From: Clostridia bacterium
Lineage (GTDB): Bacteria; Bacillota; Clostridia; Christensenellales; CAG-314
NCBI GenBank assembly: GCA_017409765.1
Contig: JAFQSA010000031.1
Coordinates: forward strand, 1 to 52,637
Reading direction: 5' to 3'
DNA length: 52,637 nt
Shown here: piece after piece, positions 1-52,637 of the stretch
How the letters are laid out: each line of letters opens with the position of its first letter
Numbering within the stretch: position 1 is the first letter of the stretch
Translations under genes and position numbers: made by a program
The notes under the pieces: generated by a model
Databases searched by the model: none
Told to the model about the DNA's origin: nothing
What the model saw: only the letters and a program-made list of their open reading frames with translations

Positions 1-380
1 ACCAAACAACATCTCGTATGACAAATACCTACTTCTTGCCGGGCGAATCCACCTTTGAGGAAATCATCGCCAATACCAAGTTTGGTTTGTTTGCCAAGGA
101 AATGGGCGGTGGCTCCGTTAACCCTGCAACAGGCGAATTTAACTTTGCAGTTAACGTTGCCTACATGATTGATGACGGCAAAATTACTCGTCCAGTAAAG
201 GGAGCAACACTTGTTGGCTCTGGTAAAGATGTATTGCTCCGTATTGATATGATTGCAAACAACTTGGAGTACGGTTACGGTATGTGTGGCTCTCAAAGTG
301 GCTCCATCCCAACAATCGTAGGTCAACCTACAATCAGAGTTTCCCACATGACAGTTGGTGGCAAAGGAGGTAACAAGTAA
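1..380 (+). CDS. tldD: TldD metalloprotease subunit, C-terminal part (5' end outside window)
   Basis: The reading frame is open from base 3 and encodes about the last 125 residues of TldD, the catalytic partner of the TldD/TldE metalloprotease that acts on modified peptides in the cytoplasm. The sequence shows the family's C-terminal signature: an RMTNTYFLPG stretch, GLFAKEMGGGSVNP, PVKGATLVGSG, and the closing GQPTIRVSHMTVGG. The zinc-binding HExxxH part lies upstream of the window. The stop overlaps the start of the next gene as TAATG, and the ribosome binding site AAAGGAGG for that gene (363-370) lies inside this one, so the two are translationally coupled. The internal ATG at 18 is not the true start. 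Confidence 0.93.
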   Translation, partial: QTTSRMTNTYFLPGESTFEEIIANTKFGLFAKEMGGGSVNPATGEFNFAVNVAYMIDDGKITRPVKGATLVGSGKDVLLRIDMIANNLEYGYGMCGSQSGSIPTIVGQPTIRVSHMTVGGKGGNK

Positions 381-1708
381 TGACATTGGATCAAATTATC
401 AAACGTGGCTTAGAACTTGGCCTCGAAGCGGTGGAAGTTTATGCATCCACAACGGAAAGTAACTCTTTGAAACTTGACGAAGGCAAGTTGGAGTCCTACT
501 CCATGAAGGAACTTTTCAGCGTTTCCATCCGTGGCCTCAAAAATGGCAAAATGGCAAGCGTTACAACCGAATCTCTTGATGACGAGGTGGTGGAAAACCT
601 TTTGCAAGCACTTGTTCGCAACGTTGACGCATTGGATGCAACGGAACCCGAGTTTATGTTCGAAGGTGGTAGTGTATACCAACCAGTAGAAGAACTCAAA
701 TCCAACTACAAGGATTTTACCGTTGCACAAAAGACAGAACTCCTCAAAACTTTGGAACGTCGTTGCCTTGCTGTTAGCGACAAAATTGTAAAGGTGGGCT
801 ACTGTCAATACAGCGAAACGTCCCGAAAGGTTCAACTCAAAAACTCCAAGGGTATCGACCTTGCTCAATCCTACTCCTACATCTCCACTTTTGTTGGCCC
901 ACTTGCCGCACAGGATGGTCAAACAGCAGTAGGTATCAGCGGAGATATCAACACCGATTTTAACGCTATCGAAGTGGATCGCATGATCGAAGAGTCAACA
1001 AAGGATGCTCTTGCTCAACTTGGCGCTGGCAGTATCGAAACAGGCAAGTACCCAGTGGTATTCAAGCGCGATGTTGCAAGTGAAATTTTGTCGGCATTTT
1101 CTTCCGTATTCCTTGGCGACTCTGCTCTCAGACATATGACAATCTTGACAGACAAAGTTGGTCAAAAGGTATTTGGCGAAAACATCACCATTTGTGACGA
1201 TCCATTCTGCCCAATGGCACTTGTAAAGAACTCTTTCGACGACGAAGGCGTTCCATGTGTGACCAAAAACGTGGTGGAAAAGGGTGTGTTCAACGGCTTT
1301 ATGCACACTTTGAAGAGTGCAAACGCTCTTGGCGCAAAGCCAACTGGTAACGGCTTTAAGGCTGGTGGCGGTGCAATCAGTTCTCAACCAACCAACTTGT
1401 ATCTCGCACAAGGCGAACTTACCAAAGACGAAATCATCGCAACAGTAGAAGACGGTATCTACGTTACTGATGTTGGTGGCTTGCACGCAGGCCTCAACCC
1501 AATTAGTGGCGATTTTAACGTTCAAGGCACAGGTTTTGTTATCAAAAACGGCAAAATTGATCGTCCAATCACATTGTTTGTAGTTTCCGGTAACTTCTAC
1601 GAAATGATGAACAATGTGGAACTTATCGGCAACGACATCGAAAAACGCTTTGTTGGCGTTGCTTGTCCAACTTTGAAGATCAAGTCTTTGGCAATTTCCG
1701 GCAAGTAA
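380..1708 (+). CDS. tldE: TldE/PmbA metalloprotease partner protein
   Basis: 442 residues, the usual length for TldE/PmbA. It is the partner of TldD in a cytoplasmic heterodimeric protease; the E subunit lacks the metal-binding histidines and helps form the substrate cavity. Visible features are the N-terminal EVYAST...SLKLDEGKLES segment typical of the family, and the C-terminal run VTDVGGLHAGLNPISGDF followed by GFVIKNGKIDRPI. The start is fixed by AAAGGAGG at 363-370 and by the TAATG overlap with tldD. A strong terminator follows, so the pair ends its transcription unit here. In other bacteria the complex matures peptide antibiotics or degrades antitoxins; no peptide substrate gene is seen in this window. 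Confidence 0.93.
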   Translation: MTLDQIIKRGLELGLEAVEVYASTTESNSLKLDEGKLESYSMKELFSVSIRGLKNGKMASVTTESLDDEVVENLLQALVRNVDALDATEPEFMFEGGSVYQPVEELKSNYKDFTVAQKTELLKTLERRCLAVSDKIVKVGYCQYSETSRKVQLKNSKGIDLAQSYSYISTFVGPLAAQDGQTAVGISGDINTDFNAIEVDRMIEESTKDALAQLGAGSIETGKYPVVFKRDVASEILSAFSSVFLGDSALRHMTILTDKVGQKVFGENITICDDPFCPMALVKNSFDDEGVPCVTKNVVEKGVFNGFMHTLKSANALGAKPTGNGFKAGGGAISSQPTNLYLAQGELTKDEIIATVEDGIYVTDVGGLHAGLNPISGDFNVQGTGFVIKNGKIDRPITLFVVSGNFYEMMNNVELIGNDIEKRFVGVACPTLKIKSLAISGK

Positions 1709-1725
1709 TAACTATCAAATATCAG

Positions 1726-1753
1726 AAGAGGAACAAATTTGTTCCTCTTTTTT
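1726..1753 (+). terminator. Rho-independent terminator after tldE
   Basis: Perfect inverted repeat with arms AAGAGGAAC and GTTCCTCTT around AAATTT, followed by a run of T. It sits 17 bases after the tldE stop. Confidence 0.9.
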
Positions 1754-1827
1754 GTTGTAAAAATTTGTTTGTAACTATTTTTGCGTTGTTATCATAAGAT
1801 ATATCGACAAAATAAAGGAGGTTGTCT

Positions 1828-2490
1828 ATGCCGACAAACAATTTTGATGGCAACGGAACGGAACGCATTTGCATCCAAGCGACAAAAGTTTTCGATGCCT
1901 GCATGAAACAAATAACTTTGCAACAAGTTGCAGTTAACATCACCGATGTTACCACAACGCCCACATTGCCACTACGATTTGTAAATGGCAGATCTACAAC
2001 TACCACAGGCACTATCGAAAACTTGGTGGTAGAGCGCCTTGTAGAGCGTCCAAAGTATGGTCGTGTGCAAGGTGACGTGATTGTTCCGGTGGAAATTACA
2101 TATATCGACGCCAACAACGTGGAGGGTAGTGGCACAGGCACAATCACCATCCCAGTTGACGTTGTGATGTATCTGCCCGAACCAAGCATCATTCCATACC
2201 AAATCCAAGCAAGTGTATCGGGAGTTATCCCCGATGGCACCTACACAGGCACCGAAGTGATCGAAGGTGTAACCTACTACACGTTTACAGTAAATGCTTG
2301 CATAACGGTAATTTTGAAGGTAACAATGGATGTGGAATTGATTGTTCCAACAAATGGCTATGCAGTTATTCCACCTTGTCAAGACTACACCGAGGAAGTG
2401 TGCTCTGGCTACTTCGAACTGCCCTTGTACCCCAACAGTACACGTGGCACAACGCCACCAGGTGGATGCAATAACGGATGCAATAACTAA
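1828..2490 (+). CDS. Hypothetical protein with Cys-rich N and C termini
   Basis: 220 residues, not recognised by name. The start is the ATG at 1828, six bases after a perfect AAAGGAGG (1814-1821); a TTG two codons earlier touches that site. The N-terminal segment runs RICIQATKVFDACMKQITLQ, a Cys-containing helix-like opening that resembles hypothetical proteins of Clostridia (recollection, not searched). The middle is beta-rich, with many Thr, Val and Ile and repeated short strands (GTGTITIPV, GVIPDGTYTGTEV). The C terminus holds several Cys and ends in CNNGCNN. There is no signal peptide or membrane helix. A spore-coat or exosporium type role is possible for such a Cys-rich beta protein in a sporulating lineage, but nothing here proves it. 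It is flanked by terminators on both sides, so it is transcribed alone. Confidence 0.75.
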   Translation: MPTNNFDGNGTERICIQATKVFDACMKQITLQQVAVNITDVTTTPTLPLRFVNGRSTTTTGTIENLVVERLVERPKYGRVQGDVIVPVEITYIDANNVEGSGTGTITIPVDVVMYLPEPSIIPYQIQASVSGVIPDGTYTGTEVIEGVTYYTFTVNACITVILKVTMDVELIVPTNGYAVIPPCQDYTEEVCSGYFELPLYPNSTRGTTPPGGCNNGCNN

Positions 2491-2495
2491 CAACA

Positions 2496-2523
2496 AATGT
2501 CACGCTTTTGCGTGGCATTTTTG
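2496..2523 (+). terminator. Rho-independent terminator
   Basis: Arms AATGTCACGC and GCGTGGCATT (one G-T pair) around TTTT, followed by a T run, directly after the stop at 2490. Confidence 0.85.
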
Positions 2524-2760
2524 ATTTTTAGGAGTGGTGTAAGTACAAAAAGTGTGCAAGCAACTACCCTGACAATTTGTCAAAAATTTTGTATTGATTG
2601 ATCTCTAACTGTAAAGAACTTTGCACTTATTTTTGTGCAAAAAAGTTCCCCGATATTTTTCAAAAATCAACCACGTGTCCGCGATTTTTGCGAATTTTGT
2701 CACAAATTTTGTGTGCAATATTCACACAATACTTTGCAAATTCATAGTGTGGTATTGTAG
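2524..2760. other. AT-rich intergenic stretch with inverted repeats
   Basis: No gene with a credible ribosome binding site is seen. A hairpin is possible between GAACTTTGCAC (2616-2626) and the segment ending AAGTTC (2635-2648). Smaller palindromic pieces lie at 2700-2730 (CACAAATTTTGTG and GTGTG...CACAC). A weak promoter for the zinc-ribbon gene may end at TATTGT (2753-2758). No known RNA family was recognised. Confidence 0.35.
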
Positions 2761-2772
2761 TGGAGAATCATA

Positions 2773-2988
2773 TTGAAATACAAAAAATGTCCTCGCTGTC
2801 AACTTAACTACATCCGCGAGGATTGGAATATTTGTAGCGTTTGTCAGGACGAACTTGATGGCAAAAAATCCATCTTCGATGATGATGAAATTTGGCTTTG
2901 TCCCTATTGCAACAAGCACGAGTTGGACGTGGACGAAGTTATGTGCAGTTACTGTCAAGCCAAACGCAACAAGCATTTAGAGGAGTAG
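2773..2988 (+). CDS. Small double zinc-ribbon protein
   Basis: 71 residues, starting at TTG with GGAG (2762-2765) seven bases upstream. Two CxxC pairs form each of two putative zinc ribbons: CPRC with CSVC in the first half, CPYC with CSYC in the second. Between them is an acidic segment (FDDDE). Proteins of this size and pattern are usually structural zinc-binding or nucleic-acid/protein adaptor proteins; the exact role is unknown. There is no secretion signal. It precedes the metallophosphoesterase gene by 76 bases, but that gene has its own promoter, so co-transcription is not needed. Confidence 0.78.
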   Translation: MKYKKCPRCQLNYIREDWNICSVCQDELDGKKSIFDDDEIWLCPYCNKHELDVDEVMCSYCQAKRNKHLEE

Positions 2989-3029
2989 CCAACTCGTTTC
3001 TATTGATTTTGTGCAATATCAAATATATG

Positions 3030-3058
3030 TAGACAAATTGCCGTTTTTGTGGTACAAT
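3030..3058 (+). promoter_or_regulatory. Sigma-A promoter giving a leaderless transcript
   Basis: TAGACA at 3030-3035, spacer of 17, TACAAT at 3053-3058 preceded by TGTGG. The ATG of the metallophosphoesterase begins at 3065, seven bases after the -10 box, which is where transcription should start. No ribosome binding site is present between the -10 box and the ATG. Confidence 0.7.
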
Positions 3059-3064
3059 ACACCC

Positions 3065-3793
3065 ATGAAGATTTTTGCAATTTCCGACTTGCATTTGTCT
3101 AGTGTTTGTCAAAAACCAATGGACATCTTTGGCAAGGCGTGGGAAAACTATTTTGAAGAAATTTGCACCGATTGGCGCGCCAAAGTCACCGAGGAAGATA
3201 TTGTACTTCTCCCCGGCGATTTGTCGTGGGGTATGCGCATGGAGGAAGCATTGCCGGATTTTGATCTTATCGCTCAACTCCCAGGCAAAAAGGTTATCCT
3301 TCGTGGCAATCACGACTACTGGTGGAATACACTTTCCCAAGTGCGCAATGCCTTGCCGAAAGGCTTTTACGTACTCCAAAACGATTGCTTCCGCTTTGGC
3401 AACGTTCTAATTTGCGGAACTCGTGGTTGGACTTGTCCCGATGGCAACAATTTGTCCGAGCACGACCTAAAGATCTACAATCGCGAAGTGGAACGCTTGA
3501 AACTTTCCATCCAACAAATGCAAAAAATGCGCAAGGATGGCGACAAAGTGATTGCTATGATGCATTTCCCTCCCTTCAATGGTCGCTACGACGAGTCGGG
3601 CTTTACAAAGCAATTTGTTGCCAACGATATTCCCACAGTAGTGTACGGACACCTTCACGGAAAGGATTGTCGAGCAAACTTGCACTTCAAAAAGTTCAAC
3701 ATCGATTTTTACCTGACCAGTTGCGATCTTGTAAAAAACCAACTCACATTGATCTACGACGAGAGCGAAACGGACGGCACATCAAAAAATTAG
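3065..3793 (+). CDS. Calcineurin-like metallophosphoesterase
   Basis: 242 residues from the ATG at 3065. The five metallophosphoesterase motifs are present in order: SDLHLS, GDLSWG, GNHDYWW, MMHFPPF and YGHLHGK, giving the Asp, His and Asn ligands of a two-metal site. It should hydrolyse a phosphomonoester or diester in the cytoplasm; the substrate cannot be told from the sequence. The frame extends upstream to a GTG at 3011, but the promoter lies inside that extension and the conserved family start MKIFAISDLH fits 3065. No Shine-Dalgarno sequence precedes the ATG, so the mRNA is probably leaderless, unlike its neighbours. A terminator follows 16 bases after the stop. Confidence 0.88.
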   Translation: MKIFAISDLHLSSVCQKPMDIFGKAWENYFEEICTDWRAKVTEEDIVLLPGDLSWGMRMEEALPDFDLIAQLPGKKVILRGNHDYWWNTLSQVRNALPKGFYVLQNDCFRFGNVLICGTRGWTCPDGNNLSEHDLKIYNREVERLKLSIQQMQKMRKDGDKVIAMMHFPPFNGRYDESGFTKQFVANDIPTVVYGHLHGKDCRANLHFKKFNIDFYLTSCDLVKNQLTLIYDESETDGTSKN

Positions 3794-3808
3794 ATATGTA
3801 AAAACTAC

Positions 3809-3839
3809 ACCCATCTGCACAATGCGGATGGGTTTGTTT
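3809..3839 (+). terminator. Rho-independent terminator
   Basis: Arms CCCATCTGCA and TGCGGATGGG around a short loop, followed by TTTGTTTG. Confidence 0.8.
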
Positions 3840-3868
3840 GTTGCGTTTTGACACAACTATCAAATCGT

Positions 3869-3897
3869 TTGACTATTTGACTAAATCTTGTTATACT
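3869..3897 (+). promoter_or_regulatory. Sigma-A promoter for MATE exporter
   Basis: TTGACT (3869-3874), 17-base spacer, TATACT (3892-3897), 25 bases before the MATE start. Confidence 0.75.
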
Positions 3898-3921
3898 GCC
3901 ATAGTTATCAAGGATATATTT

Positions 3922-5271
3922 ATGAAAATCAAACTTTCCGACCACTTTACCATCAAAAAATTGCTCAATGCAACATTGCCCACCATCACAATGATGGTGT
4001 TTATTTCCATCTACTCCATCGTAGATGGTGTTTTTATTGCAAATTTTGCAGGTGCATCGGCATTTAGTGGTATCAATTTGATTTTCCCGGTAATCATGAT
4101 TATTGGTGCCGTTGGCTTTATGCTGGGCACGGGCGGTAGTGCACTTGTATCCAATCTTCTAGGCGAGGGCAAAAAGCAACGCGCTAACCAAGTGTTCACA
4201 ATGACGTTGTACTTTACCATCATCTTGGGCGTTGTGCTGTCGGTAATCGTGTTTTTGTTGATTGAGCCATTGACCTACTTGATGGTGAAAATTGGCGGAC
4301 AAGAAGTATCCCAAGAGATGATTGACTCCGCCATTGTGTATGGACGTCTTTTGACAGTTTTCCAAGTGGCATTTATGGTGCAAAACTACTTCCAAAGCCT
4401 GTTTGTTGTGGCGGAAAAGGCCAATTTGGGTTTTGGCGTTACTGCAATTGCAGGTTGTTGCAATATTGTCCTTGATGCATTGCTTGTTGGACTTTTCAAG
4501 TGGGGAGTTGTGGGCGCTGCCGTTGCAACGGGCATCAGCCAATGTGTTGGCGCAATTATTCCAGTAGTTTACTTTGCAAAGGACAATCCAAGTTTACTCA
4601 AATTTGCCCCAACCAAGTTGGAAATTCGTGTGCTTGGACAAGCATCGCTTAATGGTTCGTCGGAGTTTGTTTCCAACGTTGCAGCAAGTATCATTTCCAT
4701 TTTGTTCAACATCCAACTCTTGAAGTACGTTGGCGAAAAGGGCGTTGCGGCTTATGGTGTAATTTGCTATGCAGGCTTCATTTTCTCGGCAATTTTCTTT
4801 GGTTATATCATGGGCACAGCGCCAGTAATTGGCTATCACAACGGCGCAAAAAATCACGATGAACTAAAGAGTTTGCTTAGGAAAAGTTTGCTAATACTTG
4901 CAGTGTTTAGCGCCGTGATTGTTGCGGTAATTCAACTGTTTGCAAGGCCACTTTCTAGCATATTTGCCAATGGCGACAAGGAATTGTTGGATATCACAAC
5001 ACATGGGTTCAAACTGTATGGTTGGTCCTTTGCTTTGAGCGGTTTTTGTATCTTTTCATCGGGATTTTTTACCGCTTTGAACGATGGCGTAACGTCGGCA
5101 ATTGTGTCATTTTTGCGCACACTTGTGTTCCAAATTATTTTTGTTTGGGTGTTGCCACTTGCTTGGGGACTAAATGGTGTTTGGCTTTCCATTGTGGTGG
5201 CGGAGTGTTGTAGCATTGTGGTATGCTTTGTGTGCTTTGTGGTCAACCGCAAAAAGTATCAATATGCGTAA
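3922..5271 (+). CDS. MATE family efflux transporter
   Basis: 449 residues from the ATG at 3922, preceded by AAGGAT; the longer frame from 3838 would run through the promoter. Twelve hydrophobic segments are expected, in two halves. The first half begins with LLNATLPTITMMVFISIYSI and VDGVFIANFAG, typical of the Na+- or H+-coupled multidrug and toxic compound extrusion family, in the DinF-like/clostridial branch. The protein exports cationic or other small molecules from the cytoplasm; the substrate is unknown. It is monocistronic, with its own promoter and terminator. A second, less similar MATE gene lies at 44.2-45.6 kb. Confidence 0.92.
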   Translation: MKIKLSDHFTIKKLLNATLPTITMMVFISIYSIVDGVFIANFAGASAFSGINLIFPVIMIIGAVGFMLGTGGSALVSNLLGEGKKQRANQVFTMTLYFTIILGVVLSVIVFLLIEPLTYLMVKIGGQEVSQEMIDSAIVYGRLLTVFQVAFMVQNYFQSLFVVAEKANLGFGVTAIAGCCNIVLDALLVGLFKWGVVGAAVATGISQCVGAIIPVVYFAKDNPSLLKFAPTKLEIRVLGQASLNGSSEFVSNVAASIISILFNIQLLKYVGEKGVAAYGVICYAGFIFSAIFFGYIMGTAPVIGYHNGAKNHDELKSLLRKSLLILAVFSAVIVAVIQLFARPLSSIFANGDKELLDITTHGFKLYGWSFALSGFCIFSSGFFTALNDGVTSAIVSFLRTLVFQIIFVWVLPLAWGLNGVWLSIVVAECCSIVVCFVCFVVNRKKYQYA

Positions 5272-5288
5272 ATATTTAATTTCAAATA

Positions 5289-5319
5289 AAAAAGGTCCAC
5301 TTGTTTTGGTGGACCTTTT
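5289..5319 (+). terminator. Rho-independent terminator (possibly bidirectional)
   Basis: Arms AAAGGTCCAC and GTGGACCTTT around TTGTTTTG with flanking A and T runs. Convergent minus-strand genes end at 5379; a second weak inverted repeat (GGCAAAAACT...AGTTTTGCC, about 5332-5363) lies between. Confidence 0.85.
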
Positions 5320-5378
5320 TAGTTAATTTATGGCAAAAACTGCAATAAAATCATAGTTTTGCCTATAGTTGTGATTGC

Positions 5379-5837
5379 TTAGAGCATATTTTTGCACGCT
5401 TCCAAGCAACTTTCCTCGTAGTGCAAAATTTCCTTTAGCAAACTTGCCGTTTGAGGGTGTGCATCCTGGTACTTTTTGTCCAAACGGTACAAATCGATGA
5501 TGCCGTTTAACGTGCCTTGCATCATGATTTTTGCTACGTGCGTTTGCTTTTGATTGGCAAGCATCTTGGTTTTGATACCCATGTTTGCCATTGCAAGGGC
5601 AAATTTTGGCGCAGGTGTGGGGTCGAAGCCAAGATTCGCGCCAACTGTGCCAATTTGCTCGATGTAGTGGTCGTATTGCTCAATTTGTTTGTGCAAACGC
5701 TCTTTTACATCCTTTTGCTTGACGTATTTTGTTAGCGTTTTGATTGTGCCTTGCGCCATGGTGACGTTTTTGTACATGTCGCTGATGAGTTCTTTTGTGG
5801 ATTGCACGTTGCAATTGTTTTCGTCTACTGTTTGCAT
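5379..5837 (-). CDS. Helical-bundle (ferritin-like fold) protein of unknown function
   Basis: 152 residues. The start is the ATG at 5837, preceded by GGAGGAA that lies inside the upstream small gene; the ORF can be extended eight codons further but that would pass through this site. The sequence is almost wholly helical: STKELISDMYKNVTMAQGTI, then a charged helix, then KFALAMANMGIKTKM...HVAKIMMQGTLNGIIDL. This matches the pattern of conserved clostridial four-helix-bundle proteins (motif MGIKxxxxxxxxxxHxAxxMxxGxxxGxxD), which I recall from many genomes but cannot verify here. No clear di-iron ExxH pairs are seen, so a metal-storage role is not supported. It is coupled to the Cys peptide gene upstream (stop and start separated by one base). 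Confidence 0.78.
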   Translation of the reverse strand: MQTVDENNCNVQSTKELISDMYKNVTMAQGTIKTLTKYVKQKDVKERLHKQIEQYDHYIEQIGTVGANLGFDPTPAPKFALAMANMGIKTKMLANQKQTHVAKIMMQGTLNGIIDLYRLDKKYQDAHPQTASLLKEILHYEESCLEACKNML

Positions 5838-5838
5838 A

Positions 5839-6000
5839 CTATTCCTCCACGTCGTCATCATCGTCTAAAAAGGCGTCGCGCCAAGATAGATGCACGTCTT
5901 CGTTTTGCAATTTGCAGGGCGCGTAGGTATCGAACATGCGATTTCGACATGTTTCGTAGTTGCAGTAGTATTCGTGACCAACTTGTTTACTTTTTGGCAT
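5839..6000 (-). CDS. 53-residue Cys-containing, acidic-tailed peptide
   Basis: A short gene that starts at the ATG at 6000 with GGGAGGAAACT directly before it, and stops with TAG one base before the ATG of the next gene. The peptide starts MPKSKQVGHEYYCNYETC, has Cys residues at about 13, 18 and 28 plus a nearby His, and ends in an acidic tail (LDDDDDVEE). Cys and His spacing would allow a small metal site, but no known family was recognised. The strong ribosome binding site, the one-base junction to the helical-bundle gene and the fact that the downstream ribosome binding site lies in its last codons all argue for a real, translated gene. Confidence 0.8.
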   Translation of the reverse strand: MPKSKQVGHEYYCNYETCRNRMFDTYAPCKLQNEDVHLSWRDAFLDDDDDVEE

Positions 6001-6153
6001 AGTTTCCTCCCGTGATTGGTAGTGTGATTTGCTAAAAGTATGAGCAATTTTTTGCTAATTATTCCACAGATGTCACATTGATTTTGCTTGTTGCATAAAA
6101 TATTTTTGACAGAAATCGGCTGTCTTTTTTGCAAAAATGTGTAGCTGTCCCTA

Positions 6154-6182
6154 TTGACACAAATACTTATTTAGAGTATAAT
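6154..6182 (+). promoter_or_regulatory. Sigma-A promoter of nagB-galT-galE
   Basis: Consensus TTGACA (6154-6159), 17-base spacer, consensus TATAAT (6177-6182). The leader to nagB is about 65 bases. Just upstream, GACAG...CTGTC followed by T6 (6108-6130) could form a weak hairpin. Confidence 0.88.
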
Positions 6183-6254
6183 TTATTTGGTGTAGTTGGG
6201 TTAGTTACAGTTTACTGCAAAACCCAAATATTCTATCTCTAAAAGGACGACATC

Positions 6255-6977
6255 ATGAAAGTAATCGTAGTGGAAAACTACCAACAAATTGGCCAACTTG
6301 GCGCTCAAATCATTGCTGGAGTTATCAAAAATAACCCAAATGCTGTGTTGGGACTTGCCACAGGAACAAGCCCAATTGGCATCTACCAAAACCTTGTTGA
6401 AATGTGCCAAAAAGGCGAAATTTCTTTTGCTAATGTCAAAACTGTCAATCTTGATGAGTACGTAGGACTTGATGGCACTCATCCACAAAGTTACCGTTAT
6501 TTTATGAACGACAACCTGTTCAATCACGTGGATATCGACAAAGCGAACACGTTTGTTCCCAATGGTGTAGCGGAAAATCTCCAAGAAGAGTGCACAAGAT
6601 ACACAACTTTGGTAAACAATTCGGTACAAGATATCCAACTTTTGGGCATTGGCTCAAATGGCCACATTGCCTTCAACGAGCCAGGAACTCCGTTTGAGAG
6701 CACAACGCACATGGTAAATCTAACGGAAAACACAATCAAAGATAACTCTCGATTGTTCGATGATATCAGTCAAGTTCCAACAAAAGCGCTAACAATGGGC
6801 ATTGCAAACATCATGAATGCCAAGCACATTTTGATTGTCGCCAATGGCAAAAACAAAGCGCAAGCAGTCTACAATATGGTAAAAGGCCAAGTCAATACAA
6901 CTTGTCCAGCATCGGTGTTGCAAAACCATCCAGATGTAACGGTTATTGTGGATAAAGATGCCGCGTCACTACTATAA
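6255..6977 (+). CDS. nagB: Glucosamine-6-phosphate deaminase
   Basis: 240 residues, matching the short Gram-positive NagB type (E. coli NagB is about 266). It converts glucosamine-6-phosphate to fructose-6-phosphate and ammonia in the cytoplasm. Motifs visible: GLATGTSPIGIY (phosphate binding), NLDEYVGL with the catalytic Asp, and GIGSNGHIAFNEPG with the active-site His and Glu. Ribosome binding site AAAAGGACG precedes the ATG. It is the first gene of an operon with galT (18-base gap) and galE (12-base gap), an unusual pairing of amino-sugar and galactose breakdown. nagA is not in the window. Confidence 0.95.
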   Translation: MKVIVVENYQQIGQLGAQIIAGVIKNNPNAVLGLATGTSPIGIYQNLVEMCQKGEISFANVKTVNLDEYVGLDGTHPQSYRYFMNDNLFNHVDIDKANTFVPNGVAENLQEECTRYTTLVNNSVQDIQLLGIGSNGHIAFNEPGTPFESTTHMVNLTENTIKDNSRLFDDISQVPTKALTMGIANIMNAKHILIVANGKNKAQAVYNMVKGQVNTTCPASVLQNHPDVTVIVDKDAASLL

Positions 6978-6995
6978 CACACAAAAAGGTACAAT

Positions 6996-8453
6996 ATGAA
7001 ATCTAACTTAGCAATTTGCAAACTTATCAAATATGCCGAAAAATACCTTGGCTTGCACCCAGCAGACGTCAACTACAAAGTTAACACAATTTTGGATTTG
7101 TTGAACATCTCCTACTTTGAGCAAGTTCCCGTTGAGTACATAACAACGGACATTGCCGAACTTCTTGCCGAATTTACCTCCGCTTGCGTAGAGGATGGTA
7201 TTTTTGAGCAACAAGATGGTCCATACTACTGCGACAAGGTTATGGGCGCATTGTCCATTTTGCCAAGTTCTGTGGACGGCGTATTCCATCAAATCTATGC
7301 AGAACACGGCTCAAAGATTGCAATGGAGTGGTTGTACGGCTACTGCGTTGCCAACAACTATATCAAAAAGGCCGTTTTGGACAAAAATCCACGTTTCGAT
7401 TCCAATGGTTTGGTGGTAACAATCAACCTTGCCAAGCCAGAGTTCCGCGACCCAAAGCAATCTGCACAAGGTAACAAGGTCCAAGGCGGTTACCCAAAGT
7501 GCGTGATTTGTCGCGAAAACGAAGGTGTTGTATCTCGCAGTAAATGCACTTTGCGCACGGTGTCTTTGACACTAGGTGGTAAACCTTGGTTCTGGCAATT
7601 TTCCCCTTATGGCTACTTCCGCGAGCATGGTATCGCTGTAAACACAATCCACACCCCAATGAAGGTGGACAAGCAAACCTTTGTCAATATTTTGGATTTT
7701 GTCGATCAATTCCCCAACTACTTTATCGGTAGTAACGCAGCATTAAAGCGCATTGGTGGTAGTGTGCTTGCTCACGATCACTACCAAGGCGGTGGCGAAA
7801 TTTTGCCAATGCACAAGGTGGGTTTTAGACAAATGTTCACAATGGATGGCTACGAGGATTTGCAAATTGGCATTGTAGATTGGCATAACACCGCAGTTCG
7901 CATCTGCGGTACCAATCGTGACAAAATTGTGGAACTTGCAACTCGCATCAACGATGCGTGGAATGTGTACACAAACGAAGAGTTGGGACTTATCCCATTT
8001 ACCGATGGCGAGCAACACCACGCAACAAGTCCAACGGTTGTCAAAAAGGGCAACACCTACGAACTTACAATCATTTTGCGTAGCAACATCACAGCAGAAC
8101 AATATCCCGATGGTGTGTTCCACGCTCATCCCGAGTTCCACATTATCAAGAAGGAATCTATTGGCCTAATCGAAGCTCAAGGTTTGTTCATCTTGCCAGG
8201 ACGCCTTCAAAAGCAACTTGCCGATGTGGAAAGATGCATTGCAAATGGGCTCTTGACGGACGACCTAAAGGATTTCCAAATGGTCTACGACGAAACTTTG
8301 GCAATTGTAAACAAGGGTGTTGGCAACATCCACAAAGCAATGGAAATGGAACTCGGTTCCATTTGCGAGCGTATCCTCAAAAACACGGCAGTATTCAAAG
8401 ATGATAGCCAAACAGTTGCATTTATGCAAGGTTTGGGATTTCAACTAAAGTAA
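6996..8453 (+). CDS. galT: UDP-glucose--hexose-1-phosphate uridylyltransferase (Firmicute type)
   Basis: 485 residues, the size of the Firmicute (type 2) GalT rather than the 350-residue enterobacterial form. In the Leloir pathway it swaps UMP between UDP-glucose and galactose-1-phosphate. The active-site block GGSVLAHDHYQGGG carries the His-x-His-type nucleophile region of this type, and CVICRENEG with a Cys pair lies at about residues 168-176. It sits between nagB and galE with short gaps and its own ribosome binding site (AAAAAGGT), so it is co-transcribed. galK is absent from the window. Confidence 0.94.
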   Translation: MKSNLAICKLIKYAEKYLGLHPADVNYKVNTILDLLNISYFEQVPVEYITTDIAELLAEFTSACVEDGIFEQQDGPYYCDKVMGALSILPSSVDGVFHQIYAEHGSKIAMEWLYGYCVANNYIKKAVLDKNPRFDSNGLVVTINLAKPEFRDPKQSAQGNKVQGGYPKCVICRENEGVVSRSKCTLRTVSLTLGGKPWFWQFSPYGYFREHGIAVNTIHTPMKVDKQTFVNILDFVDQFPNYFIGSNAALKRIGGSVLAHDHYQGGGEILPMHKVGFRQMFTMDGYEDLQIGIVDWHNTAVRICGTNRDKIVELATRINDAWNVYTNEELGLIPFTDGEQHHATSPTVVKKGNTYELTIILRSNITAEQYPDGVFHAHPEFHIIKKESIGLIEAQGLFILPGRLQKQLADVERCIANGLLTDDLKDFQMVYDETLAIVNKGVGNIHKAMEMELGSICERILKNTAVFKDDSQTVAFMQGLGFQLK

Positions 8454-8465
8454 AGGAGAACTAAT

Positions 8466-9479
8466 ATGAAAATTCTTGTAACAGGTGGCGCAGGCTACAT
8501 CGGCACACACACAGCAGTAGAACTTTTGGACAAGGGCTACGAGGTTGTAGTAGTGGACAATTTGTCAAACTCTTCCAAGGTAGCCGTTGAACGCGTTGAG
8601 CAAATCACAGGCAAAAAGGTTGCCTTCTACGAAGGTGACGTTCGTGACCGTCAACTGATGAAACAAATTTTTGACGAGCACCAAATTGATTGGGTAATTC
8701 ACTTTGCCGGACTCAAAGCGGTTGGCGAAAGTTGCTCAAAACCACTTGAGTACTACGACAACAACCTCTACGGCACACTTGTATTGTTGGAAACAATGCG
8801 CGAGCACAACTGCAAAAAACTTGTGTTCAGTTCCTCCGCAACTGTGTATGGCAATCCCGAAGTGTTGCCTTTGACGGAAGAGTGCAAAACTGGTGGCACA
8901 ACCAATCCTTACGGCACAAGCAAGTACTTCCAAGAAATCATTTTGACCGACCTTCACAAGTCGGATAACGATTGGACGGTGGTGCTTCTTAGATACTTCA
9001 ACCCAGTAGGCGCTCACGAAAGTGGCTTGATTGGAGAAGATCCACAAGGTATCCCCAACAACCTTACACCTTTCATTGCAAAGGTAGCCATTGGCGAACT
9101 TGCGGAAATTGGTGTGTTTGGTAACGACTACGACACCCCCGATGGCACAGGTGTACGCGACTACATCCACGTCGTAGACCTTGCAAAGGGCCACGTTGCC
9201 GCAATCGACGGTATCAAGGAAAGTGGTAGATACGTCTACAACCTTGGCACAGGCAATGGCTACTCGGTATTGCAAGTGATTGATGCTTTTGGCAAGGCTT
9301 GCAACAAAAAACTTCCATTTGCCATCAAACCACGTCGCGCAGGCGACATTGCAACTTGCTATGCCGATGCATCCAAAGCAAAGCGCGAACTTGGTTGGGA
9401 AGCAACCCACGACATCGATGATATGTGCGCATCTCTTTGGAATTGGCAATCCAAAAACCCCAAAGGGTACAAAAACTAG
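8466..9479 (+). CDS. galE: UDP-glucose 4-epimerase
   Basis: 337 residues, full length. Short-chain dehydrogenase fold: the NAD-binding GGAGYIGTHTAVELL at the N terminus, the catalytic Ser/Thr in VFSSSATVYG, and Tyr-xxx-Lys in NPYGTSKYFQE. It interconverts UDP-galactose and UDP-glucose, completing the step after GalT and also supplying UDP-galactose for glycans. Start at ATG 8466 after AAAGGAGAACTAAT. Last gene of the nagB-galT-galE operon; a terminator lies about 130 bases downstream. Confidence 0.96.
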   Translation: MKILVTGGAGYIGTHTAVELLDKGYEVVVVDNLSNSSKVAVERVEQITGKKVAFYEGDVRDRQLMKQIFDEHQIDWVIHFAGLKAVGESCSKPLEYYDNNLYGTLVLLETMREHNCKKLVFSSSATVYGNPEVLPLTEECKTGGTTNPYGTSKYFQEIILTDLHKSDNDWTVVLLRYFNPVGAHESGLIGEDPQGIPNNLTPFIAKVAIGELAEIGVFGNDYDTPDGTGVRDYIHVVDLAKGHVAAIDGIKESGRYVYNLGTGNGYSVLQVIDAFGKACNKKLPFAIKPRRAGDIATCYADASKAKRELGWEATHDIDDMCASLWNWQSKNPKGYKN

Positions 9480-9606
9480 TAGGATGATTGTATATAGCCG
9501 AAGCTAGTGGTAAATATGCTTTGATTGTGCTGTAATTTGTTCACTTGAAGGGTAATATGATTTGCAATTCCAGATCAAACAGCTAAATAAAGCTTAAAAC
9601 ACAACA

Positions 9607-9640
9607 AAAAAAGCAACGAGATGGTTCTCGTTGCTTTTTG
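9607..9640. terminator. Bidirectional terminator between galE and the EamA gene
   Basis: Arms AGCAACGAG and CTCGTTGCT flanked by an A run and a T run, so it can act on both strands. The converging genes end at 9479 and 9659. Confidence 0.9.
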
Positions 9641-9658
9641 TTTTTCAATTTGCTATTA

Positions 9659-10603
9659 CTATTCTTGTTTAGTTTTGTCGCGACGTCTTTTGCGTAGTTT
9701 TTCCGTCAAAGCTGGAGCAAATTCTACAATGAAAACTGATGCAACTACCAAAACTCCGCCAACAACAATGTTCCAGCTGAAAGCGTCAATTCCAACAATT
9801 ATGGAAATAATTGCGCCAATTGGTGTTTCGCAAGCCAAAATGAGAGATGTTTGTGTTGGGGATACATATTTTTGTGCGTATGTCTGAGCATAGTAGGCAA
9901 ATCCTGTACCAAGCAGTGCAACTATTGCCAACTTCCACCAAACTTTGTCAAGTTGGATTGTCAATGTTGGATATTTGCTGCTTTCAAAAATAAGTGTATA
10001 AATGATGCACAGTACCGATGCGACAATCAATTGCAAAACAACCAAGTTGTTACATTCGATTTTGTCGTTTTTCAATAGGTAGTCACTAAAAACAATTTGG
10101 ATAGCAAACATTGTAGCCCCTGCAATGGTAAGCATTGAGCCGAGAGTTTCTTCCGCGGTGGGCATTTTCCCAATGTTTAGGACAACAAGTCCAACAACAG
10201 CTAGTGCAACTGCAACAAACACTGTGTAGTGGGGCGCCTTTTTGTATACAATCCAAGCGAAAAATGGCGTCATAACAAAGTACAACGCAGTAAAAAATCC
10301 GCAATGAGCTGGAGTTATGTATTTTTGTCCTGCAAGTTGCAACAAAAATCCACCAAACAAAAGAGTTCCACCAATCACGCCATACAAAATTGTCTTTTTG
10401 GTAAGCTTGATATCCTTCCAAAGGACAATAACAAGGATGATTGTACCAATGCCAAATCGCAAAGCATTTTGTAGTCCTGGAACTGGTGCAAAACCATCAA
10501 CGAGCAACTCGTCGGCTAGCACAAAACCCAAGCCCCAAACCAGCGCTACTACACCAAGCATCACAAGGGATATTATTCTCTTTTTAACGTTTACATTTAC
10601 CAT
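9659..10603 (-). CDS. EamA/DMT-superfamily transporter
   Basis: 314 residues with about ten hydrophobic segments arranged as two EamA repeats (residues about 10-145 and 160-295). The first begins LVMLGVVALVWGLGFVLADE and the second holds TQTSLILACETPIGAIISII, a hallmark of the second repeat. Members export or import small metabolites such as amino acids or nucleosides; the substrate is unknown. A basic tail (KLRKRRRDKTKQ) ends the protein on the cytoplasmic side. It has a consensus promoter on the minus strand and a leader of about 120 bases with a terminator-like hairpin, so expression may be controlled by attenuation. Confidence 0.9.
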   Translation of the reverse strand: MVNVNVKKRIISLVMLGVVALVWGLGFVLADELLVDGFAPVPGLQNALRFGIGTIILVIVLWKDIKLTKKTILYGVIGGTLLFGGFLLQLAGQKYITPAHCGFFTALYFVMTPFFAWIVYKKAPHYTVFVAVALAVVGLVVLNIGKMPTAEETLGSMLTIAGATMFAIQIVFSDYLLKNDKIECNNLVVLQLIVASVLCIIYTLIFESSKYPTLTIQLDKVWWKLAIVALLGTGFAYYAQTYAQKYVSPTQTSLILACETPIGAIISIIVGIDAFSWNIVVGGVLVVASVFIVEFAPALTEKLRKRRRDKTKQE

Positions 10604-10731
10604 AATTATTTGCCTTGTTAGTTACGAAAGATAAAAATAACGGCAAACTAAAATATTAGTCTGTCGTTAACGCAAAAAGGCGAATGGACACGGGATTTCT
10701 CCCACATTTCCTTTTGATATTCTTTGGTACT
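10604..10731 (-). promoter_or_regulatory. Structured leader with terminator-like hairpin upstream of EamA gene
   Basis: Read on the minus strand, the leader first holds GGAAATG (about 10710-10704) that can pair with CATTCGCC, enclosing an inner hairpin GGGAGAAATCCC. It then holds a 13-base stem with one mismatch (arms at 10656-10668 and 10639-10651, loop of four) followed by ATTTTTATC, which looks like an intrinsic terminator placed before the gene. This layout, a compact folded domain then a terminator then a transporter gene, is that of a riboswitch or other attenuator. It did not match any riboswitch consensus I know (purine, guanidine, PreQ1, THF, SAM, TPP, fluoride, cobalamin). Confidence 0.5.
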
Positions 10732-10760
10732 ATTATATGCTATTTTCGCCAATTTGTCAA
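10732..10760 (-). promoter_or_regulatory. Sigma-A promoter of EamA gene
   Basis: Consensus TTGACA (10760-10755 on the minus strand), 17-base spacer, consensus TATAAT (10737-10732). Transcription should start near 10725. Confidence 0.85.
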
Positions 10761-10867
10761 TAGTAAATACTACTTTTTCAGCATTTATGTCATACCAACA
10801 AACTTAGAATTTTTTTGGTGTAAATCGGTGTCGCACAATGCTATAAATATGTTGCATAATTGCAGCG

Positions 10868-10905
10868 AAAAACTAACACAATACTGTTATTTTTGTTAGT
10901 TTTTT
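10868..10905. repeat. Inverted repeat upstream of the malQ promoter
   Basis: Arms AAAAACTAACA and TGTTAGTTTTT separated by about 15 bases. It lies between the divergent EamA and malQ promoters and is T-rich on both strands. It could be a terminator for a short transcript or a binding site for a regulator of the glucan operon. The rest of 10761-10925 holds no visible gene. Confidence 0.5.
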
Positions 10906-10925
10906 AATATTTTTTTGTATTTTCA

Positions 10926-10954
10926 TTGCAAATAAATTGCTAAACTGTTATTAT
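10926..10954 (+). promoter_or_regulatory. Probable sigma-A promoter of the alpha-glucan operon
   Basis: TTGCAA (10926-10931), 17-base spacer, TATTAT (10949-10954). Overlapping AT-rich alternatives exist, so the exact hexamers are uncertain. The leader to malQ would be about 105 bases. Confidence 0.45.
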
Positions 10955-11066
10955 ATTATACACGAGGGGAAATACAGCAGTGGTATTTTTGCCATTGCGA
11001 TTGTGTGTTTTAGCATCTTTTTTTGATGGTGTATTTCCACAAAAATTTACTATTATGGAGGATCTG

Positions 11067-12545
11067 ATGAGATCAAGTGGTATTCTGTTACATATCACAT
11101 CGTTGCCAAGCTCAATGGGTGTTGGCACCTTGGCGGAAACAGACAAATTTATCAAATTTTTGAAAGCGGCAAAGCAAGAGTACTGGCAAATTTTGCCCAT
11201 CACTCCAACTGACTTTGTAAACTCACCTTATGCAAGCCCATCGGCTTTTGCGGGCAACACTTTGCTTATCAACGTGGACGAACTGGGCAAGCAAGGTCTT
11301 GTTTCCGAGGAAACTTTGGCAAACGCCAAAACTTGCAAAGGTAACGACTACGGCTATGCAATTTGGCACAAAGATATCATTCTTCGCGAAGCGTTTAACA
11401 ACTTTATCAAAAATGATCCACCAAAGGACTACTTTGAGTTTTGTAAGCAAAACGACTACTGGCTCAACGACTATGCATTGTTCTGCGCATTGAAAAAACG
11501 CTTCGATGGCAAGTCTTGGTTGGAGTGGGATGACGAAGATGCTCGCATGCGCAAGTCTTCTGCGATGCTAAAGTACTCCGAAGAGCTTTGCGATGAAATT
11601 AACTACGTAATTTTTACACAATACATCTTCTTCAAGCAATGGGCAAAACTCCGCAAAAAACTTAAGAAAAACAACATCAAGTTGGTGGGCGATATCCCCA
11701 TCTACGTTGCATACGACTCCGCTGATGTTTGGGCGCATCCAGAACTTTTCCAATTGACGGAAGATCGCCGTCCAAGTTGGGTAGCAGGTGTTCCACCAGA
11801 CTACTTCTCCGCTGACGGTCAACTTTGGGGAAATCCACTTTACGATTGGACAGCAATGAAGGCCTCCAACTACGATTGGTGGGCAAGACGTGTTGCCAAG
11901 TGCGCGGAATTGTTTGATGTTTTGCGTATCGACCACTTTAGAGCATTCGATAGTTACTACTGCATCAAGTATGGCGAAAAGACTGCTCGCAACGGTCACT
12001 GGGCAAAGGGTATTGGCTACGAGTTTTTGAAGTTTATCCAAGATGGCAATCCAACACTCACCATCATCGCCGAAGACTTGGGCGATATTCCACAATCCGT
12101 TTTGCAACTACGCGACAAGTGTGGTCTTGCCGGTATGAAAGTAGTGCAATTTGCCTACGACGGCAATCCAAACAACCTGTTCTTGCCACAAAACTTCGAA
12201 GAACATTGTGTTGCTTACCTTGGCACTCACGATAACGACACAACTCTTGGTTGGTGGCAAGCAAGCGACATTTGGACAAGACAAAATGCAATGCGTCTAA
12301 GCAATGTTACCGACGAGGCGGACATCTCTTTGCAACTTATCAAGGTTCTTGCGGAAAGTAGATCGGAATTGGTAATCTACTCCATGCAAGACATTGCACA
12401 AAACGACACAACACATCGTATGAATATTCCTGGCACTCTCGGTTGCTGGAAGTACATGGCAAGTCGTGGAGATTTCTCTCAAGCAAATGCAAAGTGGCTT
12501 GCAGACCTCACAGTAAAAACTAACCGCGCACCAGTGGAGGACTAA
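11067..12545 (+). CDS. malQ: 4-alpha-glucanotransferase (amylomaltase, GH77)
   Basis: 492 residues, typical MalQ length. It transfers alpha-1,4-glucan segments between malto-oligosaccharides in the cytoplasm. The start MRSSGILLHITSLPS is the classic family N terminus, with GGAGG at 11057-11061 five bases before the ATG; the longer frame from 10980 lacks a well-placed ribosome binding site. GH77 motifs: SPYASPSAFAGN near the N terminus, VLRIDHFRAFDSYY with the nucleophile Asp, TIIAEDLGD with the acid/base Glu, and YLGTHDNDTTLGWW with the third Asp. First gene of malQ-glgB-glgP-GH13; its stop overlaps the glgB start (TAATG). Confidence 0.95.
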   Translation: MRSSGILLHITSLPSSMGVGTLAETDKFIKFLKAAKQEYWQILPITPTDFVNSPYASPSAFAGNTLLINVDELGKQGLVSEETLANAKTCKGNDYGYAIWHKDIILREAFNNFIKNDPPKDYFEFCKQNDYWLNDYALFCALKKRFDGKSWLEWDDEDARMRKSSAMLKYSEELCDEINYVIFTQYIFFKQWAKLRKKLKKNNIKLVGDIPIYVAYDSADVWAHPELFQLTEDRRPSWVAGVPPDYFSADGQLWGNPLYDWTAMKASNYDWWARRVAKCAELFDVLRIDHFRAFDSYYCIKYGEKTARNGHWAKGIGYEFLKFIQDGNPTLTIIAEDLGDIPQSVLQLRDKCGLAGMKVVQFAYDGNPNNLFLPQNFEEHCVAYLGTHDNDTTLGWWQASDIWTRQNAMRLSNVTDEADISLQLIKVLAESRSELVIYSMQDIAQNDTTHRMNIPGTLGCWKYMASRGDFSQANAKWLADLTVKTNRAPVED

Positions 12546-14377
12546 TGAATAAATTTACTAATTTTTATCAAGGTAACGAAACAGAGGCCTACAAACTATT
12601 GGGTTGTCACAAAGTTGCGGAAAACACCTATCACTTTGCTGTTTGGGCTCCAAATGCAAAGGCGGTTTGTGTTATTGGTGACTTCAACAACTGGCTTGTA
12701 AATCACAACAAGATGGAACTTGTTGATGGTATTTGGCAAACCACAGTAGAGGCACGCGCGGGTGACAACTACAAGTTTGCCATCACAACACAAGGCGGAA
12801 ACATCTTGTACAAGGCAGACCCTTACGCGCGTTACTGCGAACTTCGTCCTGGCACAGCAAGTGTTATCTACGACGAAGAGTACGAGTGGAATGACTCCGA
12901 TTGGCAAGCAAAAATGCTCAAAAAGGATATCTACAAGAGCCCTGTTAACATCTACGAAGTACACGCTGGTTCTTGGCGCCGTCACTACGATGGCAGACTG
13001 TACTCCTACCGCGATTTGGCAAAGTACCTTGTGCCTTACGTAAAAAAGATGGGCTACACTCACGTAGAGTTCATGCCTTTGACAGAGCACCCATTTGATG
13101 GTTCTTGGGGTTACCAAGTTACTGGCTTCTTTGCGCCAACAAGTAGATATGGCACACCAAACGACCTCAAATACCTTATCGACAAATTCCACAAAGCGGG
13201 TATTGGCGTAATTTTGGACTGGGTTCCTGCTCACTTCTGCAAAGATGCGCACGGCCTTATGGAGTTTGACGGCACTTGTTGCTACGAGTCTGCTGACGAA
13301 CACAAAAAGGAACACAAGAGTTGGGGTACACGCATTTTCGACTACTCCCGTTACGAAGTGCAATCCTTCCTGATTTCCTCCGCAATGTACTGGCTCAAAG
13401 AGTTCCACTTTGATGGTATCCGTGTGGATGCTGTTGCAAGCATGCTTTACCTCGACTACGATCGTAGAGAGGGCGAGTGGACACCAAACAAATTTGGTGG
13501 TAACGAAAACTTGGATGCAATCGACTTTTTGCGTAAACTTTCCTGTAATGTTTTCCAAGCGTGTCCATACGCTTTGTTCGTTGCGGAAGAGTCCACCGCA
13601 TTTCCAAAGGTTACTCACCCAACCTACGTTGGCGGTTTGGGTTTCAACTACAAGTGGAACATGGGCTGGATGAACGACACCCTCAGTTACATGCAATGTG
13701 ACACATTGTGGCGTGGCGACAACCACGGCAAGATGACTTTCTCCATGTGCTATGCCTTTTCGGAAAACTACATTTTGCCACTTTCCCATGACGAAGTAGT
13801 GCATCTCAAAAAGAGCCTAATCAACAAGATGTTTGGCGACTACGAAACAAAGTTCCGTCAACTCAAGGCTTACATGGGCTTTATGTATGCTCATCCCGGC
13901 AAAAAGTTGAACTTTATGGGTAACGAACTTGCTCAATGGAACGAGTGGAACGAAAACAAAGAATTGGATTGGATGCTTTTGACTTTTCCCAAACACGATA
14001 GTCACCGCCAATTCATCATTGATCTTAACAAAACTTACAAAAAGTATCGCGCTCTCTACCAAAACGAAGTGGATTGGGATGGCTTCAAGTGGCTTATCGC
14101 CGACGATACAAAAAATAGCGTTCTTGCCTTTGAACGTATTGCAAAAAATGGTAGCAAAATTCTTGTCATCATCAACTTTAGTTTGTACGACTACCACAAG
14201 TATGGCTTCTTTATGGATCCGGGTAGTTATCAACTGATTTTGAACAGCGACGAATTTAAGTACAGTGGCCGTGGCGTAGAGGTAGCAACAAACGTTACAA
14301 CTACCGAAGATGGCTATGCAGAGTTTACAATTCCTGCATCAAGCGTACAATACTACTACATGCCTGCAAAAAAATAA
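12545..14377 (+). CDS. glgB: 1,4-alpha-glucan branching enzyme
   Basis: 610 residues, the shorter branching-enzyme form with one N-terminal CBM48 domain (about residues 15-105, including YHFAVWAPNAKAVCVIGDFN) and the GH13 barrel. It adds alpha-1,6 branches to glycogen. Catalytic regions seen: GVILDWVPAHF (region I), GIRVDAVASMLYLDY with the nucleophile Asp (II), FVAEESTAFP with the acid/base Glu (III), and LSHDEVVH (IV). The start overlaps the malQ stop. Its presence suggests the cell makes glycogen, although glgC and glgA are not in this window. Confidence 0.95.
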   Translation: MNKFTNFYQGNETEAYKLLGCHKVAENTYHFAVWAPNAKAVCVIGDFNNWLVNHNKMELVDGIWQTTVEARAGDNYKFAITTQGGNILYKADPYARYCELRPGTASVIYDEEYEWNDSDWQAKMLKKDIYKSPVNIYEVHAGSWRRHYDGRLYSYRDLAKYLVPYVKKMGYTHVEFMPLTEHPFDGSWGYQVTGFFAPTSRYGTPNDLKYLIDKFHKAGIGVILDWVPAHFCKDAHGLMEFDGTCCYESADEHKKEHKSWGTRIFDYSRYEVQSFLISSAMYWLKEFHFDGIRVDAVASMLYLDYDRREGEWTPNKFGGNENLDAIDFLRKLSCNVFQACPYALFVAEESTAFPKVTHPTYVGGLGFNYKWNMGWMNDTLSYMQCDTLWRGDNHGKMTFSMCYAFSENYILPLSHDEVVHLKKSLINKMFGDYETKFRQLKAYMGFMYAHPGKKLNFMGNELAQWNEWNENKELDWMLLTFPKHDSHRQFIIDLNKTYKKYRALYQNEVDWDGFKWLIADDTKNSVLAFERIAKNGSKILVIINFSLYDYHKYGFFMDPGSYQLILNSDEFKYSGRGVEVATNVTTTEDGYAEFTIPASSVQYYYMPAKK

Positions 14378-14406
14378 TATAACAATGCTTTGGGAGACTT
14401 ATTACA

Positions 14407-16821
14407 ATGCACAAAAATATTACAAAAACACAACTAAAACAACTTATTGAATTAGCTGCGGAAAAGCAATACGGCGTTAGCGGCAAGGAACTATCCAAAT
14501 TGCAACTTTACAAGTGCGTTGCACGCGTAGTTCGCGACTTGCTTTTGCAAAAGCGTGCCGACTTCAACCACGAACACAAAGCGCGCACACGTAAACGTAT
14601 TCACTACCTTTCAATGGAATTTTTGATGGGTCGTTCCTTGAAGAACAACCTTTTCAATATGGAAATGGACGAACTTTTTGCTGACGTCCTCAAAAAACAC
14701 TACAAAGTAGAACTCAACGACCTCTACGAATTCGAACCAGACGCAGGTCTTGGCAATGGTGGTCTTGGCCGTCTTGCTGCTTGCTACCTCGACTGTCTTG
14801 CCAAGGAAGACTTCCCTGTAATGGGCCACTCCTTACGTTTTGAGTACGGTTTCTTCCAACAAAAAATTGTTGATGGCTGGCAAACTGAACTTCCAGACAA
14901 CTGGTTGCCCGGTGGCGAAGTTTGGCTCAAAGAACGTCCCGACAAGGTACAAGTAGTGCGTTTTGGCGGTTTTGTAAAGGAAATTTGGACGGACAAAGGC
15001 CCAATCTACCAACAAGTTAACTGCGACGAAGTGGAAGCATTCCCATACGATATGCTTGTTGATGGTTACAAGGCAAACGCTGTTGGCGTTTTGCGTTTGT
15101 GGTCTGCAAGATCTAGAAAACCATTCGACTTTGCTGCTTTTGGTCAAGGCGAATACATGCGTGCTCTCGAGCAACAAGCGCAAGCGGAAATGATCACAAA
15201 AGTTTTGTACCCAAGCGACAACCACGAGGAGGGCAAAATCCTTCGTTTGAAGCAAGAGTACTTCCTTGTTTCCGCAGCAATGCAAAACATCACAAGCGAC
15301 CACTACAAGCGTTACGGCAACTTCGATAACTTCTCTAGTCTTGTTGCTGTACACATCAACGATACTCACCCAGCACTTTGTGGCCCAGAACTCATGCGTA
15401 TCTTCATCGATGACTACGGATTCTCTTGGGAACACGCTTGGAGCATCGTAAAATCTGTTTGCGCTTACACAAACCATACCGTTATGGCGGAAGCATTGGA
15501 GTCTTGGCCACAATACATCTTCCAAAAGTTGTTGCCACGTATTTTCCAAATTATTGTGGAAATCAACGAACGCGCTTGCAAAGAGTTTTTTGACAAAACT
15601 GGTGGCGACTTCAAAAAGGTTAGCGATCTTGCAATCATTGCTTACGACCAAGTTCGTATGGCAAACTTGTCCATCATCACATCTCACTACGTAAATGGTG
15701 TATCCGCATTGCACAGCGACATCTTGAAAAAGTCTTTGTTCAAGGATTTTGCACAAATTGAGCCAGAAAAGTTCGGTAACGTTACAAATGGTATCGCTCA
15801 CCGCAGATGGCTTTGCCAAGCCAACCCCAAGTTGACAGGCATGATCACCGACCTTATTGGCGATGGATTCATTACCGATGCAAGCGAACTTACAAAACTC
15901 AATGCCTTCTTGGACGACACACAAGTTCACGAACGCATGGCACAAATCAAACTCTCTAACAAACAACACTTTGCCAACGTTGCCAAGGCAAAGAGTGGTG
16001 TTATCATCGATCCAAACACGCGTTTTGACGTACAAGTAAAGCGTCTTCACGAGTACAAACGTCAACTTTTGAACGTACTCAAGATCATTTCCTTGTTCCA
16101 TGACCTCAAGGAAAACCCCGATTTGGACGTTACTCCACAAACATTTATCTTTGGCGCAAAGGCAGCCCCAAGCTACTACCGCGCAAAGGAAGTTATCAAA
16201 CTTATTTGTTGTATCCAAAAGGAATTGGAAAAATACCCCAAAATCCGCGAAAAACTCAACGTTGTTTTCATGGAAAACTACTGCGTAACCATGGCAGAAG
16301 CACTTATTCCTGCTGCGGAAGTTAGTGAACAAATCTCCTTGGCAGGTAAGGAAGCAAGCGGTACAGGCAACATGAAGTTTATGATTAACGGCGCATTGAC
16401 ACTTGGTACACTTGACGGTGCAAACGTGGAAATGCACGAAGCAGTTGGCGACGACAACATCTTTATCTTTGGTATGACCGCTCGCGAAGTAGAAGGCGTT
16501 TGGGCAAAAGGCTACAACTCCATGGAATACTACTTCAAGCAACCCAAACTCCGTGCCATCATCGAAGAACTCAACAATGGTTTTGCAGGCGAAACTTTCG
16601 AAGGCATCTCCAACTACCTTCTTCGTTCCGCACAAGTTGCCGACCCATACATGTGCTTTGCTGACTTTGCAAGTTACATGGCTACTTACGACAAGATGGA
16701 TGCTGTTTACCAAGACATGGATGCTTGGAACAAAAAATCCTTAAAGAACATTGCCGAAGCAGGCAGATTTGCTGCTGACCGCTCTGTAAGAGAATACGCA
16801 CAAAAGATTTGGAGATTGTAA
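14407..16821 (+). CDS. glgP: Glycogen/maltodextrin phosphorylase (GT35)
   Basis: 804 residues, full length. It releases glucose-1-phosphate from the non-reducing ends of glycogen or maltodextrin using phosphate and pyridoxal phosphate. Signatures: DAGLGNGGLGRLAACYLD (glucan/phosphate site), KRLHEYKRQLLN, and the PLP-binding EASGTGNMKFMINGA with the Schiff-base Lys. The last codons overlap the next start as TAATG, so translation is coupled to the GH13 enzyme. GGGAGA precedes the ATG with a rather long gap. Confidence 0.95.
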   Translation: MHKNITKTQLKQLIELAAEKQYGVSGKELSKLQLYKCVARVVRDLLLQKRADFNHEHKARTRKRIHYLSMEFLMGRSLKNNLFNMEMDELFADVLKKHYKVELNDLYEFEPDAGLGNGGLGRLAACYLDCLAKEDFPVMGHSLRFEYGFFQQKIVDGWQTELPDNWLPGGEVWLKERPDKVQVVRFGGFVKEIWTDKGPIYQQVNCDEVEAFPYDMLVDGYKANAVGVLRLWSARSRKPFDFAAFGQGEYMRALEQQAQAEMITKVLYPSDNHEEGKILRLKQEYFLVSAAMQNITSDHYKRYGNFDNFSSLVAVHINDTHPALCGPELMRIFIDDYGFSWEHAWSIVKSVCAYTNHTVMAEALESWPQYIFQKLLPRIFQIIVEINERACKEFFDKTGGDFKKVSDLAIIAYDQVRMANLSIITSHYVNGVSALHSDILKKSLFKDFAQIEPEKFGNVTNGIAHRRWLCQANPKLTGMITDLIGDGFITDASELTKLNAFLDDTQVHERMAQIKLSNKQHFANVAKAKSGVIIDPNTRFDVQVKRLHEYKRQLLNVLKIISLFHDLKENPDLDVTPQTFIFGAKAAPSYYRAKEVIKLICCIQKELEKYPKIREKLNVVFMENYCVTMAEALIPAAEVSEQISLAGKEASGTGNMKFMINGALTLGTLDGANVEMHEAVGDDNIFIFGMTAREVEGVWAKGYNSMEYYFKQPKLRAIIEELNNGFAGETFEGISNYLLRSAQVADPYMCFADFASYMATYDKMDAVYQDMDAWNKKSLKNIAEAGRFAADRSVREYAQKIWRL

Positions 16822-18662
16822 TGCATTATATTCAATACGATCCAACAAACACCTTCTACAAAAGCATCGTTGGTGCCGTTGCGGAAGGTCAAAAGTTTGG
16901 TATCCGTTTGCAACTTAATCAATGTATAGCCCCCACAAATGTTTTCCTCGTGGTTTATGGCGACGATGGTGTATTTAACCAAGAGTACCAAATGTACCGC
17001 GAGGTGGGCAGTGGTGGCTGGGACAGTTACCTTTGCGATATTTCCCTAACCAAGGGGCTTTACTGGTACTACTTCCGCATGGAAGGTGTTCGCTACGAAC
17101 ACTACATCGGTATCGATTGTAACAACAACCCAAGTTTGTACTACGACAACGTTCAACCTTGGCAACTTTCCGTGTACAAAAAGCAGTACAAAGTGCCCAC
17201 TTGGCTCAACCAAGGCGTGATGTACCAAATCATGCCAGACCGCTTTTATAGTGACGGCACAACTGTTGCAACGGAGGACAAAATTCTTCGCACTTGGGGC
17301 GAGCAACCTTTCTTCCGTGACGAAAATGGTGTGGTTCGCAACCACGACTTCTTTGGTGGAAATATCAATGGTATTCGTCAAAAATTGCCATATTTGGCAA
17401 GTTTGAACGTAAAAACCATCTATCTCAACCCCATCTTCAAGGCATACTCCAACCACAAGTACGACACCGAGGACTACGAACTTATCGACCCAATGTTTGG
17501 TACCTACGACGACTTTGTAGCACTTTGCAAGGAAGCTAAAAAGTTGGGCATCCGCATCATTTTGGATGGCGTTTTCAACCACGTTGGTAGCACGTCAAGA
17601 TACTTCAATCGTGGCAAAAAGTACGGCGAAGGCGGTGCTTACAACGACAAAAACTCCCCCTATCGCGAGTGGTTCAACTTCGACCAATACAACAACTACG
17701 AGTGCTGGTGGAACTTCCAAACGTTGCCACGTATCAAAGCGGATAGCAAGTCCGCCCAAGAGTATTTTTGTGGCAAGGACGGCATTGTTGCCAAGTGGCT
17801 AAAGGCCGGTGCATCCGGTTGGCGCTTGGACGTTGTTGACGAAATTGCCGATTGCATGTTGGACAAAATCGTTGCATCCGCCAAAAAGGCCAAGAGCGAT
17901 TGCGCCATCATCGGCGAAGTGTGGGAGGATGCATCCAACAAGATAGACTACGGTGTGCGCCGTCACTACTTCGATGGTACACAACTCGACTCCGTCATGA
18001 ACTACCCACTTATGAAGGGTATTGTGGAGTTTGTCCGCTACGGCAACGAAAAGGCCCTTTCCCACGTGGTGTTCAACATCATTAACAACTACCCAACACA
18101 CGTTCGCAACAACTTGATGAACATTTTGGGCACACACGACACAATGCGTATCATCACACAACTTGCTGGCGAACGACTTGATGATGCCTCCAAGGAAACA
18201 ATGGCGCGCACAAAACTCACCGACAAGCAATACAAAGAGGGTTGCAAACTCCTTAAAATTGCAACAATCTTGCAGTACACAATGTTTGGTTTCCCCTGTG
18301 TCTACTACGGCAACGAAGTGGCAATGGAGGGCTACCGCGATCCTTTCTGTCGTGGTTGCTACCCTTGGGACAAGCAAAACAAGTTGATGTTGGACTTCTA
18401 CAAGCGCATGGGTGACTTGCGCAACATGCCAGTATTTTGTGATGGCGACTTCCACCAACTTGTGGCGGAAAACGGCGTCTATGCATTTGAGCGCATCGAC
18501 CAAAAAACACAAACGCAAGTTATTGTTGGCGTAAACCGTGGCTGTCAAGAGTACAACTTGTACCTTGCTGGCTCCTACGAGGATGTGTTTACCGGCCGTC
18601 GTTACCACGAGTGGTGCCACCTTCAACCCAACGGCTACGTTGTTTTGAAACGTGTGTACTAA
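16821..18662 (+). CDS. Cytoplasmic GH13 alpha-glucosidase/neopullulanase-type amylase
   Basis: 613 residues from the ATG at 16821, which overlaps the glgP stop; a GTG-type extension to 16809 lies inside glgP and is not favoured. An N-terminal beta domain (about residues 1-125) precedes the GH13 barrel. Catalytic regions: DGVFNHVGSTSRYFN (I), GWRLDVVDEIADC with the nucleophile Asp (II), IIGEVWEDASN with the acid/base Glu (III), NILGTHDTMR (IV). The MYQIMPDRFYSDG start of the barrel is typical of the neopullulanase/cyclomaltodextrinase group. No signal peptide, so it trims maltodextrins or glycogen ends inside the cell together with MalQ and GlgP. Named cautiously because GH13 subfamilies differ in specificity. 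Confidence 0.88.
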   Translation: MHYIQYDPTNTFYKSIVGAVAEGQKFGIRLQLNQCIAPTNVFLVVYGDDGVFNQEYQMYREVGSGGWDSYLCDISLTKGLYWYYFRMEGVRYEHYIGIDCNNNPSLYYDNVQPWQLSVYKKQYKVPTWLNQGVMYQIMPDRFYSDGTTVATEDKILRTWGEQPFFRDENGVVRNHDFFGGNINGIRQKLPYLASLNVKTIYLNPIFKAYSNHKYDTEDYELIDPMFGTYDDFVALCKEAKKLGIRIILDGVFNHVGSTSRYFNRGKKYGEGGAYNDKNSPYREWFNFDQYNNYECWWNFQTLPRIKADSKSAQEYFCGKDGIVAKWLKAGASGWRLDVVDEIADCMLDKIVASAKKAKSDCAIIGEVWEDASNKIDYGVRRHYFDGTQLDSVMNYPLMKGIVEFVRYGNEKALSHVVFNIINNYPTHVRNNLMNILGTHDTMRIITQLAGERLDDASKETMARTKLTDKQYKEGCKLLKIATILQYTMFGFPCVYYGNEVAMEGYRDPFCRGCYPWDKQNKLMLDFYKRMGDLRNMPVFCDGDFHQLVAENGVYAFERIDQKTQTQVIVGVNRGCQEYNLYLAGSYEDVFTGRRYHEWCHLQPNGYVVLKRVY

Positions 18663-18734
18663 ACTCCCCCAATCTTTGCAATAGTGCATGGTTAATATCA
18701 AATTTAGATAACAAAAACTCAATTTTACAAAACA

Positions 18735-18767
18735 AAAAAGACATCGACTCAAGTTCGATGTCTTTTT
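18735..18767 (+). terminator. Rho-independent terminator of the alpha-glucan operon
   Basis: Perfect 13-base arms (AAAAAGACATCGA and its complement) around a loop of seven, ending in a T run, 70 bases after the last stop. Confidence 0.92.
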
Positions 18768-18817
18768 TGCATTTATTTACTAAAACTAAATATTTAGTAT
18801 CAATTTTATACTTAATA

Positions 18818-18844
18818 TTGACACGGGGGGGGTAGGTGTATAAT
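18818..18844 (+). promoter_or_regulatory. Promoter with G8 tract in a 15-base spacer
   Basis: Consensus TTGACA (18818-18823) and consensus TATAAT (18839-18844) are separated by only 15 bases, made of C, eight consecutive G (18825-18832), then TAGGTG. The best-supported promoters in this window have 17-base spacers. Gain of two G would restore the standard spacing. A homopolymeric tract at this place is the layout of phase-variable promoters of surface proteins. Confidence 0.75.
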
Positions 18845-18892
18845 ACTCTCAACAAACACTAAATTTTATATATCTACAACGAGGTGTATATT

Positions 18893-21037
18893 ATGAAAAA
18901 ACAAATTTTAGTAATTATTCTATTGGCCATTTTGCTTGTGAGTTGTTTGGCGCTTACAGCATGCACTGGTCCCGAAGGTCCTATCGGTCCACAAGGTCCA
19001 CAAGGCGAAACAGGACAAACTGGACCACAAGGTCCTCAAGGTGAACAAGGTATTCAAGGACCACAAGGTCCTCAAGGTGATCCTGGCCAAACAGGCCCTC
19101 AAGGCCCGCAAGGTGAAGTAGGTCCACAAGGTCCTACTGGTATTAGTATCACAAATGCACAAATTAACGAAAAGGGCGAACTTATAATCACTTTTAGTGA
19201 CGGCCAAACACAAAATCTTGGTGTAATTATTGGATCAGATGGTGAAAAAGGTGAAACAGGCTCTCAAGGTCCACAAGGCAAGCCAGGTCAAGATGGTGAA
19301 GATGGTATCACACCTCAACTCAAAATTGGTGAGGAAAACTACTGGTATGTTTCCTATGACAATGGTGTAACATGGGAAAACCTTGGTGTAAAAGCGGCTG
19401 TTCATGATGGCACCGAAGGTCTTGAGTTCTATCCACTAAACGATACAGAGTGTGCAGTTGCAGTTGGTAACGCAATATTTTTGCAAAACATCGTTATTCC
19501 ATCCAAATACTTAAATTACACAGTTACCACCATCCTTGGTCGAGAATTGTTAGAGAAAGGGGCTTTTGAGAGATGCAATAATCTCAAAAGCATAACAATC
19601 CCAGATACCATAACAAGTATTGGTAGTTATGCGTTCTATAACTGTTCCAGTTTAACAAGCATTGTTATCCCAGACAGCGTAACATCTATTGGCTCTTACG
19701 CATTCAATGGTTGCAGTAGTCTTACTAGTGTGACTTGCCCTGCAAGCGCTATTGCCTCTTTTAATTTGCAAAATATACAAAATTTCGTTATTACTTCTGG
19801 TGATATCCAAGAGGAAGCGTTAATAAGTCGTAGCAATTTGATAAGTGTAACAATTGGCGAGGGCGTTACAAGTATCGGCGCTAAAGCTTTTGATAACTGC
19901 AACAATTTGACTAGTATGACAATTTGCAACGGCATAACAAGTATTGGTTCTTATGCATTCTCTGGTTGCAGTGGACTAACAAGTATCACAATTCCAGATA
20001 GTGTAACAACGATTGGCGAGTATGCATTCGATGACTGCTCTAGTTTGACAAGTATCACAATTCCAAATAGTGTAACATCAATTGGTTATGGTGCATTCAA
20101 TAATTGCTCCAGTTTGACAAGTATCACAATTCCAGATAGTGTGACATCTATTGGCGAGTATGCATTCGATGACTGCTCTAGTTTGACAAGTATTACAATT
20201 CCCAATACTGTGACATCTATTGGCGAGTATACATTCGACGGCTGCTCTAGTTTGACAAGTATCACAATTCCAAATACTGTGACATCTATTGGTGAGTGTG
20301 CATTTTCTAATTGTTCAAATATCGAAAGTATTACCATTCCAAACAGTGTAACAAGTATTGGCGAAGGTGCATTCGAATATTGCGCAAGATTAGAGGATGT
20401 TATTTTTGAAGAAGAGAGTAACTTGACCAGTATTGGTAACCATGCATTCAGAGGCTGTGAGGATTTAGAAAGTGTAACCATTCCAAACGGTGTAACATCT
20501 ATTGGTGAATATGCATTCTCTGGTTGTGTGGATTTAGGAATCGTAACCATCCCAAAGAGTGTTACAAGTATTGGCGACTATGCATTCCAAGGTTGTGAAA
20601 GACTTAATAGTATATCCATTCCAAGTAGCGTAACATCTATTGGTGATTCTGCATTCAGTAATTGTACCAGCTTGACAAGCATTACAATTCCAAGCAGTGT
20701 AACATCTATTGGTAATTATGCATTCAGTAATTGTACCAGCTTGACAAGCATTACAATTTCAGAAGGTGTAACATCTATTGGAAATCGTGCGTTCTATGGT
20801 TGCTCCAGTCTGACTAAAGTTACAATCCCAAGTAGCGTAGTTTCTATTGGTGCTTATGCATTCTATAGTTGTAGTAAATTAACAAGTGTAACATTTGCAG
20901 ACTCTGATAATTGGTATCGTACATCATACTCTAATATGTCAGGTGGATCTAAAATGACACTTACTGATGCGGAACAAAATGCAAAGTATCTGAAGAGTAC
21001 TTATTATAACTACTACTGGTACAAAAAAGCTAACTAA
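18893..21037 (+). CDS. Surface lipoprotein with collagen-like and BspA-type leucine-rich repeats
   Basis: 714 residues from the ATG at 18893, six bases after GAGGTG. A lipoprotein signal peptide ends with lipobox LTAC (Cys 24). Next comes a collagen-like Gly-X-Y run of about 19 triplets rich in GPQ (residues 26-82), a small beta domain ([19 protein letters not shown]), and a second run of about eight triplets followed by [20 protein letters not shown]. The rest holds about 17 BspA-type leucine-rich repeats of the form [23 protein letters not shown], mostly 23 residues each. The protein ends with a Tyr-rich tail. It should be anchored outside the membrane and extend from it; BspA-type repeats often mediate binding to host or bacterial surfaces. 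Expression may vary through the G8 tract in its promoter. It is monocistronic. Confidence 0.9.
19587..20905 (+). repeat. Tandem 69-base repeats encoding leucine-rich units
   Basis: About 17 units of mostly 69 bases, each coding for a 23-residue BspA-type repeat. Some are nearly identical: a stretch of over 40 bases starting with ATTGGCGAGTATGCATTC at 20012 recurs at 20150, exactly two units later. Such identity would allow unit number to change by recombination or slippage. Confidence 0.85.
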
Positions 21038-21065
21038 CAACTAAATAAACAACCCATAGCAAACC

Positions 21066-21094
21066 AGCGTCATCCAAAAGGATGGCGCTTTTGT
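21066..21094 (+). terminator. Rho-independent terminator
   Basis: Arms AGCGTCATCC and GGATGGCGCT (one G-T pair) around AAAA, then TTTTGTTTT. Confidence 0.85.
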
Positions 21095-21129
21095 TTTGCA
21101 AAAACTCCCATCAAATCCCAAATTGGGTA

Positions 21130-21158
21130 TTGTAATCTAGTTCCACTTTTGGTATAAT
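21130..21158 (+). promoter_or_regulatory. Sigma-A promoter of alpha-galactosidase gene
   Basis: TTGTAA (21130-21135), 17-base spacer, TATAAT (21153-21158) preceded by TTTTGG. Confidence 0.75.
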
Positions 21159-21193
21159 CTAGGTGTAAAAATATGTTTTGCGAGGTAATCGGC

Positions 21194-23374
21194 ATGATTA
21201 ACTACATCAGCGACAAAAAACTGCTCACACTTTCTAACGGTAGCATTGCCTACGTGTTGTACATCAACGATGCTGGCTATGTGGAAAAGGTGTATTTCGG
21301 CAAGGCACTTGCCAATCTTGATGACTTTGCGCAAGTGCGTGATGCCAAGTATTTTACATCCAGCTACTACGACACATCCATTGGCGCACAAAAGATGTAC
21401 ACCGATGGCTTTATGACGGACACCGCCTTGATGGAACTATCTCCCCACGGTGTTTGGGACAAGCATCACTCGGCAATTGTTTTGCGCGACAAATCCGGCA
21501 GTTACGAAAGTGACTTTAGATACCACTCTCACAAGATCTACAGTGGTGTGCCAGTGGTTGATGAGCAAATGCCACACGCCAAGGGCGAAAGTGCGCAAAC
21601 TTTGGAAATTTTGTACAAAGATATGCACCGAGATATTTTTGTTACCGAGTACCTAACAATCTACCCTGATAAAGATATCATTGTTAAGAGTTTTGCTGTG
21701 GAAAACAAAACGGAGAGCCAACTTTCGCTACTCAGAGCAATGTCCATGCAACTTGACTTGAGTAGCAAGGACTACACAATGGTAACTTTCCCCGGACGTT
21801 GGTCGCGTGAGCGCACCTATCAAGAGCGTACACTTGGCTACGGCACACAACAAGTGAGCAGTAACTTGGGCCACTCTTCACACGATATGAACCCATTTGT
21901 GTTTTTGAAGGCGCAAAATGCCACCATGGACTACGGCGAAGTTATTGGTTTCAACCTCATTTACAGCGGAAACTTCCTTTTCCGTGCTGATGTAAGCAAG
22001 TACAACTGCACACAAATCAGCTACGGACTTAACGACGAAGATTTTTGCTGGAGTTTGGCAAGTGGTGCGCGTTTTGTAACACCTCAAGCGGTAATTTCCT
22101 ACTCCTACCAAGGTGTGGACAAAATGTCGCAAAACTTCCACGCGTTTATCAAGCAAAACCTCATCTCCTACAAGGCGGACCGCGACTACAAGCCAGTTTT
22201 GTTCAACTCTTGGGAGGGTTGCTACTTCACTTTTGATACCGAGTCGGTCATTTCCTACATCAACGATGCTGTAAAAATTGGCACCGAGTTGTTTGTGTTG
22301 GACGATGGTTGGTTTGGCGCACGCAACGACGATACAAGTTCCCTTGGCGATTGGTTTGTGAACAAATCCAAGGTGGATTTGCACAAGGTTATTGACCATT
22401 GCAAGCAAATTGGCATCAAGTTTGGTATTTGGTTCGAGCCAGAAATGATCAACCCCAACTCGCAACTTTTCTGTGAACATCCCGAGTACGTTCTTGGCAA
22501 TTTGGATAACAAACAACTGAGTTTGACACGGAACCAAATGCATTTGGACTTTGCAAATCCACAAGTTGTGGACTGCATCTACAGCCAAATGAAGGCATTT
22601 TTGGACGAGTACCAAGTTGACTACATCAAATGGGACTACAACCGCTCCGTTAGCGAACACATTTCCAAGGCGCACGGCACAAACCAAGGGGAAATTTACC
22701 ATCGACTTGTGCTTGGCTACTACCAACTTATATCTCGCCTAACCAAGGAGTACCCCAACATCATGTTTGAAGGTTGCTCCGGCGGTGGTGGACGTTTTGA
22801 TATGGGTACGTTGTACTTTGCTCCACAAATTTGGACAAGCGACCAATCTAACCCAGCGGAACGCATGTTCATCAACTACAATACATCACTTGGCTATCCA
22901 CTTTCCACAATGGGCGCCCACGTAAATGACTCCAAGATGGGTACTTACACAACCAAAGCGCTCCTTGCAATGTTTGGCACCTACGGCTACGAAATGAACC
23001 CCAACGTGTTGACTGCTGAGGAAATGGAAGAACTGTACAAAGTGGCGCAACTTTACAAGGGCTACCACAATGGCGTAATTGCAAATGGCACACTTTACCA
23101 CTTGCTTTCTCCAAACGACAGTAACTTCACTTGCCTTCAATGCGTTGCGCAAGACATGTCCACATCACTTGTGTTGTTGATGTCCAAACTCAGCAACCCC
23201 GCAGCACTCAACTTCCTCAAACTGAAAGGCCTTGATCCCAACAAAAAGTACTCCAACAACATCGATAACTGTGTTCACACAGGCGAGTACTACATGCAAG
23301 TGGGTATCAATCTTTCGGTAGTGTGGTTTAGCGAATTTACTGCATACCTTGCCATTTTGACGGAAGTGGAGTAG
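21194..23374 (+). CDS. Alpha-galactosidase (GH36)
   Basis: 726 residues from the ATG at 21194, which follows GAGGTAATC; an ATG at 21173 precedes this site and is less likely. It hydrolyses terminal alpha-galactosides such as melibiose and raffinose. The GH36 layout is clear: N-terminal beta domain, then the barrel with ELFVLDDGWFGARNDD, KFGIWFEPEMINPNS, the nucleophile Asp in YIKWDYNRSVSE, the EGCSGGGGRFDMG loop, and the acid/base Asp in IWTSDQSNPAER. No signal peptide, so substrates must be imported; no sugar transporter lies next to it. The product galactose would enter the GalT/GalE route at 7-9.5 kb. Confidence 0.93.
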   Translation: MINYISDKKLLTLSNGSIAYVLYINDAGYVEKVYFGKALANLDDFAQVRDAKYFTSSYYDTSIGAQKMYTDGFMTDTALMELSPHGVWDKHHSAIVLRDKSGSYESDFRYHSHKIYSGVPVVDEQMPHAKGESAQTLEILYKDMHRDIFVTEYLTIYPDKDIIVKSFAVENKTESQLSLLRAMSMQLDLSSKDYTMVTFPGRWSRERTYQERTLGYGTQQVSSNLGHSSHDMNPFVFLKAQNATMDYGEVIGFNLIYSGNFLFRADVSKYNCTQISYGLNDEDFCWSLASGARFVTPQAVISYSYQGVDKMSQNFHAFIKQNLISYKADRDYKPVLFNSWEGCYFTFDTESVISYINDAVKIGTELFVLDDGWFGARNDDTSSLGDWFVNKSKVDLHKVIDHCKQIGIKFGIWFEPEMINPNSQLFCEHPEYVLGNLDNKQLSLTRNQMHLDFANPQVVDCIYSQMKAFLDEYQVDYIKWDYNRSVSEHISKAHGTNQGEIYHRLVLGYYQLISRLTKEYPNIMFEGCSGGGGRFDMGTLYFAPQIWTSDQSNPAERMFINYNTSLGYPLSTMGAHVNDSKMGTYTTKALLAMFGTYGYEMNPNVLTAEEMEELYKVAQLYKGYHNGVIANGTLYHLLSPNDSNFTCLQCVAQDMSTSLVLLMSKLSNPAALNFLKLKGLDPNKKYSNNIDNCVHTGEYYMQVGINLSVVWFSEFTAYLAILTEVE

Positions 23375-23482
23375 AGTTTGACTAGTAAAAGTTTGTCTAA
23401 CGAACAATTTGGATGCACTACATTGTCACAAATAACTAGAGTTAAATGGTAAGCGCAATGTGACAAATAATCAGCATCTTAG

Positions 23483-23547
23483 GGGAGGATACCATCCTCC
23501 CGCAAATAAGTAAAACAAAAAGCCGAGAGAATTCTCTCGGCTTTTTG
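23483..23547. terminator. Two hairpins between alpha-galactosidase and lipoprotein genes
   Basis: A short hairpin GGGAGGAT-ACC-ATCCTCCC (23483-23501) is followed by a strong bidirectional terminator with arms AAAAAGCCGAGAG and CTCTCGGCTTTTT (23517-23546). The converging genes end at 23374 and 23564. Confidence 0.88.
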
Positions 23548-23563
23548 TTTTTGTGTTTGGGAG

Positions 23564-24529
23564 TTAGTTTTCCGTAACTTTGTTGTATGTTCCGCCAACA
23601 AAGTGTGTTGGATCGAATGTGCAGGTGGATTCTTCGTCGAAGTACTCGCCAAATCCAAGGGTAAACATGTCGTCCCCAAGGTCAAAGTCCTCCAACTGGT
23701 AGTCGGCCTCTACGGAGATTCCCGATTCCGCAGTGGGCTCGTTTTCGCCATGCATAACGTAGATCAGTGCGCAACTGTGCATTTCCTTGGTGTCCCAGTC
23801 TTCGTATTGGGACATTTTGATGGTGCCTTCCACAAATGTACCTGTTGTAGCATTTTCGTAACGCATGTAGATGGTGTAACTTACACCTTGTGGGTCAGAG
23901 CAGAAGGAGTTGTTTGCAAAGTAAAAACTGTTGCCAAGTTCATCCACAAAGGTACCATCCAGTTTTGCGCAGTTTAGGTAGTTTGCCTTGCCGTTTTTGT
24001 AGGCGGTCTCAGTTGTGCCTTCCTTTACGTATGTGCCAAATGCGTAGGGCATGTTGGACAAGTGGTAGTCGCGCACTGGCACACCGCCGGCTCTAGGTGG
24101 ATCGATGTGGTAACCTTCGCTCATGATGGTAAATTGATGCAAACCCTCTTTCGTGTCTTCGGTGTAGCACTCGAGATAGTCAAAAATTCTAAATCCATCG
24201 TCATCCTTGCCGAAGTTTAACACAAGTGTTAGTGGGCTGATGGTGTTTCCCGGACCTTCGTAGGTGATATGGTGCTCCCCTTGCTTTTTCAAAACGCCAT
24301 CTTCGTAGTACTTAAAGTTTTTGCTATCAAACTCGAAGTAGGCATTTTGTACATTGCTAAGTTTGTTGTTGTTGCTAACCAAATTCCATTTTACGGCAGT
24401 TTCGCCATCGCCTAGATCTACAACGTTTTTGTTGTCGTCAAACATTTCCAGTAGGGCGCATCCGGCAAAGCCAAAGCACATTGTGGAAACAATCAACACA
24501 GTTAACAGTGCAACAAGTATCTTTTTCAT
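23564..24529 (-). CDS. Lipoprotein of unknown function
   Basis: 321 residues, not recognised. A lipoprotein signal peptide is clear: MKKILVALLTVLIVSTMCF followed by GFAGC with Cys 24 as the acylated residue. The mature part looks beta-rich and acidic, with blocks such as NNKLSNVQNAYFEFDSKNFKYYEDG and GFRIFDYLECYTED, like extracellular lipocalin-type or META-like domains, but no family motif is certain. Start at the ATG with AAGGAGATACATC before it. A TATAAT with GTGG in front lies about 50 bases upstream (around 24595). No partner genes suggest a role. Confidence 0.8.
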   Translation of the reverse strand: MKKILVALLTVLIVSTMCFGFAGCALLEMFDDNKNVVDLGDGETAVKWNLVSNNNKLSNVQNAYFEFDSKNFKYYEDGVLKKQGEHHITYEGPGNTISPLTLVLNFGKDDDGFRIFDYLECYTEDTKEGLHQFTIMSEGYHIDPPRAGGVPVRDYHLSNMPYAFGTYVKEGTTETAYKNGKANYLNCAKLDGTFVDELGNSFYFANNSFCSDPQGVSYTIYMRYENATTGTFVEGTIKMSQYEDWDTKEMHSCALIYVMHGENEPTAESGISVEADYQLEDFDLGDDMFTLGFGEYFDEESTCTFDPTHFVGGTYNKVTEN

Positions 24530-24644
24530 GATGTATCTCCTTGTTCAAATGCAACTAGTAGTGCAAAAATTGCGTAGTCGTTATGTGTTTATCATTATAC
24601 CACAACAACAGCGCATTTGCCATACTTTTTTTACAATTTTAAGC

Positions 24645-24671
24645 AAAAAAGGACTAACAATGTGTTAGTCC
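24645..24671 (-). terminator. Terminator overlapping the stop of the GNAT gene
   Basis: On the minus strand, arms GGACTAACA and TGTTAGTCC around CAT, followed by TTTTTTGC. The first arm contains the TAA stop codon of the gene. Confidence 0.85.
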
Positions 24672-25498
24672 AATTTATCTGTGTTATCTACGCAAACATC
24701 TACAAGTTTGCCAACTTGCACGTAGCCAATCTTTTTGTAACACTCGTTGGATGCAACGTAGCCACCATTGGTGTACAAAATTGGTATCAAACCATCATCC
24801 AATAGCATTTGTGATACTTTGTTCACCAAATTGATGGCGTAGCCCTTTCTGCGATGGCTTGGCAGGGTGTAAACAAATGCAATTTTAGCGTAGTTGCCAT
24901 CAAGGATTTTATTTACTGTTGCAATGATTTCGTCATTGTCGTCCACCCAAACAAAAAGTTCGTCATTTTGCATGTAGCCCGTAATGATTTTTTGGCAATC
25001 TTCCATGGAAAAATCGTGTCCTTCCATCTCGATGGAAGCGTTGTGGTAGTGCATTGCAAGGGTGTCAATTTCCGTTGGTTTTGGCCTGCGCATCTGTCCA
25101 TCGCACTTGTGGCCGATGGCATTTATTTGGTGCAATTCGTAGGAGAACAATTGCATCTTTTGATGCATTTTCGCGAACACGTGGTGTGTTTTTGATAGTT
25201 CTTGGAGCAAATCTTCGCTGATAATCAGGCGGTAATCCCCCTTGTCGAGGAACTCAACTTTTAGGATATCTGCAATCAGTTTTGCGTCCTTTTTGTCATA
25301 GGGACGCTTGCACCAAATCCAAACTGGGTAGGGTGCATTGGAGTAGCAAATAACAAAGGTTTGATGGTTGGTAAAAATGTCCGTGCAGTTGAATCGTAAA
25401 ATCTTTTTGAGCACGGCAAAAGTTACCGAATCATCAATGATGTTTGTTAGCTCGGGGTGTGACTCGAATTTGTAGTGTTGAACGTTTTGTGTGACCAT
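24665..25498 (-). CDS. GNAT family acetyltransferase
   Basis: 277 residues. The C-terminal half is a GNAT domain: IAFVYTLPSHRRKGYAINLVNKV carries the acetyl-CoA binding RRxGxA motif, and YTNGGYVASNECYKKIGYVQVGK is the typical closing strand (FR47-like). The N-terminal half is a helical/beta region seen in many clostridial members and probably binds substrate. The target is unknown. Start at the ATG with AAAGGAG seven bases before. Own promoter and terminator, so monocistronic. Confidence 0.88.
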   Translation of the reverse strand: MVTQNVQHYKFESHPELTNIIDDSVTFAVLKKILRFNCTDIFTNHQTFVICYSNAPYPVWIWCKRPYDKKDAKLIADILKVEFLDKGDYRLIISEDLLQELSKTHHVFAKMHQKMQLFSYELHQINAIGHKCDGQMRRPKPTEIDTLAMHYHNASIEMEGHDFSMEDCQKIITGYMQNDELFVWVDDNDEIIATVNKILDGNYAKIAFVYTLPSHRRKGYAINLVNKVSQMLLDDGLIPILYTNGGYVASNECYKKIGYVQVGKLVDVCVDNTDKLD

Positions 25499-25525
25499 TT
25501 GCGCACTCCTTTTTTTGTTGCAAAT

Positions 25526-25554
25526 ACTCTACCATATTTATTGATATAAGTCAA
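25526..25554 (-). promoter_or_regulatory. Sigma-A promoter of GNAT gene
   Basis: Minus strand TTGACT (25554-25549), 17-base spacer, TAGAGT (25531-25526). Confidence 0.6.
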
Positions 25555-25598
25555 TACCACAAAGCAAATTGAACACATTGTTGTGCGAGCTTGGCAAT

Positions 25599-25632
25599 AA
25601 AAAAGGACCAACACGTTTGTGTTAGTCCTTTT
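25599..25632 (-). terminator. Terminator of the tRNA-Leu gene
   Basis: On the minus strand, arms AAAAGGACTAACAC and GTGTTGGTCCTTTT (one G-T pair) around AAAC, followed by TT. It abuts the CCA end of the tRNA. It shares the GGACTAACA arm with the terminator of the next gene. Confidence 0.85.
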
Positions 25633-25714
25633 GGTGCGAGATGTGAGACTTGAACTCACACGGTCTCCCACACGCCCCTTAAACGTGCGCGTCTGCCGAT
25701 TCCGCCAATCTCGC
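25632..25714 (-). tRNA. tRNA-Leu, anticodon AAG
   Basis: 83 bases on the minus strand, with encoded CCA. Acceptor stem GCGAGAT/ATCTCGC, D arm with GGCAGACGC typical of leucine tRNAs, anticodon stem CACGT/GCGTG with loop TTAAGGG (anticodon AAG at 25680-25678), a class II variable arm (TGGGAGACCGT), and T arm GTGAG-TTCAAGT-CTCAC. It reads CTT, and CTC if A34 is edited to inosine. The usual bacterial tRNA for these codons has GAG; CTT is a very common Leu codon in the genes of this window. Own promoter and terminator. Confidence 0.93.
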
Positions 25715-25725
25715 GTTGCCTATCT

Positions 25726-25754
25726 ATGATAGTGCATATACAAAAATTTGTCAA
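25726..25754 (-). promoter_or_regulatory. Sigma-A promoter of tRNA-Leu
   Basis: Minus strand consensus TTGACA (25754-25749), 17-base spacer, TATCAT (25731-25726), 12 bases before the mature 5' end. Confidence 0.8.
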
Positions 25755-25815
25755 TTATTTTTCGCAAGTTTTTTTGCAAAAATTTCCAAATTTTTTACAA
25801 ACTTTATTTTTGCCC

Positions 25816-26352
25816 TTAGTCAATCAACGTATCGCTGATTTTTCCGTAGACAGCAGGGGCTTTGTCTTGCCAGGTGCGCTCGATGTATTTGGCAATGTTG
25901 CGCGTCATAACGTTAAACTTGATTTCCAAAGTGGTTTTGGTGGGCTCAACAATTTTCAAAATTACGTCGTAGCTTCCATCTGGGCACTTTTCGTAGGTTG
26001 CTATGTAGTCTTGACGACGGCGATACTCGATGCGCTTCTTTTTGATGTCGTCAGCGATGATTTGACGTACACTGGAAGGAATGCGCGCATAGAAGTTTTT
26101 GAGACACCATCTGCCTTCCGCGGTCAAATCGAAAAGTTCCGCTCCGCCACCCATTGGTACGCTTTTGTAGACAAATCCGTTTTGTACAACATCGTACAAA
26201 GTTTGCTTGCAGTTGGTAAAGTCTATCCAGTTGTTTTTGTAACTGCACAAGTCCAAGATGGTCGCTTCGGTCAATGCTGTTTCCATTTTGTCCAAAACAA
26301 ACAACAAAATCAGCTTGTTAAGTGTGCTATCTTGTGTGATTCCTGCTTGCAT
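25816..26352 (-). CDS. DUF4364 family protein
   Basis: 178 residues. The N-terminal pattern (TLNKLILLFVLDKMETALTEATILDLCS, then YDVVQNGFVY and ELFDLTAEGRWCLKNF) matches the DUF4364 family of Firmicutes, which looks like a winged-helix DNA-binding domain of the PadR/MarR kind followed by a beta extension. A transcriptional role is inferred from fold only. The start has GGGAGG a few bases upstream. No convincing terminator separates it from the tRNA gene about 100 bases downstream, which has its own promoter. Confidence 0.8.
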   Translation of the reverse strand: MQAGITQDSTLNKLILLFVLDKMETALTEATILDLCSYKNNWIDFTNCKQTLYDVVQNGFVYKSVPMGGGAELFDLTAEGRWCLKNFYARIPSSVRQIIADDIKKKRIEYRRRQDYIATYEKCPDGSYDVILKIVEPTKTTLEIKFNVMTRNIAKYIERTWQDKAPAVYGKISDTLID

Positions 26353-26502
26353 AGCCTTTACCTCCCGTCAAAGTGTCAACATTATATAACAAATTTGCAT
26401 TTTTAACAAGAGTTTTTGCTCTTTTTGTTAAAAATACTTTCAAAAGATTTTGCAATGTGATATAATGTTGTGGTAAAACACAAAAGTGCGAGGTGTAAGG
26501 TA

Positions 26503-27255
26503 ATGAGTTCTAACCAATTGGCCGAGTTTACCAATGGTGTAAACAACCTGATTGAAAGCAAACTAATTTTGGTGGACAAAAACATCGCCACCGTTTTGAA
26601 GTGTGTTGCAACAACACCGGTGTTGTGTAAGTGTCTTGCAGATACTGTTCAATCAACGTCCTATGCAACGGAGTTTTCTCGTGCAAAAGTGTCTTGGACA
26701 ACTACCGAAGGACGAGTTATCAACCAACTTAAGCTTCCAGTTGATCGCAACAGATTGTTCTCCTTTGTGGTATGTTTGCTTACCGAAGTGGACAGCGGTC
26801 GCAGAAATCTGTTGGACTTTTTGAAGGAGTTTTACCACCCAACCGACTCCAACCTTGGCTACGAAAAGTTCGCTAACGAAGTACTTAAGCCCTTTAAGCA
26901 AGCAGGTGTAAGTCTACTTGCCAATGTCGATCCAGAAAGTTTAAGTGGCGAAAACACCGCGCGTGCGGAAAAATTCTTCCAAGCGGAAAATATGTATATC
27001 CAATCACAACTATTGAAGGACGTTTTCCGCCAAATTGAGCAAATCAACATCAAGGTGCATTGCGAAGACTTTCCACCAGCAGTAGTGGAGGAAATTTCCA
27101 TCTTGTGCGAGTACTTCTCCAATGCGTTGTACCTAAAAAATCCCAAAATCTTGTGGGTTGTATGGATTGCCTTCAAGCGCACGGTAAAGCAATACTCTCA
27201 ATTTGATGCACATTTGGTAAGTATCTCCCAAACAATGGCGCTAATTTTCAGTTAA
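26503..27255 (+). CDS. Conserved-looking hypothetical protein, mostly helical
   Basis: 250 residues, not recognised. Start at the ATG at 26503 with GAGGTGTAAGG just upstream; the frame extends back to 26470 but the promoter element TATAAT (26461-26466) is too close for that. The protein is soluble and largely helical. Notable stretches are LIESKLILVDKNIATVLKCVATTP near the N terminus, a middle segment (LLDFLKEFYHPTDSNLGYEKF) and an amphipathic C-terminal half. No catalytic motif, signal peptide or membrane helix is seen. It is monocistronic: a strong hairpin follows and purC has its own promoter. Confidence 0.75.
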   Translation: MSSNQLAEFTNGVNNLIESKLILVDKNIATVLKCVATTPVLCKCLADTVQSTSYATEFSRAKVSWTTTEGRVINQLKLPVDRNRLFSFVVCLLTEVDSGRRNLLDFLKEFYHPTDSNLGYEKFANEVLKPFKQAGVSLLANVDPESLSGENTARAEKFFQAENMYIQSQLLKDVFRQIEQINIKVHCEDFPPAVVEEISILCEYFSNALYLKNPKILWVVWIAFKRTVKQYSQFDAHLVSISQTMALIFS

Positions 27256-27272
27256 ATTTTGATATTTTGTAC

Positions 27273-27306
27273 TTTTGCCCTTTGTAGTAGTTATGCAAAG
27301 GGCAAA
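27273..27306 (+). terminator. Terminator-like 12-base hairpin
   Basis: Arms TTTTGCCCTTTG and CAAAGGGCAAAA around a loop of about ten, then TTT. It ends the preceding gene. Confidence 0.8.
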
Positions 27307-27332
27307 ATTTATGTTCAAAATGGCAAATTGTA

Positions 27333-27361
27333 TTTACATAGTGGAAATTTAGTGGTATAAT
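27333..27361 (+). promoter_or_regulatory. Sigma-A promoter of purC
   Basis: TTTACA (27333-27338), 17-base spacer, TATAAT (27356-27361) preceded by AGTGG. The leader to purC is about 100 bases. Confidence 0.8.
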
Positions 27362-27372
27362 ACTCAAGTACG

Positions 27373-27391
27373 CACAATATATTGTGTTTTT
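27373..27391 (+). promoter_or_regulatory. Palindrome plus T run at the start of the purC leader
   Basis: Perfect 14-base palindrome CACAATATATTGTG followed by five T, starting about five bases after the expected transcription start. It could be an operator or an early attenuator. The known purine-riboswitch core was not found in the leader. Confidence 0.45.
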
Positions 27392-27469
27392 ATTGTAACT
27401 TTTGCAAGATTGGTCAAAAGTCAATCTGCGATCAAATCAAATTTCTTTCAAGTGCTAACGAGGTGACCT

Positions 27470-28174
27470 ATGGCATATCAAAAAGGACAACTTATTTCCG
27501 AAGGTAAAACAAAGCGTATTTGGTCAACATCTAGCGACCGCCACGTAATTGCGGAGTTCTACGATGACCCAACAATGTACCACGCAAAGAAAAAGCAATA
27601 TTTCGAAGGTAAGGGCGTTTTGTGCAACAAAATCAATGCTTTGTTCATGAAATTGTTGGAGCAAAACGGCATCAATACCCACTTTGTGGAGACCTTTTCC
27701 GAAAATTCTTGCGTTGTTCGCAAAGCAGACATGGTACCTGTGGAAGTGGTAGTACGCAACTATGCTGCTGGTAGCATGTGCCGTCGTTTGGGTATCCCCG
27801 AAAAGACAAAACTAAAAAGTACAGTTTTGGAATTTTGCTACAAAAACGACCAACTTGATGACCCCGTTATCAACGAATATCACGCCTATGCAATGCGCCT
27901 TTGCACCCAAGAGGAAATGAACGTAATGTGCTACCAAGCAACACGTGTCAACAAACTTTTGTGCGACATTATGGACCAAATTGGCTTTGTTGTTGCCGAC
28001 TTCAAACTGGAGTTTGGTCGCATCCGCAATTGGCTTGTTATTGGCGACGAAATAACACCAAACGTTGCGCGTTTTTGGGACAAGGACACACTAAAACGTA
28101 TTGATAACGATGGTCAAAACCCTGAGTTGGAGTACCAAATCATCCTGGAAAGATTGCAAAAATTGCTAAAATAG
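27470..28174 (+). CDS. purC: SAICAR synthetase (purine synthesis)
   Basis: 234 residues, full length for the stand-alone bacterial enzyme. It joins CAIR with aspartate using ATP, step eight of purine synthesis. Signatures: GQLISEGKTKRIW at the N terminus (glycine-rich ATP loop), VEVVVRNYAAGSMCRRLG, and FGRIRNWLVIGDEITPNVARFWD near the C terminus. GAGGTGACCT precedes the ATG. Here purC stands alone rather than in a purEKCSQLFMNHD operon. Confidence 0.96.
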   Translation: MAYQKGQLISEGKTKRIWSTSSDRHVIAEFYDDPTMYHAKKKQYFEGKGVLCNKINALFMKLLEQNGINTHFVETFSENSCVVRKADMVPVEVVVRNYAAGSMCRRLGIPEKTKLKSTVLEFCYKNDQLDDPVINEYHAYAMRLCTQEEMNVMCYQATRVNKLLCDIMDQIGFVVADFKLEFGRIRNWLVIGDEITPNVARFWDKDTLKRIDNDGQNPELEYQIILERLQKLLK

Positions 28175-28251
28175 TGCCTTTTTGCAAAATTTATTAACAA
28201 ATGATAGTTTTCGATAAAGCGCCTGTTTTGTCGAAGTTTACCGGAGTAAAT

Positions 28252-28725
28252 ATGAAATGTATGTATTGTGGCTGTGAAGACAGCAAAGTTATCGACTCTC
28301 GTTCTACTGATGATGGCAAAAGTATCCGTCGCAGACGTGAGTGTATCAAATGTGGCAAGCGTTTTACCACCTTCGAAACGGTTGAAGTAATCCCATTTTT
28401 GGTAATCAAGCGTGATGGTACTCGTCAACTGTACGACCGCACAAAACTCAAAAACGGTATTTTGCGTTCCTGCGAAAAGCGCCCAATTTCTATGGCGCAA
28501 ATTGACGCAGTTGTGGACAGTATCGAAAAGAATTTGTTCAACAGTTTGGAACAGGAAGTAACGTCGCAAAAGATTGGCGACTTGGTAATGGAAGAACTAA
28601 AAGTGCTTGACGAAGTTGCTTACATTAGATTTGCCGCAGTTTATCGCCAATTCAAAGATAGTGCAACCTTTTTTGAGGAAATGCAAAAGATCTTTGCTCC
28701 AACATCCAACAAACGTAAAAAGTAA
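28252..28725 (+). CDS. nrdR: Transcriptional repressor NrdR
   Basis: 157 residues. NrdR represses ribonucleotide reductase genes in response to ATP/dATP. The N-terminal zinc ribbon is complete (MKCMYCGCEDSKVIDSR then RRRRECIKCGKRFTT), followed by the ATP-cone domain (VIKRDGTRQLYDRTKLKNGI to about residue 140). The ATG at 28252 has GGAG five bases upstream; a frame opening at 28201 adds 17 codons without a ribosome binding site. The next gene starts two bases after the stop, so the two are an operon. Confidence 0.94.
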   Translation: MKCMYCGCEDSKVIDSRSTDDGKSIRRRRECIKCGKRFTTFETVEVIPFLVIKRDGTRQLYDRTKLKNGILRSCEKRPISMAQIDAVVDSIEKNLFNSLEQEVTSQKIGDLVMEELKVLDEVAYIRFAAVYRQFKDSATFFEEMQKIFAPTSNKRKK

Positions 28726-28727
28726 CC

Positions 28728-29291
28728 ATGCGAAATCTCGAACAAGAACTAAAACTACAACTAACAGAGCGCGAGTACAACATTTTGCAAAACGTTGCCA
28801 AAGTGGAACCGGTCGAACAAATCAACTACTACTTTGCGCCAGCGCGTTGTGATTTGAACGTGATGTTGCGCCTCCGCAAAAAGGGGGACACCTTTATTGC
28901 TTGCTACAAGCAACGCCTAACTCACGCCAACGGTGTGATGGTCAGCCACGAAAAGGAGTGCGAAGTGGACGCGGGGTATGCTCAAACAATGATTGAACGT
29001 GGCATCACCTCCAAGGAAGTTTACACATTTTTCCAAGTGGAAGTTGCCGAAGATTTTTATTGCATTGGCAAACTTACCACTTACCGCACAAAGTTTCAAC
29101 TTGCCGAGTGGACGTTGGAATTGGACAAAAACCAATATTTTGATCAAACTGACTACGAACTTGAGTGCGAAAGCGGACAAATCGAATCCCTTGCCAAACT
29201 CAAAAGTTACCTCACCTACACCTACGGCATTGTAATTCGCCCATCTATTACCAAGTTTGAACGTTTTTTGAATGCAAAAGGCAAAAACTAG
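28728..29291 (+). CDS. CYTH domain protein (YjbK-like triphosphate tunnel enzyme)
   Basis: 187 residues. The N-terminal NLEQELKLQL carries the ExExK signature of CYTH/triphosphate tunnel metalloenzymes, and the barrel positions follow: LRLRKKG, YKQR, EKECEV, and YRTKFQL with ELDK. These enzymes cleave inorganic triphosphate or nucleoside triphosphates with divalent metal. It starts two bases after nrdR stops, and its ribosome binding site must lie in the end of nrdR. The same kind of small CYTH protein is common in Firmicutes (YjbK). Confidence 0.88.
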   Translation: MRNLEQELKLQLTEREYNILQNVAKVEPVEQINYYFAPARCDLNVMLRLRKKGDTFIACYKQRLTHANGVMVSHEKECEVDAGYAQTMIERGITSKEVYTFFQVEVAEDFYCIGKLTTYRTKFQLAEWTLELDKNQYFDQTDYELECESGQIESLAKLKSYLTYTYGIVIRPSITKFERFLNAKGKN

Positions 29292-29341
29292 GCGAGTTAC
29301 GGCATAATTTTGTAAAAACTATAACAAAAAGAGAACTAATA

Positions 29342-29989
29342 ATGCAATCACTAAAAAACAAATATAAATACCTAATTTTCGATTTTGATGGAACAATCAA
29401 TAACACAGCGCCCGGCATCCATGCCACATTCAAAGCGGTTTTGGACAGTTTTGGCGTAGGCTACGATGGTGTAGACTTCGACGACCACATCGGCCCTCCA
29501 CTAGACTTTTCCTACACCGAACTGCTTGGTGCAGAACGTTGTCAAGAGGGTATCGCGCGTCACGTGAAGGTCTTTGCGGAAACAAACGCAGCGCAAAACA
29601 GTTTTTTGTATGATGGTATTGTGGATACACTCACAAAACTAAAGCAGGCGGGCTACATCCTTGGCATTGCCTCAAGCAAGTATCAACCACACGCCATCGA
29701 GTCCCTTGCATACCACAAGATCGGACATTTCTTTGATTGTGTATACGGTCAAACGGAAAAACGTGGTTTCAAGGCGGAAGTTTTGCGTCAGCTGATTGCC
29801 GATAACGGCTGGGACAAATCCAAATGTTTGATGATTGGCGACACATTCCACGATATGCAAGGCGCACGCGACAACGGTATAGACGGTATGGCAGTTACCT
29901 ATGGCTTTGGCAAACTCAACGATTTGTTGAAGGCGGAGCCCATCGCAGTAGTGCACTCTCCAAAGGAAATTTTGGATGTTTTGCTCTAA
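29342..29989 (+). CDS. HAD-superfamily phosphatase, phosphoglycolate phosphatase type
   Basis: 215 residues. HAD motifs in order: LIFDFDGTINNT with the nucleophile Asp (I), GIASSKY (II, Ser), the Lys in the EKRGFKAEVL region (III), and CLMIGDTFHDMQGARDNG with the metal-binding Asp pair (IV). The helical cap between motifs I and II is of the Gph/PgmB type. It dephosphorylates a small sugar phosphate or nucleotide; the substrate is not clear. AGAGAACTAATA precedes the ATG. Follows the CYTH gene by 50 bases and is probably in the same unit; a terminator lies downstream. Confidence 0.9.
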   Translation: MQSLKNKYKYLIFDFDGTINNTAPGIHATFKAVLDSFGVGYDGVDFDDHIGPPLDFSYTELLGAERCQEGIARHVKVFAETNAAQNSFLYDGIVDTLTKLKQAGYILGIASSKYQPHAIESLAYHKIGHFFDCVYGQTEKRGFKAEVLRQLIADNGWDKSKCLMIGDTFHDMQGARDNGIDGMAVTYGFGKLNDLLKAEPIAVVHSPKEILDVLL

Positions 29990-30082
29990 GTATATTGTTT
30001 ACGGCAAGTCACACAATAAAATTGATAAAAGCTAGTTTCTATCAACAATATTATTCGTAAATCAAACTAAATATCAAACACC

Positions 30083-30109
30083 AATGGACGGAGTTTTCCG
30101 TCCATTTTT
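30083..30109 (+). terminator. Rho-independent terminator
   Basis: Arms AATGGACGGA and TCCGTCCATT around GTTT, followed by TTT. The surrounding 29990-30250 holds no credible gene. Confidence 0.9.
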
Positions 30110-30251
30110 ATTTAAGAAAATAGTTAGATGTAGGTGGTGCTGGAGCTAGTAATCAAATGATGAATATAATATATTTATAACATAAAGTCTAACAAACTGT
30201 AGCATAACGAAAAAATCGATGGCAAATGTGTAAGTATTTGTGCTGTAAGTC

Positions 30252-30280
30252 TTGAAATTTATTTGTTTTCGTGGTAAAAT
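30252..30280 (+). promoter_or_regulatory. Sigma-A promoter of pullulanase gene
   Basis: TTGAAA (30252-30257), 17-base spacer, TAAAAT (30275-30280) preceded by CGTGG. Confidence 0.7.
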
Positions 30281-30339
30281 AACCAACGGGAAAAATACAG
30301 TGGGACAGTTTTGTCCCCCAAAAACAAGGAGAAGGAAAT

Positions 30340-33018
30340 ATGAAAAACAGAATCAAGCTACTCTGTCTGTTGATAGCATTGCTTGTTGTTTCGTCATGCC
30401 TACTTATCGCATGCGAAAAACACGATTGCGAAGCCGACGGACACAAGTTTGCAAATGGCGTTTGCAAGTACTGTGGCAAAGAAGAAGTAACAGGACTTCC
30501 CAAAGCAGACAAACCATCTCTCGCAATTCACTACAAGCGTACTGATGGCAACTATGATGCTTGGAAGTACTGGATGTGGGTACAAGGTGGCGGTGGACAA
30601 ATTTACTGTCACAATGCGACTGATGATTTTGGCGGAATCGCCTACTACGCATTGGATGAAATTGGTGCTGGCGCAGCGACAAAAGGCATTGGATTTATTC
30701 CAATTTCTACAGCAACAAAAGAGGGAAGCTCATGGCCATCTGATGCAGTAAAGGACTGCGATGCAGACCGTTTGATCAATTTCGGCGACTACGAGTTGGA
30801 CGAAAACAACTACTACCATGTCTACATCAAACAAGGAGATGTCAATCTTTATATGGACGCGCAATTCAATTTGCCAGAGCTTGTTCGTACAGCAGTTTTT
30901 GAGACTACAACAAGCGTAAAGGTTACTGCTTCTGCAAACGTAACCAAGTTGGAACTTTTGGAAAATGGTACTTCCATTGCAACAGCAACAGGTAATGGTG
31001 CAAAAACAATGTCTGTTGAATTCCCAGCGGGACTTGAAGCGGATATCGGCAAAGCATACACGGTAAAAGCTACTTTTGCAAGTGGTAAAGTTACAACAAG
31101 TGGTGTTTCTGTAAACACTTTGTACACAACTGACGATTTCAATGCAAAATATGCCTACGAAGGCGACGACCTTGGTGCAGTTCTCAGCGAAGACAAATCA
31201 TCTACATCTTTCAAGGTTTGGTCTCCCGTTTCCCAAAGCATCAAACTCAATCTCTACAGTTCTGGTCACATTGGTATTCCATACAAGACTGTAGATATGC
31301 AACGTGGTGACAAGGGCGTTTGGTACCATACCGAAAACGACAACCTTGCTGGCAAGTACTACACATACACAGTTACAAACAGCAAGTACCCCGAAGGTCG
31401 CGAAATTGTTGACCCATACGCAAAGAGTGCTGGTCGCAGCGGTAAGCGCGGTCAAATTGTTGACTTTGACGACCCATTATTGACACCAGAAGGTTGGACA
31501 GAGGACTATCTCGAACTTGACCGCAAGTCCATGGTAGTGTACGAAACACACGTTGCTGACGTTACCTCTTCTACAACATGGAACGGCACCGAAGAATACC
31601 GCAAAAAGTTCCTTGGTATGATCGAGCCTGGCACAACCTATACTCAAGGTAACGTTACCGTTACAACAGGTTTCGACCACATCAAAGAGTTGGGCGTAAA
31701 TGCAGTTCAACTCATCCCAATTTTCGACCAAGATAACGATGAACGCAACGTTACATTCAACTGGGGTTACAACCCACTTAACTACAACGTTGTCGAAGGC
31801 GCATACAGCACAAACTGCGATGACGGTTACGTTCGTATTCGCGAGTTCAAGCAACTTGTTCAAGCGTACAAGGATGCTGGTATCGGTATCATCATGGACG
31901 TTGTTTACAACCACACAAGCAGCAACGTTGGCAACAACTTCGACGTTTTGATGCCAGGTTACTACTACCGTTACAACGCTAACGGAACATCCTCCAATGG
32001 TTCCGGTTGCGGTAACGACACAGCAAGTGAAAACTACATGTTCCGCAAGTTTATGATTGACTCCGCATGCTTCTGGGCAAAGGAATACAATCTAGCTGGT
32101 TTCCGTTTCGACTTGATGGGATTGCACGACCTTGACACAATGAACCAACTTGTTGAAGCACTCAACGAAATCAATCCTAACATCGTTGTTTACGGCGAAC
32201 CTTGGAAGATGGGTACAGCAACAACTGCATACCTTGCTTCTCAAGACAATGCCGAAAGATACTACCATGGTTTTGGTCAATTCAACGACCAAGGTCGTGA
32301 CGCGTTGATCAAGGGCGGTATGAATGCAAACACAGCAAAAGGTTGGATCACAAGTTCTACAGCAAATGCTGGCGATGTATCCAAGATTCTTGCAATGTTC
32401 CAAGGTAAGACAAAGTCTGATAGTTACACAGTTACCGATCCAGACAAGACAGTTAACTACGTAACTTGCCACGACAACTACACGTTGTACGACCGCATCA
32501 AGGCAGCAGGTATCACAGATGAAACAACAATCAAACAAATGGCTATGCTTGCAAACTCTGTTGTTTTGACATCCAACGGTACGTCATTTATGTTGGCTGG
32601 TGAAGAGTTCTTGCGTACAAAGGGTGGCGATCACAACTCATACCAATCCAGTTACAAAGTTAACGAACTTGACTACTCTTTGAAGATCAAGCATTTGGAT
32701 ATGTTCCAAAACTACCAAAAACTCATTTGGCTCAAACAAAATGCAAGTGGTTTGTGCTTGGAAAAACTCAACATGAACGCAAACTTCACAGCTGTTGCAT
32801 CTTCCAACAACACAGTTATCACTTTGACATTCAAGGGCGAAATTGATGGCGTAGAACGTATCATCAAAGTTATCCATGCAAATGGTGGTGTACCTGCTGG
32901 CACAACAACAGACCTTGCTGGCTACACATTGTATCTTGACACTTTGAACATCAATGGCCTCACATTGACAAACGCTACACCAGTAGCTAAGTACCAAACA
33001 ATCATCGCTTACAAATAA
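30340..33018 (+). CDS. Secreted type I pullulanase lipoprotein
   Basis: 892 residues. A lipoprotein signal peptide ends with LIAC (Cys 25); next comes a short Cys/His segment (CEADGHKF..CKYCGKEE) found in secreted clostridial proteins. A CBM41-like starch-binding domain follows (about residues 62-170, with HYKRTDGNYDAWKYWMW), then a CBM48-type domain, then the GH13 pullulanase barrel. Family marks: MVVYETHVADVTSS (pullulanase YxxHxxD motif), MDVVYNHTSS (region I), GFRFDLMGLHD (II, nucleophile Asp), VVYGEPWKMG (III, acid/base Glu), TCHDNYTLYDR (IV). It debranches pullulan, starch or glycogen at alpha-1,6 links outside the membrane, supplying the cytoplasmic MalQ/GlgP system. RBS AAGGAGAAGG. 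Monocistronic. Confidence 0.93.
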   Translation: MKNRIKLLCLLIALLVVSSCLLIACEKHDCEADGHKFANGVCKYCGKEEVTGLPKADKPSLAIHYKRTDGNYDAWKYWMWVQGGGGQIYCHNATDDFGGIAYYALDEIGAGAATKGIGFIPISTATKEGSSWPSDAVKDCDADRLINFGDYELDENNYYHVYIKQGDVNLYMDAQFNLPELVRTAVFETTTSVKVTASANVTKLELLENGTSIATATGNGAKTMSVEFPAGLEADIGKAYTVKATFASGKVTTSGVSVNTLYTTDDFNAKYAYEGDDLGAVLSEDKSSTSFKVWSPVSQSIKLNLYSSGHIGIPYKTVDMQRGDKGVWYHTENDNLAGKYYTYTVTNSKYPEGREIVDPYAKSAGRSGKRGQIVDFDDPLLTPEGWTEDYLELDRKSMVVYETHVADVTSSTTWNGTEEYRKKFLGMIEPGTTYTQGNVTVTTGFDHIKELGVNAVQLIPIFDQDNDERNVTFNWGYNPLNYNVVEGAYSTNCDDGYVRIREFKQLVQAYKDAGIGIIMDVVYNHTSSNVGNNFDVLMPGYYYRYNANGTSSNGSGCGNDTASENYMFRKFMIDSACFWAKEYNLAGFRFDLMGLHDLDTMNQLVEALNEINPNIVVYGEPWKMGTATTAYLASQDNAERYYHGFGQFNDQGRDALIKGGMNANTAKGWITSSTANAGDVSKILAMFQGKTKSDSYTVTDPDKTVNYVTCHDNYTLYDRIKAAGITDETTIKQMAMLANSVVLTSNGTSFMLAGEEFLRTKGGDHNSYQSSYKVNELDYSLKIKHLDMFQNYQKLIWLKQNASGLCLEKLNMNANFTAVASSNNTVITLTFKGEIDGVERIIKVIHANGGVPAGTTTDLAGYTLYLDTLNINGLTLTNATPVAKYQTIIAYK

Positions 33019-33071
33019 CAAGTGATGTGCGCTTGGTTTGTCAAATGACATTCAAACAACTCTAACAAATT

Positions 33072-33097
33072 GCCCCTGCCAAAAACAGGGGCTTTTT
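33072..33097 (+). terminator. Rho-independent terminator
   Basis: Arms GCCCCTG and CAGGGGC around CCAAAAA, followed by TTTTT. Confidence 0.9.
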
Positions 33098-33131
33098 GAT
33101 GCAATTTTGCAACAAAATTACTGCAAATTGT

Positions 33132-33160
33132 TTGACAAACCTTGACAAATGGTGTAACAT
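33132..33160 (+). promoter_or_regulatory. Sigma-A promoter of rplU-prp-rpmA
   Basis: Consensus TTGACA (33132-33137), 17-base spacer, TAACAT (33155-33160). A second TTGACA at 33142 lacks a well-placed -10 box. Confidence 0.7.
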
Positions 33161-33166
33161 ATATCT

Positions 33167-33253
33167 CGGCCGCATAAATGGGGTTTTTTGTCAAGTCTTG
33201 TTTACAAGCACCTTAGTTTAGCGAGTCTCTATAATTATGGGAGGTAAAACACA
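33167..33253 (+). ncRNA. Candidate L21 ribosomal protein leader
   Basis: The leader starts with a GGCCGCA..AATGGGGTTTTTT segment and later GTTTAGCGAGTC. This resembles my recollection of the L21 leader family, an autoregulatory mRNA structure found before rplU in Firmicutes. Position directly between the promoter and rplU supports it; the fold was not computed. Confidence 0.5.
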
Positions 33254-33562
33254 ATGTATGCAATCGTAAAGACAGGTGGAAAGCAATACAAAGTTACAGA
33301 AGGTCTTATTTTCGAAACAGAACTTCTTAACGCAGAAGTTGATTCCACAGTAGAACTTGAAGTTGTTTTGGCTGCTGATGAAAACAAAGTTTTCGTGGGC
33401 AATGATGCAACAAGCGTAAAGGTTCAAGCAACAGTAGTAGAGCATGGCAAAGGTAAAAAGATCAACATCTTTACTTACAAAGCTAAAAAGAACATTCGCA
33501 AACGTCAAGGTCACAGACAACCATATACAAAGTTGAAGGTTACTTCAATCACAGTTGCCTAA
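33254..33562 (+). CDS. rplU: 50S ribosomal protein L21
   Basis: 102 residues, full length. The N terminus MYAIVKTGGKQYKVTEG and the C-terminal KKNIRKRQGHRQPYTKLKV are the family signatures. GGGAGGTAAAACACA precedes the ATG. The stop overlaps the prp start (TAATG). First gene of rplU-prp-rpmA, the standard Firmicute arrangement. Confidence 0.98.
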   Translation: MYAIVKTGGKQYKVTEGLIFETELLNAEVDSTVELEVVLAADENKVFVGNDATSVKVQATVVEHGKGKKINIFTYKAKKNIRKRQGHRQPYTKLKVTSITVA

Positions 33563-33891
33563 TGACAGACATCAAAGTTAAACGAATTAACAATTCAATT
33601 GTCGAGGTGGATGCCAACGGCCACACTGGCTATGGCGAGCAAGGCGAAGACATTGTTTGTGCAGGTGTTTCCACACTAATTCAAACAGCGCTCCTTGGAC
33701 TTTTGCAAGTTGTAGCAATCAACGTAAAGTACACCGTCGACGAAAACACAGGCTCACTACGGTTTACAGTTCCACAAAACATAACCCAAGCAGAAAGGCA
33801 CGATGCCGATGTGGTTTTGAACACAATGCTTTGCGGACTTATGGATTTGTACGAACAGTACTCCGACTACATCAATTTGGAGGTAATTTGA
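33562..33891 (+). CDS. prp: Ribosomal-processing cysteine protease Prp
   Basis: 109 residues. Prp removes the N-terminal extension of ribosomal protein L27 in Firmicutes. The catalytic His and Cys are in [18 protein letters not shown] (about residues 20 and 33). It lies between rplU and rpmA, its known place, overlapping the first and one base from the second. One of few genes here ending in TGA. Confidence 0.95.
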
Positions 33892-33892
33892 T

Positions 33893-34174
33893 ATGACATT
33901 TATTAAGTTGCAGTTGTTTGCTCACAAGAAAGGTGTGGGCTCCACAAAGAACGGTCGTGACAGCGAAAGCAAACGCCTTGGCGCAAAGCGTGCTGATGGT
34001 CAATTTGCAAAAGCTGGTAACATTCTTGTTAGACAACGTGGTACACATTTCCACCCCGGTAACAACGTAGGTATCGGTAAGGATGACACATTGTTCGCTT
34101 TGATTGACGGCGTTGTAAAGTTCGAAACAATCAGAACAAAAAGACAAGTTTCCGTTTACCCAATCGCAGAGTAA
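33893..34174 (+). CDS. rpmA: 50S ribosomal protein L27 with Prp-cleaved N-terminal extension
   Basis: 93 residues. The core is standard: [20 protein letters not shown], then [21 protein letters not shown]. Before it lies the extension MTFIKLQLF, which matches the Prp cleavage motif with the cut expected between Phe and Ala, exposing AHKKG. The ATG follows the prp stop by one base and its ribosome binding site (GGAGG) is inside prp. Confidence 0.97.
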
Positions 34175-34193
34175 TCAAACTAGAAACAACAAA

Positions 34194-34222
34194 CTCAAGG
34201 ACAAACTCCTTGGGTTTTTTAT
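34194..34222 (+). terminator. Rho-independent terminator of the rplU operon
   Basis: Arms CTCAAGGA and TCCTTGGG (one G-T pair) around CAAAC, followed by TTTTTT. Confidence 0.85.
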
Positions 34223-34241
34223 TTTGGCTTTGCTCAAAATG

Positions 34242-34454
34242 TCTGACTGCTTTTTGATGGCAAAACGACTGTGCAATCTCCAACATTTTGCTCAGTCAAA
34301 GACTTTTCAAGTATTATCCTTCGCAACAATGTTGTTCTTGCTTGCGTTTTATCCACCAAATCGCTTACGCTAAACAGTCATCCATTTTTCCATCCATTTT
34401 TCGCAAACCCTGCTTTTTCAAAACTCTGACTGCTTTTTGATGGCAAAACGACTG
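34242..34454. repeat. Pair of identical 30-base direct repeats in noncoding DNA
   Basis: A 30-base sequence starting TCTGACTGCTTTTTGATGGC is present without change at 34242-34271 and 34425-34454, each preceded by a TCAAAA-type segment. Between them lies a 12-base tandem duplication (CATCCATTTTTC twice, about 34379-34402). No gene with a ribosome binding site is seen across 34223-34480. Confidence 0.8.
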
Positions 34455-34480
34455 CGAAATGCACTAAATATAAAATATAC

Positions 34481-34509
34481 TTGATTTACCATCAAAAGTG
34501 GTGTAAAAT
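34481..34509 (+). promoter_or_regulatory. Sigma-A promoter of the DNA glycosylase gene
   Basis: TTGATT (34481-34486), 17-base spacer, TAAAAT (34504-34509). Confidence 0.7.
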
Positions 34510-34544
34510 GTATCTAGTACAATTAGATTTGAAGGAATCCACAA

Positions 34545-35360
34545 ATGAAACTTCCACTTGCTTTTACATACCCAACAAACACGTTTAACGTCAAGGACAC
34601 TTTGGAGTGCGGTCAGCTTTTTAGATACAAAAAGTTGGACGAAGTTACCTACGAAGTTTTTTCCCAAGACAAGTATTGTCAAGTGGTGCAAGGGGAAAGT
34701 GATGTTTTTGTCTACACCCACGACAAGGACTACTTTTGGAACTTTTTCGATTGCGATACCGACTACGAAGCAAAGGTTGAGCGCATTTCTAAAATTTCGC
34801 CACTGATGGCGGAGGCTGTAAACTACGGCAAAGGCATACGCATTTTGAATCAAGATTTGACGGAGATGATATTCTGTTTTATCATTTCCGCAAACAACAA
34901 CATCAAGCGTATTCAGCTGATAGTGGAGCGCCTTTGTCAAGCGCTTGGCGAAAAAACTGAGTATGGCTATGCCTTTCCAACTGTGGAAAGCATGGCAAAT
35001 CAAACTGTGGAGTTTTACTCAAGTTTGGGTGCAGGCTATCGCGACAAGTACCTGCTTGCAACTGCGCAAAAACTGCTAAACTACAACCTTGACGCACTCA
35101 AAAACATGGATACAGCAACGGCGCGAAAGGAACTTTTGACCTTTATGGGAGTGGGTCCAAAGGTTGCCGATTGCATACTTTTGTTTGGCATGCGACACGG
35201 CGACGTTTTCCCTGTGGACACGTGGCTAAAAAAGGTTTACCATCAATATTTTGAGCAAGGTCATGCCGATTACCAACTTTCGTCATTTTTCTGCCAACTT
35301 TTTGGCGAAGATGCAGGGCTTTGTCAACAATATTTATTTTATTTTCAAAGAAAAGTATAG
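34545..35360 (+). CDS. 8-oxoguanine DNA glycosylase (OGG1-like, HhH-GPD)
   Basis: 271 residues, close to the bacterial OGG1-like enzymes of Clostridia. It removes 8-oxoguanine from DNA and can nick the strand through its lyase activity. An N-terminal OGG_N domain (LECGQLFRYKKL) precedes the HhH-GPD domain. The hairpin and active site are intact: GVGPKVADCILLFGM contains the Schiff-base Lys, and VFPVDTWLKK the catalytic Asp. GAAGGAATCCACAA precedes the ATG. The promoter of the next gene overlaps its stop codon. Confidence 0.93.
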   Translation: MKLPLAFTYPTNTFNVKDTLECGQLFRYKKLDEVTYEVFSQDKYCQVVQGESDVFVYTHDKDYFWNFFDCDTDYEAKVERISKISPLMAEAVNYGKGIRILNQDLTEMIFCFIISANNNIKRIQLIVERLCQALGEKTEYGYAFPTVESMANQTVEFYSSLGAGYRDKYLLATAQKLLNYNLDALKNMDTATARKELLTFMGVGPKVADCILLFGMRHGDVFPVDTWLKKVYHQYFEQGHADYQLSSFFCQLFGEDAGLCQQYLFYFQRKV

Positions 35361-35386
35361 ACAAATTGTAAAATATCTTGTAAAAT
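35358..35386 (+). promoter_or_regulatory. Sigma-A promoter of NYN protein gene
   Basis: TAGACA (35358-35363, including the stop codon of the glycosylase gene), 17-base spacer, TAAAAT (35381-35386). Confidence 0.7.
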
Positions 35387-35413
35387 ATACTAAGCAACCT
35401 ATGGAGGTGCATT

Positions 35414-36400
35414 ATGCTCAAAGATAGAAACATTGCATTTTTTATTGATTTGTACAACGCAGAAGTGTCCGCGCAATCATTTAGCGATATCCTTGCTCAA
35501 CTTGAGCAAATGGGTACAATCATCAGCGGAACAATCTACGGTGCTACCGAACGCAACCACAAGGACGTTTTGGCGCAAGCGGACGTTTGTGGCTACACAG
35601 TTGTTCGCGGTTCTCGCAAACGCGGTCGCAAGGCTTTTGACCACCGCATCATCGTTGACGTTGTAGACAAAATCAATCACTCCATCGGCATTGATACGGT
35701 ATGCATTGTTGCATTCCCATCCGACATGGTTTACTTGTATGCTTACATCCGCGAAAGAGGCATCAAAGTTATTTCTTTGAACAACTGCGATGAAGCAACA
35801 ATGGCGCTTGTTGACGAAACCGTTGACACAGGCAAAGTGGAAACAATCAAGTTGCCAAAGTTCCCTGTTCAACCAAAAGTTGCCCCAGTTGTGGCTACAG
35901 TTATCGAAGAACCAGTAGCGGAAGAGCCCGTTGCTCCAGTAGAAATTGCTATTGAAGAGCCTGTTGAAGAACCAGTAGTGGAAACGCCCGCTGAACCTGC
36001 TCCAACACCTGCCGAGCCAACAGTTTCTGCAGAAGTATCTCGTATGGACCAACTTCTAAAGGAAATTGATCGCCTTCGCGCTGAAGTGGAAAAGACAACG
36101 GTTGCCCCTGTGGAAGTTCCCGAGGCTCCAGTTGAAGAACCTGTTGTGGAAACGCCAGTTGAACCTGTCCCTGTGGAAGTGGTTGAACCTGTTGAAGCCC
36201 CAGCAGAAGAGCCTGTTGCTCCAGCGCCAGTAGAAGAGCCAATCGAAACTCCAGTAGAGCAACCATCCCAACCAAGAGCAGCCTACGCCCCACAAGATGA
36301 TGCAGATCTTCTGCGTAAGATTGAGGAAATGCGCAAGGGTGCAGGTAGCACGGATGATCTCATTGATGAAATCAAAAAACTTTTGGACGATATTGAATAA
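35414..36400 (+). CDS. NYN (PIN-like nuclease fold) domain protein with acidic Pro-Glu-Val repeats
   Basis: 328 residues. Residues 1-145 fit a NYN/LabA-type domain: NIAFFIDLYNAE at the N terminus (first acidic site), FDHRIIVDVVDKI (second), and AFPSDMVYLYAYIRERGIKVI, where the usual SGDxDF is replaced by AFPSDM but the Asp is kept. Such domains are RNases or RNA-binding relatives. Residues about 165-290 are a low-complexity linker built of PVEEPVVETP-like units, broken by a helical piece (RMDQLLKEIDRLRAEVEK). The C terminus (about 292-328) is an acidic helix, DLLRKIEEMRKG and DLIDEIKKLLDDIE, probably for protein contacts. GGAGGTGCATT precedes the ATG. Own promoter and terminator. Confidence 0.85.
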   Translation: MLKDRNIAFFIDLYNAEVSAQSFSDILAQLEQMGTIISGTIYGATERNHKDVLAQADVCGYTVVRGSRKRGRKAFDHRIIVDVVDKINHSIGIDTVCIVAFPSDMVYLYAYIRERGIKVISLNNCDEATMALVDETVDTGKVETIKLPKFPVQPKVAPVVATVIEEPVAEEPVAPVEIAIEEPVEEPVVETPAEPAPTPAEPTVSAEVSRMDQLLKEIDRLRAEVEKTTVAPVEVPEAPVEEPVVETPVEPVPVEVVEPVEAPAEEPVAPAPVEEPIETPVEQPSQPRAAYAPQDDADLLRKIEEMRKGAGSTDDLIDEIKKLLDDIE

Positions 36401-36415
36401 TTAACACAAAATATA

Positions 36416-36446
36416 AAAACGCATCGAATTTCGGTGCGTTTTTTTG
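36416..36446. terminator. Terminator between the NYN gene and sigK
   Basis: Arms AAAACGCATCGA and TCGGTGCGTTTT (one G-T pair) around ATT, with a long T run; the A run on the other side could serve the converging sigK gene. Confidence 0.88.
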
Positions 36447-36449
36447 TCG

Positions 36450-37127
36450 CTATTGCTCCATTTGTTTGCGCAGTTTTTTCAATGCGCGTGTTTCTATGCG
36501 AGATATGTAACTGCGACTAATACCCATTATTTTTGCTGTTTTCAGTTGTGTTAGCGGTGTTGATCCTTCCTCGATGCCGTAGCGCAAAAGTATGATTTTT
36601 TGCTCTTGTTCTGTTAGGTGCTGGCGGATTGCTTTTAACAAATTGTCGCGCAAAATGGATACTTCCGCTTGGTGAAATACGCTATCTTCCTTCACTGCCA
36701 ACACGTCCATCAAAGTGTATTCGTTACCATCGCCATCAACACCCAATGTATTTTGCAAATACACCGTGTTTTGATACTTTTTGTTGGCGCGCAAATGCAT
36801 CAAAATCTCGTTTTCGATGCAACGCGCAAGGTATGTTGCAAGTGTAGTGCCTTTTGATTTTGAGTAACTTTCCACACCTTTGATTAGACCAATTGATCCA
36901 ATGGAAATCAAATCGTCAAGGTCATTTTTGCCGTACTTTTTGGCAATGTGGGCAACAAGTCGCATATTGTGGCAAATCAGTTTGTCTCGCGCCAATTTGC
37001 TTCCATTTTGCATCTTTTCCAGGTAGATGGCCTCCTCTTCGGCGGAAAGTGGCTTTGGGTAACTGCCGTTTGCAAAGTACCCAGTAAAAAACAGTATTTT
37101 TCGCAAAATATCAAACAATCCAAACAA
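36450..37127 (-). CDS. sigK: Sporulation sigma factor SigK
   Basis: 225 residues from a TTG at 37127 that has GGAG seven bases upstream; the frame opens earlier at a GTG (37175) but without a ribosome binding site. SigK directs late mother-cell transcription during sporulation. Sequence marks: SYPKPLSAEEE, LICHNMRLVAHIAKKY, DDLISIGSIGLIKGVESYSKSKG (region 2), ARCIENEILMHLR, and GISRSYISRIETRALKKLR (region 4.2 helix-turn-helix). These fit SigK better than SigE. The hydrophobic N terminus (FGLFDILRKILFFTGYF) corresponds to the pro-sequence that tethers pro-SigK to the membrane until it is cleaved by SpoIVFB. The gene is whole, with no skin-type element inside. Confidence 0.9.
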   Translation of the reverse strand: MFGLFDILRKILFFTGYFANGSYPKPLSAEEEAIYLEKMQNGSKLARDKLICHNMRLVAHIAKKYGKNDLDDLISIGSIGLIKGVESYSKSKGTTLATYLARCIENEILMHLRANKKYQNTVYLQNTLGVDGDGNEYTLMDVLAVKEDSVFHQAEVSILRDNLLKAIRQHLTEQEQKIILLRYGIEEGSTPLTQLKTAKIMGISRSYISRIETRALKKLRKQMEQ

Positions 37128-37207
37128 ATTTTCGCTCCGTTGTATAGTGTATTGTTCATCGACTGAGCAAAACACTCACAGCTTGCCCCTTTTTGATATG
37201 CAAACAT

Positions 37208-37236
37208 TTGATAATTTTTTCAATGTGTTGTATAAT
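37208..37236 (+). promoter_or_regulatory. Sigma-A promoter of the radical SAM/chromate operon
   Basis: TTGATA (37208-37213), 17-base spacer, TATAAT (37231-37236). A sporulation-type promoter for the divergent sigK was looked for but not clearly seen. Confidence 0.75.
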
Positions 37237-37265
37237 GTTTGTACAACAATTTTGTAGAGGCGCAA

Positions 37266-38174
37266 ATGAATTGTAACCTTTGTCCACGCAACTGCAATGT
37301 GGATAGACAACTTAAAAGTGGTTTTTGTGGCGCAAGTGATGTGCTTATTTCTCGCGTTGCACCCCACATGTGGGAGGAGCCATGTATATCCGGTCAAAAG
37401 GGCAGCGGAACAATTTTCTTTGCTGGTTGCAACTTGCGTTGTCGCTTTTGCCAAAACTACGATATCACAGTTGAGACACACGGCGTAAGTGTAACCATCG
37501 AGCAACTTGCTGATTTGTTTTTGCACGTGCAAAGTTTAGGTGTTGCCAATATCAATTTGGTAACTGCAAGCCACTTTGCCGACAAGGTCGCATTGGCGCT
37601 AAAATTGGCAAAACCACACCTAACAATCCCTGTTGTGTACAATACCAGCAGTTACGAAAAGGTGGAAACAATCCGTCTTTTTGAAGGGCTTGTTGATGTC
37701 TATTTGCCTGATTTGAAGTTTTGTGACCAAACGCTCGCCAACAACTTCGCGAGTGCTCCAAACTACTTTGACGTCGCCACAAAAGCCATTGCTGAAATGC
37801 GTAGGCAACAACCTGTTGATAGGTTTGACAATGGCTACATGACAAATGGTGTGATAGTGCGTCACCTTGTTTTGCCGGGTTGCGTGGAGGACTCCAAGCG
37901 CATTTTGGATTGGCTTGCCAACTTTGATAGTAGCATCCACGTAAGTATCATGTCGCAGTACTTTCCTGCGCGAACTGACGCCTTGTATCCCCAACTGAAC
38001 CGCAAACTTTTCAAACACGAGTATCAAAGCGTGTGCGACTACTTTGCAAACGTAGGGCTAACCAATGGCTTTACTCAGGATGTTTCATCCGCGACGGTGG
38101 ACTATCTTCCCGATTTTACCGATGACGATGTTATTGCAATTTTAAGCAATATGCACAAAAAATTTTCCAAGTAG
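37266..38174 (+). CDS. Radical SAM protein, PflA-like (COG1313 type)
   Basis: 302 residues from the ATG at 37266 with AGAGG upstream. A Cys-rich N terminus (CNLCPRNCNVDR, then GFCG) is followed by the radical SAM cluster motif in FFAGCNLRCRFCQNYDI. The overall pattern is that of the putative pyruvate-formate-lyase activating enzyme family with an N-terminal Cys cluster (PflX-like), whose targets are mostly unknown. No glycyl radical enzyme gene is next to it. It is followed after seven bases by two chromate-transporter halves, probably co-transcribed. Confidence 0.9.
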   Translation: MNCNLCPRNCNVDRQLKSGFCGASDVLISRVAPHMWEEPCISGQKGSGTIFFAGCNLRCRFCQNYDITVETHGVSVTIEQLADLFLHVQSLGVANINLVTASHFADKVALALKLAKPHLTIPVVYNTSSYEKVETIRLFEGLVDVYLPDLKFCDQTLANNFASAPNYFDVATKAIAEMRRQQPVDRFDNGYMTNGVIVRHLVLPGCVEDSKRILDWLANFDSSIHVSIMSQYFPARTDALYPQLNRKLFKHEYQSVCDYFANVGLTNGFTQDVSSATVDYLPDFTDDDVIAILSNMHKKFSK

Positions 38175-38181
38175 GATTTTT

Positions 38182-38796
38182 ATGAAAAAAACATCACTTT
38201 GGCAACTTTTTGCCACGTTTTTTAAGACAGGATTGTTTACCTTTGGCGGTGGCTATGCAATGATAGCCATTTTGCAAGAGGAACTTGTTGACAAAAAGAA
38301 ATGGATAACAAACCAAGATATGTTGGATATGATTGTGGTGGCGGAGTCTACACCGGGTGTAATTGCTGTTAACACAGCGACATCCGTAGGCTACAAAACC
38401 CGTGGCATTTTGGGCGCAATTGTGGCAACACTTGGCATAGTTTTGCCATCTTTTTTGATTATTTCACTGCTTTCGTACCTAATTGACGCATTTCAATCCA
38501 ACATTTGGTATCAAAGTGCCTTCAAAGGCATCCAAGCGTGCGTAACTGTGTTGGTTATAAACGCTTTTACAAAGATGTTCAAGCAAATTGAGCACGATGT
38601 CTACAACTACGTTAGTTTTGTTGTGGCTTTTGCAATAGCCGCCTTTACAAACTTTAGTGTTATCTATCTAATTTTGATTGGCGGAATTTGTGGACTTGTT
38701 GTAACTTTGCTCAAACAAAAAAAGTCTAACAAAAAACTTGTTGTTGCCAACGTGCAAGATGTGTCTGATCAAGACACAGAGGAGGTGGACCAATGA
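38182..38796 (+). CDS. Chromate transporter, half-size CHR subunit A
   Basis: 204 residues with one CHR domain and about six membrane segments. The family motif is clear: TGLFTFGGGYAMIAILQEELV and AESTPGVIAVNTATSVGY. Half-size CHR proteins work as pairs encoded side by side. The C-terminal tail is charged and cytoplasmic. It overlaps the second half by four bases (ATGA), so both are made together. The natural substrate in anaerobes is uncertain; chromate or sulfate-like anions are assumed from the family. Confidence 0.92.
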   Translation: MKKTSLWQLFATFFKTGLFTFGGGYAMIAILQEELVDKKKWITNQDMLDMIVVAESTPGVIAVNTATSVGYKTRGILGAIVATLGIVLPSFLIISLLSYLIDAFQSNIWYQSAFKGIQACVTVLVINAFTKMFKQIEHDVYNYVSFVVAFAIAAFTNFSVIYLILIGGICGLVVTLLKQKKSNKKLVVANVQDVSDQDTEEVDQ

Positions 38797-39413
38797 TCTA
38801 TCTCTACTTGTTTTGGGAGTATTTCAAAATAGGCTTGTTTACCATTGGTGGCGGATATGCAATGTTGCCTATGGTGATACAAGCGGTGCAAAAACATGGC
38901 TGGCTAACATCCGATCAATTGTACAACTTTATTGGTGTTGCCGAGTCAACTCCAGGTCCCTTTGCCATCAACCTTGCCACTTTTGTGGGGACAACAGTAG
39001 GCAATGCTCAGTACGGATTTTGGGGTGGTGTTCTTGGTGCGGTGGTTGCTACGTTTGCCGTAGTTTTGCCATCACTAATTATCATCGTAATTGTGTCCAA
39101 AGTGTTGGAACGCTTCAAGACTTCCAAGGTTGTTCAAGGTGTTTTGTATGGTATTCGTCCAGTAGTAGTAGGACTAATTTTGTCGGCAATGATTGGTATT
39201 GCGCTAAACGTTGTTTTGCCCAATGTCAAATTGACAGACCTTGGTTCGGCAAGTGTAACGCCATTTAACTGGGTATCACTTGTGTTGATGTGCGCATTTT
39301 TACCCCTTTCTCGTATCAAAATCAAGGGTAAAAAATTGCATCCCATTTTTATGATTTTGTTATCTGCTGGATTGGGAGTTTTACTATTTGGAGTGCTAAA
39401 AATTCCCGGTTAG
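38793..39413 (+). CDS. Chromate transporter, half-size CHR subunit B
   Basis: 206 residues, the second CHR half. Motif KIGLFTIGGGYAMLPMVIQ and AESTPGPFAINLATFVG mirror the first subunit, but the two are distinct in sequence and should insert in opposite orientation to make one antiparallel transporter. Starts in the ATGA overlap; the ribosome binding site GGAGG is in the end of the first gene. Confidence 0.92.
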   Translation: MIYLYLFWEYFKIGLFTIGGGYAMLPMVIQAVQKHGWLTSDQLYNFIGVAESTPGPFAINLATFVGTTVGNAQYGFWGGVLGAVVATFAVVLPSLIIIVIVSKVLERFKTSKVVQGVLYGIRPVVVGLILSAMIGIALNVVLPNVKLTDLGSASVTPFNWVSLVLMCAFLPLSRIKIKGKKLHPIFMILLSAGLGVLLFGVLKIPG

Positions 39414-39468
39414 AGCCTTTTATCACATATTTAATTCAATACAACAGCATAGTTATAACATAATTTCG

Positions 39469-39497
39469 CAAAAGTGAAATTTCATTCACTTTTTTTG
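39469..39497 (+). terminator. Terminator after the chromate transporter pair
   Basis: Arms AAAAGTGAA and TTCACTTTT around ATTTCA with a following T run. Confidence 0.75.
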
Positions 39498-39519
39498 CTA
39501 TAAAAAATTTATACATAAG

Positions 39520-39548
39520 TTGCAGATAAATCAAGTTTGTGCTATAAT
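39520..39548 (+). promoter_or_regulatory. Sigma-A promoter of XRE regulator
   Basis: TTGCAG (39520-39525), 17-base spacer, TATAAT (39543-39548). Confidence 0.78.
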
Positions 39549-39584
39549 ACTTTGTGGAGATTATCATACAAAGGAGGGTTATCT

Positions 39585-39779
39585 GTGGAATTCAAAGATA
39601 GCGTAAAGTTGGCTCGTAAAAAGTTGTACCTTAGCCAAGAAATGCTGGCTAAAGAATTGGGTGTAGCATTTGCCACAGTCAATCGTTGGGAAACAGGCCG
39701 TTGCAAGCCAAATTATCGCGCTCAAAAAGCATTTGCAGATTTTTGCAAAGCAAACGGCATCACTTTTGATGAAGAGTAA
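39585..39779 (+). CDS. Small XRE-family helix-turn-helix protein
   Basis: 64 residues starting at GTG 39585, six bases after a very strong AAAGGAGGG. The whole protein is one HTH_3 domain: VKLARKKLYLSQEMLAKELG, then VAFATVNRWETGRCKPN as recognition helix region, then a short tail. It should bind DNA as a dimer. No toxin or phage gene lies beside it, and it is transcribed alone, so its targets are unknown. Proteins of this size are common stand-alone regulators in Firmicutes. Confidence 0.88.
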   Translation: MEFKDSVKLARKKLYLSQEMLAKELGVAFATVNRWETGRCKPNYRAQKAFADFCKANGITFDEE

Positions 39780-39827
39780 TTGTCTTTACTCAACAGTACA
39801 CTTTCGATAGTTGATTATCGTAATAAG

Positions 39828-39957
39828 AAATCCATCGTTTCGATGGATTTTTATTATTTTGTGAACTTTGAACGGTGCTTTGATTGCTTGTTGCAAAAGT
39901 GCAAGTAGATTCGTAAACAAAAAAAATAAATGCACTCCAGATTGGAGTGCATTTTTT
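39828..39957. terminator. Two terminator hairpins between the XRE gene and the permease
   Basis: First, arms AAATCCATCG and CGATGGATTT around TTT with T run (39828-39852) for the plus-strand gene. Second, arms AAATGCACTCCA and TGGAGTGCATTT around GAT (39928-39954) with A and T runs, suited to the converging permease gene. Confidence 0.85.
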
Positions 39958-39979
39958 CTTTGAATAAATATTGATTTTA

Positions 39980-41365
39980 TTAGCCGACCAATGCAAGTAC
40001 GACAAAGTTTACAAGGTAAAACCCTGCAACAACGTAGATTGTTGGATTAACTTGTTTGCCTCGTTTTGTAACAAGCATAAGTAGTGCGTACACAATCAGT
40101 CCCATGCCAAGTCCATCGGAAATGGAGTAGGACAAAATTGTTATTATCACAATAATAAATGTCGTCAAGGCTACAATGGGATCTTTCCAATCAATTTCGC
40201 CCAACTTTTTGAACATGGATGAGCCAATGGTTACTAGCGCAAAAGAGGTAACAGGTGTAAGGCCATTGATTGGCGCAAACACAGTAAACACGGGGTAAAG
40301 TAGAGTTGACAACGCAAATAACAAACCTGTGACAATGGCAGTTATGCCAGTTTTTGCGCCACTAGATGTGCCAATGGTGGATTCGGCAAGTGGTGTCAAG
40401 GTAGACGTACCAAACAAACCGCAAAGTAGTGCTCCAGTTGCATCGGCAAGCATAACTCTTTTGCCACCAATCAGTTGTCCATCTTTGTCCAAAACACCGC
40501 TATCCTTGCCAACTGCAATCAATGTGCCTGTGGCATCAAACAAACTAACAAACACCAGTGAAAAAATCACCGCAATGGACGACACACTGGACAATGCTCC
40601 TGCAAAGTCGAAACATTGACCGAAATTCTCGCCAAATGCAGAAAAGTTTTCGCCAATGTTGGAGTAGCCTGCACTAAACTGTGGCATGCCAGGCACACCC
40701 AACGCACCGAGAATCAGCCCCACAATTACGGTAATACCCATGGTTATCACTAACGAAAGTTTGCCTACAAATCCCTTTGATTGAGATAGTGCAAAGGAAA
40801 GTAAAATTGCTCCAAGTCCCAACAAAACCGTCGGATTGTTGAAAGTCTCCAAAGAGGGCAAACCTTTGTCAAAACTGATGATGCCACATCCGCGTAGGCC
40901 AATCATAGCAATAAAACCGCCAAGTGCAACGGTAATTGCGCTTTTGATGGAGTTGGGAATGGCATTTACTATCCGTTTGCGCAGTGGCGTCATTGTGATG
41001 ACAAAGAAAATGGCACCAGAGATAAATATCAAAGTTAGAGCTTCGCCCCAAGTAAATCCTAGTTTGTCTTGAGAGCAAACGGTGTAGGTGATGTAGGAAT
41101 TCATTCCCATTCCTGCGGAAAGCACCAAGGGGTAGTTGCCTACAAAACCCATAATTAGGCAAGCGATGGCTGAGCAAAGCGCTGTAGCAATAAATATTGC
41201 CGTAGTGTTTGTGCCCGGAATACTCCCCAAAATGCTTGCGTTGATGGGCAACACGTAGACCATTGCAAAAAACACAATGACGCCCATTGCTATTTCTCGT
41301 CCAATATTAGATCCACGCTCACTCACGTGGAAGTAGTTATCAATTTTTTGTATAAGTTTTTTCAT
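39980..41365 (-). CDS. NCS2 family purine permease (AzgA/PbuG type)
   Basis: 461 residues from the ATG at 41365, which has GGAG five bases upstream; the 19-codon extension crosses the promoter and is rejected. The order IGREIAMGVIVFFAMVYVLPINASIL and LSAGMGMNSYITYTV, then FVSLFDATGTLIAVGKDSG and GTSTLTPLAESTIGTSSGAKTG, is that of AzgA-like adenine/guanine/hypoxanthine permeases. Twelve or more membrane segments are expected. The leader is only about 22 bases, too short for a purine riboswitch. Monocistronic. Confidence 0.92.
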   Translation of the reverse strand: MKKLIQKIDNYFHVSERGSNIGREIAMGVIVFFAMVYVLPINASILGSIPGTNTTAIFIATALCSAIACLIMGFVGNYPLVLSAGMGMNSYITYTVCSQDKLGFTWGEALTLIFISGAIFFVITMTPLRKRIVNAIPNSIKSAITVALGGFIAMIGLRGCGIISFDKGLPSLETFNNPTVLLGLGAILLSFALSQSKGFVGKLSLVITMGITVIVGLILGALGVPGMPQFSAGYSNIGENFSAFGENFGQCFDFAGALSSVSSIAVIFSLVFVSLFDATGTLIAVGKDSGVLDKDGQLIGGKRVMLADATGALLCGLFGTSTLTPLAESTIGTSSGAKTGITAIVTGLLFALSTLLYPVFTVFAPINGLTPVTSFALVTIGSSMFKKLGEIDWKDPIVALTTFIIVIITILSYSISDGLGMGLIVYALLMLVTKRGKQVNPTIYVVAGFYLVNFVVLALVG

Positions 41366-41393
41366 TTTGTCTCCAATTTTGCTTCGGCTGATA

Positions 41394-41422
41394 ATTATAC
41401 CACAACAATTTGGAAATATCAA
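41394..41422 (-). promoter_or_regulatory. Sigma-A promoter of the purine permease
   Basis: Minus strand TTGATA (41422-41417), 17-base spacer, TATAAT (41399-41394) preceded by TGTGG. Confidence 0.8.
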
Positions 41423-41560
41423 TAGAGAACTAGTAAAAAAGTGCTATTTATATCAAAAAAATAAAAGAAATGAGCCAAAGTTCACTATTTGACCTAAGTT
41501 TTGGTTGTCAATGACCTTTTTGTGTATGGTTTGATGCAATTCGTTAGTAAAATTTGGTCA

Positions 41561-41594
41561 AAAAAAGAGTATCGCATTTTGGATACTCTTTTTT
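41561..41594. terminator. Terminator after beta-galactosidase
   Basis: Arms AAAAAAGAGTATC and GATACTCTTTTTT around GCATTTTG; works for the minus-strand gene ending at 41598. Confidence 0.9.
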
Positions 41595-41597
41595 GTA

Positions 41598-44192
<2,595 letters not shown>

Positions 44193-44199
44193 CTATTTG

Positions 44200-45606
44200 T
44201 TATTTTGCAAGCTCCGTTGTTTGGGAAATCGCGTTTTCTCTTTTGATTTTTCTCATCATTTTGGTGTACAAAACAACAAAGATTGCCGACTCGATAACAA
44301 CGCAAATTCCCCAAGAAATTGGGTAGGACATGTACAAAACGTCCAATGCATGGTTTTGAGCAAACACGGTGTAAATCCACAAAATACGCGTTCCGCAAAC
44401 GGACAAGACTGTTATTATCATTGGGACGGTGGATTTGCCCATGCCACGCAACATTCCACACATAACGTCCATTGCTCCGCAAAGGAAGTAGGTGGTGCCA
44501 ATGATGGAAAGTCGCAGTAGACCAAACTCCATTGCTTGCTCGACAATGTTTTTGTTGATCAGCATCTTTAGTAGTGGTTCACCAAGCAAGTATGCGCCGG
44601 TACCCAAAACAAGTCCAACTGTAATAACACACGATACGCAAGTTAGGCAAATCTTCCAAATACGTTTTTCCTTTTTAGCGCCAATGTGTTGTCCGGTAAA
44701 TGCAACGGCAGTTTGGTGGAAACTGTTCATGCATGTGTAGACGTAGCCTTCGATGTTGTGCGCAGCGCCGTTTGCTGTGACAACAAGGTAGTCAAAGCTG
44801 TTTACGCTAGATTGAATAATGATGTTGGAAATGCTGAACATTGCACCTTGGATGCCTGCTGGCAAGCCAATGCGAATCATGTTTTTGAGTTGCTTGGGGT
44901 AAATTTTCATTTCCTTGAGTACAAGTTTGTGTGGTCCATCTACCTTTGTGAGTTGGCGCACAACCAAAATTGCCGAAAGCAATTGTGACATGATCGTGGC
45001 AAGTGCAACACCCTCCACGTCAAATTTGCAAACAAAAACAAAAAATGAGTTTAGTGCAACGTTTGTTATGCCGGCGATTGTAAGGTATAACAGTGGCTTT
45101 TTTGCATTGCCTACCGAACGCAAGATGGATGCGCCAAAGTTGTAAACAACGTTAAAAGGCACACCGCAAAAGATGATGCGAATGTATGTTACCGATTGAT
45201 CAATCATATTTGCAGGAGTGTTGAACAGTTCCAACAGCGGTCTTGCAAAAATAAATCCAATTGCGCCAAAAGCAAATCCGCCAATTATAGCGGTGGGGAA
45301 TGAAGTGTGAACCACTTCGTAAAGACCTTGTTTGTCGTTAGCGCCAAAGTAGCGTGCCACAAGAACTCCGGCACCTACGGATATGCCCATTATCAAGTTT
45401 ATGGTAAGGTTGTTTAGCGCGTGGGTTGCACTAACTGCGCCACTTGCAGTTTCGCTTGCCGATTTAACAATGATCAAGTCGGCGGTATTGAAAAGTAGTT
45501 GCAAAACGCCAGTCGCTATGATTGGTAGGGTGAAAAGTAGTATTTGTTTTAGTAAGTTTCCCTGTGTCAAATCCACAGTTCCGTTTCTTTTTGCAGTTGT
45601 TGACAT
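44200..45606 (-). CDS. MATE family efflux transporter (second copy)
   Basis: 468 residues with about twelve hydrophobic segments. N terminus DLTQGNLLKQILLFTLPIIATGVLQLLFNTADLIIV is the common start of the NorM/DinF-like clostridial MATE group, and GASILRSVGNAKKPLLYLTI and LRGMGKSTVPMIIT mark the two halves. It exports small molecules with Na+ or H+. GAGGCAAATAG precedes the ATG. It is co-oriented with, and probably co-transcribed with, the beta-galactosidase gene, although the link is not obvious. It differs clearly from the MATE protein at 3.9-5.3 kb. Confidence 0.92.
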   Translation of the reverse strand: MSTTAKRNGTVDLTQGNLLKQILLFTLPIIATGVLQLLFNTADLIIVKSASETASGAVSATHALNNLTINLIMGISVGAGVLVARYFGANDKQGLYEVVHTSFPTAIIGGFAFGAIGFIFARPLLELFNTPANMIDQSVTYIRIIFCGVPFNVVYNFGASILRSVGNAKKPLLYLTIAGITNVALNSFFVFVCKFDVEGVALATIMSQLLSAILVVRQLTKVDGPHKLVLKEMKIYPKQLKNMIRIGLPAGIQGAMFSISNIIIQSSVNSFDYLVVTANGAAHNIEGYVYTCMNSFHQTAVAFTGQHIGAKKEKRIWKICLTCVSCVITVGLVLGTGAYLLGEPLLKMLINKNIVEQAMEFGLLRLSIIGTTYFLCGAMDVMCGMLRGMGKSTVPMIITVLSVCGTRILWIYTVFAQNHALDVLYMSYPISWGICVVIESAIFVVLYTKMMRKIKRENAISQTTELAK

Positions 45607-45680
45607 CTATTTGCCTCTATATATCGTAACTCCTATTTTGTAAACGTGGAGTTTGTATTCCAATAATTTGTAACCAAATT

Positions 45681-45709
45681 AGTTTAGCACCTTTGACATT
45701 ATTTGTAAA
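45681..45709 (-). promoter_or_regulatory. Sigma-A promoter of MATE-lacZ unit
   Basis: Minus strand TTTACA (45709-45704), 17-base spacer, TAAACT (45686-45681). Confidence 0.65.
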
Positions 45710-45971
45710 GTAAATAATTTATATATAACACAATGTTATTTGTGCCTGCTCGATATATAGTTGGTCGAATGTCTGCCAAGGTTCAAACATTACAAGGGGT
45801 GTATTGTTTGGAAAAGTCGCGAGTTTTTTTGTTTTTATTGAACAAGTTCAAAAAAGTAATTTATGTGAAATATTTGTATAATTTTGGATAATTGTGTACA
45901 ATTATGTAAAATTATGCGTAAAAATGTAGGAAAATATATTAAATTATTTAATTAAAAAATGTTAAAAAATG
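45710..45971. promoter_or_regulatory. AT-rich divergent control region with palindrome and Spo0A-box-like site
   Basis: No gene is visible. An inverted repeat ATAATTGT-GT-ACAATTAT lies at 45888-45905. TTGGTCGAAT at 45761-45770 is one mismatch from the Spo0A box TTTGTCGAAT. Very AT-rich DNA follows up to the promoter at 45972. Function is inferred only. Confidence 0.35.
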
Positions 45972-46000
45972 TTGCATTTTGTAAAACTATGTGATATAAT
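45972..46000 (+). promoter_or_regulatory. Sigma-A promoter of the Spo0A-domain gene
   Basis: TTGCAT (45972-45977), 17-base spacer, TATAAT (45995-46000). Confidence 0.75.
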
Positions 46001-46028
46001 AAGAAAAAACAACATATGGAGGGATATT

Positions 46029-46460
46029 GTGTTTACTGCTAGTAGTTCCGTTGCGGATGGATCCGATTATTCAAACGAAATCAATAACTTTGTAGAAGAT
46101 TTACTTTTGGCTATATCTTTTAGAAATAGTCAAATTGGTCGAGCTTATTTGCAAGCCTGTTTGGTGTTGACATGTATGGACAACAAGCCAATAGTCAATT
46201 TGTCGGAAGACATTTACCCTGTGATAGCTAATTACTATAAAACAACAGTAGCTGGTGTATCCAAAGCAATTCGACATTGCTTGATTACCTGCTATAACGA
46301 TGGCAATCTAAAAAGAGTAAATCGTCTTTTCCGTTGTGAAGTTGTAGGCAACGCTCCGCCAACCAATGCCGAGTTTATCACAACTATGGCAATATTTATC
46401 AAAAGATACTTTCGCACCAAGGATGTAGATCGCAGTCGCATTATATCCTGGAACATCTAG
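46029..46460 (+). CDS. Stand-alone Spo0A C-terminal DNA-binding domain protein
   Basis: 143 residues starting at GTG 46029 after GGAGGGATATT. The protein lacks a receiver domain. Residues about 15-130 align with the Spo0A C-terminal domain: helices around RAYLQACLVL, DIYPVIANYYKTTVAGVSKAIRHCL (the recognition region), GNLKRVNRLFRCEV, and PTNAEFIT, the last being the hallmark (PTNSEFI in Spo0A). The first 14 residues are a short polar tail. It could compete with or mimic phosphorylated Spo0A at 0A boxes, or regulate other genes. Own promoter and terminator. The sequence is divergent, so a role in sporulation is inferred only. Confidence 0.85.
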   Translation: MFTASSSVADGSDYSNEINNFVEDLLLAISFRNSQIGRAYLQACLVLTCMDNKPIVNLSEDIYPVIANYYKTTVAGVSKAIRHCLITCYNDGNLKRVNRLFRCEVVGNAPPTNAEFITTMAIFIKRYFRTKDVDRSRIISWNI

Positions 46461-46570
46461 GTGCAGTTTCTACAAAATTGTTTTAATAGATGATTTGTAT
46501 TGCAACTTTCCGCGTAAAATATTGCAAAATGGCTTTGTGTAAACAATTTTATATTTCAATATTAAAACAA

Positions 46571-46598
46571 AAAATCCGCAACGATCGTTGCGGATTTT
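46571..46598. terminator. Bidirectional terminator, perfect 28-base palindrome
   Basis: Arms AAAATCCGCAACGA and its exact complement. It separates the Spo0A-domain gene from the converging plsX gene. Confidence 0.88.
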
Positions 46599-46616
46599 GA
46601 TATTTTGTAGTAAAAA

Positions 46617-47624
46617 TTAGTTTTGCTCTGTCATTGCTTGTCTAATAGCTTCGCAAAGGTTGTTTTGTTCCATCGTGTATGCTTGTTTGATGCATTGGTA
46701 AACAGCTTCGGATTTACTGCTACCATGGCCCTTTACAATAGTTTTGTTTGCGCCCAACAATACAGCTCCGCCGTAGTTGTTGTAGTCCATCAAACTCTTG
46801 AGCTTCATGACTTCCTTTTTCAAAAGTAGTGCGCCCATCTTGGATACCAAGTTAGCCATAAATGCACGTTTTACAAGTTTGAGCATATTCAAGCAAGCGC
46901 CCTCTGTGGACTTGAGGAGTACGTTTCCGTCAAAGCCATCGCAAACAACAACGTCTACGTTACCATCAAGCACTTCGCGACCTTCCATGTTACCAACAAA
47001 GTTGATGTTGTTGGTTTGTTTCAATAGTTGGTAGGTATCCTTTGCAAGTTGATTTCCCTTTTCCTCTTCGGCGCCAATGTTGAGCAGTGCAACGCGTGGG
47101 TTTTCCACACCGTAGGCCTTTTGCATGTACAAACTACCCATAATGGCGAATTGTTGTAGGTAGATTGGGTCGCAGTCTACGTTTGCTCCGCTATCACAGA
47201 TGGAAACCAAACCATTTTGGACAGTTGGCAAAATGGGGCAGAAAGCAGGGCGCTTTACACCCTTGATGCGTCCAACGCGCAAAACTGCACCAGCAAGGAC
47301 AGCGCCAGTAGAGCCAATGCTTACAAGCGCGCGAGCCGTTGGATCGTTTCTCATCAATTCAAACGCCTTATACAAGGAACTTTCCTTTTTGGTCTTGATT
47401 GCTTCAGTTGGTTTGTCGTGACAGGTGATTGCATCAGGTGCGTGCAAAATTGTCAAACGACTTTTATCATATTGCTTATCTGCAAAAAAGTTTTCTATTT
47501 CTTCCTGATTGCCTACAAGTACAATTTCCACTTCGGGTAGGTTTTGCAAGGCTTTCAAAGTGCCTTCGTAGTTAACAAGTGGGCTATTGTCGCCACCGTA
47601 AGCATCAACAACGATTTTAATCAT
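46617..47624 (-). CDS. plsX: Phosphate acyltransferase PlsX
   Basis: 335 residues, full length. PlsX turns acyl-ACP into acyl-phosphate for phospholipid synthesis at the membrane surface. Signatures: IVVDAYGGDNSP at the N terminus, ALVSIGSTGAVLAGA, RPAFCPILPT, and VVCDGFDGNVLLKSTEG. AGGAGAAAACTG precedes the ATG. In many Firmicutes plsX sits with fapR, fabD and acpP or with rpmF; here it is alone, with its own promoter. Confidence 0.95.
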   Translation of the reverse strand: MIKIVVDAYGGDNSPLVNYEGTLKALQNLPEVEIVLVGNQEEIENFFADKQYDKSRLTILHAPDAITCHDKPTEAIKTKKESSLYKAFELMRNDPTARALVSIGSTGAVLAGAVLRVGRIKGVKRPAFCPILPTVQNGLVSICDSGANVDCDPIYLQQFAIMGSLYMQKAYGVENPRVALLNIGAEEEKGNQLAKDTYQLLKQTNNINFVGNMEGREVLDGNVDVVVCDGFDGNVLLKSTEGACLNMLKLVKRAFMANLVSKMGALLLKKEVMKLKSLMDYNNYGGAVLLGANKTIVKGHGSSKSEAVYQCIKQAYTMEQNNLCEAIRQAMTEQN

Positions 47625-47681
47625 CAGTTTTCTCCTATGTTAGTTTTGTGTGATTGATATACGCCAATCTACATACTAGTT

Positions 47682-47710
47682 ATTTTAGCAGTTTATGACA
47701 AAATAGTCAA
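47682..47710 (-). promoter_or_regulatory. Sigma-A promoter of plsX
   Basis: Minus strand TTGACT (47710-47705), 17-base spacer, TAAAAT (47687-47682). The rest of the 347-base gap between plsX and the next gene (47711-47886) shows no gene; no FapR-type palindrome was recognised. Confidence 0.7.
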
Positions 47711-47886
47711 CCCCCTGCTTTCTTTTGGAAAAAAGTTTATGCATAGTTTACCAATTTGTTCAGTATATTGTCCATAAAGATTGTCTAAGGACACATATCA
47801 CTTGTAATTTTTGTCTAAAACTAGCAAAAAGTTGCCAAAAATATATCAATTTACTGTAAAAATAGTTCACAAAGGTTAAATATTTG

Positions 47887-47915
47887 TTTACAAATATTGC
47901 AAAAAATGCTAAAAT
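47887..47915 (+). promoter_or_regulatory. Sigma-A promoter of the first GNAT-fold paralogue
   Basis: TTTACA (47887-47892), 17-base spacer, TAAAAT (47910-47915). Confidence 0.65.
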
Positions 47916-47971
47916 ATATCCAAAGATGTCTACTAAGGTAGGTTAAGTTTGCTATACAGGAGGAAGATTCT

Positions 47972-49093
47972 ATGGTACAAATTTTACCCGTAACAACTAA
48001 AAAACAACGCAAACAATTTGTGGAATTTCCATTGAAGTTGTACAAAAACAATCCTTACTATGTTCCACCTCTCTACGCTGACGAAATGGCAATGTTCAAG
48101 GACAACTTTACCTACAACGATCAAACAAAGTCTGCATTTTTCTTGGCTGTTCGCGATGGCGAAGTTGTAGGTCGTATCCACGGCATTTGGCAGTTTGTTG
48201 CCAACGAAAAGTGGGGACAATCCCGCGTGCGCTTTACTCGTTTTGAAAGCATCAACGATCAAGAAGTTGCCAACGCGCTTTTGGGCGCAGTGGAAGATTG
48301 GGGCAAGTCCCTTGGTATGACGGAGATTGTAGGCCCACTTGGCTACTCCGATATGGAGCGCGAAGGTCTTTTGGTGGAAGGTTTTGACCAACTTGCCACA
48401 TTTGAGGAAAACTACAACTTTGACTACTACCAAACTTTGATTGAAAACTACGGCTACCAAAAGGACGTAGATTGGACGGGCAACAAACTCTATCTGCCAA
48501 AGGGCGGAGTTGATCCCAAAATCAAGGAAATTTCCGACAGAATGATGCAAAAGTACAACCTTCACTTCTGTACCGAAACAAATACCAACAAATTCCTCAA
48601 AAAGTACGTAAACAAAATCTTTGCCATCTGGGAAGATACCTATTCCAAGATCTACGGCACGGTGCCATTTAGTAGAAGAGTTATGGATGGCGTGTTGGAT
48701 CAATTCAAATTGATGGTAAGATGCAAATATGTACCCCTCATTTTGGACGAAAACGACAACGTCATTGCTTTTGGTGTTTGCTTCCCATCCATTGCAAAAG
48801 CGGTGCAAAAGTCCGGCGGACGCTTGACAATACCTTGTTTGTTCCGCTTGCTAAAGGCTATCAACAAGCCGGAAGTTCTGGACGTTGCCCTTATTGGAGT
48901 TGTTGATGAGTACAAAAACAAAGGTCTTAATGCAGCAATTTTGTATCGCTTGCTTTGCTTGATGGAGGAAGTTGACCACGCCGAAAGCAACCTCATGTTG
49001 GAACACAACAACCCAATCCAAAACATGCTCAAGTACTTTGATGCTCCACAACACAAACGCCACCGTTGCTACATCAAACAACTTGGCGAGTAA
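47972..49093 (+). CDS. GNAT-fold protein, tandem paralogue A
   Basis: 373 residues. The N-terminal TTKKQRKQFVEFPLKLYKNNPYYVPPL and the following AFFLAVRDGEVVGRIHGIW fit the first half of a long acyl-CoA N-acyltransferase fold, and VALIGVVDEYKNKGLNAAILYRLL near the C terminus holds the GNAT-type RxxGxA-like loop. Such 370-residue proteins are annotated as hypothetical GNAT proteins (E. coli YghO-like); substrates are unknown. AGGAGGAAGATTCT precedes the ATG. The next gene is a close paralogue. Own promoter and terminator. Confidence 0.82.
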   Translation: MVQILPVTTKKQRKQFVEFPLKLYKNNPYYVPPLYADEMAMFKDNFTYNDQTKSAFFLAVRDGEVVGRIHGIWQFVANEKWGQSRVRFTRFESINDQEVANALLGAVEDWGKSLGMTEIVGPLGYSDMEREGLLVEGFDQLATFEENYNFDYYQTLIENYGYQKDVDWTGNKLYLPKGGVDPKIKEISDRMMQKYNLHFCTETNTNKFLKKYVNKIFAIWEDTYSKIYGTVPFSRRVMDGVLDQFKLMVRCKYVPLILDENDNVIAFGVCFPSIAKAVQKSGGRLTIPCLFRLLKAINKPEVLDVALIGVVDEYKNKGLNAAILYRLLCLMEEVDHAESNLMLEHNNPIQNMLKYFDAPQHKRHRCYIKQLGE

Positions 49094-49106
49094 TAGTTTT
49101 CAGCAC

Positions 49107-49133
49107 AAAACAGCCCAAAATTGGGCTGTTTTT
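49107..49133 (+). terminator. Terminator between the GNAT paralogues
   Basis: Arms AAAACAGCCCAA and TTGGGCTGTTTT around AA or AAA, then T. Confidence 0.88.
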
Positions 49134-49183
49134 ACATAATAAATGCAAATGCAGTTATTTGGTGCGTAGTTTATTAAATGTTT

Positions 49184-49221
49184 ACATTTATGTTATAAAA
49201 TACTTTCCTTAACATAAATGT
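49184..49221 (+). promoter_or_regulatory. 12-base inverted repeat in the leader of paralogue B
   Basis: ACATTTATGTTA (49184-49195) and its exact complement TAACATAAATGT (49210-49221) flank 14 bases. A plausible promoter, TTATTA with a 17-base spacer and TATAAA, overlaps the first arm. The repeat could be an operator or a leader hairpin. It has no equivalent before paralogue A. Confidence 0.5.
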
Positions 49222-49264
49222 TAGAAAAAAGGAATAAAACACAAAAGAGAAAAGGCAATAAACT

Positions 49265-50419
49265 ATGATAGAAATAAAACAAGTATCTACAAAAAAACAA
49301 CGCAAACAGTTTGTTGAGTTTCCACTCAATTTGTACAAAAATAACCCCAATTTTGTTCCACCTCTCTACGCTGACGAGATGGCAATGTTCAAAAAAGACT
49401 ACTTCTACAACGACCAAGCGAAATCGGCATTTTTCTTGGCTTATCGCGATGGCAATGTCGTTGGCCGTATCCAAGGAATTTTGCAAATGGCCGCCAACGA
49501 AAAATGGGGCCAAAAGCGTGTGCGCTTTACACGTTTTGATGCCATCGACGACCAAGAAGTAGCATCTGCGCTTTTCAATGCGGTGGAAGAATGGGGCAAG
49601 TCCCTTGGTATGACGGAAATCGTTGGTCCACTTGGCTACTCTGATTTGGAAAGAGAAGGCTTGCTTATCGAAGGTTTCGATTACCTTGCAACGTTTGAGG
49701 AACAATATAACTACGACTATTACCAAAATCTTGTTGAAAGTTGTGGCTACGAAAAGGATATCGACTGGTTGGAACATCAAGTGCGTAGACCAATAGGCAA
49801 GGACGAGGAAATCGAACGCATCAAAAAGTTGAGCGCGCGCATGATGGAAAAATACAACTTGCACTTCGGCACAGCCAAAAACACCGCCGAATTTGTCAAA
49901 AAGTATGCCGACAAAATTTTCCGCGTGTGGGACGAGGCATATTCCAACATCTACGGATGTGTACCATTTACCGACAAAGTTAAAAAGCAAATGCTCGAAC
50001 AATTCAAATTGGTAATTGATATGCGTTTTATTTCGGTAATTTTGGACGAAAACGAGGAACTTGTTGCATTTGGCTTTGCTTTCCCATCCATTGCAAAAGC
50101 GGTGCAAAAGTCGGGTGGTCGTTTGACAATCCCATGCCTAATCCGTTTGCTCAAAGCAATCAAAAACCCCAAAGTTTTGGATTTGGCAATTGTTGGCGTT
50201 GTAGACAAATATCGCAACAAGGGCGTTAGTATGAACTTGTTTGCTATGATTTTGACCATGTTGGAGCACGACATCGACTTTATGGAAACAAACCTCAATT
50301 TGGAAAATAACTACCCAATTTTGAACATGTGGAAGTCTTTTGATACCGTTCAACACAAGCGCCGTCGTTGCTACGTCAAAAAACTTGTTGACGAACCCGC
50401 AACTGTTATTGCAGAGTAA
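49265..50419 (+). CDS. GNAT-fold protein, tandem paralogue B
   Basis: 384 residues, sharing long identical blocks with paralogue A: STKKQRKQFVEFPL, PPLYADEMAMFK, WGKSLGMTEIVGPLGYSD, and FPSIAKAVQKSGGRLTIPCL. The middle (residues about 165-180) and the C-terminal tail (VDEPATVIAE) differ. The GNAT-type loop reads VDKYRNKGVSMNL. The ribosome binding site is weak (AGAAAAGGCAATAAACT). It arose by tandem duplication, and the two copies have separate terminators and upstream regions, so they may be used under different conditions. Confidence 0.82.
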   Translation: MIEIKQVSTKKQRKQFVEFPLNLYKNNPNFVPPLYADEMAMFKKDYFYNDQAKSAFFLAYRDGNVVGRIQGILQMAANEKWGQKRVRFTRFDAIDDQEVASALFNAVEEWGKSLGMTEIVGPLGYSDLEREGLLIEGFDYLATFEEQYNYDYYQNLVESCGYEKDIDWLEHQVRRPIGKDEEIERIKKLSARMMEKYNLHFGTAKNTAEFVKKYADKIFRVWDEAYSNIYGCVPFTDKVKKQMLEQFKLVIDMRFISVILDENEELVAFGFAFPSIAKAVQKSGGRLTIPCLIRLLKAIKNPKVLDLAIVGVVDKYRNKGVSMNLFAMILTMLEHDIDFMETNLNLENNYPILNMWKSFDTVQHKRRRCYVKKLVDEPATVIAE

Positions 50420-50441
50420 TGCGACAACTAATTTAACAACA

Positions 50442-50472
50442 AAATGCACCCCCAAAATTTGGTGGTGCATTT
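50442..50472 (+). terminator. Terminator after paralogue B
   Basis: Arms AAATGCACC and GGTGCATTT with an inner CCAAA/TTTGG stem, followed by ATTTTT. Confidence 0.85.
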
Positions 50473-50507
50473 ATTTTTGCCAATTTGCAAAATGTTCCAT
50501 TTGGCAC

Positions 50508-50536
50508 TTGACAACCACGAACAAATGTTCTAAAAT
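50508..50536 (+). promoter_or_regulatory. dinB promoter with LexA (SOS) box in the spacer
   Basis: Consensus TTGACA (50508-50513), 17-base spacer, TAAAAT (50531-50536). The spacer contains CGAACAAATGTTCT (50518-50531), matching the Gram-positive LexA box CGAAC-N4-GTTCG/T. LexA bound here would block RNA polymerase. Confidence 0.88.
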
Positions 50537-50596
50537 ATTGGTAACGATTGAAAAAATCTTTGCAACAAATTGGTTGCGCAACTGATGGAGGCAGTT

Positions 50597-51820
50597 ATGG
50601 ATGTTTTACATTGCGATTTGAATAACTTTTATGCCTCTGTTGAGCAAACAATCAATCCCGATTTGCGTGGTAAACCGGTGGCTGTATATGGCAATCCGAA
50701 AACTCGCACAGGCATCATCCTTGCCAAAAACACCTTGGCAAAGAATATGGGTGTAAAAACTGGCGAAGTCATTTGGCAAGCCAAAAAGAAGTGTCCCGAC
50801 CTTGTTTGTGTGCCACCGCATTTCGAGTACTACGTGCATTACTCCAAAAGGGTGCGCGCAATCTACGAACAGTACACCGACAAAGTGGAGGGTTTTGGCC
50901 TTGACGAGTGCTGGTTGGACGTTACCGACAGCAAAATCTTTGGCACTCCGTTGGAAATTGCCGAAAAAATCCGCAATCAAGTGCGCGAAGAAACAGGGCT
51001 TACCATTTCCGTTGGCGTATCCTTTACAAAAACCTTCGCAAAACTTGGTAGTGACCTCAAAAAGCCCGATGCCACCACGGAAATTACCAAAGCCAACTAC
51101 AAATCAAAAGTTTGGACGTTGCCTGTGCAGGAGATGATTTATATCGGCAAGCAAATGCAAACCAAACTAAACCGTATGGGTATTTTTAACCTAGGCCAAC
51201 TTGCCAAGGCCAGTACGGAGGCGCTAATCAAAACTTTTGGCGTTGTTGGCGAGCGTATACAAAAGTGTGCCCGTGGCGAAGACGCCGAGCCTGTGCGAAA
51301 CTGCGACGTTCAAAGGGAAATCAAAAGCGTTTCCCACGGCATCACAACCTTACGCGATATGGAAACATTCAAAGATGCCCATCAAGTGATTGAGTTTTTG
51401 TCCGATATGGTGGCAACACGCTTGCGTAGGTACGGTTTTTTGTCCAATATCGTGCATTTGGACATCAGGCGCAACAACCTCACGCACGAAAGTCGTCAAT
51501 GCCACATTTCGCCCACAAACAACTCCGCCGATATCTATCGCACAGCATGCTCGTTGCTAACAGAAATGTGGAGGGCTACCGACGACATGCCACTCAGATC
51601 CCTTTCCGTTGGCGCAGGTGGATTGTGTACAGTTGGTGGCACAATGCAACTTGGACTTTTCGACCAAACGGACGAGCGCGCGTTGCAACTGGAACTTTCC
51701 GTAGACCAAATCCGCAAAAAATTTGGCTTTTCCGCCATAAAAAAGGCAAGTATGCTAGATTGTGACTTGGTAACGGACAAAATGTTCTCCGAAGAAGACC
51801 TGTTGCCTTTCAAACGCTAA
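50597..51820 (+). CDS. dinB: DNA polymerase IV (Y family)
   Basis: 407 residues from the ATG at 50597, which has GGAGGCAGTT before it; an upstream GTG at 50570 lacks one. This translesion polymerase copies damaged DNA. Y-family marks: HCDLNNFYASVE (first catalytic Asp), GFGLDECWLDVT (Asp-Glu pair), SVGVSFTKTFAKLGSDLKKP, and the little-finger domain in the last 150 residues. QLGLF near residue 360 is a sliding-clamp binding motif. The LexA box in its promoter makes it part of the SOS response. Confidence 0.95.
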   Translation: MDVLHCDLNNFYASVEQTINPDLRGKPVAVYGNPKTRTGIILAKNTLAKNMGVKTGEVIWQAKKKCPDLVCVPPHFEYYVHYSKRVRAIYEQYTDKVEGFGLDECWLDVTDSKIFGTPLEIAEKIRNQVREETGLTISVGVSFTKTFAKLGSDLKKPDATTEITKANYKSKVWTLPVQEMIYIGKQMQTKLNRMGIFNLGQLAKASTEALIKTFGVVGERIQKCARGEDAEPVRNCDVQREIKSVSHGITTLRDMETFKDAHQVIEFLSDMVATRLRRYGFLSNIVHLDIRRNNLTHESRQCHISPTNNSADIYRTACSLLTEMWRATDDMPLRSLSVGAGGLCTVGGTMQLGLFDQTDERALQLELSVDQIRKKFGFSAIKKASMLDCDLVTDKMFSEEDLLPFKR

Positions 51821-51869
51821 TTTCAAGTGTGCAATTCTCAAAATAATGTTTTTTACTTTCAAAAATTGC

Positions 51870-51898
51870 TTGAATTGCGTTGGTTTTTTTGTTATAGT
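51870..51898 (+). promoter_or_regulatory. Sigma-A promoter of the YdeI-family gene
   Basis: TTGAAT (51870-51875), 17-base spacer, TATAGT (51893-51898). Confidence 0.6.
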
Positions 51899-51934
51899 TA
51901 AATAAGCGATAAATAAGAATTTGCAGGGGTGAAA

Positions 51935-52495
51935 ATGAAGGTATTTTATACAAGTGAACGAGAAGCATGGCGCGAATGGCTTGCCGATCACTTTGAAACG
52001 GAAAGTGAGATTTGGTTTGTTTTTCCGATGAAGGAATCGGGTGATAAGGCGCTTTCCTACAACGATGCAGTAGAAGAAGCACTTTGCTTCGGCTGGATCG
52101 ACAGTACGATTAAGCATATTGATCCTACTCATCGTGCGCAACGCTTCACTCCGAGAAAGAAAGCCAGTCCTTATTCCCGACCGAATATTGAACGGCTGAT
52201 CTGGCTTGACGAGCGCGGTATGATCCACCAAAGTGTGAGAGAAGATGTGTTGCCCATCATTCGCGCCCCTTACATCTTCCCAAGCGATATACTTGATGCC
52301 ATAAAATCAGATATGGTTGCGTGGAAAAACTATGAGAAATTATCCGAGCCATACAAACGCATTCGCGTTGCCTATATAGATGCAGCAAGAAAACGTCCCG
52401 ACGAGTTCAAAAAACGCCTCGAAAGTTTTATAAAAAAGACTCGTGAAGGGAAAATAATCGTCGGATACGGTGGTATAGATAAATATTATAAATGA
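51935..52495 (+). CDS. YdeI/OmdA family protein
   Basis: 186 residues from the ATG at 51935 after AGGGGTGAAA; a GTG two codons earlier is less likely. The order FYTSEREAWREWLADHFETESEIWFVFP, YNDAVEEALCFGWIDSTIKHID, and QRFTPRKKASPYSRPN followed by ERLIWL is that of the YdeI/OmdA (bacteriocin-protection) family; the C-terminal helix carries AARKRPDEFKKRLESFIKKTREGK. Some members affect resistance to antimicrobial peptides, but the molecular role is unknown. The gene ends in TGA, rare in this window. It precedes a methyltransferase gene by 54 bases. Confidence 0.88.
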   Translation: MKVFYTSEREAWREWLADHFETESEIWFVFPMKESGDKALSYNDAVEEALCFGWIDSTIKHIDPTHRAQRFTPRKKASPYSRPNIERLIWLDERGMIHQSVREDVLPIIRAPYIFPSDILDAIKSDMVAWKNYEKLSEPYKRIRVAYIDAARKRPDEFKKRLESFIKKTREGKIIVGYGGIDKYYK

Positions 52496-52549
52496 CAAAT
52501 TTCAATTTGATGAGCATTTAGGAAAATTAGAATTTGTAGGAGGTTATGT

Positions 52550-52637
52550 ATGCTTGAAAAAATGAGTGATTTCTTTGAGGCAAGACTTGACGGATATGAT
52601 GAGCATATGATGACTAACATCGAATATGCAAGCGAGT
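52550..52637 (+). CDS. Probable class I SAM-dependent methyltransferase, N-terminal part (3' end outside window)
   Basis: 29 codons from the ATG at 52550, six bases after GGAGG (52539-52543). The start MLEKMSDFFEARLDGYDEH is the typical N terminus of a group of clostridial small-molecule methyltransferases; the SAM-binding glycine motif lies beyond the window. The call rests on this short segment only. Confidence 0.6.
   Translation, partial: MLEKMSDFFEARLDGYDEHMMTNIEYASE

Follow-up and report, generated by a model that had tools for sequence, protein, structure and literature searches.

A G8 tract in the promoter spacer of a Clostridia lipoprotein gene: a probable slippage switch of promoter spacing that recurs in parts of one bacterial order

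In the promoter of Neisseria meningitidis porA, which encodes the class 1 outer membrane protein, a poly-G run is the element that determines the spacing of the boxes. The expression of porA reportedly varies with the spacing between the −10 and −35 boxes (van der Ende 1995). The promoter described here resembles that of porA in that a change in expression would be brought about through the −10/−35 spacing. It differs in scale, because porA is a single gene of a Gram-negative pathogen, whereas here we are dealing with a class of promoters that occurs in many genomes and is biased away from a spacing of 17 nt. Variable C runs that alter the transcription of surface proteins are also described for the promoter of the Neisseria opc gene (PMC3960869) and for the promoters of Bordetella fim2, fim3 and fimX (PMC1891110). 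The opc and fim systems consist of C runs at few loci per genome, whereas the runs described here are mostly of G; in the activator-dependent fim promoters, moreover, the run is located upstream of the −10 box.

Other systems share single features with the present one. Bifidobacterium breve is a gut bacterium with slippage-prone G runs, and the available text of that study mentions G-tracts in promoter spacers, with no data given there; the pilus switches that it studied differ in being frameshifts inside genes (PMC9187656). The poly-G phasome of Campylobacter jejuni, as described in the part of the paper available, comprises 29 loci with G/C runs of 7 or more (PMC4965091). The likeness lies in the many G/C runs per genome and the difference in their position, which is inside reading frames in C. 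jejuni and in promoter spacers here. Invertible promoters provide promoter-level phase variation in gut bacteria (PMC11868660); as far as the available text goes, however, their mechanism is DNA inversion. In the partly available literature we found only such known systems and no report of a promoter class of the present kind, an absence that is weakly tested. Measured against these sources, the principle is known for single genes, and the scale of the class and the avoidance of 17 nt look new.

The window, by which we mean the whole stretch of DNA that was analysed (52,637 nt), is contig C23 of the source genome (G000), a 1.455-Mb assembly of 57 contigs. We consider it probable that the G8 tract in one of its promoters is a slipped-strand switch of promoter spacing, of a kind that recurs within the genus and in parts of the order and that would have a low default state.

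The lipoprotein promoter and its surroundings

An earlier note on this DNA had described perfect −35 and −10 boxes 15 nt apart, with a G8 run inside the spacer, in front of a gene for a collagen-like, leucine-rich repeat lipoprotein. The promoter was read directly at 18818-18844 exactly as described, and the lipobox, the collagen-like domain and the LRR_5 domain of the product are all present. The features of this region are as follows.

18733..18769, + strand: terminator-like hairpin 3′ of the upstream amylase-family gene, ahead of the promoter (consensus match only)
18818..18823, + strand: −35 box TTGACA (read in the window sequence)
18825..18832, + strand: G8 tract in the 15-nt spacer, which spans 18824-18838 (read in the window sequence)
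18839..18844, + strand: −10 box TATAAT (read in the window sequence)
18842-18847, + strand: weaker alternative −10 box AATACT, 18 nt from TTGACA (consensus match, 10/12 bases)
18881..18886, + strand: likely ribosome-binding site GAGGTG (from reading the sequence)
18893..21037, + strand: lipoprotein gene, 714 aa (ORF, domain matches, lipobox by eye and lipoprotein rule)
21066..21089, + strand: terminator-like hairpin 3′ of the lipoprotein gene (consensus match only)

From the −35 box onward, the promoter reads TTGACA, a single C, the eight G, TAGGTG and TATAAT. Perfect TTGACA/TATAAT pairs 14-20 nt apart occur three times in the window against 0.11 expected, a count that none of the shuffles reached, and the remaining two pairs both have 17-nt spacers. 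The G8 run is found once when both strands are counted (shuffle mean, 0.23), and because at least one G8 arose in 16 of 100 shuffles of the window, the run by itself is unremarkable. Taken for the window alone, this frequency would suit an accident, in which a G run happened to fall in a promoter, a reading that we consider very improbable in view of the counts from other genomes given below. The spacing arithmetic of the earlier note was correct, in that G9 gives 16 nt and G10 gives 17 nt. Because a weaker TTGACA/AATACT pair exists at 18 nt, the promoter at G8 may be weakly active instead of off.

The lipoprotein gene starts with the ATG at 18893, which is 48 nt past the −10 box. Its 714-aa product carries a signal peptide with the lipobox LTAC ending at Cys24, collagen-like repeats at aa 26-83 (7e-13) and leucine-rich repeats of the BspA type (LRR_5, 6.9e-171). 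By its sequence it qualifies as a surface or envelope component, presumably exposed at the surface. The unit formed by the promoter and the lipoprotein gene is flanked by the two terminator-like hairpins listed above; the stretch contains three such hairpins, against 1.4 expected from shuffles.

For the upstream amylase-family gene, 23 other genomes of the genus contain a long relative (68-73% identical), and G016 contains a partial one of 91% identity. No G/C run of at least 7 was present at any of these 24 amylase-gene loci, the comparison being weaker for two of them (L240 and L255), where the stretch past the gene is truncated, and the N-terminus of the lipoprotein was found at its own locus alone and at none of the 24. 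Among the loci examined, an orthologue of the window promoter is absent. Melibiase had no match at the amylase-gene loci, which end about 1.5 kb beyond that gene and are hence uninformative in this respect. With regard to carriage by phages, eight stretches of a viral collection fit a strict form of the promoter, none of them with the window's own flanks, and plasmids gave no match. The amylase-family orthologue in G005 (C1:107396-109234) contains one internal TAA stop.

Tract promoters in the source genome and its relatives

In the source genome, 10 distinct G/C runs reach a length of at least 8, and 7 of the 10 lie between a TTGAC-type −35 box and a TATAAT or TATCAT −10 box, the boxes having been assigned by reading. 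The spacers that hold them are listed here by contig.

Spacers with tracts: C8, 17 nt; C23 (window), 15 nt; C32, 14 nt; C35, 16 nt; C57, 19 nt
Spacers with C-run tracts: C41, 20 nt; C17, 14 nt

What exceeds chance is the placement of the runs inside promoter spacers, not the runs as such. In 70 tract-free canonical spacers the longest G run was no longer than 4, and the long runs therefore form a separate class and not the end of a continuum. Two of the 10 runs (C38 and C55:68385) are without explanation. The remaining one, a G8, is situated directly 3′ of a TACAAT box, upstream of a thioesterase-like gene (L048 1495-1508; C55:11068); located at the expected transcription start, it could act on initiation instead of spacing. 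A G9 run on the same contig lies near repeated units containing tattgcattta and gcaataatt (L049; C55:66885-69892).

How widely does this arrangement occur? We searched for a strict pattern, consisting of TTGAC followed by at least seven G and then TATAAT, with the reversed pattern, which has an equal composition, as the control. Within the genus, 50 strict matches were found in 18 of 25 genomes, and the C-run version gave five matches in 4 of 25 genomes; the control gave 0 in both cases. Across the family, matches occurred in 20 of 41 genomes, including 2 of the 16 outside the genus. In the order, 56 of 297 genomes, from 27 of 125 genera, contained 154 matches altogether, again with a control of 0; the figure of 154 is a table sum, of which 150 were listed and the 4 unlisted were left out of the analysis, and those listed fall mainly in families f1, f15, f28 and f32. 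For the class as a whole, an accidental origin is already refuted by the control of equal composition (50 versus 0 in the genus, 154 versus 0 in the order). In a phylum sample of 398 genomes, 12 of the 397 other genomes gave one match each, versus 7 matches for the control, which is near background. Because the order matches stand against an empty control and the phylum sample is near background, the tract-promoter design belongs to parts of this order. A genome from another genus of the family (G035) has a G15 run in a 22-nt spacer, with a lipoprotein gene next to it (L119 1501-1534).

Tract promoters are also distinguished by the genes behind them. The first open reading frame encodes a lipoprotein, as called by our own rule, at 22 of 51 tract promoters versus 1 of 42 canonical promoters of the source genome (P 2e-6), the set of 51 comprising the genus plus two promoters of other genomes in the family, with C-run promoters included. 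When five genomes were compared, a lipoprotein came next in 14 of 24 tract promoters versus 2 of 25 control promoters; of these 14, two are lipoproteins of G006 that nearly duplicate each other, and the matched control drew 30 of 172 canonical promoters. A 734-aa LRR lipoprotein in G008 (L058) is preceded by TTGACA, 7 nt, G9 and TAGAAT, an arrangement that escapes the strict pattern. Since tract promoters also precede genes for, among others, a TldD-like peptidase, a class II FBP aldolase, ABC ATPases and membrane proteins, the class extends beyond surface proteins, and in the source genome the window's gene is the only lipoprotein among six classed tract-promoter genes (C8 left out). An assignment of the C35 gene as TldD-like was dropped, no NCBIfam family having matched. 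The earlier note had treated a single gene; its lipoprotein promoter is confirmed, and the evidence speaks for a class of promoters of which that gene's is one member.

We considered that a loss of mismatch repair might have caused instability in these runs. This cause was ruled out by the finding of mutS1 above the cut-off in 23 of 25 genus genomes, and any instability would thus have to stem from run length itself. One genus genome, G019, has no mutS1 match though it is 97% complete, and contains three G-run promoters and one C-run promoter of the spacer type.

Run length and promoter spacing

For the analysis of spacing, the 50 genus matches were reduced to 48 once equal stretches were merged, and the order part was reduced to 106 by counting overlapping readings in G227 once and excluding the G035 family match. 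The 154 records of this set became 144 distinct tract promoters after equal flank-plus-tract records within one lineage were merged. Their runs are 7 to 14 long and sit anywhere between the boxes, and the spacing ranges from 11 to 30 nt. When tract-free TTGACA..TATAAT pairs with a gap of 10-26 were collected from the source genome, 44 of 60 had a spacing of exactly 17 nt, and we take 17 nt to be the strong state on the strength of these tract-free promoters. In the 144 tract promoters, 36 spacers are of 16 nt, 25 of 18 nt and only 11 of 17 nt. The share at 17 nt is 2/46 in the genus, 0/26 in f15, 7/55 in f32 and 1/9 in f28, the f32 value counting against the proposed switch.

Three comparisons, all of which ignore shared ancestry, bear on this distribution. 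First, permuting the lengths over the flanks placed a mean of 18.8 promoters at 17 nt versus the 11 observed (one-sided P 0.013). Second, flanks with which G9 yields 17 nt carry a G9 in 3 of 13 cases, versus 47 of 66 for flanks with which it yields 16 or 18 nt (P 0.003). Third, G10 is used in 1 of 36 cases where it gives 17 nt versus 25 of 108 elsewhere (P 0.005). A linear correlation between run length and flank length was not significant. These observations suggest that the spacing puts a constraint on the length of the run. Because 17-nt spacings are scarce among the assembled tract promoters, most of these would be held one or two bases off the strong spacing, and the commonest genotype in the sampled populations would usually not be the strong one. 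That the spacing of the assembled tract promoters, taken together, departs from 17 nt is invisible from the window alone.

Could the run instead be a fixed operator or structural element, with a length of about 9 that does not vary and a promoter strength determined by a regulator that reads poly-G or by the altered geometry of such DNA? Several features would be in keeping with such an element, namely the sharp concentration of lengths at G9 (29 of the 48 genus promoters), the great preference for G over C on the non-template strand (50 versus 5 matches in the genus), the C immediately before the run in 75 of 144 promoters, the TA directly after it in 39 of the promoters with at least two bases between the run and the −10 box, and the equal lengths in several sets of copies. 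We nevertheless consider a fixed element unlikely, in that the position of the run is free between boxes spaced 11 to 30 nt apart, the flanks share nothing beyond the C and the TA, related copies differ in length, and one fixed geometry does not fit two peaks flanking 17 nt. The strand bias is also weakened as proof of a G-reading factor, because a 5 to 7-fold excess of G over C is already expected from the base composition of tract-free spacers, against the roughly 10-fold excess observed. Operators of the CsoR/RcnR type consist of a G run of fixed length with conserved inverted half-sites on both sides. A poly-G operator of this type was rejected for the tract promoters, the runs of which are 7 to 14 long and have no shared flanks beyond C/TA.

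The spacing switch that we favour would leave traces as differences in length between related promoters, and one-base differences were found in five comparisons, all outside the window's locus, the other sets of copies being equal. Two copies in G128, which are 95% identical over 625 bp, carry G11 and G12. Between G301 and G244, homologues that are 79% identical over 442 bp differ by G8 versus G9, the remainder of the spacer being equal. The G003 paralogues L104 and L126 have G8 and G9, plus an extra C and other changes; L098 and L140 differ by G9 versus G10 and by substitutions ahead of the run; and L115 (G016) and L118 (source genome) differ by C9 versus C10 and by further changes behind it. 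In the last comparison, among six genomes matching the gene, the C run is visible in the 110 nt of G000 and G016 only, and the L263 stretch, which fell inside the gene, was uninformative.

The sets of equal copies bear on another reading, namely that promoter strength has been tuned in evolution, with lengths that are stable within a population and no switching. All four matches in G006 have G10, all four copies in G138 have G9, and two copies in G009, identical over 258 bp, have the same run; the presence of mutS1 in most of the genus is also compatible with stable lengths. Against tuning stand the two copies within the G128 genome that are one G apart, and the general tendency of G or C runs to slip once they are 8 or longer. 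We regard it as quite improbable.

The predicted switch and its meaning

The earlier note had proposed phase variation at the window's promoter. Slippage is the best account of the recurrence, the empty control, the length differences, the lipoprotein bias and the spacing taken together, and this part of the proposal is supported; a mixture of lengths in the population and an effect on expression are predicted by it. In the mechanism that we propose, replication slippage would add or remove a G, and the spacing would shift from its present 15 nt, which is predicted to be weak. At G10 it would arrive at 17 nt, the predicted strong state. With most tract promoters one or two bases off the strong spacing, expression would commonly be low, with rare slips raising that of single genes in some cells. 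Slippage within a population, its effect on transcription, the surface exposure of the products and a role in bet-hedging are all put forward here from sequence.

More tentatively, we speculate that an off-by-one code might exist in parts of the order, in which perfect boxes are combined with a run of about G9 that holds the spacing one or two bases off 17 nt. Such a code would set a low default, would leave each gene a single slip away from its full promoter strength and could amount to a combinatorial phasome at the level of transcription, with lipoproteins foremost among its targets in the genus.

A recurrent promoter class, spread across many genomes of one order and with a measurable bias off 17 nt, can be recognized from sequence alone, and its members would make a natural test set for the relationship between spacing and promoter strength. 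If reads confirm the proposed switching, the state of many lipoprotein genes could be extracted from metagenomes that are already available. Strain comparisons that skip one-base indels in G runs would, if this is confirmed, miss a main source of envelope variation.
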